30,326 nucleotides of DNA from a virus. The position numbers and the translations under genes are program-made. The stretch covers positions 1 through 30,326 of the IMG/VR virus record IMGVR_UViG_3300007346_000135; one strand, written 5' to 3'. The notes under the pieces were generated by a model. It made no database searches and was not told the origin of the DNA. It worked only from the letters and a program-made list of their open reading frames with translations. Each line of letters opens with the position of its first letter. The first letter of the stretch is position 1. Positions 1 to 30,326 of this stretch are shown here, piece by piece.

Positions 1-168
1 AGAGATGTAAAAGATAGAAAAAATATGAGAAAGTTAATTACTGATAGCTATGATGCTTATTGGTATTGCATATATGTAAAGGACAGAAAAAGTATAAGAG
101 AGTTGATTACTGATGATGATTTTGAAATCCCAAATTGCAATATAAAGTTGAGTAAAAAGGACAAATGA
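1..168 (+). CDS. 3' end of a repeat-containing protein (partial)
   Basis: The reading frame is open from the first base to a TGA at 166-168 and gives 55 residues, so the start lies outside the window. Two tandem units of about 23 residues are visible. Each carries a KDRK..R.LITD segment, and an aromatic-rich AYWYCIYV stretch joins them. Such short helical units with Asp-Arg and Tyr-rich faces occur in repeat proteins of phages and large viruses, but no function can be assigned from them. An AAAAAGGAC ribosome-binding site for the next gene lies inside its last codons, so the two genes are probably cotranscribed. That it is a real gene end is fairly likely; its role is unknown. Confidence 0.6.
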   Translation, partial: RDVKDRKNMRKLITDSYDAYWYCIYVKDRKSIRELITDDDFEIPNCNIKLSKKDK

Positions 169-169
169 A

Positions 170-637
170 ATGGAAGTCAACAAATTAAGAAAAATATATT
201 TAGAAAAAATAGTTAGCTTATTTATGAATGAACAGAAATTATCAGATGGCAATAATTTTTATTTTATCGACATACATGGAGATGTTGAAGACAATTGTGA
301 TGTAATCGTAAAGATATGTGAGATAATAGTTAGTGGCTACATTGCTGGCGAGGATGTCATATTAAGAAAATTTATGCGTATTAACATGAAAAAACAGATT
401 GAACATCTTAGCTGTAGTTTGATTGGTGGCAATAAAGTTTGTTTTTGGCTAGAAGGTTATCAAGAATATTTTAATGATAAAACTCTAGTATTCGAGTTCA
501 TGGAAAAAATACGCAAGCTAAATTATGATTATGTTGATCGATGTATTAGAAGATACGAAGACGAGGGTTTAATAATTGAACCAGAGTTTGTCGAGATTTT
601 AACAACAAATGACAAATTTGAAAGAGTAAAAAATTAA
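170..637 (+). CDS. hypothetical protein, 155 aa
   Basis: The ATG at 170 follows the TGA of the preceding gene by one base and sits behind AAAAAGGAC, which supports this start and translational coupling. The product is soluble and mixed in charge, with no signal peptide or membrane helix. An N-terminal helix is followed by an FYFIDIHGDVED segment (about residues 31-42) and a Cys-containing helix. The C-terminal third, around KIRKLNYDYVDRCIRRYEDEG, looks helical. I do not recognise a family. Its place just upstream of the protease and packaging genes suggests a late or middle phage gene, but nothing in the sequence shows its job. Confidence 0.7.
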   Translation: MEVNKLRKIYLEKIVSLFMNEQKLSDGNNFYFIDIHGDVEDNCDVIVKICEIIVSGYIAGEDVILRKFMRINMKKQIEHLSCSLIGGNKVCFWLEGYQEYFNDKTLVFEFMEKIRKLNYDYVDRCIRRYEDEGLIIEPEFVEILTTNDKFERVKN

Positions 638-680
638 TATTGATTTTATAACGAAATAATTGTATTATTAATTTTGGCTA

Positions 681-745
681 GGGAGATATCCCGAAAAGAG
701 GAATGTCCACCTCCTGCCTTTTAAACAGGACTTTGCACAAAGGAG
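681..745 (+). promoter_or_regulatory. structured leader with anti-Shine-Dalgarno, before the ClpP-like gene
   Basis: This stretch is richer in G+C than its surroundings and can form several short hairpins: GGGA/TCCC (681-684 with 689-692), GAGG/CCTC (698-701 with 710-713), TCCTG/CAGGA (712-716 with 726-730) and CTTT/AAAG (731-734 with 739-742). The element CACCTCCT (708-715) matches the ribosomal anti-Shine-Dalgarno sequence. It can pair either with GAGG upstream or with the AGGAG at 741-745 that serves the GTG start at 752. These pairings exclude one another, as expected of a translational switch. No known riboswitch class was recognised, so regulation is an inference from pairing alone. Confidence 0.4.
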
Positions 746-751
746 ACAATT

Positions 752-1309
752 GTGAGCAAAAAAAAATCAGAATATAAACAAATAGAAATTCACACCAAAG
801 AAGAAAACTTTTCACTTATAAGTAACACAAAAAATATTTATGATTTGTATGTGGGCGAGTTCGATGATTCAGAGCTAGGTCACAACATGATAATTAATAA
901 ATTGTCTCAACTTGACAAAAAAGATACTTTAAATATTCATATAAGCTCGAATGGTGGTGTTGTAAGTTTGCTAATTAATTATATAAACATTTTGCAAAAA
1001 ACTACTGCTACAGTCAACGCTTATTTAAATTTTGGCTATTCTGCTGGAGCTTTATTATTTGGAGCTTGTCACAATAGATATGTATACTCACATTCTTCAT
1101 TAATGTATCATACATTCTCACAATGTATAAATGGAAAATCTCAAGAGTTGCAATCAAATTTAAGTTGTAATATGAGAATAATACATGCATTGATGAATAA
1201 TTTTTATTTAGGCATTAATGAAGAAGAATTTAACCAACTCAAAGATGGTAAAGATTTTTGGTTTGATGCAGATGAGATAGTAGATAGAAAAATAGCGATA
1301 ATGATATAA
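752..1309 (+). CDS. ClpP-like serine protease (S14 family)
   Basis: The 185-residue product has the ClpP/crotonase fold signature. ISSNGG (residues 65-70) forms the oxyanion strand, GYSAGA (95-100) carries the nucleophile Ser97, LMYHTF (117-122) carries His120, and GKDFWF (166-171) supplies the likely acid Asp168. The length is close to bacterial ClpP (about 200 aa) without a long N-terminal extension. The GTG start is chosen for its strong AAAGGAG eight bases upstream. In many phages ClpP-like proteins act as head-maturation proteases, but a DUF2213-type prohead protease is also encoded at 5850, so here it may cleave another substrate or work with a host Clp ATPase. Family assignment is firm; the target is unknown. 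Confidence 0.85.
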   Translation: MSKKKSEYKQIEIHTKEENFSLISNTKNIYDLYVGEFDDSELGHNMIINKLSQLDKKDTLNIHISSNGGVVSLLINYINILQKTTATVNAYLNFGYSAGALLFGACHNRYVYSHSSLMYHTFSQCINGKSQELQSNLSCNMRIIHALMNNFYLGINEEEFNQLKDGKDFWFDADEIVDRKIAIMI

Positions 1310-1327
1310 CTATGAGTGATATTAACA

Positions 1328-1465
1328 ATGTCTAAACTAACAGATGAAATTAAAAATAGAGATAAAATAAAAAATGATTTTTGTTTAAAACAAAATATAA
1401 AACTAATAAGAATCCCGTATTATCATTACCATAAAATAGAAGTTATTTTAGATAAGGGGTTATAA
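1328..1465 (+). pseudogene. C-terminal fragment of a Vsr-like / homing-type endonuclease
   Basis: This short ORF of 45 codons is read MSKLTDEIKN, then RDKIKNDFCLKQNIKLIRIP and a YYHYHKIEVIL-like end. The pattern (R/D)xIKNxxCxxxxIKLIRIPY followed by an I..IL helix is the hallmark of the C-terminus of phage and giant-virus endonucleases with a Vsr-like (PD-(D/E)XK) fold, including homing-type enzymes. The catalytic N-terminal part is absent, and no remnant of it is seen in the 18 bases back to the ClpP-like gene. The ribosome-binding site is poor. It is probably a deletion relic of a mobile endonuclease between protease and terminase. A short expressed protein remains possible. Confidence 0.5.
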
Positions 1466-2011
1466 GTGTCTTTAAGTACTAGAAAAAAAAATCAGATAAT
1501 TGCAGAGTGGAAAGCTGGTAGATTTAATAGCTATTATGCTGTAGCTAAACACCATCAAATAAGTCAGCCAATAGCCAAGAAAATGTTAGTAAATATAGAT
1601 CAATCAAATGTAGATATAGTAAGGACTGGAGTGGAGTATGAAACAGCTAAAAAACTTAGTAAAAATTTAGTAGAAATAAAAGCTATAGAAAATGAGGTTG
1701 CTAATAGGATTAAAGTTGACAATATATCTAATAAGATACTTGATAAAGCTAGCCAAATGATATCATCAAACAAGACTATTGAGAAAGTAAATGTCGGCGA
1801 TGGTATGCAATCATTTCAAGAAAGAGAATTGAATAGTGCGGACTTAAAAAATTTAGCTGATACAGTTGATAAGGCTAGTGTTACTCTTGGAGTAAACCAA
1901 AGACACGCTAGCAGTCAAGTAACAGTTAATAATACTAATGCACAGCAGAATAACGATAATAATAGCAATTTAATCACAGAAGCCCTGAAGGCAAAGTATG
2001 CAAATAAATGA
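1466..2011 (+). CDS. terS: terminase small subunit
   Basis: The product of 181 aa has an N-terminal helix-turn-helix (about residues 8-42, around AEWKAGRFNSYYAVAKHHQI and SQPIAKKML), the DNA-recognition domain of phage small terminases. A helical middle segment suited to ring oligomerisation follows. The tail is Asn/Gln/Ser-rich (about 145-172). It starts with GTG right behind the preceding fragment's stop; GATAAGGGG upstream is the likely ribosome-binding site. Its end overlaps the large-subunit gene by 14 bases, the usual coupling of terminase subunits. Function is assigned from the HTH domain and gene order: recognition of packaging sites and loading of the motor. Confidence 0.85.
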   Translation: MSLSTRKKNQIIAEWKAGRFNSYYAVAKHHQISQPIAKKMLVNIDQSNVDIVRTGVEYETAKKLSKNLVEIKAIENEVANRIKVDNISNKILDKASQMISSNKTIEKVNVGDGMQSFQERELNSADLKNLADTVDKASVTLGVNQRHASSQVTVNNTNAQQNNDNNSNLITEALKAKYANK

Positions 2012-3371
2012 CATCGTCAATTGTAGAACTGATCTACTAACTTTTTCAAAAGCTATTTTCAAAAGCCGTAAAGGTATCGACTGGGTAGAAAACTTGCATC
2101 ATAAGGTTATATGTGAACATCTTGAGCGTGTTGTTATTGGCGACATTAAAAGGCTTATAATTAATATACCCCCGAGATATTCAAAGACAGAGTTAGCAGT
2201 TATCAACTTCATTGCTTGGTGTATTGGTAATTATCCAGATAGCGAATTTATTCATGCGAGTTATTCTAAGAGATTAGCTACTAACAATACATGGAATGCT
2301 AGAGCAATAGTTGAGGGCGAAACCTTTGAGGAAATATTTGGAGAAATAGGACTAAGGAACGATAGCAACGCAAAAGACGAGTGGCGGACAAATGCTGGCG
2401 GTTGTGTATACGCTACGGGTGCAGATGGTACTATCACAGGCTATGGTGCTGGTGGTATGTCAACCAATTTCAAGGGTGCAATAATTATAGATGATCCACA
2501 CAAGGCTGGGGAAGCTAACAGCGATACTATGCGTAACAATGTTATTGATTGGTTTAGCACAACTATAGAAAGCCGAACCAACTCAAAAGATACGCCAATT
2601 ATATTAATCATGCAAAGACTACATGAGGAAGACTTAAGCGGTTTTTTGTTAAATGGCGGTAATGGGGAAGATTGGACACATCTTAATATACCAGCTATTG
2701 ATGATGATGGATTGCCTTTGTGGGAATATAAGCATTCTATAGAAGATTTGCGTAGAATAGAAAGTGCTAATCCTTACGTATTTGCTGGACAATATATGCA
2801 GACGCCAGCACCTAAGGGAGGTGGATTGTACAAGCAAGATCGGTTTAAATATTACACAATAGAGCCTCAATTTAAATATAGATTAATGTTTGCTGATACG
2901 GCAATGAAAACTAAAGAAGCAAATGATTATAGTGTATTGCAGGTGTGGGGATATACAGCAAATAAAGATGCTTATCTGATAGACCAGCTGAGAGGAAAGT
3001 GGGAAGCTCCAGAGCTAAAGCAAATGACTACATCATTTTGGGAGAAGCATAAAAATTTATCTAACGGCAGGCTAAGAAATTTATGTGTGGAAGATAAAGC
3101 TAGTGGTACTGGATTAATTCAATCACTTCAAAGGGAAAATAATATAACCGTTAAAGCAATTCAAAGAAACAACGATAAGATAACAAGGGCTTATGATGCC
3201 GTTCCATATATGGCTAGTGGCAGAGTTTATTTTAGAGATGGAGCGGACTATTTATCAGACCTAATACCAGAGCTTTTAGTATTCCCAAATGGAAAGCATG
3301 ATGACCAAGTAGATGTGTTGAACGATGGTATATCAGAATTAGAAAAAAAATCATCTTCATTTTTTGGTTAA
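1998..3371 (+). CDS. terL: terminase large subunit (packaging ATPase and nuclease)
   Basis: The 457-residue protein carries both motor domains. The ATPase half has a Walker A-like PPRYSKT (residues 58-64) and a Walker B IIIDD (162-166). The RNase H-like nuclease half has Asp300 (FADTAMK), Glu365/Asp366 (CVEDKASG) and the terminal KHDDQVD motif (433-439). It translocates DNA into the prohead and cuts the concatemer, docking on the portal encoded next. The ATG lies within the small-subunit gene behind GAAGG. All key residues are present and the length is normal, so the enzyme looks intact. Confidence 0.95.
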   Translation: MQINDIVNCRTDLLTFSKAIFKSRKGIDWVENLHHKVICEHLERVVIGDIKRLIINIPPRYSKTELAVINFIAWCIGNYPDSEFIHASYSKRLATNNTWNARAIVEGETFEEIFGEIGLRNDSNAKDEWRTNAGGCVYATGADGTITGYGAGGMSTNFKGAIIIDDPHKAGEANSDTMRNNVIDWFSTTIESRTNSKDTPIILIMQRLHEEDLSGFLLNGGNGEDWTHLNIPAIDDDGLPLWEYKHSIEDLRRIESANPYVFAGQYMQTPAPKGGGLYKQDRFKYYTIEPQFKYRLMFADTAMKTKEANDYSVLQVWGYTANKDAYLIDQLRGKWEAPELKQMTTSFWEKHKNLSNGRLRNLCVEDKASGTGLIQSLQRENNITVKAIQRNNDKITRAYDAVPYMASGRVYFRDGADYLSDLIPELLVFPNGKHDDQVDVLNDGISELEKKSSSFFG

Positions 3372-3385
3372 TATTTATCAAAATA

Positions 3386-3394
3386 TGCTAAAAT
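3386..3394 (+). promoter_or_regulatory. candidate extended -10 promoter before the portal gene
   Basis: The 52-bp gap between terminase and portal contains TGCTAAAAT, an extended -10 element (TG at 3386-3387, TAAAAT at 3389-3394). No clear -35 is present, which is tolerated for extended -10 promoters. Downstream lies TTATATAAATTATTAAGGTTA, which resembles the stretch before the tape measure gene and includes the AAGG ribosome-binding site. The background is very AT-rich, so chance matches are common. Confidence 0.35.
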
Positions 3395-3423
3395 AAATTT
3401 ATATAAATTATTAAGGTTAAATA

Positions 3424-4914
3424 ATGTTTAATATATTTAAGAAAAAAAAAGTAGTAATTGATATCCCTGTTGTAGAAGAAAAAAACAAAGAAAAAAGTTT
3501 GTTTTGGGGTAGAAGATTACAGAAGCCAACCACAAATCAAATAATAGATAATGCTTTCAATAAATCGATTAAATCCAAGCCAAACATCCAACATACAGGC
3601 ATGGATTCTGTATGTTTCAACAATGCTTACAGTATGGGTAATAATTATGGAGTTAATCCAATAGCCTTTGATTGGTTTGCTTCCGATTCTTTTATCGGTT
3701 TTGGTGCAATGGCAATTATCGCACAAAATAGTTTAATTTCTAAAGCTTGTAGTTTACCTGGAAAAGATGCGATAAGAAAAGGCTGGAAAGTTTCAACTAT
3801 TGAAGACACAAAAATAGAAAGTAAAATATTTGATGAAATAAGAAATTTAGATAGGCATAAATATAAAATCAAAGATAAGCTTATTAATCAAGCGCAATTC
3901 ACTAAAGTTTTTGGCATTCGTGTAGCTTTATTTGTTGTAGAAAGTACCGATCCTAAGTACTATGAAAAACCTTTTAATATTGATGGAGTCAAAGCTGGAA
4001 GTTATAAGGGAATTTCACAAATAGACCCACAATGGTGTACGCCTATCACCACTTCAGATAATGTCTCAGACCCGGCAAGTTTAAATTATTACGAGCCAAC
4101 ATACTGGCAGATTAATGGAAGAAAATATCATAAAAGCCATTTAGTGATAACTCGAGGTGATGAAGTGGCTGATATACTTAAGCCAACTTATCAGTATGCG
4201 GGAATATCTCTTGTACAGAAAATATATAATCGTTTATATGGCGCAGAAAAAACAGCTAATGAAATCCCGATGCTGGTACAATCTAAGCGTTTAAATGTTT
4301 TCAAAATGGAAGGTATGAGCGACAAGGTAGGAGACTATAATTCTTTCAATGATTCGATGCAAAAATGGGTCGAGCTAAGAGATAATTATGGCATAAGATT
4401 TGCTGATACTAAGGATAGTATTGAGCAGTTAGAGACTTCATTAAGTGATCTCGATGTCAATGTGATGACACAGTATCAATTAGTTTGTAGTATTGCTAAT
4501 ACCCCGTCATATAAGCTATTGAACTCGCCTATGAAAGGTTTCTCAAGTGGAGATACAGAGGAATCAAGTTATCATGAAGAGCTTGAGAATATACAAGATT
4601 TGATTCTTGAGCCATTTCTTGATAGACATTATCAATTGTTAATTAAATCAGAAATAAAACCTAAATTTAATATTGATTTCAATGCTTATATTCAGTGGAA
4701 TGAATTAGACGCCATAACCGAAAAAGAAAGAGCGGAAATTGATGAAATTAAATCAAGGACAGATATTAATTACACAAATGCTGGCATACTTGGTCAAAAT
4801 GGTATTAATAAAAAACTAACAGATGATGAAAACTCACCATATTTTGGCATGATTGATAATGATTATAGTGATTATAGCGATATTGATGAAAAAGAAAATA
4901 TTGAAGAATTATAA
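3424..4914 (+). CDS. portal protein (DUF1073/phage_portal_3-like)
   Basis: The gene lies directly after the large terminase and before the head-morphogenesis gene, which is the portal position. The 496-aa length is typical. Features common to the DUF1073-type portal family are visible: an early FDWFASDSFIGFGAMAIIAQ segment (about residues 82-101), RKGWKV, a ...GISQIDPQW segment, a YAGISLVQKIYNRLYG helix in the middle, and a late LLNSPMKGFSSGDTEESSYHE segment followed by a coiled stretch ending in an acidic tail. The portal is the dodecameric channel for DNA entry and the docking site of terminase and connector. The N-terminal Lys-rich segment is probably flexible. The ATG is supported by AAGG nine bases upstream. 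Confidence 0.85.
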   Translation: MFNIFKKKKVVIDIPVVEEKNKEKSLFWGRRLQKPTTNQIIDNAFNKSIKSKPNIQHTGMDSVCFNNAYSMGNNYGVNPIAFDWFASDSFIGFGAMAIIAQNSLISKACSLPGKDAIRKGWKVSTIEDTKIESKIFDEIRNLDRHKYKIKDKLINQAQFTKVFGIRVALFVVESTDPKYYEKPFNIDGVKAGSYKGISQIDPQWCTPITTSDNVSDPASLNYYEPTYWQINGRKYHKSHLVITRGDEVADILKPTYQYAGISLVQKIYNRLYGAEKTANEIPMLVQSKRLNVFKMEGMSDKVGDYNSFNDSMQKWVELRDNYGIRFADTKDSIEQLETSLSDLDVNVMTQYQLVCSIANTPSYKLLNSPMKGFSSGDTEESSYHEELENIQDLILEPFLDRHYQLLIKSEIKPKFNIDFNAYIQWNELDAITEKERAEIDEIKSRTDINYTNAGILGQNGINKKLTDDENSPYFGMIDNDYSDYSDIDEKENIEEL

Positions 4915-4916
4915 AA

Positions 4917-5765
4917 ATGGCTAAAAATTTAAAGCTATCAAGCAATAAGCAAAAATGGGTAAATAAGTTTAACCCTAATCTTATAGTAGGCGAACCTTTA
5001 CGCCCAAATTATGAGATTGAAAAAAACACAGTTAGAAAAGTTGAAAGACTAACTAAGAAGATGATTAAAGAGTTTGAGAGAGAAGTTATAAGACTTTTCA
5101 AAAAAGAAAGCCCAGCATACTTCGCACAAGATGCAAGTATATCTAGCCAAGTTAGAATACTATTAAGCAAGTTAGAAGATAAATTTTATTCTATGTTTAA
5201 AGTAGAGGGCAATAATATTGCTAACTATATGACTAATAGCGTTAATAGACATTCTAAAGCACAAACGCAAAATAGTCTTAAGAAATTAAGCGGTGGATTA
5301 TCAATCAATGTTAAAGACTTGAGTGCTGAGACAAAAGAGATATTAAAAGCTAGTGCGAGTCAAGCCTCGAGTTATATAAGAAGTATACAAGCTGATTATC
5401 TTGATCAAGCTTCAGGCTTTACTTATCGGAGCATAACCCAAGGCGAGGGTCTCAAAGAATTAATTCCACAATTACAAATACTCAGCGGTAAGACTTTAAT
5501 AAACGCTAAATTATTAGCACTAGACCAAACAAGAAAAACAAACGCTACACTTGATGAAGCGAGAATGAGACAGAACGGAATTACTAAATTTAGGTGGAAT
5601 CATTCAAGTGCAGGAAAGACACAAAGGCAAACCCATGTTGAATTTGATGGTCAAATATACGAACTTAACGACCCGCCATACGATAGAGACGCAAAACAAA
5701 AAGTAATGCCGGCACAGTTACCTTATTGCAGATGTTTTAAAACTCCTGTTATTGAATTTAATTAA
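4917..5765 (+). CDS. phage head morphogenesis protein (SPP1 gp7 / Mu F-like)
   Basis: The 282-aa protein begins two bases after the portal stop. It has a long, basic helical N-terminal region and a C-terminal domain with the signature of the minor head/gp7 family: TRKTNATLDEARMRQNGITK, then RWNHSSAGKTQRQTHVEFDG, and a PPYD...MPAQLPYCRCF ending with paired cysteines. Members bind the portal, a few copies being built into the procapsid and sometimes ejected with the DNA. The order portal, gp7-like, protease, capsid agrees with this. Nothing appears truncated. Confidence 0.85.
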   Translation: MAKNLKLSSNKQKWVNKFNPNLIVGEPLRPNYEIEKNTVRKVERLTKKMIKEFEREVIRLFKKESPAYFAQDASISSQVRILLSKLEDKFYSMFKVEGNNIANYMTNSVNRHSKAQTQNSLKKLSGGLSINVKDLSAETKEILKASASQASSYIRSIQADYLDQASGFTYRSITQGEGLKELIPQLQILSGKTLINAKLLALDQTRKTNATLDEARMRQNGITKFRWNHSSAGKTQRQTHVEFDGQIYELNDPPYDRDAKQKVMPAQLPYCRCFKTPVIEFN

Positions 5766-5791
5766 TTATTTTAAATTATTAATATTAATTA

Positions 5792-5820
5792 TTGACAATA
5801 ATAAAATATTTATATATCTT
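5792..5820 (+). promoter_or_regulatory. candidate sigma70-type promoter before the prohead protease
   Basis: A perfect TTGACA (5792-5797) is followed after exactly 17 bases by TATCTT (5815-5820), four of six matches to the -10 consensus. It lies in an 84-bp gap ahead of the head-protease, cement and capsid genes, which need high expression. The gene downstream has only a distant AAGG, so a leader effect is also possible. Assigned by sequence match only. Confidence 0.45.
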
Positions 5821-5849
5821 AAAATTAATTAAGGTTTATAATATTAATT

Positions 5850-6902
5850 ATGAATAAATTAGAAGAAGATGAAAACGGATTTGTCTTGGTGGAAAAAAGA
5901 CCTATATCAAAAGTTGGAGTATTCGAATATCTAGGTAGTTCAATAGGTGCAGAAGACCCTGATAGAATTTATAAGGTATATCGCCCAGCTGAGGAGCTAT
6001 CAAATAAAGAAACTATTGACTCATTTAAATTAGTTCCGTGGATAGATGAGCATGAAATGCTTGGCACTGATGGTACGCCAGCAGAGCAAAAAGGAATCCA
6101 AGGAACAACTGGCGAAGATATATATTTTGAGGGTGATACACTTTATGGAAACTTAAAAGTTTATAGTGGTAGTTTAAAAAATATAATAGAAAACGGAAAG
6201 AAAGAATTAAGCCTTGGCTATAAATGCAAATACAAGTTTGAGAGTGGCGTTTTTGATGGACAAAAATACGATGCAATACAAACAGAGCTAAGAGGCAACC
6301 ATATTGCTACAGTAGAAAACGGGCGAATGGGTAAAGAGGTTGCTGTTTGCGATTCTGCAATAGTAACATTTGACTATAATGACATAACAACTGACATAAC
6401 AACAGGAGAAATACCTATAATGAATGATGAATTAATAAAATCTTTAGAGGAAATGCTAAAGCCAATTATGGAAAAAATAAATGAGCTATCTGAAAAAATA
6501 GATAGCAAAGAAGTTGTCGAAGAAGAAACCGAGGACGAGTACAAAGAGGTTAAAGATTCAGAAGTAAATGAAGAGAAAAAAGCTTCTGACATTGAAGAAG
6601 AGAAAAAGGCAATGGCTCAAGATGCGATGGATGCTAAGATAGCATTAAAAGAAGAGTTCAAAAGTAGAGATAGATTAGCTAGCGAAATTTCAAAAGTTGT
6701 TGGTTCTTTCGACCATTTAGATATGGACTTTAAAGATGTTGTCGATTATGGCCTTAAGAAATTAGACATTACAGCAGATAAAGGACAAGAGCTTGCTACA
6801 TTAAAAGGTTACTTATCTGCAACCTCAAAAGTAGTGCATACTGATGTAGCTATGGACGCTGGAATCAAGAAAGGTAAAGAATCTTTTTACGATAATTTTT
6901 AA
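5850..6902 (+). CDS. prohead protease with C-terminal scaffold-like region (DUF2213-like)
   Basis: Residues 1-175 resemble the DUF2213 family: KRPISKVGVFEYLG near the start, IYKVYRPAEEL, LVPWIDEHEML, GKKELSLGYKCKY (candidate nucleophile Ser in ELSLGY), and RGNHIATVENGR (candidate His). These fit a serine protease of the herpesvirus-assemblin type. Residues about 185-350 are very rich in Glu and Lys, predicted helical, and contain a KAMAQDAMDAKIALKEEFK stretch, as in protease-scaffold fusions. Together they would shape and then process the procapsid built from the capsid protein encoded 490 bp downstream. The start has a weak ribosome-binding site; no better in-frame start is nearby. Confidence 0.75.
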   Translation: MNKLEEDENGFVLVEKRPISKVGVFEYLGSSIGAEDPDRIYKVYRPAEELSNKETIDSFKLVPWIDEHEMLGTDGTPAEQKGIQGTTGEDIYFEGDTLYGNLKVYSGSLKNIIENGKKELSLGYKCKYKFESGVFDGQKYDAIQTELRGNHIATVENGRMGKEVAVCDSAIVTFDYNDITTDITTGEIPIMNDELIKSLEEMLKPIMEKINELSEKIDSKEVVEEETEDEYKEVKDSEVNEEKKASDIEEEKKAMAQDAMDAKIALKEEFKSRDRLASEISKVVGSFDHLDMDFKDVVDYGLKKLDITADKGQELATLKGYLSATSKVVHTDVAMDAGIKKGKESFYDNF

Positions 6903-6920
6903 AAAAAAAGGAAAATAAAT

Positions 6921-7376
6921 ATGCAAACAATAGTAAATAAAAAATTAGCTTTTGGTGTTGTAGGTGAATTATACGACAATACAGTTAAGAAAATAGATAC
7001 ATATGTACTAAATAGTGATGATAATGTTATTGGTACTGCTTTCACTAGAGTTTCTGAGGGTGTAGCAGGAAAAGGCGGAACTGGTACATTTGTAGGTCTA
7101 TTAGTTTTGCCTAAGCAATATGTTAATTATAGCTCTAGCATTGGTTCTACAAACTCTATTCCTCGTGGAACTCAAGCGAGCATAGCAAAGACTGGTAGAA
7201 TTATTGCAAATGTTGGCGGTACTGCTAGTGTTGGCGATGATGTTTTCTTTGATAACACTACAGGTGCTTTAGGTGTTGGTACAGCTGGTGCGGGTCAAAC
7301 TCAAATACCAAATTGCAAAGTATTTTATTTTGATGCTGAAGCAAATGGCTTGTGTGTATTAGAGCTACTTAACTAA
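6921..7376 (+). CDS. capsid cement/decoration protein (DUF2190-like)
   Basis: The 151-aa, Gly/Thr/Val-rich beta protein sits immediately before the major capsid gene, where structural cement proteins of the gp24/DUF2190 type are found. Its traits are short beta repeats, the FVGLLVLPKQYVNY segment, a GRIIANVGGTASVGDDVFFD core and an aromatic FDAEANGLCVLEL end. It is expected to bind and stabilise the capsid shell. An AAAGGAAA sequence 12 bases upstream provides the start signal. Confidence 0.75.
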   Translation: MQTIVNKKLAFGVVGELYDNTVKKIDTYVLNSDDNVIGTAFTRVSEGVAGKGGTGTFVGLLVLPKQYVNYSSSIGSTNSIPRGTQASIAKTGRIIANVGGTASVGDDVFFDNTTGALGVGTAGAGQTQIPNCKVFYFDAEANGLCVLELLN

Positions 7377-7392
7377 TTAAAGGAAAAATAAG

Positions 7393-8481
7393 ATGAAAAG
7401 ATATTCAAGACAAGATTTAATTAACAATAAAATTGCTCATGACAATATGAGTGCTCAAGACTCAGCAGAGAATGTTGAGATCACAAAAAAATTAATCACT
7501 CGCGATACGCTAGGAATTAATTTTAGTGCAATGGATTCTCAAGCTCCATATATTGGCGGTTCTGTCTCTGGTAGACAAGACTTGTTTAGAGCGTTTTTAC
7601 CTGGTGTAATTAGAGATATGACGCAAATGCGTCAAATTGATAATGTACTTGGTATGACGATGGTTGGCGATTTTCTAACTAAAGAAGTAGTGCAAGCTAC
7701 AGAGCAACGCACTGGTAATGCTATTGGCTATAGTGAATTTGCATCTGCACCTAAAGTTTCTTATCTTACTGATTACGAAGTGAGAAACACTGTTAGATTT
7801 ATGGTTGAAGCAGAATTTGGTGGCGATAGCGACAAAATGGCTATTGCAGCAGGACAAGACCCAAGAACCACAAAAATGTCAGCTGTAACTACTGCTTTGG
7901 AAATTGCAAGAAATGAAGTTTCGGTTTATGGTTATTTTGGTGGGCAAAACAAAACATACGGATTGCTCAACGACCCTAACCTGCCTGCATATATTACTCT
8001 TCCTAACGGTGCAAATGCTACTCCTGAATGGTCAACTAAAACTTTCTTAGAAAGACAAAAAGATTTTGTTGAAGCAATTACAGCTTTAGAATTGTCTACA
8101 GGTAACAACTTTAGTGCAAGCATGATGAATTTTACTTTTGTAATTCCTTCATCTGTAAACGGCTATCTTAACGAATTGAATAATTTCGGAACGATGTCTC
8201 TTAGAAAATGGATAAATGAAACATATCCTAGATGTACGATTGTACCAATGTCTGAGCTAAATGATGCAAACGGTGGAGCAAATGTATTTTATATGTTTGT
8301 TGACAATCTGCTTGGTGATTCATCTGATACAGGTGCTGTTATGAGCCAACTTGTCGTTTCTAAAATCGAATCTGTTGGTACAATGATAACTTACGATACA
8401 CAATCAGAGAAATTCAGAAACTCTTGTGCTGGTACTATTGTACATAGACCTTACGCGGTATACAGAGCTACTGGAATGTAG
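7393..8481 (+). CDS. major capsid protein (DUF2184-like, HK97 fold)
   Basis: The 362-aa product has the position and size of a major capsid protein. Recognisable traits of the DUF2184 family include an N-terminal acidic/helical arm, LPGVIRDMTQMRQIDNVLGM (about residues 69-88), YGYFGGQNKTYGLLNDPNLP in the middle, and a C-terminal FRNSCAGTIVHRPYAVYRAT strand. The arm could be cut by the upstream protease; no obvious cleavage site was identified. AAAGGAAAAATAAG precedes the ATG. A hairpin follows the stop, as is frequent behind abundant capsid genes. Confidence 0.9.
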   Translation: MKRYSRQDLINNKIAHDNMSAQDSAENVEITKKLITRDTLGINFSAMDSQAPYIGGSVSGRQDLFRAFLPGVIRDMTQMRQIDNVLGMTMVGDFLTKEVVQATEQRTGNAIGYSEFASAPKVSYLTDYEVRNTVRFMVEAEFGGDSDKMAIAAGQDPRTTKMSAVTTALEIARNEVSVYGYFGGQNKTYGLLNDPNLPAYITLPNGANATPEWSTKTFLERQKDFVEAITALELSTGNNFSASMMNFTFVIPSSVNGYLNELNNFGTMSLRKWINETYPRCTIVPMSELNDANGGANVFYMFVDNLLGDSSDTGAVMSQLVVSKIESVGTMITYDTQSEKFRNSCAGTIVHRPYAVYRATGM

Positions 8482-8489
8482 TATAATTA

Positions 8490-8517
8490 TTATGATGATA
8501 AATTAATATCATCATAA
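8490..8517 (+). terminator. hairpin after the capsid gene (weak terminator or mRNA-end stabiliser)
   Basis: A perfect 10-bp inverted repeat, TTATGATGAT (8490-8499) and ATCATCATAA (8508-8517), encloses AAATTAAT. It begins eight bases after the capsid stop codon. No T-run follows, so it is not a classical rho-independent terminator. It may protect the capsid transcript from exonucleases or only dampen readthrough into the connector genes. Confidence 0.45.
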
Positions 8518-8553
8518 CTAGTATGAAAATTAAATTAAAAGGACTTTTTAGAA

Positions 8554-8910
8554 ATGGCAAATGTTTATATATATTCAACGATGAGTTCAGATAACGATTA
8601 TATAATTTATGACAATGGTTTTGCAAAAAGCAAAGTAACAATCGCAGGCAAAGCTAATGTTGCGAATAAGTTAACTTTGTTAGTTAAACAGGTAGCGGTG
8701 ACATGTATTGCACAAGATAAGTACGAATTGATAAAAGAAAACTATCACTTTAAAAAACATCTTGAAAATGGTTTTTTAACTGTTGAAAATAAAAATATTG
8801 AAGCCCCAAAAGTTTCAAAAGATATGGCAAAAAAAGACAAGTCAGCACAAAAAACAAAAGAAGATTTTAAGCATATAAAAGATTTAAACCCAACTTTCGC
8901 GGTGGAGTAA
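8554..8910 (+). CDS. small capsid-adjacent phage protein, 118 aa
   Basis: Located between the capsid and connector genes, this basic protein has a beta-rich N-terminal half (VYIYSTMSSDNDYIIYD, then KVTIAGKANVANK) and a Lys-rich C-terminal half with MAKKDKSAQKTKEDFKHIKD. The layout of an N-terminal barrel, a mid NYHFKKHLENGFLTVE segment and a DMxxxDxSA stretch is seen in small proteins at this locus in related myoviruses, but their function is not established. An AAAAGGAC box precedes the ATG. It may be a head-decoration or connector accessory protein. Confidence 0.7.
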   Translation: MANVYIYSTMSSDNDYIIYDNGFAKSKVTIAGKANVANKLTLLVKQVAVTCIAQDKYELIKENYHFKKHLENGFLTVENKNIEAPKVSKDMAKKDKSAQKTKEDFKHIKDLNPTFAVE

Positions 8911-9327
8911 ATGGCTAGCATAGTATTTGATATAGCAGAATTTAGAATTAAATATTCAATATTCGATGGTATATCTGATTCTGTTGTATTGAGAGCATTT
9001 GATAGTGCCGAAATGTTTATATCAAATAACACTAGTTGTTATTTAGATGAAAATAGGCTTAAATATGTTTTATATTTAATGACTGCTCACATCTTGCAAA
9101 TTGGCATTTACACTGCCTCTAATCGTGGTGGTACAGCTGGTATTGTATCTAGTGCTAGTATTGATAAGATATCTGTATCTTTTGAATCAAGAATAAGCAA
9201 ATCTGCTTTTCAATATTTTTTAAACAAAACTATTTATGGTGAAGAGATTCTAGCATTATTTAGTTTGTGGTCTGCTGGTGGGTATTACATTGGTGGTTCA
9301 AATTCAACATTAGGATTTAAGAGATAA
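8911..9327 (+). CDS. head-tail adaptor (DUF4054-like)
   Basis: The ATG directly abuts the preceding TAA, indicating coupling. The 138-aa product reads like DUF4054 proteins: FRIKYSIFDGISDSVVLRAF near the start, a helix ending in YLMTAHIL, a central GTAGIVSSASIDKISVSFES loop, and a C-terminal LWSAGGYYIGG segment. These are head-completion adaptors that bind under the portal. Its order after the capsid and before the HK97 gp10-like gene supports that. Confidence 0.8.
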   Translation: MASIVFDIAEFRIKYSIFDGISDSVVLRAFDSAEMFISNNTSCYLDENRLKYVLYLMTAHILQIGIYTASNRGGTAGIVSSASIDKISVSFESRISKSAFQYFLNKTIYGEEILALFSLWSAGGYYIGGSNSTLGFKR

Positions 9328-9767
9328 TGAAAGTAAATAAGAAAACAAGTATTGACATTAAGAAAATCGCTAATAATTTAGCTGATATGAAAGTACAAGT
9401 TGGTTTTCTTTCGAGTGCTAAATATGAAGATGGGAAAAGCGTTGCTCAAGTAGCAATGTCAAACGAGTATGGCGTTCCACAAAAAAGACAACCTCCACGA
9501 CCATTTATGCGAACTGCTTTGAAAAAGGCTAAAGAATGGAAGAAGACTTTTGATTTCATGATTAAGAAAGACTTCGTTCGTGGGGGCGATTTTAAGACCT
9601 CATTTAATACTTTGGGGTTGGTCGTTCAAGGCGACATAAAAACATCAATAAAAGAGCTAACAGCTCCAGCATTAGCACAATTAACAATTGATAAAAAGGG
9701 ATTTTCTAAACCTCTTATAGATACTGGTTATATGTTAGATTCTGTTAACTATGAGGTTAATAAATGA
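9327..9767 (+). CDS. HK97 gp10-like connector/tail completion protein
   Basis: The 146-aa protein overlaps the previous stop by one base. The motif KRQPPRPFMRTALKKAKEW (about residues 51-69), with PPRPF followed by a basic helix, marks the HK97 gp10/Mu-like virion-morphogenesis families. The NEYGVPQ segment before it and LIDTGYMLDSVNYEV at the end (the conserved pattern LxDTGxMxxSV) support this. Such proteins complete the neck or tail terminus. Confidence 0.8.
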   Translation: MKVNKKTSIDIKKIANNLADMKVQVGFLSSAKYEDGKSVAQVAMSNEYGVPQKRQPPRPFMRTALKKAKEWKKTFDFMIKKDFVRGGDFKTSFNTLGLVVQGDIKTSIKELTAPALAQLTIDKKGFSKPLIDTGYMLDSVNYEVNK

Positions 9768-10129
9768 TTGGAAATTTGTATAAAATAGCCTCTAATGCTA
9801 TAGGCGGTTCAGTAGGTACAGATATTATTTTTTATAAAAAATTCCTTGGCAATGTTACTGGTAAAGGTTTTGTTGTTGTTCCGTCTTATGCTGAGCCAGT
9901 GCAGATATCTGGAAGCTTTCAAGTTGTATCTTCAAGTTTGTATTCACAGCGTGGTTTAGACATTAATAAGCATTATAGAATTTTATATACTGATACGGAA
10001 ATAACAGAAATTGATACAAATACATCTAGCGATCGTATTGTATATGGTAATGATACTTACCAAGTTCTAGATAAAGAAGATTGGTATGTTTATAACGGTT
10101 GGGTAGGTGTTCTGTGTGTTAGATTATGA
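9764..10129 (+). CDS. putative neck/stopper protein, 121 aa
   Basis: The start overlaps the preceding gene in an ATGA. The protein is beta-rich. Its central segment, PVQISGSFQVVSSSLYSQRG followed by KHYRILYTDTEI, and the YQVLDKEDWYVYNGW end resemble small phage neck proteins that report a buffer or primary-stopper fold. No catalytic motif is seen. Position between the gp10-like and terminator-like genes suggests a head-tail stopper; the exact role is inferred from order. Confidence 0.65.
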   Translation: MIGNLYKIASNAIGGSVGTDIIFYKKFLGNVTGKGFVVVPSYAEPVQISGSFQVVSSSLYSQRGLDINKHYRILYTDTEITEIDTNTSSDRIVYGNDTYQVLDKEDWYVYNGWVGVLCVRL

Positions 10130-10646
10130 CATTAATGATATTGTTGGAAATATAATCATAAACGGCTTATCAGCACTTAATATTGATGCTAATGTGCTTC
10201 TTAATTATCAACCGACAAAACAAGGTATGAGAGAAAATACCGTTTATTTCTTCAATGTTGGCGATAATGATATTGGATATATGGGTAGACACTCAACATA
10301 CAATAAAGACCAAGATAAATTAATATATAAAGAATTACAAGTATCTGAAACAAAATTTCAAGTAAACACAATATTGAAACAAGACATAGAAAATCTTAAT
10401 ATAACAGCAAAAGATTTGTGTAATTATGTTAAAATGATATTGCAAAGTACAGAAACAATTAATATACTAAAAGAAAATAACTTAGAAATATTAAGAATAA
10501 GTAATATTATCAATACTCCTTTCACAAATGGAGCAGATAATTATCAATATAATCCTAGTTTTGATTTTGTTATTATACACACTCAAGAATTAGAATATAA
10601 TATAAATAAAATAGATAAAATTAACCAAACATTAAAAGAGGTTTAA
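10116..10646 (+). CDS. putative tail terminator / neck protein
   Basis: The frame opens with possible GTG starts at 10107 and 10116. I choose 10116 because GGTAGGTG lies six bases before it, giving 176 aa and a start MLDYDINDIVGNIIING. The middle has VYFFNVGDNDIGYMGR and a YKELQVSETKFQVNTIL strand. The C-terminal half ends in NPSFDFVIIHTQELEYNINK. A ~170-aa protein directly ahead of the sheath gene, with helix-strand layout, fits the tail terminator (neck-terminator gp12-like family). It overlaps the upstream gene by 14 bases. Function rests mainly on synteny. Confidence 0.65.
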   Translation: MLDYDINDIVGNIIINGLSALNIDANVLLNYQPTKQGMRENTVYFFNVGDNDIGYMGRHSTYNKDQDKLIYKELQVSETKFQVNTILKQDIENLNITAKDLCNYVKMILQSTETINILKENNLEILRISNIINTPFTNGADNYQYNPSFDFVIIHTQELEYNINKIDKINQTLKEV

Positions 10647-10647
10647 A

Positions 10648-12144
10648 ATGGCGATTAATTTCATAAAATATGTTGATATAACATCAGGAGTTGGTGCTGG
10701 TGCTTCTGTAGCACGAGTAGAGCCAATCCTTAGAATTATTAGTAGCAACGCATTAATACCAACTAGCACAGTTGTAGATTTTGATTCTGCGTCAGAAGTT
10801 GGTTTGTATTTTGGTACTAATTCCGAAGAATATAGAAGAGCTTCTTTTTATTTTGGTTTTGTTTCTAAAAGCATAACATCGCCTAATAAAATTAGTTTTT
10901 ATAAGTATAATCCGACCGATTCTAGTGCTTTAATTTATGGCGGTAAAACTCAAAAAGTATTGACTGATTTTACTGCTATTTCTGATGCTACATTCAATCT
11001 AGAGATAGGTGGAATTACTCATTTAATTACTACTGATTTAACAACTGCAGTCAGTTTAGCTGATGTTGCATTATTAATACAAACACAGATACAATTAGTA
11101 TCAGATACCCAATTTGCAAATGCTACTGTATCATACAATGCTACTAGAAGTTCTTTTGACTTAGTTAGTGGCGATACTGTAACTGCTACAATTAGCGTAT
11201 CATCTTCTCTAAATGGTACTGATATCGTAAATCTTTTAGAATGGAATGCTTCAGCTATATTCTCTGATGGTTTAAGTGAAAAAACAATAACAGAAACACT
11301 TGATAATACTGTTAATATAAGCTCTAATTTTATTACATTCTTATTTACTGATACATTTACTATTGATACTAAACTAGAAGTTGCTCAATGGTCTAAATTA
11401 CAAAATAATAGATATCTATATTTAACATCTACAAGTTATGATGATGCACAAGCTCATTATGATGCTTTAAATACATACGGCGGTGTAGATATTATTTTGG
11501 CTTCTAGTGTAGCTAATGAGTACCACGAAATGATGCCTGCTTGTATTGCTGCGTCAACTGATTATTCAAAATCTAACTCTATTAAGAATTATATGTATCA
11601 GCAGGCTAGTCTAACTCCGTCTGTTACAGAGACTGCACAGTCTGATGTATTAGATAGCTTAAGAATAAATTATTATGGTCAAACTCAGACAGCAGGTCAA
11701 AATATATCTTTTTATCAAAGAGGTAATTTGATGGGGCTTGCTGTTGATCCTAGCTATGAAAATATATTCATAAATGAAGCATGGTTCAAGGGTGCGTGCG
11801 GTTCAGCTTTAATTGAGCTACAACTAGCATTAGAGCAAATACCTTGGAATGCTAGCGGAGCTGGTCAAATATCATTAACACTACAAAATGTTATTGAAGA
11901 AGCTTTGAAAAATGGTGTTATATCTGTAGGCAAGCCACTAACTAACACTCAAAAATTATATATAGGTCAGATAGCTAATGATGATAATGCTTACAGAAAT
12001 GTTGAGGAACAAGGTTTTTGGCTAAATGTTGAGCTTACATCTGAAACAGTTGATGGTGTTGTGGAATACTTAGCTAATTACACAATTATATACAGTAAAT
12101 CAGATTCTATAAATAAAATTACTGGTTCACACATACTAATTTAA
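10648..12144 (+). CDS. contractile tail sheath protein (DUF3383-like)
   Basis: This 498-aa protein is the sheath by size, position before the tube gene, and sequence. An N-terminal ITSGVGAGASVARVE-type segment is followed by FDSASEVGLYFGTNSEEYRRASFYFGF, a pattern of the DUF3383 sheath family. A variable beta domain lies in the middle. The C-terminal part carries GGVDIILASSVANEYHEMMP, a PSYENIFINEAWFKGACGSA segment and QGFWLNVELTSE. It forms the contractile outer tail layer and marks this as a myovirus. AAAGAGG precedes the ATG. Confidence 0.9.
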   Translation: MAINFIKYVDITSGVGAGASVARVEPILRIISSNALIPTSTVVDFDSASEVGLYFGTNSEEYRRASFYFGFVSKSITSPNKISFYKYNPTDSSALIYGGKTQKVLTDFTAISDATFNLEIGGITHLITTDLTTAVSLADVALLIQTQIQLVSDTQFANATVSYNATRSSFDLVSGDTVTATISVSSSLNGTDIVNLLEWNASAIFSDGLSEKTITETLDNTVNISSNFITFLFTDTFTIDTKLEVAQWSKLQNNRYLYLTSTSYDDAQAHYDALNTYGGVDIILASSVANEYHEMMPACIAASTDYSKSNSIKNYMYQQASLTPSVTETAQSDVLDSLRINYYGQTQTAGQNISFYQRGNLMGLAVDPSYENIFINEAWFKGACGSALIELQLALEQIPWNASGAGQISLTLQNVIEEALKNGVISVGKPLTNTQKLYIGQIANDDNAYRNVEEQGFWLNVELTSETVDGVVEYLANYTIIYSKSDSINKITGSHILI

Positions 12145-12161
12145 TATAAGGAAAATATAAA

Positions 12162-12602
12162 ATGGCAGATATTTCAGGTAGTGGCACTACAATTATTGTG
12201 GCAGGAAGCAAGACTTTTCCTGTAGGATTTCCAATTACTCAACTTGCTGATGATGTAGACCCTATTGATTTTGCGGATCTACAATTAACAGAGACAGCGA
12301 TGGGAGTTAATGGCGACATGGTGTCATGGACGACGCCTCAACCAATAGAGTTTACTATTGCTGTAGTTCCGAATGGTGTTGATGATATAGCTTTAAGTGT
12401 ATTACATGAAGCAAATAGAGGTGCTAAAGGCAAAGCGTCTGCTAAAGATAATATTACTGTAACTATTATATATCCTAATCTGAGACCAATTGTTCTTAGA
12501 AATGGTGTTATCATAAGTGGGAGTGCTGGTACTTCTATGTCAAGCAATGCAAGAATTAAAACCAAGAGTTATACTTTTAGATTTGAAAACAAAGTAGGTT
12601 AA
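12162..12602 (+). CDS. tail tube protein
   Basis: The 146-aa product directly follows the sheath gene behind AAGGAAAA. It is beta-rich with Gly/Ser-rich termini. Segments such as GSGTTIIVAGSKTFPVGFPI, DPIDFADLQL, MSSNARIKTKSYTFRFEN fit inner tail-tube proteins of sheath-bearing phages. The tube is the rigid channel through which DNA passes. Assignment comes from order (sheath, tube, chaperones, tape measure) and size. Confidence 0.8.
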   Translation: MADISGSGTTIIVAGSKTFPVGFPITQLADDVDPIDFADLQLTETAMGVNGDMVSWTTPQPIEFTIAVVPNGVDDIALSVLHEANRGAKGKASAKDNITVTIIYPNLRPIVLRNGVIISGSAGTSMSSNARIKTKSYTFRFENKVG

Positions 12603-12628
12603 TACAATATTTTAAAAGGACAGATAAA

Positions 12629-13072
12629 ATGCTAATAAAACCTAAATTAATAGAGATAACTAATATTGATGGCAACATTTTAAAATTTAATATTAGTCGT
12701 TTGCCTGCGATTGTTGGCAGAGAAATATTGGCTGGGTATCCGTCTTCTTTAATCCCAAAAGTTGGCGAGTATAAAGTCAATGAAGCCTTAATGATTAAGC
12801 TTATGAGTTATGTCGAGGGATTCAATGGCAACGATGAACCAATTGCATTAAATAGTTATCATGTAATCAACTCATATGTTAATGATACTACTACGCTAAT
12901 GTTAATTGAGCTAGAAATGTTTAAATACAATTTTCCATTCCTAAAATTTGAAAAAAGCAGAGGTTTTTTATCTTCTTTTGTAAGCAAAATAAAAGATGAT
13001 AGTTTTGTTGATAGTTGTGTTAATAAGTTCAAAGTTGCCGCTTTCGATATTTACACCAAAATGAAAAAATAA
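12629..13072 (+). CDS. tail assembly chaperone-like protein (copy 1)
   Basis: A 147-aa protein in the slot between tube and tape measure. It starts MLIKPKLIEITNIDGN, continues with FNISRLPAIVGREILAGYP (about residues 19-37) and KVGEYKVNEALMIKLMSYVE, a pattern shared with proteins at this locus in related enterobacterial myoviruses. Chaperones here usually coat the tape measure while the tube polymerises. No slippery heptamer or downstream extended frame was found, unlike the gpG/gpGT arrangement. The next gene is a diverged duplicate. AAAAGGAC lies before the ATG. Confidence 0.7.
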   Translation: MLIKPKLIEITNIDGNILKFNISRLPAIVGREILAGYPSSLIPKVGEYKVNEALMIKLMSYVEGFNGNDEPIALNSYHVINSYVNDTTTLMLIELEMFKYNFPFLKFEKSRGFLSSFVSKIKDDSFVDSCVNKFKVAAFDIYTKMKK

Positions 13073-13108
13073 CATTACTTGTCTTTAATTTAACATGCAG
13101 GATTGATA

Positions 13109-13645
13109 ATGTTAATAAAGCCAAAGATTATACAAATTAAAGATATTGATGATATTGAATTAAAATACCAAATTAGCAGAATACCTGCGATTCATTTTAT
13201 TGACATTCTGAAAATATATCCTTTAAATAGCAAAAATATTCCAAAAATTCCAAAAATAGATAATAAAACATTATTAAGTCTATTAAAATATGTATCTTTC
13301 TATGATGATACTAGTTATATTATTTTAGATAATGAAGATAAAATTAATAAATATATTAATGATACTGAGACACTTTTAATATTAGAAACTCAATTAATTC
13401 TCTATAATATAGAATTTATGCGAACTAGGAAAAAATGTAGATTATACAACGCTACTGATGAATTACCCTATAAATATGTAAATATTGACTCTGGAGTTGC
13501 TTCTATAATAACAAATAAGTTCGCTACATTGCATGAACTTAGTACAATATATGATTATGAGGACTACTCAAATATGCTCGAGATTATACAAGTAAATATT
13601 TCAAACGAAATTTACGCAAAGAATAAAGCAATTAAAAATAAATAA
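13109..13645 (+). CDS. tail assembly chaperone-like protein (copy 2, diverged paralogue)
   Basis: The start MLIKPKIIQIKDIDD at 13109 aligns with the start of the preceding gene and has AGGA six bases upstream; an upstream TTG at 13103 is therefore rejected. Shared landmarks are ISRIPAI (compare ISRLPAI), a YP...IPKI segment, LLKYVSF (compare LMSYVEG), KINKYINDTETLLILE (compare INSYVNDTTTLMLIE). The 178-aa copy has an extra C-terminal region of about 35 residues and is lower in GC. It may act with copy 1 as the long form does in frameshift systems. The role is inferred. Confidence 0.65.
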   Translation: MLIKPKIIQIKDIDDIELKYQISRIPAIHFIDILKIYPLNSKNIPKIPKIDNKTLLSLLKYVSFYDDTSYIILDNEDKINKYINDTETLLILETQLILYNIEFMRTRKKCRLYNATDELPYKYVNIDSGVASIITNKFATLHELSTIYDYEDYSNMLEIIQVNISNEIYAKNKAIKNK

Positions 13646-13691
13646 TTATATAAATTAATGAAATATTGTATAATGTAATTATATAAATTAA
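13643..13691 (+). promoter_or_regulatory. candidate promoter with 16-bp direct repeats before the tape measure
   Basis: Two identical copies of TAATTATATAAATTAA lie at 13643-13658 and 13676-13691. Their 33-bp spacing is about three helical turns. A perfect TATAAT (13669-13674) sits between them. The left copy begins in the last codon and stop of the upstream gene, and the right copy runs into the AAGG ribosome-binding site of the tape measure gene. The arrangement suits an activator or repressor binding across a promoter, but in AT-rich DNA this is only a candidate. Confidence 0.45.
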
Positions 13692-13703
13692 GGTTATCTA
13701 ATA

Positions 13704-15350
13704 ATGGCAATTGCAGAAAGTTTTCTATATTTATTTCAAGCAGATACTTCATCCTTAATAAAAGGAGAAAAAGAAGCAGAAAAACAAAACAAGAAATTAG
13801 AATCTGGACTCAAAGCAACTGATAAAACAGCTAATGCTATGGCTGGTAGTTTTGGCACACTTATAGCTACGGCTGGAGGTGCATTAACTGCATTATTAAG
13901 CTTCACGGCATTATCTAAAGGTATATCGCAAGCATCTGATTATATTGATAATCTAGCCAAGACTGCTGAGATGTATGGAGAGAACGCAAATGCTTTAGCT
14001 TCATATCAAGAAATTATAGTAAAGTCTGGTGGCTCTGTAAGTGGGTTTCAAAGCATAGTTAAAAGTCTTAATACTAGCTTTAATGAATTTGTGACTACTG
14101 GTAATACTGGGATACTCCCATATATCCAAAGATTAGGTATTAGTATGGTTGATAGCAACGGTAAGGCTAGAAGTGTACTTGATACATTACCCGAGTTAGC
14201 CGATGCTTTTTCTTCGATGTCAAAGGCAGAAAGTGCTGGAATAGGGCAGAAACTAGGTCTAGATGAGGCTACAATCAGATTATTACAAGAGGGTAGAATT
14301 GAAGTTGAGAAGCAAGTTTCTGCTCAAAATAAGCTGTTTAGTGTAACTGATAAGCAAGCTAAAACATTTCAAAAATTTAACGATACAGTTTCTGATACTA
14401 AAACATCTTTTAGGGGTCTTTTTGTAACTTTAGGTGCTGAAATATTGCCAGCGGTTGGATATCTCTTAAACAAGTTACAAGATGGTATAAGATTCATGTC
14501 GGAACATAAGGATCTAATGAAAGGCATATTTATAGGGTTAGCTGTTGCAATAACTGCTTATGCTTTACCTTCCATGATTAGTTTCGGCGTTGCAAGTATT
14601 GTAGCATTTGCCCCATTCTATTTAATTGGCGCTGCGGTCGCTGGTGTTATAGCTTTATTTGCGATTTTGTATGAGGATATATCAGCTTTTTTAAGTGGTT
14701 CATCGAGTGCTTTTGGTGATTTGCTTAAATGGCTTGGTTATTCTGATGAATCTATTGAATCAATAAGAAATGCTATTGTTAGTCTTGGAAGTGCAATATC
14801 AAATGCTTTTGGATTTGCAATTTATTTTATTCAAGAGTTGTTCAGGCTTAGTGTTAAGGTTGCTGGAGATGTATTTAACGCTTTTAAACCTTTGCTTAAC
14901 TTCTTTTCTGTTACTCTTACAAAAGCGATTGAGGGTGTATTTGGGTTTGTTGATAGCTTAATCAATAATATTAAAAAAGCTCTTGTTTTCATGGGCTTAC
15001 TGAAAGAAGATACAACTGAAAAAGATAGACTAAATGAAATTGAATCTAAAAAAAGAGTTGCATCAGGTTTGCCTGCTAGAATAACTCCAACGAACTCGGA
15101 TATATTTGATAAAAGCGATATATACTCTGCTATAGAGCAACAAACATCGCCACTTAATAATATGACAAGCAATTCTATATCTAATTTAAGCACAGCAAAT
15201 AGACAGTCTACAAGTAATATTAATATAGATAAAATAGAAATTAGTACACAGGCTACAGATGTTGATAGTATTAGCAACCAAATTGGTGCTAGTTTAGAAA
15301 ATCAATTAAAGCGTACTACGGCAACTTTTGAAGATGGTATAGAGGCTTAA
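13704..15350 (+). CDS. tail tape measure protein
   Basis: The 548-aa protein has the layout of tape measures: a helical N-terminal part with a Lys/Glu-rich coil (residues 18-42), a first hydrophobic stretch (46-72), a long alpha-helical middle, and a strongly hydrophobic region (about 273-325, containing LIGAAVAGVIALFAILYE). A Ser/Thr/Asn-rich C-terminal end could engage the baseplate. It sets tail length and is ejected into the cell envelope. At about 0.15 nm per residue the tail would be near 80 nm, which is short to medium for a myovirus. AAGG nine bases upstream supports the ATG. Confidence 0.9.
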   Translation: MAIAESFLYLFQADTSSLIKGEKEAEKQNKKLESGLKATDKTANAMAGSFGTLIATAGGALTALLSFTALSKGISQASDYIDNLAKTAEMYGENANALASYQEIIVKSGGSVSGFQSIVKSLNTSFNEFVTTGNTGILPYIQRLGISMVDSNGKARSVLDTLPELADAFSSMSKAESAGIGQKLGLDEATIRLLQEGRIEVEKQVSAQNKLFSVTDKQAKTFQKFNDTVSDTKTSFRGLFVTLGAEILPAVGYLLNKLQDGIRFMSEHKDLMKGIFIGLAVAITAYALPSMISFGVASIVAFAPFYLIGAAVAGVIALFAILYEDISAFLSGSSSAFGDLLKWLGYSDESIESIRNAIVSLGSAISNAFGFAIYFIQELFRLSVKVAGDVFNAFKPLLNFFSVTLTKAIEGVFGFVDSLINNIKKALVFMGLLKEDTTEKDRLNEIESKKRVASGLPARITPTNSDIFDKSDIYSAIEQQTSPLNNMTSNSISNLSTANRQSTSNINIDKIEISTQATDVDSISNQIGASLENQLKRTTATFEDGIEA

Positions 15351-15352
15351 AT

Positions 15353-15907
15353 ATGTTTATTGATGGTTTTCTTTCTAGTAGCGAGCAATTAACAGGTATA
15401 TTCGATAACGATACTTACGAGCAACTTTTCGCTGATGCTATATGTACATCGTTAAATATTAAAGATACTAGCCAGCTAATGACGCACCCTCTTGAAGACG
15501 GGAGCAAAACAGCAGATCATCAAGTTTTTGATTTAATTAAAATTTCAATGATATTACAATTGTCTAAAATTAATTATAATATAGTTTTTGAAAATATAGA
15601 TACAGCATATAGAAGTAGCACATTACTCACAATACAAACAAAAGTAAACGTTTATAAAAATATGCTTATTGAAAGTAAGCCCCACGTAGAAAGCTCTCAA
15701 AGTGGTATTATAATTAATTTAGATTTAACTCAATTCAATGTATTGAGTACTGATATTGTCTATAATCCCAAGTTTGATAAAGACAAATCAACGGTTAAAA
15801 AAGGTATACAAAATGGTGTTTCTGTGTCTGAGCAACAAAAATCAACAATAGCAAGAAACATTGTAGGTTGGGTTCAAAAACAAAAAATAGTAGGTGTTGT
15901 AGCATGA
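15353..15907 (+). CDS. Dit-like baseplate protein
   Basis: The gene follows the tape measure by two bases. The 184-aa protein has the Dit-like hallmark around QLMTHPLEDGSKTADHQVFD (residues 42-61), where MTHPLEDG..TxDHxVF recurs in this family at this locus. An FIDGFLSSSEQLTG start and a beta-rich second half follow. Such proteins form the ring joining tube and hub. The end overlaps the plug gene in an ATGA. Function is inferred from the motif and the order tape measure, Dit-like, plug, hub. Confidence 0.75.
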   Translation: MFIDGFLSSSEQLTGIFDNDTYEQLFADAICTSLNIKDTSQLMTHPLEDGSKTADHQVFDLIKISMILQLSKINYNIVFENIDTAYRSSTLLTIQTKVNVYKNMLIESKPHVESSQSGIIINLDLTQFNVLSTDIVYNPKFDKDKSTVKKGIQNGVSVSEQQKSTIARNIVGWVQKQKIVGVVA

Positions 15908-16209
15908 TTAAATTAAACTTAGACATACAACCTAATCAATCTCTTAAATATCAGAATGACCAAGAATTATATGAGATTGTAATTAGAACAACAAGCAATG
16001 CTACTTTTTATAGTGTTTTTCTTAATCAAGTTGAAATAATAAGTAATCAGATATTAATTGCTAATACTCTTCTTATACAATCAAAATATCAACAAACAAA
16101 TGGTAATTTTATATTTTATTCGATATCTGATGAACTACCTGATTATAATAAATTTAATGTTAGTCAGTTTTTATATTATGCTACAAATGAAGAGTTGGCA
16201 AATGAATAA
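15904..16209 (+). CDS. baseplate plug protein (Pam3 gp18-like)
   Basis: The start at 15904 overlaps the previous stop in ATGA and has GTAGGTG upstream; in-frame codons before it, within the Dit-like gene, are rejected. The 101-aa product begins MIKLNLDIQPNQSLKYQ, followed by YEIVIRTT and ends in DELPDYNKFNVSQFLYYA, matching the small baseplate plug family described from the cyanophage Pam3 baseplate. It is thought to close the central channel before contraction. Confidence 0.7.
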   Translation: MIKLNLDIQPNQSLKYQNDQELYEIVIRTTSNATFYSVFLNQVEIISNQILIANTLLIQSKYQQTNGNFIFYSISDELPDYNKFNVSQFLYYATNEELANE

Positions 16210-17026
16210 AAGATTATTGAAAATTGATATCGAGGTTGGTGATCAAATTAAAAGTTATATAGACTTAGATATATCTGCAACAGGCTCAAAATCTTCAAAT
16301 GAGATACCTAACGAATTTAATATATCAATATCTAATCTAAGTGAGGATACTAGAAATAAAATATTAACTGAGACTAATGTTTTAGATAGGCAAATAGTTA
16401 ATAAGAAAGTTTATGTATATGCTGGAAGAGAAAGTACAGGTTATTCATTAATTTATTTCGGTGGTATAAGAATGGTATCAGTATCACAACCGCCAAACAT
16501 TAAAATAACATTGCAAACTTTTACTGGAGAATTACAGAAAGTTGAGACAAGTATTCGCAGTGGCGGAGAGTTAATAAGATTATCAGTATTAAGTCAACAA
16601 ATAGCAAATGGTCTAGGTTTGAACTTAATATTTGAAGCATCTGATAGAAATATTGGCAGTTATTCGTATTCTGGCAGTAAGTTAAAAGAAGTAGAAAAGC
16701 TTAATGAATTAATAAATATTAATGCTTATATTGATGACAATAATTTAGTTGTAAGAAATAAAAATACCGCTTTGTCTGGTTATGTATACAACATTTCTCA
16801 AATAAATGGAATGGTGGGAATACCGGAAATTAATGAAAGGGGAATCATGGTTAAGACACTTTTTAACAACGATATCAAGATTGGCGGTACAGTTAATGTT
16901 GAAAGCTCTCTTAATCCGAATGCAAATGGTTCTTGGTTAATTAATAGGATTACTTATGATTTGCAAAATCGAGGCAAGTCTTTTTATATCTCGATTGATG
17001 GAATAAGGAATTTCAAAAATGTCTAA
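16202..17026 (+). CDS. baseplate hub protein (gp27/Pam3 gp17-like)
   Basis: The open frame extends upstream, but the ATG at 16202, overlapping the plug gene's last codons and followed by MNKRLLKIDIEVGD, gives a sensible hub start. The 274-aa product has two beta-rich domains, with NEFNISISNLSEDTRNKILT early, YFGGIRMVSVSQPPNIKITL at about 90-110, GGELIRLSVLSQQIANGLG in a helical insert, and NGSWLINRITYDLQNRGKSF at the end. This order is that of tail hub proteins which thread the spike. Overlap with the spike gene is eight bases. Confidence 0.75.
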   Translation: MNKRLLKIDIEVGDQIKSYIDLDISATGSKSSNEIPNEFNISISNLSEDTRNKILTETNVLDRQIVNKKVYVYAGRESTGYSLIYFGGIRMVSVSQPPNIKITLQTFTGELQKVETSIRSGGELIRLSVLSQQIANGLGLNLIFEASDRNIGSYSYSGSKLKEVEKLNELININAYIDDNNLVVRNKNTALSGYVYNISQINGMVGIPEINERGIMVKTLFNNDIKIGGTVNVESSLNPNANGSWLINRITYDLQNRGKSFYISIDGIRNFKNV

Positions 17027-17669
17027 CATAATAAGTACAAGTGAAAGTAATGAGAATACTCTAGAGGGAGTTTTTAAAACTGTTTTAGATAAGTTTAAGC
17101 AGAGCATGAATATTAGACTACCTTGCGTTGTATTAAATGTAAATAAAGATAAAAATAGTGTTAATGTATTACCTTTAATTAAAATAATATTAGCAAATTC
17201 TGAAAATATACAAAGAGCTAAAATATTCAATGTGCCGATACAGCATTTATCTGCTGGTGGTTTTATAATTCATATGCCAGTAAAATCAGGAGACTTTGGA
17301 TATATAAGGTCGTGTGACAGAGATATAAGCTTATTTAAGCAAAGCTTTAGCGAAAGCATACCTAACACAAAAAGAAAAATAACTTTTGAAGATTCTATTT
17401 TCATTCCCGATACTATAAACTACAATAATTATACAATAGACAGCGAAGATGATAATAATTTAGTTTTACAGTCTTTTGATAATTCTGTTAAAATTAGTTT
17501 AGGAAGTGATAATATAAAAATTAAAGCTCCGACTATTAATATTGAAGGAAATGTTAATGTTAATGGTAATGTTTCAACGACTGGAACATTGAAAAATAAC
17601 AATGTGAATGTCGGTAGTACACATGTTCATATTGAAACTAACAACAAACCTACATCAGTACCACAATAA
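17019..17669 (+). CDS. central tail spike protein (gpV/gp138-like)
   Basis: The 216-aa protein has an N-terminal OB-like part (MNIRLPCVVLNVNKDKNSV, VPIQHLSAGGFIIHMPVKSG) and a C-terminal beta-helix of short repeats (NIEGNVNVNGNVSTTGTLKN). Near the end lies HVH (residues 202-204), the His-x-His motif that binds an iron ion at the apex of gpV-type spikes. These pierce the outer membrane, consistent with a Gram-negative host. It starts within the end of the hub gene. Confidence 0.85.
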   Translation: MSNIISTSESNENTLEGVFKTVLDKFKQSMNIRLPCVVLNVNKDKNSVNVLPLIKIILANSENIQRAKIFNVPIQHLSAGGFIIHMPVKSGDFGYIRSCDRDISLFKQSFSESIPNTKRKITFEDSIFIPDTINYNNYTIDSEDDNNLVLQSFDNSVKISLGSDNIKIKAPTINIEGNVNVNGNVSTTGTLKNNNVNVGSTHVHIETNNKPTSVPQ

Positions 17670-17682
17670 TTAAGGCTAATTT

Positions 17683-18033
17683 ATGATTTCATTTGCAAGA
17701 GATGGTAATAATGATTTAACTTTAAATTCAAAAAATGATATATCCATGAATACAGGTTTAGATGCTTGCCTACAATCTTGCGAAAGTGCCGTTTCTACGA
17801 TTTTAGGGGAAAAAATATATAATCAAGACGATGGTATACCTGCATTTAATATTATCTGGAATGGCACCCCAAACTTAGCACAGGCAAGGCTTGCAATAAT
17901 TGATACAATACAAAAAGTAGATAATGTTATTGAAGTTTCTAATTTTGATTTCGTTGCAACTGATAATGAATTTAAGTATACTGCTACTATAAAAACTACT
18001 TTCGGATTAGGTAATATTAATAATGTCATATAA
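17683..18033 (+). CDS. baseplate wedge protein (gp25/gpW-like)
   Basis: At 116 aa and just before the J-like gene, this protein has the size and pattern of the gp25-like lysozyme-fold wedge family: an N-terminal NDLTLNSKNDISMNTGLDAC segment, a middle GIPAFNIIWN loop, then a helix LAQARLAIIDTIQKVDNVIE followed by strands at the end. It forms wedge parts with the J-like protein, and the two genes overlap by 11 bases. AAGG lies upstream of the ATG. Confidence 0.75.
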   Translation: MISFARDGNNDLTLNSKNDISMNTGLDACLQSCESAVSTILGEKIYNQDDGIPAFNIIWNGTPNLAQARLAIIDTIQKVDNVIEVSNFDFVATDNEFKYTATIKTTFGLGNINNVI

Positions 18034-19222
18034 TTATATAAAAGAAAGTGGTGTTGTTATTGCTGATACATCAGATATTAAAAATGAAGTAACACAAGAA
18101 TATTTAACTAATTTTGGCGATAATTTAGACACTAAAAATGGCACGATTGCTGATATATTAATATCATCAGATACTACAGCAAGGTCTAATATACAGCAAG
18201 TTTTAGCATTATTTTCAAATCAGATAAACCCTCGAATTGCGGGTGGAAAATTTCTTGATTCTATTTGGTCTTTAACTGATGGTGAAAGAAGAAAAGCAAC
18301 TAGTACTACTGTTGTGGCTACTATTGCAGGTGTTGCGGGTACTATTATACCTGCTGGATCTGTAGCTGTAACAACTGCTGGGGATAGATTCGAGTTAATT
18401 GCTAATATAACTATACCAGTATCTGGCACGATACAAGCCAGTTTTGCTAGCGAAACAAAGGGTTCTATACCTTGTCCAGCTAATTCTCTAACATCAATCG
18501 GAGATGGTGGCGTTCTTGGTTGGGAGACTATTGATAATTCATCGGCTGGTGTTCTTGGTGTTGATGTACAATCAGATATATCAGCTAGAGCTGATAGAAT
18601 ATTAACTTTATCCAAAGGTTCTAAAGGTGCTGTCAATTCTATAATATCTGGGTTATATTCAATAACAGATGTTAATTCATTGATTTTTAGAAAAAATGAT
18701 GCTAACACTTCTAAAGTTATAGATAATGTAACTTTATTGCCAAAATCATTATACTTATGTATAGATGGCGGTAGTAATGAAGAAATAGCGAAAGCATTAG
18801 AAGAATATAAGTCCGTCGGTTGTGCTTATAATCACGGTGGAGGAATAAACCAAACTGTTACTTTTACGAGTGAATATTCTGGTCAATCTTATACTGTATT
18901 GTTTGATAGACCGAACATAATACCTATAAAAATTAAAATAACAGTAAAAGTAGGTTCAAGTGCAATTGATACTACGGCAGAAATTAGAAACTCAATATTG
19001 GAATATGTTAATTCAGAGGTCAGGAATAACGGATTCAAAGTTGGTGTTGATGTATCGCCTCTTGAGTTATCAGCAAATGTAGCAGTAGATACAGGGTCTT
19101 TTGTATCTGATTGTCAAATAAGTAAAATATCTGTAGATGTATTCCAGCGTGAAACAATACCTATAGAAATATATGAGAAGCCATTTACCAGTGAGACTCT
19201 AATCGAAGTGGTACTTATATGA
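18023..19222 (+). CDS. baseplate J-like protein (gp6-like)
   Basis: The 399-aa product shows baseplate J/gp6 traits: an N-terminal helical part with DTKNGTIADILISSDTTA, a LDSIWSLTDGERRKATSTTV segment (about residues 78-97), then a beta domain (VAGTIIPAGSVAVTTAGDRF), LTLSKGSKGAVNSIISGLYS, and a C-terminal alpha/beta domain with VSPLELSANVAVDTG. It builds the wedge ring that triggers sheath contraction. It overlaps the DUF2612 gene by four bases. Confidence 0.85.
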   Translation: MSYNYIKESGVVIADTSDIKNEVTQEYLTNFGDNLDTKNGTIADILISSDTTARSNIQQVLALFSNQINPRIAGGKFLDSIWSLTDGERRKATSTTVVATIAGVAGTIIPAGSVAVTTAGDRFELIANITIPVSGTIQASFASETKGSIPCPANSLTSIGDGGVLGWETIDNSSAGVLGVDVQSDISARADRILTLSKGSKGAVNSIISGLYSITDVNSLIFRKNDANTSKVIDNVTLLPKSLYLCIDGGSNEEIAKALEEYKSVGCAYNHGGGINQTVTFTSEYSGQSYTVLFDRPNIIPIKIKITVKVGSSAIDTTAEIRNSILEYVNSEVRNNGFKVGVDVSPLELSANVAVDTGSFVSDCQISKISVDVFQRETIPIEIYEKPFTSETLIEVVLI

Positions 19223-19806
19223 GTGATATCCAAAATTTTGATGTATCAATAGATTTGTTGCAAAATATAATATGGCAATATAATGAAGCGAAACATTTAA
19301 ATAAATTAATACAAAACAATCAAGATTTTTTAAATACAAATGTTATAAGTTTTCTTGATGATTTTTATAAAAATGTTTTTAATGTTGATACTGCTAACGA
19401 TTTTGGTTTGAGAATATGGGAAATTATACTTAATATTGATTTTACTGTACCACCTAAACCAAAGCGAACAAATAATATTTTTGGTTTTGGTAGTTTTAAT
19501 AATAATTTTTTTAATTCAAATTTCGCTCCAGTTGTAGGAGATGATAATAGTTTATCTTTAGAAATCAAAAGATTAGTAGTTAAATTAAAATATCAGAGTT
19601 TTTTTGCTTCAAATTCTATAGTTGAGGTTAATAGGTTTGTTAAGTTAATATTAGGAGATACTTCTTATGCTATTGATAACTTAGATATGAGTGTTACAAT
19701 ATATGTAGATAGTATTAATACCAATCCAATTAAATATAATGCTATGATTGATTATGAATTATTACCAATACCTGCTGGAGTTAGTGTTAATTATGTTTGG
19801 ATGTAA
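19219..19806 (+). CDS. DUF2612-like baseplate/tail-tip protein
   Basis: The 195-aa protein overlaps the J-like gene by ATGA. Its sequence resembles DUF2612, a tail-tip family often in the gpI position: LLQNIIWQYNEAKHLNKLIQ near the start, FGLRIWEIILNIDFTVPP in the middle, NNIFGFGSFNNNFFNSNFAP, and the C-terminal PAGVSVNYVWM (the family-typical P.GV.vny). It probably joins wedge and fibres. Confidence 0.75.
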   Translation: MSDIQNFDVSIDLLQNIIWQYNEAKHLNKLIQNNQDFLNTNVISFLDDFYKNVFNVDTANDFGLRIWEIILNIDFTVPPKPKRTNNIFGFGSFNNNFFNSNFAPVVGDDNSLSLEIKRLVVKLKYQSFFASNSIVEVNRFVKLILGDTSYAIDNLDMSVTIYVDSINTNPIKYNAMIDYELLPIPAGVSVNYVWM

Positions 19807-19827
19807 ATATATAAAAGGAATTATTTA

Positions 19828-21054
19828 ATGTCGAATTATATGGATAGAGTATGGGCTGAAAATGGTGATGTAAGTGATATACCTATTGATGCTCAGGGTG
19901 ACGGATCTGTTTCTCTCGAGCAGGGGTGGACTGAATTATATGATAGAAATGTAGCAACAGACCCTACAGCATTATCATTAAGTAGACCAAAAACCAATGG
20001 TACGCTCAAAAAAATAACATACAATGTTAAGCAGTGGTTAGATCAATGTTATCCAGACTATTATCAGTTTGATAATCGAGGAAACCCTGTTGAATATAAA
20101 ATATATTCTGCTGTAAGATATAATGATGGTGTTTATTTATCTAAAGTTAATAATAATACAGCTCTTCCTACAGATTCTACAAAATGGAGTTTATTTCAAA
20201 CTTTAGAATTCGCTAGTGAAGCAGAAGCTATTGCAAGGACTGAGACCAACAAATGGATGAACCCTTTTGTTTCGGGTAAATTAATTGATAATGAGCTTAT
20301 CGGCAATATACCTAAAAGAGCAATTGATTTAGGTTTGCAAAACCTTGATACTATAACTACAGCAGGGTTCTATTTTCAAGCTTTGACCGCACAGACACCT
20401 GGAAATAATTACCCCGTACCATGGGCTGGGAGTTTGATTGTATCGAAAGGTGCTGTAGTATCTCAGACTTATACTGTATATTCTGGCGCAGCAGGAGGTC
20501 AAGCGAATAAAATATTTACTCGCGGGAATTACGAAAATGTATGGAGTGATTGGAGAGATATATCGGGAGGTACTGACACAATTAATCCGGTTGGCTCTAT
20601 TATAATGTTAGCTTCTGGCTCTATACCTAATGGATATTTTCTATGCAATGGTGGGACTGTCTCAAGAACAAATTACGCTTCCTTGTTTGCTAAAATTGGT
20701 ACTACTTTCGGAGCTGGAGATGGCTCTACTACTTATAACTTACCCGATTTAAGGGGTAAATTCACTCGTGGATTAGGATTTAATTCTGCTGGGTTGGGTG
20801 TGACGCAGGGAGATGCTATTAGAAATATAACTGGGGGAGTTACTATGCTTAGCGATAGTGGTACCGGAGGGATTGTTGGGCCTACAACAGGAGCATTCAA
20901 CACTAATGGCGTTAGTATAGTAGGCAACATTTTTGCCGGTGGAATCGGCGGTACTCGATTTAGTGGTTTCAATTTAAATGCTGGCAATCAAGTTCCTGTT
21001 GCATCGGAAAATAGACCGATAAACATGGCTTTAAACTATATAATCAAATACTAA
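19828..21054 (+). CDS. tail fibre with tail-collar domain
   Basis: The 408-aa fibre protein has an N-terminal baseplate-binding part, a middle knob (residues ~170-250, with GAAGGQANKIFTRG...WSDWRDISGG) and a collar domain from about 253, with NPVGSIIMLASGSIPNGYFL and LFAKIGTTFGAGDGSTTYNL then PDLRGKFTRG. A Gly/Asn-rich tip follows. Such fibres bind receptors on the host surface. Neighbouring genes (assembly factor, second fibre) fit a host-range module. AAAAGGA precedes the ATG. Confidence 0.8.
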   Translation: MSNYMDRVWAENGDVSDIPIDAQGDGSVSLEQGWTELYDRNVATDPTALSLSRPKTNGTLKKITYNVKQWLDQCYPDYYQFDNRGNPVEYKIYSAVRYNDGVYLSKVNNNTALPTDSTKWSLFQTLEFASEAEAIARTETNKWMNPFVSGKLIDNELIGNIPKRAIDLGLQNLDTITTAGFYFQALTAQTPGNNYPVPWAGSLIVSKGAVVSQTYTVYSGAAGGQANKIFTRGNYENVWSDWRDISGGTDTINPVGSIIMLASGSIPNGYFLCNGGTVSRTNYASLFAKIGTTFGAGDGSTTYNLPDLRGKFTRGLGFNSAGLGVTQGDAIRNITGGVTMLSDSGTGGIVGPTTGAFNTNGVSIVGNIFAGGIGGTRFSGFNLNAGNQVPVASENRPINMALNYIIKY

Positions 21055-21064
21055 GGAATTTAAT

Positions 21065-21733
21065 ATGGAAATACAAATATACAATTATGATGCTCAAACT
21101 AAAGAATATACATATTCAGGAATAGCACAAGAATCACCACTTGAGCCAGGTATATATCTACTACCACCTAACGCCACTGAGTTAGCACCACCAAAAACAA
21201 AAGAAAATGAAGTTGCTATTTTTGATGAAAAAAAACAAAAATGGAATATTGTTATTGACAATCGAGGAATGACTGTTTACAACATTCTTGGAGGTTCTCC
21301 TTCAATTGTTGATTATTTAGGCGATGTTAAGGAAGGATTTACATTAGTTAAACCAGAAGGTAAATACGATGTTAATTTTGTTGGTGGGAAATGGGTAACT
21401 GATAGAGCAGGTAAATTAAGAGAGCTTAAAGACAAGATTAATAAAGCTTGGAATAATTTACAAGTTGTGAGCTATGGCGATAGGTTCTATCAAGCAGATG
21501 ATTCCTCACTTTTACGCATTGAAGGAGCTGTTAAATATCAAACTATACCTATAAGATGGCGAGATCTTGATAATAAAATGATTGATTTAGTAGCTCAAGA
21601 TTTAATAAATATAATGTCAATCAAACATAATAAAGCACAATCATTGAAAAACAAACAAGCAGAAATAGAAGAAAAAATATCAAATCTTACTGATGAAGAA
21701 GTTATTAATTTTGAAATAAAAATAGAGGATTAA
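21065..21733 (+). CDS. tail fibre assembly-like protein (DUF4376-like)
   Basis: The 222-aa product starts MEIQIYNYDAQTKEYTYSG and has the PLEPGIYLLPPNATELAPP segment and FDEKKQKWNIVIDNRG, typical of tail-fibre assembly proteins. The C-terminal half, around KLRELKDKINKAWNNLQVVS and IPIRWRDLDNKMIDLV, fits DUF4376. It likely helps the adjacent collar-type fibre fold or attach. The ATG has TAAGGA eight bases upstream. Confidence 0.75.
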   Translation: MEIQIYNYDAQTKEYTYSGIAQESPLEPGIYLLPPNATELAPPKTKENEVAIFDEKKQKWNIVIDNRGMTVYNILGGSPSIVDYLGDVKEGFTLVKPEGKYDVNFVGGKWVTDRAGKLRELKDKINKAWNNLQVVSYGDRFYQADDSSLLRIEGAVKYQTIPIRWRDLDNKMIDLVAQDLINIMSIKHNKAQSLKNKQAEIEEKISNLTDEEVINFEIKIED

Positions 21734-21738
21734 AAAAA

Positions 21739-22023
21739 ATGGCTAGAGTTGTTATTCCAGCAAACAGCTGGGTTGATGTTAAGGCTTTATTAGGGTTAAC
21801 AGATGATATTCAATATTCTACAAGTAATGAAGGTAACTCAATATTACAAGTTATTACTACACAAGATAGTGGTATTGAGCCAGTTGCAGATCCTTATTCT
21901 ATCGGTATTAAACAATATTCAATTGGAAATACTGGCAGTTACTGGAGCCATTCGTCGGCTGTAGGTAAAGGAATTTGGGTTTATTCTCATGATAAAGAAG
22001 GTCAAATAGAGGTGCAAATATGA
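21739..22023 (+). CDS. small fibre-locus protein, 94 aa
   Basis: This 94-aa protein starts MARVVIPANSWVDVKALLGL. It is beta-rich with a Ser/Gly-rich C-terminal half (YSIGNTGSYWSHSSAVGKGI). Its stop overlaps the ATG of the next fibre gene. A possible role is an attachment or adaptor part of that fibre, but no family was recognised. Confidence 0.6.
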   Translation: MARVVIPANSWVDVKALLGLTDDIQYSTSNEGNSILQVITTQDSGIEPVADPYSIGIKQYSIGNTGSYWSHSSAVGKGIWVYSHDKEGQIEVQI

Positions 22024-22931
22024 GTAGTATACCAGTTGGTGGAGGTGGTGGTAGTGTTTCTTCTAAATGGGGAGATATTACAGGAGATATAGCGAATCAA
22101 ATAGATTTGGAAACAGCATTAAATGATAAATTTGATACTTCTGATATTGCTAGTGGAGAGGATATTGAAGCACAGACAGCTGGAAAAGTAATTGATGCAA
22201 GTTCAGTTGTTGCCGATGATATAACTTTGGCAGGCAATTCAAAACAAAAACTTATAAGCGAATTCTCAGCAAAAGGTTATATCGATAATAAAGTCAGCGG
22301 AGTATATAGACCTGCTGGTGATTGGGATGCTTCTAGTGGGTCATTCCCTACTGGTGCAATATTAGGTGATACTTATTATGTTAATGTTGCGGGAACTGTT
22401 GACAGAGTTTCTTTCAGTGTTGGGGACAAGTTATTTGCCCGTATTAATAATCCAAGTACAACTGTATTTATTAACAACTGGGATAAGTTTGATAACAATG
22501 ATGATGTAGTATCAGTACACGGACGAACTGGTTCTGTAGTATCTGCTAATGGTGATTATAATGCAAGCCAGATTACAAACACACCAAGCGGTACAATACT
22601 AGCTACAAACTTGCAAGATGCTATTAATGAGCTAGACAGTGTAGTATCTAATAAAATAGGCACAAGTAACTATATTGATATTGGGAATGTTCGTATTATG
22701 TGGGGTTCTGGAAATACTTCGCCGACTACTGTACACTATCTTGTAAGATATCCTGCTGGTGGATTTTCTAGTGCTCCATCCGTCGTAGCTTCTGTATCAG
22801 AAGGAAATTTTAAGAATCTAATATGTTACAATATAAACAGTTCAAATTTCAGAATAGCTGGGTTGGTTAATGATACAAACACATTTGTTGCTACGAATTT
22901 CAACTGGCAAGCTATTGGGTTGAAACCTTAA
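22020..22931 (+). CDS. putative second tail fibre / receptor-binding protein
   Basis: The 303-aa product starts with a Gly-run and then KWGDITGDIANQIDLETALN, the N-terminal pattern of many phage fibres. The middle has GVYRPAGDWDASSG and VVSVHGRTGSVVSANGDYNA followed by a DLQDAINELDS-type helix (collagen-free trimeric fibre pattern). The C-terminal domain (IDIGNVRIMWGSGNTSPTTV to NWQAIGLKP) resembles fibre tips of the gp53-like C-terminal family. It presumably binds a receptor. It is the last gene before a gap with a promoter-like sequence. Confidence 0.75.
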   Translation: MSSIPVGGGGGSVSSKWGDITGDIANQIDLETALNDKFDTSDIASGEDIEAQTAGKVIDASSVVADDITLAGNSKQKLISEFSAKGYIDNKVSGVYRPAGDWDASSGSFPTGAILGDTYYVNVAGTVDRVSFSVGDKLFARINNPSTTVFINNWDKFDNNDDVVSVHGRTGSVVSANGDYNASQITNTPSGTILATNLQDAINELDSVVSNKIGTSNYIDIGNVRIMWGSGNTSPTTVHYLVRYPAGGFSSAPSVVASVSEGNFKNLICYNINSSNFRIAGLVNDTNTFVATNFNWQAIGLKP

Positions 22932-22940
22932 ATAATAAAG

Positions 22941-22968
22941 TTTACAAAATAAAAATAAATTGTATTCT
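22941..22968 (+). promoter_or_regulatory. candidate promoter in the gap after the second fibre gene
   Basis: TTTACA (22941-22946) and TATTCT (22963-22968), separated by 16 bases, lie in the 79-bp gap before the 123-aa gene. Both hexamers depart from the consensus. The next gene's only ribosome-binding site is GGGGTG. Chance occurrence is possible. Confidence 0.3.
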
Positions 22969-23010
22969 AATAATTTTTAATATTATTTATTTATCTATGC
23001 GGGGTGTATA

Positions 23011-23382
23011 ATGAGTGCTAGATATAGAGAGACTTTGCAAATTGGTGAGTTGTTTGAGCTAGTTTTCAACTGGCGTTTGGCTGACAATGTAACACCGATA
23101 AATTTAGAAAACTTAACAAAAGCAAAAATTGACTTCAAGACAAGCATAAACTCTAGTAATGTTATGAGCTTTAGTATTGGTAATGGTATATATATTGATG
23201 ACGCTATTAACGGTAAATTTAGTTTGAAAATAACCTTAAAAAACCAGCAAGATAATAACCTAAATAATTTAAGTTATATAGTTGGGGATTTAGTTTTGTT
23301 ATTTGAAAATGGAGACTCCAAAGTTCCTGTAAGACTCGAGTTAGATATAATAAAAAGCATTACTGATATAAGCGACTTATAA
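23011..23382 (+). CDS. beta-rich phage structural-type protein, 123 aa
   Basis: The protein starts MSARYRETLQIGELFELVFN and has a GNGIYIDDAINGKFSLKITL core, with VVGDLVLLFE-like strands late in the sequence. That pattern, a polar onset followed by a beta sandwich with residues about 'LxNxTxAxxxxK', resembles N-terminal domains of baseplate upper proteins (BppU-type). Match is by eye and weak. GGGGTGT lies before the ATG. It shares the region with the two genes that follow, perhaps as a fibre attachment unit. Confidence 0.55.
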   Translation: MSARYRETLQIGELFELVFNWRLADNVTPINLENLTKAKIDFKTSINSSNVMSFSIGNGIYIDDAINGKFSLKITLKNQQDNNLNNLSYIVGDLVLLFENGDSKVPVRLELDIIKSITDISDL

Positions 23383-23383
23383 T

Positions 23384-23614
23384 ATGAATGAAAATACTGT
23401 ATTAATTATTGAAAATAAAAGCACATCAAAGCAATATATAATTAATATTTATAGAAATATAAATGAGTTTACTGTAAATGTAGAACCGCAAGAAAAAAAA
23501 GAAACTATACTTATGTTAGAAGACAGCGACATTAATAAAATTAAAAACGATGTCCAAAATTTAGAAAGTATTGATAATAAAATTGTAAATGTAATAAGTG
23601 AGATAGTAAAGTAA
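23384..23614 (+). CDS. hypothetical protein, 76 aa
   Basis: The ATG lies two bases after the previous stop. The small protein has a beta-hairpin-like N-terminus (TVLIIENKSTSKQYIINIYR) and an acidic helical C-terminus (EDSDINKIKNDVQNLESIDN). No family is recognised. Position and tight spacing suggest it is made with its neighbour. Confidence 0.5.
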   Translation: MNENTVLIIENKSTSKQYIINIYRNINEFTVNVEPQEKKETILMLEDSDINKIKNDVQNLESIDNKIVNVISEIVK

Positions 23615-23618
23615 CAAA

Positions 23619-23648
23619 CAACCGATAAGCAGTAAGAACGAGCGGTTG
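23619..23648 (+). repeat. inverted repeat CAACCG...CGGTTG upstream of the coiled-coil gene
   Basis: CAACCG at 23619-23624 pairs with CGGTTG at 23643-23648 around an 18-base loop in the 82-bp gap between two genes. It has more G+C than its surroundings. No T-run follows, so it is not an ordinary terminator. It may act in the leader of the next gene. Confidence 0.3.
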
Positions 23649-23696
23649 AATGCTACGAACAAATTAATATTAACAAAAAAAACAGGAGAATACAAC

Positions 23697-24185
23697 ATGT
23701 CAATTTCAACTGATCTAGACAATATTCTAGTATCTGCGAAAGCATTCAATACTAGACATCATCAATCAATAGCTGATAATGCCTCAAACAGAAGTCTTAT
23801 TGAGTTTGTGCAAGATAACACAGACCCAGCCGCTATAGATTCACTAACTGAAATCTTAACAAAAGCTCAAACAGATAAAACTGATATTCTTAATATCACG
23901 ACTGCTCTAGAAGCTAAACATGATGCGGAACTTTCTGCACTACAAACTTCACTACAAACAGCTATAACAGATTTAGAAGCTAAACATGACTTAGAGAAAT
24001 CTCAACTTGAGTCTGCTATTGCTGCTGGTATTGCTGATGCAGAAGCTGCTATAATCGCAGAGCAAACAGCAAGAGCCGCTAAAGATGTAGAAATTGAAGC
24101 TGCTCACGCTGCTGATAAGGCTGAAACTAACGCTAACCTTGTTAAAGTTGGTAACATCCTTACAGAAGCTTTTAAGGCTCAATAA
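23697..24185 (+). CDS. Ala-rich coiled-coil protein, 162 aa
   Basis: The start at 23697 is chosen for the strong ACAGGAGA seven bases upstream; the frame also opens at a TTG (23646) with no such site. A folded-looking N-terminal part (residues 1-65) precedes a long Ala/Glu/Lys helix (65-145). LEAKHD occurs at 71-76 and 93-98, a 22-residue spacing that equals two hendecads and suggests a parallel coiled coil. It has no cysteine or membrane segment. As the last late gene it may encode a fibre or virion-associated protein; function is unknown. Confidence 0.65.
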   Translation: MSISTDLDNILVSAKAFNTRHHQSIADNASNRSLIEFVQDNTDPAAIDSLTEILTKAQTDKTDILNITTALEAKHDAELSALQTSLQTAITDLEAKHDLEKSQLESAIAAGIADAEAAIIAEQTARAAKDVEIEAAHAADKAETNANLVKVGNILTEAFKAQ

Positions 24186-24201
24186 TAATCTAAATAACTT
24201 T

Positions 24202-24233
24202 GATGGTTGCACTATTTATAGGAGACAATCATC
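24202..24233 (+). terminator. hairpin upstream of the main terminator
   Basis: GATGGTTG (24202-24209) and CAATCATC (24226-24233) form an 8-bp stem with one G-U pair and a 16-base loop. A TCTTTTTTT run begins 10 bases later, so this may aid termination of the late operon. Confidence 0.35.
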
Positions 24234-24254
24234 CCTTAATTATCTTTTTTTAAT

Positions 24255-24278
24255 GGCTCACTTTTGTGGGCTTTTTTT
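24255..24278 (+). terminator. rho-independent terminator of the late operon
   Basis: GGCTCAC (24255-24261), loop TTTT, then GTGGGCT (24266-24272) runs into seven Ts (24272-24278). The stem has seven pairs including two G-U type pairs. It reads on the plus strand and lies 70 bp after the last rightward gene, at the point where the leftward genes converge; the leftward gene's stop lies inside the stem. No T-run exists for the opposite direction. Confidence 0.75.
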
Positions 24279-24413
24279 ATGCTCTAATTTATATTGCTTC
24301 TCAATTTGTGCTTGATAATTAGTCTTTTCTTTATCTAAGTAATAATCTTTGTTATCGTAAAAATTAAAAAAATTAGATATTGATAATGCTATCCATGTGA
24401 TTGCATTAAACAT
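24258..24413 (-). CDS. small membrane-associated protein, 51 aa
   Basis: The start MFNAITWIALSISNFFN at 24413 overlaps the upstream gene's stop, with AAAAAGG upstream; the longer in-frame start at 24446 is less likely. A short hydrophobic N-terminal helix is followed by a Lys/Tyr/Asp-rich tail. It is the last leftward gene. Such tiny phage membrane proteins may act in lysis or exclusion, but no evidence points to one role. Confidence 0.45.
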   Translation of the reverse strand: MFNAITWIALSISNFFNFYDNKDYYLDKEKTNYQAQIEKQYKLEHKKSPQK

Positions 24414-24612
24414 TATTTGTAACCTTTTTAAATTGTCTTTGAACAATTAAATAAGCAACATCATTATTCATCATTTGATCGTGAATTTTAATTAATTTCA
24501 AATCTTTTTTCACTTTTTCTACTGTTTTTCCACTTGCAACAGGATAACAAGGCTTAACACAACTTAAAGTTTGATTACTTATAGCAAAAGCTAAAAAAAT
24601 AGTTGTCAACAT
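24406..24612 (-). CDS. small exported protein, 68 aa
   Basis: It begins with a hydrophobic signal-like segment (MLTTIFLAFAISNQTLSC) followed by two cysteines (SCVKPCYP) and a basic helical part (KTVEKVKKDLKLIKIHDQMM). The TLSC sequence is only a partial lipobox, so a cleaved or disulphide-bonded periplasmic protein is equally possible. TAAGGATTAATT precedes the ATG. It is cotranscribed with the TM2 protein gene. No family recognised. Confidence 0.5.
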   Translation of the reverse strand: MLTTIFLAFAISNQTLSCVKPCYPVASGKTVEKVKKDLKLIKIHDQMMNNDVAYLIVQRQFKKVTNNV

Positions 24613-24614
24613 AA

Positions 24615-24887
24615 TTAATCCTTATTTTTGTATTTTAATAAAACTCTTCTATTATGCATGCTTATTTCTGTATTTACTTGAAATAAACTATATACAAATA
24701 GCACTAGTGCTATTGGCGATAGAATCAAACTACAAAAAGTTATTAATATAGCCCATGCTAGTTTATTTCTACCAATGTAAAAACAATGCACTCCAAAGAA
24801 ACCTAAAAAATAAGCAAGTAACCACGCTACAGTTTTGCTTTTCATCTCTTCTTTCATTAATATAATATTTATATTTTCATTATTCAT
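24615..24887 (-). CDS. TM2-domain membrane protein
   Basis: The 90-aa protein contains the TM2 signature: KSKTVAWLLAYFLGFFGVHC followed by FYIGRNKLAWAIL, a pair of membrane helices with a short GVHxFYIG turn. A further hydrophobic stretch ends near FVYSLFQVN. TM2 proteins occur widely in bacteria and sit in the inner membrane; their function is mostly unknown. In phage genomes they are uncommon accessory genes. TAAGGATAATT lies before the ATG. It is placed 15 bases after the cysteine-repeat gene. Confidence 0.8.
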   Translation of the reverse strand: MNNENINIILMKEEMKSKTVAWLLAYFLGFFGVHCFYIGRNKLAWAILITFCSLILSPIALVLFVYSLFQVNTEISMHNRRVLLKYKNKD

Positions 24888-24902
24888 TTTTAATTATCCT
24901 TA

Positions 24903-25433
24903 TCATTTATTCTGGCCGTTAAATGTTCCATATAATCCTTTGCGGTCATTGCAGTTTTTGCAGTCATCACAGTTTTTGCAGTCATCACAGTTTTTGCAGT
25001 AGTCGCAGTAGTCGCAGTAGTTGCAGAAGTTGCAGAAGTTGCTGTGGTAGCAGTAGTCGCAGAAGTTGCATTCATTGCAGTACTCGCAGAATTTGCATTC
25101 ATCACATTTTTTGCAAAAATTGCAGTTTTTGCAGTTATTGCAGTTATTGCATAAGTCGCAGTTATTGCAGTTTTTGCAGAAGTGGCAGTAAGTGCAGTTA
25201 TTACAGTTATTACAGTTTTTGCAGAAGTGGCAGTTATTACAGTTAGTGCAGAATTCGCATTCATCACATTTTTTGCAATTATAACAGTTATAGCAATTAA
25301 CGTTACTTTCATTATCTTTTTCTGCTTTTTCTATATCGCCATTATAGTATAGATCTAAAAACTCTTGAGTGACCCCATTTTCACGCCCATTTTTATTTTC
25401 TAAAAAATCTTCGTAATCTTTAAAAATTCTCAT
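24903..25433 (-). CDS. xxC triplet-repeat cysteine-rich protein, 176 aa
   Basis: Residues 1-46 form a charged domain with ENGVTQEFLDLYYNGD. From residue 47 to 161 every third residue is Cys: 38 Cys in 39 positions, the one exception being Ser131 within YHS. Residues between are mainly Asn, Asp, Lys, Tyr, Phe (NNC, KNC, HFC, DYC). No signal peptide is present. The DNA is a matching run of 9-base-like repeats, so other frames there are also open but are shadows. Such spacing could build a helical solenoid lined by cysteines, for metal binding or disulphides; this is inference. AAAAAGGACAA supports the ATG. Confidence 0.8.
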   Translation of the reverse strand: MRIFKDYEDFLENKNGRENGVTQEFLDLYYNGDIEKAEKDNESNVNCYNCYNCKKCDECEFCTNCNNCHFCKNCNNCNNCTYCHFCKNCNNCDLCNNCNNCKNCNFCKKCDECKFCEYCNECNFCDYCYHSNFCNFCNYCDYCDYCKNCDDCKNCDDCKNCNDRKGLYGTFNGQNK

Positions 25434-25459
25434 TTTTTTGTCCTTTTTGTTTAATTTTA

Positions 25460-25705
25460 TTATATATTTTGATTTTTGTTTTGTAATTCTCTAATACTAA
25501 TGAGCTTCGAATTACATATATCAAGTGCCTCAGAAGTACTTAGAAAACTTAAATATACATCGCCGATTGTATTAGTATTTCTGTATGAAGGCTTGACTTG
25601 TTGAGTCAAATAAGGTGTCGATTTTGGCGAAACATAGAAAGTGTCAAATAAACCGCATGAAGATATCAATATTGATAATATTAATATTGATAATAATTTA
25701 ATCAT
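25460..25705 (-). CDS. outer-membrane lipoprotein, putative o-spanin (Rz1-like)
   Basis: The 81-aa protein has a hydrophobic leader and a lipobox ISSC (Cys17), so the mature part would be lipid-anchored. It contains a Pro/Ser-rich stretch (PKSTPYLTQQVKPSY) and an end, SEALDICNSKLISIRELQ, resembling Rz1-type partners. It overlaps the i-spanin gene's end by eight bases. Together they would fuse inner and outer membranes during lysis of a Gram-negative cell. GGGAG lies upstream of the ATG within the i-spanin's codons. Confidence 0.65.
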   Translation of the reverse strand: MIKLLSILILSILISSCGLFDTFYVSPKSTPYLTQQVKPSYRNTNTIGDVYLSFLSTSEALDICNSKLISIRELQNKNQNI

Positions 25706-26030
25706 ATATATTTACTCCCGCAGGAGGGACTAATAAATATTTGTTTAAATCATCAGGGGTTTTGATTTCTAAAATACCGTCATCATCTTTTTTTATCTTT
25801 TCTAAAACTTTATAAAAATTATTTGAATATATTTCTTTTATTTTGTCAGTATCTTTCAGATTAGATATAGTCATCTCATTACTATCTAACCATGATTGTT
25901 GCATCTTATCCATGACATTAATAAGCTGTTTATTTTGTGCGGACAATTCTGCCATAGCAAAAACTAGATATATAAGTAAACCAATTCCAGAAAGTACAAT
26001 AATTATTTTAATTACGGCTTTTTCTAACAT
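25698..26030 (-). CDS. inner-membrane protein, putative i-spanin (Rz-like)
   Basis: The start is taken at the ATG 26030; a preceding TTG has no advantage. An N-terminal membrane helix (about residues 7-28, IIIVLSGIGLLIYLVFAMAE) is followed by a helical, likely coiled, periplasmic part (SAQNKQLINVMDKMQQSWLD). That architecture with an overlapping lipoprotein gene marks an i-spanin/o-spanin pair. It overlaps the upstream lipoprotein gene by 23 bases. Assigned by architecture rather than by a motif. Confidence 0.65.
   Translation of the reverse strand: MLEKAVIKIIIVLSGIGLLIYLVFAMAELSAQNKQLINVMDKMQQSWLDSNEMTISNLKDTDKIKEIYSNNFYKVLEKIKKDDDGILEIKTPDDLNKYLLVPPAGVNIYD
25715..25726 (-). promoter_or_regulatory. 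hairpin masking the o-spanin ribosome-binding site
   Basis: On the minus strand CTCC-TGCG-GGAG forms a 4-bp stem with a tetraloop, whose 3' arm is the GGGAG ribosome-binding site of the lipoprotein gene. It lies in the end of the i-spanin reading frame, so ribosomes translating that gene would open it. This would couple the two spanins. It is predicted from pairing only. Confidence 0.35.
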
Positions 26031-26532
26031 CAATCAAACCTATAACCTTTTTCTTAATAGATCTATAAATAGGGCTTAATGGCGAAGGAATTAAAAAAGA
26101 AAATAACATCATCAACAATAAATCAAATCTATTAATACCTACATTAAAGACATTATTATTTTGATTTCCTGTTACATAATCATCAGCTGTATTGCTTCTA
26201 GTATCTGTTTTAAGAGTTTTGTTGCTTAAATCAGTATGTTCACCACCGATAGAAAAAATAGTTTTGTCTTGGCTTGCTTTGAGTTGATTAGAGGTATCTT
26301 TATTTTTTAGTGTTGACCTTTCATATTTTTTTGAATTATTATCACTAAAATTTAAATCTAATTTAGCTTCACCTACCCCTTGAGTTCCAGAACCACCGCC
26401 GTCGATTTTATCGCCTTTTGAAAATTCTAATTTTGGATTTGTTGCATTCGGCAACATTCCGCAAGAAGCAAGCCAGAAACAAAACAATATTATTAATGAA
26501 ACACAAAACAAATCTAAAGCAGTTTGGTACAT
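26008..26532 (-). CDS. phage lipoprotein with C-terminal membrane helix
   Basis: The 174-aa protein has a hydrophobic leader ending in a lipobox LASC (Cys24), a long hydrophilic Ser/Asn/Asp/Lys-rich middle (with GDKIDGGGSGTQGVGEAKLD), and a C-terminal helix LLLMMLFSFLIPSPLSPIYR. The helix followed by IPSP is a feature I recall from lysis-cassette membrane proteins of other phages. It may therefore span the periplasm. Its ATG overlaps the stop of the upstream membrane gene (TAATG), indicating coupling. Function is not established. Confidence 0.6.
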   Translation of the reverse strand: MYQTALDLFCVSLIILFCFWLASCGMLPNATNPKLEFSKGDKIDGGGSGTQGVGEAKLDLNFSDNNSKKYERSTLKNKDTSNQLKASQDKTIFSIGGEHTDLSNKTLKTDTRSNTADDYVTGNQNNNVFNVGINRFDLLLMMLFSFLIPSPLSPIYRSIKKKVIGLIDVRKSRN

Positions 26533-27044
26533 TATTTTATCTCGTATTTAAGTTTGAAAGTTGAAACGCAAAAGAATACACCTGTAAATAAAGAAAAGAT
26601 AGATAAAAAATCACTAGATGAATATATCATATTTTCGTAACTTTGTATTGATGAAAGACCAACAAACCCCCAAAACAAACTATAATATCCAGCTATAAAA
26701 ACAAAAAACAGTAGATAAGTTTTAATTTTATTATAATATTTTTCTTTTATTACAGATATTATTGATAATATTATTATTGTCGGATCTAATATAACATCAA
26801 CACAAATTTCAAATAATGTGTAATTATCGAAGTTATATATTGCGTATGAAGCCCATACAAGCACTAATGTTGCAATTAATAATATTCTGCTATTTCTGTG
26901 CATATTGTATTTTATTATTTTTCTAATTAAATTTACCATATTATAAAGCTTTAACAACAAAAAAAATAGCTCAATATAAAATTTATATATTATATTTTTT
27001 TTAAATATTTTATTATATGTATTATTTTTTTCAATCTTAAACAT
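26532..27044 (-). CDS. multi-spanning membrane protein (holin-like?)
   Basis: The 170-aa frame has at least four hydrophobic segments, around ELFFLLLKLY, RILLIATLVLVWASYAIYNF, LDPTIIILSIISVI, TYLLFFVFIAGYYSLFWGF. Size and membrane topology allow a holin, which would fit the spanin genes downstream, but no holin family was recognised. The start is uncertain: ATG codons at 27044, 26939 and 26903 all lack a clear ribosome-binding site, and a promoter-like TATAAT two bases before the first would exclude it if used. Confidence 0.5.
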   Translation of the reverse strand: MFKIEKNNTYNKIFKKNIIYKFYIELFFLLLKLYNMVNLIRKIIKYNMHRNSRILLIATLVLVWASYAIYNFDNYTLFEICVDVILDPTIIILSIISVIKEKYYNKIKTYLLFFVFIAGYYSLFWGFVGLSSIQSYENMIYSSSDFLSIFSLFTGVFFCVSTFKLKYEIK

Positions 27045-27046
27045 TG

Positions 27047-27075
27047 ATTATACAAATATTCAATTAATTTATATA
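27047..27075 (-). promoter_or_regulatory. promoter-like element resembling the one before the tape measure
   Basis: On the minus strand the 29-base stretch TATATAAATTAAT-TGAATATTTG-TATAAT differs from the stretch at 13647-13674 by two bases and one gap. Both end in a perfect -10 box. If active it would drive the membrane/lysis genes, but its +1 would then fall beyond the first ATG. Very low G+C makes coincidence possible. Confidence 0.35.
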
Positions 27076-27088
27076 TATTATTATATTA

Positions 27089-27394
27089 TTAATTTATTTC
27101 AAGTTTTATATTTTTTGGTAACTCAAAACAAAGTTCTTTCCAATCAGTAGAAATTTGCATAAGTAGCTTAACTATTTCAATTGTTGTTACAACAACATTT
27201 CTCCCAACAAAGAAATATTTTCCATCAGATATATTTCTTTTATTTTCTGACAATACTACAACACACCTATTATTCATACTTATGTAATTAAATTTAGATA
27301 AGTAATTACTATCAAATCCATAATCAAATAATATATTTACTATTTTTTCTAATATCTCGTTTTTTCTTTCTTCTGTCAATTCATATTTTTTCAT
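27089..27394 (-). CDS. hypothetical protein, 101 aa
   Basis: The start MKKYELTEERKNEILEKIVN at 27394 has AAGGAAAATAATC before it; the longer frame from 27430 lacks a site. The middle has NYISMNNRCVVVLSENKRNI, and the end DWKELCFELPKNIKLEIN. It is soluble with alternating helix and strand. No family is recognised. It follows the methyltransferase gene by 41 bases. Confidence 0.6.
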   Translation of the reverse strand: MKKYELTEERKNEILEKIVNILFDYGFDSNYLSKFNYISMNNRCVVVLSENKRNISDGKYFFVGRNVVVTTIEIVKLLMQISTDWKELCFELPKNIKLEIN

Positions 27395-27435
27395 GATTAT
27401 TTTCCTTACTATATTTATTATATTACACAATTTTA

Positions 27436-27927
27436 TTATCTTAGTTTATATAGATCACTTCTATTTATCAGACTTACTTTATCAAATTTATTGCTCCAAA
27501 TAAACAAAACAGAACCTTTATTATTCCCATTAACGGGCTTACCAGTTTCACAGTTTATAAACGAAATTCTTCCACTAATAAATCTAACTTCACTACAGTT
27601 GTCAAAAGCCTTTTTAAACCATTGAACAGATGTATCAGAAGGAACTAACATAACTGTATTATTGCCTTTTTCATGCTCTAATATTGCTTTATCTACCCAA
27701 GGATTAATATTAGAGTATGGCGGGTTACACCAATTAGAAGTACTCCAATTAGAATTTAAAGCATCTTTTTCCTCATCAATATATTTGCTACAAAGGTTAT
27801 TTTTTTCACTTGCTGCAACATCACAGTTAAATTTAAATTCTTTATTCAATGTTTCAAAAATCTCTATAGGAGTTTGCCATAAATCCTTAATTTCTTTTTC
27901 AGTAAAACTTTTATTTTCAGTATTCAT
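27436..27927 (-). CDS. phage DNA N6-adenine methyltransferase (Dam-type)
   Basis: The 163-aa protein fits the phage N6-adenine methyltransferase family: WQTPIEIFETLNKEF near the start, the DVAAS segment (36-40) of the AdoMet-binding site, and the catalytic NPPY (68-71) in WCNPPYSN followed by INPWVDKA. The length is typical for the small phage Dam group. It would methylate adenine in phage DNA, probably to evade restriction or mark it for packaging. The recognition site is unknown. GGAGATAG supports the ATG, which overlaps the upstream stop. Confidence 0.85.
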   Translation of the reverse strand: MNTENKSFTEKEIKDLWQTPIEIFETLNKEFKFNCDVAASEKNNLCSKYIDEEKDALNSNWSTSNWCNPPYSNINPWVDKAILEHEKGNNTVMLVPSDTSVQWFKKAFDNCSEVRFISGRISFINCETGKPVNGNNKGSVLFIWSNKFDKVSLINRSDLYKLR

Positions 27928-28187
27928 TTACTATCTCCAACTACCACATGTAGTGTTTTAACTGCTTGAATCCATGTTCTTTTATAGTACATCTCAAAGT
28001 TATCAACAACATTATATAAGCTACCACGCTTCTCTACAACTACTGTTAGTAACTCAAGATTCATTTTGCTTATTTCATCATGTCTAGCTCGTAGTTTTTT
28101 CAGCTCTGCATAATTAATAAATACTATTTCAGCAGGTACAGCGATAATCTGGTCGTGTCGATAGTTGTTATCTTTAAGAAAATTCAT
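27924..28187 (-). CDS. hypothetical protein, 87 aa
   Basis: I start this at MNFLKDNNYRHDQIIAVPAE (28187), which has TTGGAGAAATAG upstream; a longer frame reaches 28217. The middle is helical (AELKKLRARHDEISKMNLEL), and the end carries FEMYYKRTWIQAVKTLHVVV. The tail YYKRTWIQ is repeated in a decayed copy further upstream (28536-28600). Function is unknown. It lies between YopX-like and methyltransferase genes. Confidence 0.6.
   Translation of the reverse strand: MNFLKDNNYRHDQIIAVPAEIVFINYAELKKLRARHDEISKMNLELLTVVVEKRGSLYNVVDNFEMYYKRTWIQAVKTLHVVVGDSK
27966..27986. repeat. 21-bp direct repeat, copy 1
   Basis: TTGAATCCATGTTCTTTTAT plus a final A occurs here and again at 28563-28583. The flanks are also similar (TTTAACT before, TAnTA..CTCAAA after), so the similarity covers about 45 bp. 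Here it encodes the YYKRTWIQ end of the 87-aa protein on the minus strand. Confidence 0.8.
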
Positions 28188-28188
28188 T

Positions 28189-28533
28189 CTATTTCTCCAA
28201 AAGCTCTGGGTTTTCATAGATGTTACCTTTTACTTCAAGCTTATGAATACCGTAATAATCTAAACTACGTCCATTATCAAATCTAAATTGCAAGAAGTCT
28301 GTATCATAAACAATCTTGTCTACAAACCCCCAAGAACCTTGAACTATATCACCTTCATAAATATCAGCACCTCGCCTATCGAGAAGTCCTGTAAACTGCA
28401 TAAGTGTAACTTGATCACTTGCCAGATTATCAATACATACATTCATGTCTTCAAACTCATGTAATTTTGGCACATACATTTTTTTATCTTTATCGCTCCA
28501 CGCTCTAAACTTAATAATTCTATTCATTGGCAT
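28189..28533 (-). CDS. YopX-like protein
   Basis: The 114-aa protein matches the YopX phage family: KFRAWSDKDKKMYV at the start, LMQFTGLLDRRGADIYEGDI (about 44-63) and GNIYENPELLEK at the end. YopX-like proteins are frequent in phage early regions, but their function is unknown. AAAGGAG five bases before the ATG gives a strong start. It is followed by the 87-aa gene after two bases. Confidence 0.85.
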   Translation of the reverse strand: MPMNRIIKFRAWSDKDKKMYVPKLHEFEDMNVCIDNLASDQVTLMQFTGLLDRRGADIYEGDIVQGSWGFVDKIVYDTDFLQFRFDNGRSLDYYGIHKLEVKGNIYENPELLEK

Positions 28534-28535
28534 CT

Positions 28536-28600
28536 TTACTCCTTTAATTTAGCTTTAACTCGTTGAATCCATGTTCTTTTATAATATAGCTCAAAAAATC
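28536..28600 (-). pseudogene. decayed duplicate of the 87-aa gene's C-terminus
   Basis: Read on the minus strand in one frame, this stretch gives FFELYYKRTWIQRVKAKLKE and a stop, closely matching FEMYYKRTWIQAVKT of the gene at 27924. An in-frame TAA precedes it, and no start is left. A different frame holds a 23-codon ORF (28544-28615, MKLNKDFLSYIIKEHGFNEL) that is probably spurious. The 124-bp gap 28534-28657 otherwise shows nothing clear. Confidence 0.6.
28563..28583. repeat. 21-bp direct repeat, copy 2
   Basis: This is an exact match to 27966-27986 (TTGAATCCATGTTCTTTTAT plus A), lying in the decayed copy. The spacing of 597 bp spans the YopX-like gene, so the pair could recombine and delete it. 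Confidence 0.8.
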
Positions 28601-28656
28601 TTTGTTAAGTTTCATCACTACTACTTTACAAGTTATAGACATTATCATTTATAAAA

Positions 28657-29160
28657 TTACTCATCACATAGCTCTTTTATTATTTGTTTATTCTCGTTAG
28701 TAATAATCGCGTGCTTTTCTATAACATCAAAACTTTTTGATTTTTTGTATGCTGTGATTGCTCTATTCCATAATTCTTCATTTTCAGGTACTATTTCAAT
28801 CTTTTTCTTTTGAAAAATTTTAGGTCTTATTCTTACACCACCAACACGAGTTCCCATAAGACTTGCTGATTCATCAATATACAACTGTATTGTTAAATTA
28901 CACCAATCATCAACAAAAGAGCTTCCCGATAATTCTTTAAGAGTTTTTGAGTTGGTAGCGTTCAAAACTAAAGGTTTAATATTTTCGCTAAAATAAGCAA
29001 TATTTGCATCTATTTTTTTACCAGCAACCTTAGCTCCAAATTCTTGTCTAACTTGATTAATAGTGAAGATTAAATCACTATTTTGCTCAGTCAAATCTTC
29101 TAAGTCAGCACAGCTCAAATGATCACTTTTAAAAACTTTTCTGTAATGTGTTTTTGACAT
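28657..29160 (-). CDS. recombination-associated phage protein, unknown function
   Basis: The 167-aa protein begins MSKTHYRKVFKSDHLSCADL and contains KPLVLNATNSKTLKELSGSS (about 62-81), VDDWCNLTIQLYIDE and MGTRVGGVRIRPKI. These segments recur in phage proteins next to YqaJ-type exonucleases, which suggests a role in DNA recombination or single-strand binding, yet none is established. AAAGGAGAAAATAAA precedes the ATG. It follows the exonuclease gene by 18 bases. Confidence 0.75.
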   Translation of the reverse strand: MSKTHYRKVFKSDHLSCADLEDLTEQNSDLIFTINQVRQEFGAKVAGKKIDANIAYFSENIKPLVLNATNSKTLKELSGSSFVDDWCNLTIQLYIDESASLMGTRVGGVRIRPKIFQKKKIEIVPENEELWNRAITAYKKSKSFDVIEKHAIITNENKQIIKELCDE

Positions 29161-29178
29161 TTTATTTTCTCCTTTAAA

Positions 29179-29814
29179 TTAATAATTATCAATTTTACTA
29201 TTCAAAATAATTTCTTTTTGATTTTCAACATAAACAATAAAATCGTTTATTCTTTCTTTCATTTCTTCAAATTCATTTTTCAAATCTTCTTTATAAAGGC
29301 GATGAATGAATATTTTTTTATTGGTGGCGTAGTTATCACAGTAACTTATATAATCAATCCATTTTCTATTAGAAGCATATAAGTTAAAGTAAACCTGCCA
29401 CTTATAAGCTGGATCAACCCCCTGTCTTTTTATATTTGCAAAGTGTACAGTAGGTATAACAGATTTTACTTCTATAATTCCATCATCTTCTACCAATCCA
29501 TCGGGGGAGCAACCTAATACACCATCAGAGAAAAACCCACCTTTTTTGACTTCGCAAAAATTATATTCTTCATATAATGCTATTGCTAAAGGCTCTTGTT
29601 CATGTCCTCGAATCATGTGTCTATTAGTATAATCTGATTCTATTTTATTTCCTGTTATTTGCTCTATAGCTAAATTAATAGCGTATTTTTTAGCAACTTC
29701 TCCGAAAGATTTTCCGACATGTGCCATGATGCAACCAATCTTAGAACCAGTTATGACACCAGATCTTAGATCAAACCACTCTTCAGTATTTTGTCTAATA
29801 TCGTAAAAATTCAC
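29179..29814 (-). CDS. YqaJ-type viral recombinase / lambda-like exonuclease
   Basis: The 211-aa protein has the PD-(D/E)XK core of the lambda exonuclease/YqaJ family: TEEWFDLRSGVITGSKIG at the start, GHEQEP (70-75), CSPDG (Asp105) with IIEVKS (Glu115, Lys117), and QVYFNLYAS (140-148). It would digest double-stranded DNA 5' to 3' to leave strands for annealing. All key residues are present. A GTG start with GAGGGGTAAATT is used. No clear annealase was seen nearby, though the adjacent 167-aa protein or genes outside the window may supply it. Confidence 0.9.
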   Translation of the reverse strand: MNFYDIRQNTEEWFDLRSGVITGSKIGCIMAHVGKSFGEVAKKYAINLAIEQITGNKIESDYTNRHMIRGHEQEPLAIALYEEYNFCEVKKGGFFSDGVLGCSPDGLVEDDGIIEVKSVIPTVHFANIKRQGVDPAYKWQVYFNLYASNRKWIDYISYCDNYATNKKIFIHRLYKEDLKNEFEEMKERINDFIVYVENQKEIILNSKIDNY

Positions 29815-29817
29815 AAT

Positions 29818-29955
29818 TTACCCCTCTAAATTTTTAAAAAACAAATGTATATTAGCAATAAACTTTGCCCTAAAAGTTTTGCAGTAAACATTTTTGCCAT
29901 AAATGTGGCGTACTTCAAACTTGTTTTTATTTTTAACAATTTCATAATCTTTCAT
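29818..29955 (-). CDS. small basic ORF, 45 aa
   Basis: The ORF MKDYEIVKNKNKFEVRHIYG, then KNVYCKTFRAKFIANIHLFF, is preceded by AAAAGGACAAATAAA and ends three bases before the exonuclease start, with GAGGGG in its last codons serving the next gene. The tight spacing supports expression. It is basic with one Cys. No family recognised. Confidence 0.6.
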   Translation of the reverse strand: MKDYEIVKNKNKFEVRHIYGKNVYCKTFRAKFIANIHLFFKNLEG

Positions 29956-30004
29956 TTTATTTGTCCTTTTGTTGAGTTAAACTAAGTATTAATTCTCCTT
30001 ATAA

Positions 30005-30033
30005 TCTATAATACTTATTAAAATTGGTTTCAA
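30005..30033 (-). promoter_or_regulatory. candidate promoter before the 45-aa and exonuclease genes
   Basis: On the minus strand TTGAAA (30028-30033) lies 17 bases from TATAGA (30005-30010). An AAGGAG follows about five bases later, but no start codon sits behind it. The next real start has its own AAGGAC. Hexamer matches are five and four of six. Confidence 0.4.
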
Positions 30034-30326
30034 CTTTTTCCACCATTTGCATTCGGCAATTTGAAAGTAGTCGAACCATCGCCAGCTCCGTAAGTTTTGC
30101 ATATAACATTGTATAGTAGTGGGTTTAATGTTCTCAAGTCTGCACCCATTCTTCTAATTTTTTCTATATGTATTGCTGATGCTTTGTAGTTGTGGTAACA
30201 ATAAGCATCGTATTCATCTTTGTTAGCATTCCAATCAACATCAAAGAAGATATTTACATTAACTTCTAAAGCGATGTTATCATCTAAGTAAATATGAATC
30301 TCAGGGTAGTTACCTTCCCACCATCT
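30030..30326 (-). CDS. partial ORF ending in a tail-collar-like motif
   Basis: The frame is open from the window edge to a TGA at 30030-30032 and gives 98 residues. The first part contains EIHIYLDDNIALEVNVNIFF and DWNANKDEYDAYCYHNYKAS. The end reads GADLRTLNPLLYNVICKTYG, then AGDGSTTFKLPN, which matches the second half of tail-collar domains (compare LFAKIGTTFGAGDGSTTYNLPD in the fibre at 19828). Finding this beside the recombination genes is odd. It could be a fibre-like protein or a fusion by recombination; its N-terminus is outside the window. Confidence 0.55.
   Translation of the reverse strand, partial: RWWEGNYPEIHIYLDDNIALEVNVNIFFDVDWNANKDEYDAYCYHNYKASAIHIEKIRRMGADLRTLNPLLYNVICKTYGAGDGSTTFKLPNANGGKS

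Follow-up and report, generated by a model that had tools for sequence, protein, structure and literature searches.

We found that a minus-strand gene in a 30,326-bp virus record (hereafter the window, meaning the whole stretch of DNA analyzed) encodes a member of a widespread, conserved, modular and, as far as the literature searched shows, unstudied family of phage proteins built around an array in which cysteine returns at every third residue. Judging from sequence comparison, this array most likely takes the place of a beta-solenoid, and the exchange of parts between family members and known solenoid proteins is the strongest evidence on its nature. We favor, with moderate confidence, a cytoplasmic modular phage protein in which an N-terminal cap carries a narrow beta-solenoid rod with an almost all-cysteine core; encoded in early gene regions of phages, it would act as a scaffold for binding.

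The gene occupies positions 24903..25433 (-), stop codon included, and encodes 176 amino acids. Read from the DNA, it is a real gene: a ribosome-binding site, AAGGA, lies in the upstream sequence at 25441..25445 (-), 7 nt 5' of the ATG; the 45-residue N-terminal domain is found in many phages; the Cys codons are conserved; and homologues keep the same frame. A second minus-strand frame, 24890-25312, is also open across the array and was rejected as the true gene, as the conserved N-terminal domain is missing from it and it is the Cys frame that relatives preserve. Residues 1-45 (25299..25433, -) form the N-terminal domain, designated N1, a probable cap for the array that is shared with other phages. 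Residues 46-162 (24948..25298, -) form the predicted beta-solenoid, with 38 Cys in 39 xCx triplets, followed by a short polar tail at residues 163-176 (24906..24947, -). Translation confirmed what an earlier note on this DNA had reported, namely Cys at 38 of 39 triplet positions from residue 47 to 161 (47, 50 and so on), Ser131 being the lone exception; the binomial chance of such an array is ~1e-56 at the window Cys frequency of 0.03. The same note saw no signal peptide, and the N terminus indeed shows no hydrophobic signal; Cys makes up 22% of the protein. The array DNA is repetitive, and its Cys codons comprise 30 TGC and 8 TGT, with T fixed in 38/39 units and G in 39/39; because the third base varies and the flanking codons are diverse, the window array is not a frozen DNA repeat.

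The window protein matched phrog_15341 (PHROGs v4, function unassigned) at E 8.2e-15, with relatives reaching 5e-41, although the match rests largely on the Cys array. Together with many IMG/VR contigs, this match agrees with the statement of the earlier note that phages carry such proteins with no assigned function. No Pfam family, pentapeptide repeat PF00805 included, matched the window protein at E <= 1, nor did any NCBIfam entry. Relatives collected from IMG/VR and then from species genomes follow a common plan: an N-terminal domain, N1 or N2, then the Cys array, then a C-terminal domain, CA or CB, or nothing. N1 (consensus IFxSYxDFLxREDKxxNGVSxEFA...N) is common to the window, Vibrio phage 1.238, Flavobacterium phage FL-1 and more than 20 viral contigs, and alignment of the window with 6 relatives revealed invariant residues I, F, F, N, G, V, F, N, N and C. 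N2 (WLxDxNGNxCSVEYFGSxEAAQKAL) occurs mostly in alphaproteobacterial members. CA (HTCxTTHCRAGW...LAG) or CB (GLxWPV...IGCQxH...W..F) follows the array in most members, whereas the window protein stops 15 residues past the last Cys with neither domain, as comparison with L029, L034 and L003 indicated. Approximately 15 other N1 members also lack a C-terminal domain in the sequence examined, some of them being cut by contig ends. The earlier note had named an absence of homologues as evidence against its reading; homologues were found for N1 in other phages and for the array in phrog_15341.

Among 50,697 isolate phage records, tblastn recovered Cys-array proteins only in Vibrio phage 1.238 and Flavobacterium phage FL-1, against dozens of the metagenomic contigs examined, a rarity that may explain why the family went unnoticed. 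When isolate phages were searched directly with the window protein, tblastn gave no match, perhaps owing to low-complexity filtering that masks the array, and relatives were reached via L006 instead. A scan of species-genome contigs with the N1 alignment confirmed 0/172 pattern matches; the full alignment (A4), used afterwards on species genomes, yielded 33 loci. One candidate relative, L005, was discarded, as its Cys frame reads the opposite strand of a TIATQN repeat within the gene for a 1043-aa protein. No paper on triplet-Cys phage proteins was found in the literature searched, and a report of 'cysteine-rich repeats' in eukaryotes (PMC7379824) was set aside because it concerns defensin-like modules unrelated to the phage arrays. 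L002, L004 and many other metagenomic contigs terminate within the array, as expected if assemblers break there, and the family is thus probably under-counted. Individual loci also varied in annotation and arrangement. In FL-1 (KY421186; L012:3998-4702), the annotators missed the Cys-array ORF and called an overlapping frame with an Ala/Pro/Val repeat (APZ82901). At L044:4001-4132, N1 is fused in frame to the final CA residues with the array and most of CA absent, reflecting a deletion or an assembly collapse. At L007:4917-6082, two Cys-array genes are neighbors, and the second holds two arrays split by a repeated N2-like domain, a tandem duplication of the whole module.

Subsequently, we compared what precedes the C-terminal domains. 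CA relatives comprised 408 viral contigs, of which the best 80 were retained, and the 33 loci in species genomes. Among the loci classified, a Cys array precedes CA in 65 viral loci, drawn from the best 80 of 408 contigs, and in 14 genome loci, and pentapeptide repeats do so in 7 viral loci drawn from the same 80 and in 14 genome loci, the Cys:pentapeptide ratio being biased because the viral list was ranked by similarity to a Cys-array member. L074, counted as 'other' before CA, appears pentapeptide-like by eye. Likewise, CB follows Cys arrays in L003 and L006, pentapeptide repeats in L011, L015, L016 and L017, and, in a single case, the YdcK/hexapeptide solenoid of Vibrio phage 1.209 (L014). 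The pentapeptide relatives L015 and L016 match the pentapeptide-repeat Pfam family (PF00805) at E below 1e-50. Pentapeptide and hexapeptide repeats are established beta-solenoids; since the same C-terminal domains stand behind them, the Cys array is most likely a beta-solenoid too. Two further observations arose from these loci. The 'CRISPR spacers' annotated within the hexapeptide solenoid gene of Vibrio phage 1.209 (L014:3508-3821) are most likely a false call on the gene's own repeats, and a CA-like domain in a Phenylobacterium MAG (L077:2617-3234) lies behind an Ala/Trp/Arg-rich repeat that may represent another type of array.

Structure prediction pointed in the same direction at low confidence. 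AlphaFold2, run on the window protein with a 20-sequence alignment, gave a mean pLDDT of 59, with N1 at 75-90, the array at 54-71 to approximately residue 107 and values <50 past residue 109, where the alignment thins. In this low-confidence model, strand bridges recur at every third residue across 57-107, and the strands at 64-66 and 76-78 (three residues each) and 89-90 (two residues) are ~12 residues apart. The best solved match by VIA-align was the beetle antifreeze protein TmAFP (1ezg; Z 6.7, 79/82 residues; next Z 4.3), based on a modeled array at pLDDT 54-71; a Z below 8 can denote a common arrangement, and the predictor may have learned Cys composition, which would then underlie the match. 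When PDB sequences were searched by profile, independently of the model, 1ezg likewise came first, at E 0.046. Two viral proteins in BFVD were related by fold, one from Campylobacter phage IBB35 (E 2.7e-4) and one from the mimivirid ChoanoV1 (E 2.7e-3, with rmsd 0.9 across 58 columns). In the L029 model, the array was unfolded (pLDDT 25-38) and the CA domain confident; no structural match was found for this model, and CA gave weak matches only against PDB sequences. Among flanking residues, periodicity was mildly raised at lags of 2, 4 and 8 triplets and not at 6, so that the expected 12-residue signal was weak, and array lengths did not cluster at multiples of four triplets. A polyproline-II bundle of the snow flea antifreeze type was judged unlikely, given Pro at 0.04% of flanking residues and the strand bridges in the model. 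The solenoid proposed in the earlier note was borne out in part: domain exchange, the TmAFP top match, length changes by whole triplets and a coil of ~12 residues in the window model speak for it, whereas the low pLDDT and the unfolded L029 array leave the regular fold weakly predicted.

The genomic setting points toward DNA metabolism. The window belongs to a contractile-tailed phage of 31% GC whose terminase and tail-sheath best matches are mostly phages of gammaproteobacteria. Its minus-strand block holds a YqaJ recombinase/exonuclease (29179..29814, -; PF09588, E 6e-18), YopX and a DNA N-6-adenine methyltransferase, Dam (27436..27927, -; PF05869, E 1.8e-52), and continues leftward with the two spanin genes, then the Cys gene and the gene for a TM2 protein. 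Immediately upstream of the Cys gene lies an outer spanin, Rz1/LysC-like (25460..25705, -; PF23793, E 1.8e-6; phrog_456, E 2.9e-8), overlapped by a likely inner spanin (25698..26033, -) that is suggested by weak Rz-like PHROG matches (E 0.02-0.13) and by the gene arrangement; the TM2-domain membrane protein is downstream (24615..24887, -; PF05154, E 1.8e-12). The TM2 neighbor was correctly recognized in the earlier note, whereas its 'small exported proteins' turned out to be largely lysis genes. Its further suggestion of a membrane-linked accessory module found no support: across Cys-array relatives, the genes that recur nearby encode YqaJ recombinases (at 7 loci) and DNA methyltransferases (at 4 and 4), the operon in the window likewise includes YqaJ, Dam and YopX, and its membrane neighbors are the lysis spanins and the TM2 protein. 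A PADLOC search for defense systems returned no match. Elsewhere in the window, a Clp-protease-like phage protein (752-1309; PF00574, E 1e-8) is encoded upstream of the terminase genes.

The array might alternatively be a neutral DNA tandem repeat that grows and shrinks without function, as the earlier note also considered; its DNA is repetitive and its length varies widely, from 10 to 51 triplets (median 28) among the 95 distinct arrays that phages and bacterial genomes yielded. Yet Cys occupies 2667/2682 triplets in these arrays, and 10 of the 15 exceptions are Ser; selection of the arrays for >=75% period-3 Cys biases this figure upward and cannot account for 99.4%. Spacing is 3 in 2552/2583 Cys pairs, so that arrays are nearly always in phase, and length differences are nearly always whole triplets. 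Within the Cys codon, entropy amounts to 0.03 bits for T and G and rises to 0.70 for the third base, and bases of the flanking codons show 1.2-1.8. Cys is thus conserved far more strongly than synonymous positions, which indicates that selection acts on it; the flanking residues are 95% polar. Across genomes of 28-65% GC, Cys content holds at 99.3% (low GC) and 99.7% (high GC), while TGT use drops from 35% to 2% with rising GC and the flanking residues also shift. Stable Cys across GC and whole-triplet length changes argue strongly against neutral drift, as does the preservation of N1 and of the frame in unrelated phages, and we regard this alternative as very improbable. We assign equally little weight to a RiPP precursor whose N-terminal leader precedes a Cys-Xaa-Xaa core modified to thiazoles, a modification proposed for bacteriocins of the heterocycloanthracin type. 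That architecture resembles the heterocycloanthracin-type precursors, which carry a leader and CXX repeats in ~90 aa with ~13 Cys and have a cyclodehydratase partner (PMC2674419). However, YcaO is present in 0/12 phage records and 2/14 cellular genomes carrying the Cys-array gene, NCBIfam offers no match, most relatives have a conserved domain behind the array, and arrays extend to 51 triplets.

Two further alternatives, both unlikely, assign the array a different task. As a metal or redox module, the array would hold Zn, Cu(I) or Fe-S clusters on a regular ladder of thiolates and would serve to store metal or to pass electrons down the rod. The CxxC spacing is a classic one for metal sites, Cys is retained at 99.4% where a solenoid core could be filled by Ser, Ala or Val, a cytoplasmic location is probable, and CA also has conserved Cys and His (HTCxTTHC). 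Against this, neither Pfam nor NCBIfam revealed similarity to metallothionein or Fe-S families, CXXC zinc-finger chains appeared in PDB sequence searches at E 0.44 or worse only, and Cys-free pentapeptide arrays fill the same slot in related proteins. A more specific version, with an unbroken ladder of four thiols in each turn that takes up metal ions or Fe-S/Cu clusters along its length and makes the protein a 'wire' or metal sink in the host cytoplasm, is less probable still. The rod could instead mimic DNA and inhibit a topoisomerase or nuclease of the host, much as gyrase is inhibited by two pentapeptide proteins, MfpA and Qnr; MfpA mimics DNA (PMC10886550). Pentapeptide proteins carry the same C-terminal domains, the genes lie close to DNA-metabolism genes, and the arrays are mildly acidic (median -4.9 net charges per 100 aa), similar to paired pentapeptide arrays (-6.5). 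However, the window array carries just -4 over 117 residues, and some relatives are neutral or positive. Moreover, a pentapeptide coil, at ~20 residues, matches the width of DNA, and a 12-residue coil would be thinner.

We therefore return to the cytoplasmic binding rod, which is favored by the lack of a visible signal peptide together with the YqaJ and methyltransferase neighbors. In this mechanism, the Cys-triplet array would fold as a narrow beta-solenoid with ~12 residues, or four triplets, per coil, the Cys side chains buried inside and the intervening pair of polar residues exposed on the surface. The fold would resemble that of TmAFP, yet with Cys filling all four core positions per turn. 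As the protein has no signal peptide, the thiols are probably reduced and would simply pack the core, Cys being small and apolar enough to do so. The array would serve as a rigid rod, longer or shorter in whole-triplet steps, and a partner may bind to its polar faces; it is interchangeable with the pentapeptide and hexapeptide solenoids, which bear the same C-terminal domains in related proteins. Because the genes lie in early DNA-metabolism regions, the partner probably belongs to host DNA metabolism or takeover.

If this reading is right, a minimal beta-solenoid, a three-residue repeat with one invariant core residue, joins the phage toolkit, and three repeat types are swapped ahead of a common set of C-terminal domains. 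One architecture would then unite hundreds of phage genes that lack annotation, and the CA and CB domains would gain a testable role. With so much Cys and its thiols stacked in the core, a protein that is probably cytoplasmic would be unusual and would lend itself to studies of disulfide-free Cys packing or metal binding.

Among known proteins, the members of phrog_15341 share the Cys-triplet array of the window protein, and their family description carries no function and does not mention that modules are exchanged. Like the window protein, gp69 of Vibrio phage 1.238 (AUR97411; annotation 'insect antifreeze protein') has N1 and a Cys array, in its case with 23 in-phase Cys, and Flavobacterium phage FL-1 has both parts and additionally a CA domain split between frames. 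TmAFP from Tenebrio molitor (1EZG) has core residues at period 3, as the window array does, and a 12-residue coil like the one that the low-confidence window model suggests. Read at period 3, its sequence runs C-S-C-A-C-S-C-A, and the phage array would thus be the same lattice with Cys at every core position in place of the alternating core. TmAFP is secreted and disulfide-bonded and presents a Thr ice-binding face; by contrast, the phage protein has no signal peptide, and its array has no TxT face and little Thr (2 among 78 flanking positions in the window). At the level of sequence families the two do not meet, the PDB profile hit at E 0.046 being the only link. A parallel in organization is provided by the pentapeptide-repeat proteins of phages and prophages (phrog_31265, phrog_31567), which carry the same CA/CB domains in the same order of cap, solenoid and C-terminal domain and differ in their A(D/N)LxG pentapeptide array and N-terminal domain. 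Overall, the Cys array is most likely a new form of beta-solenoid rod rather than a new category of system.
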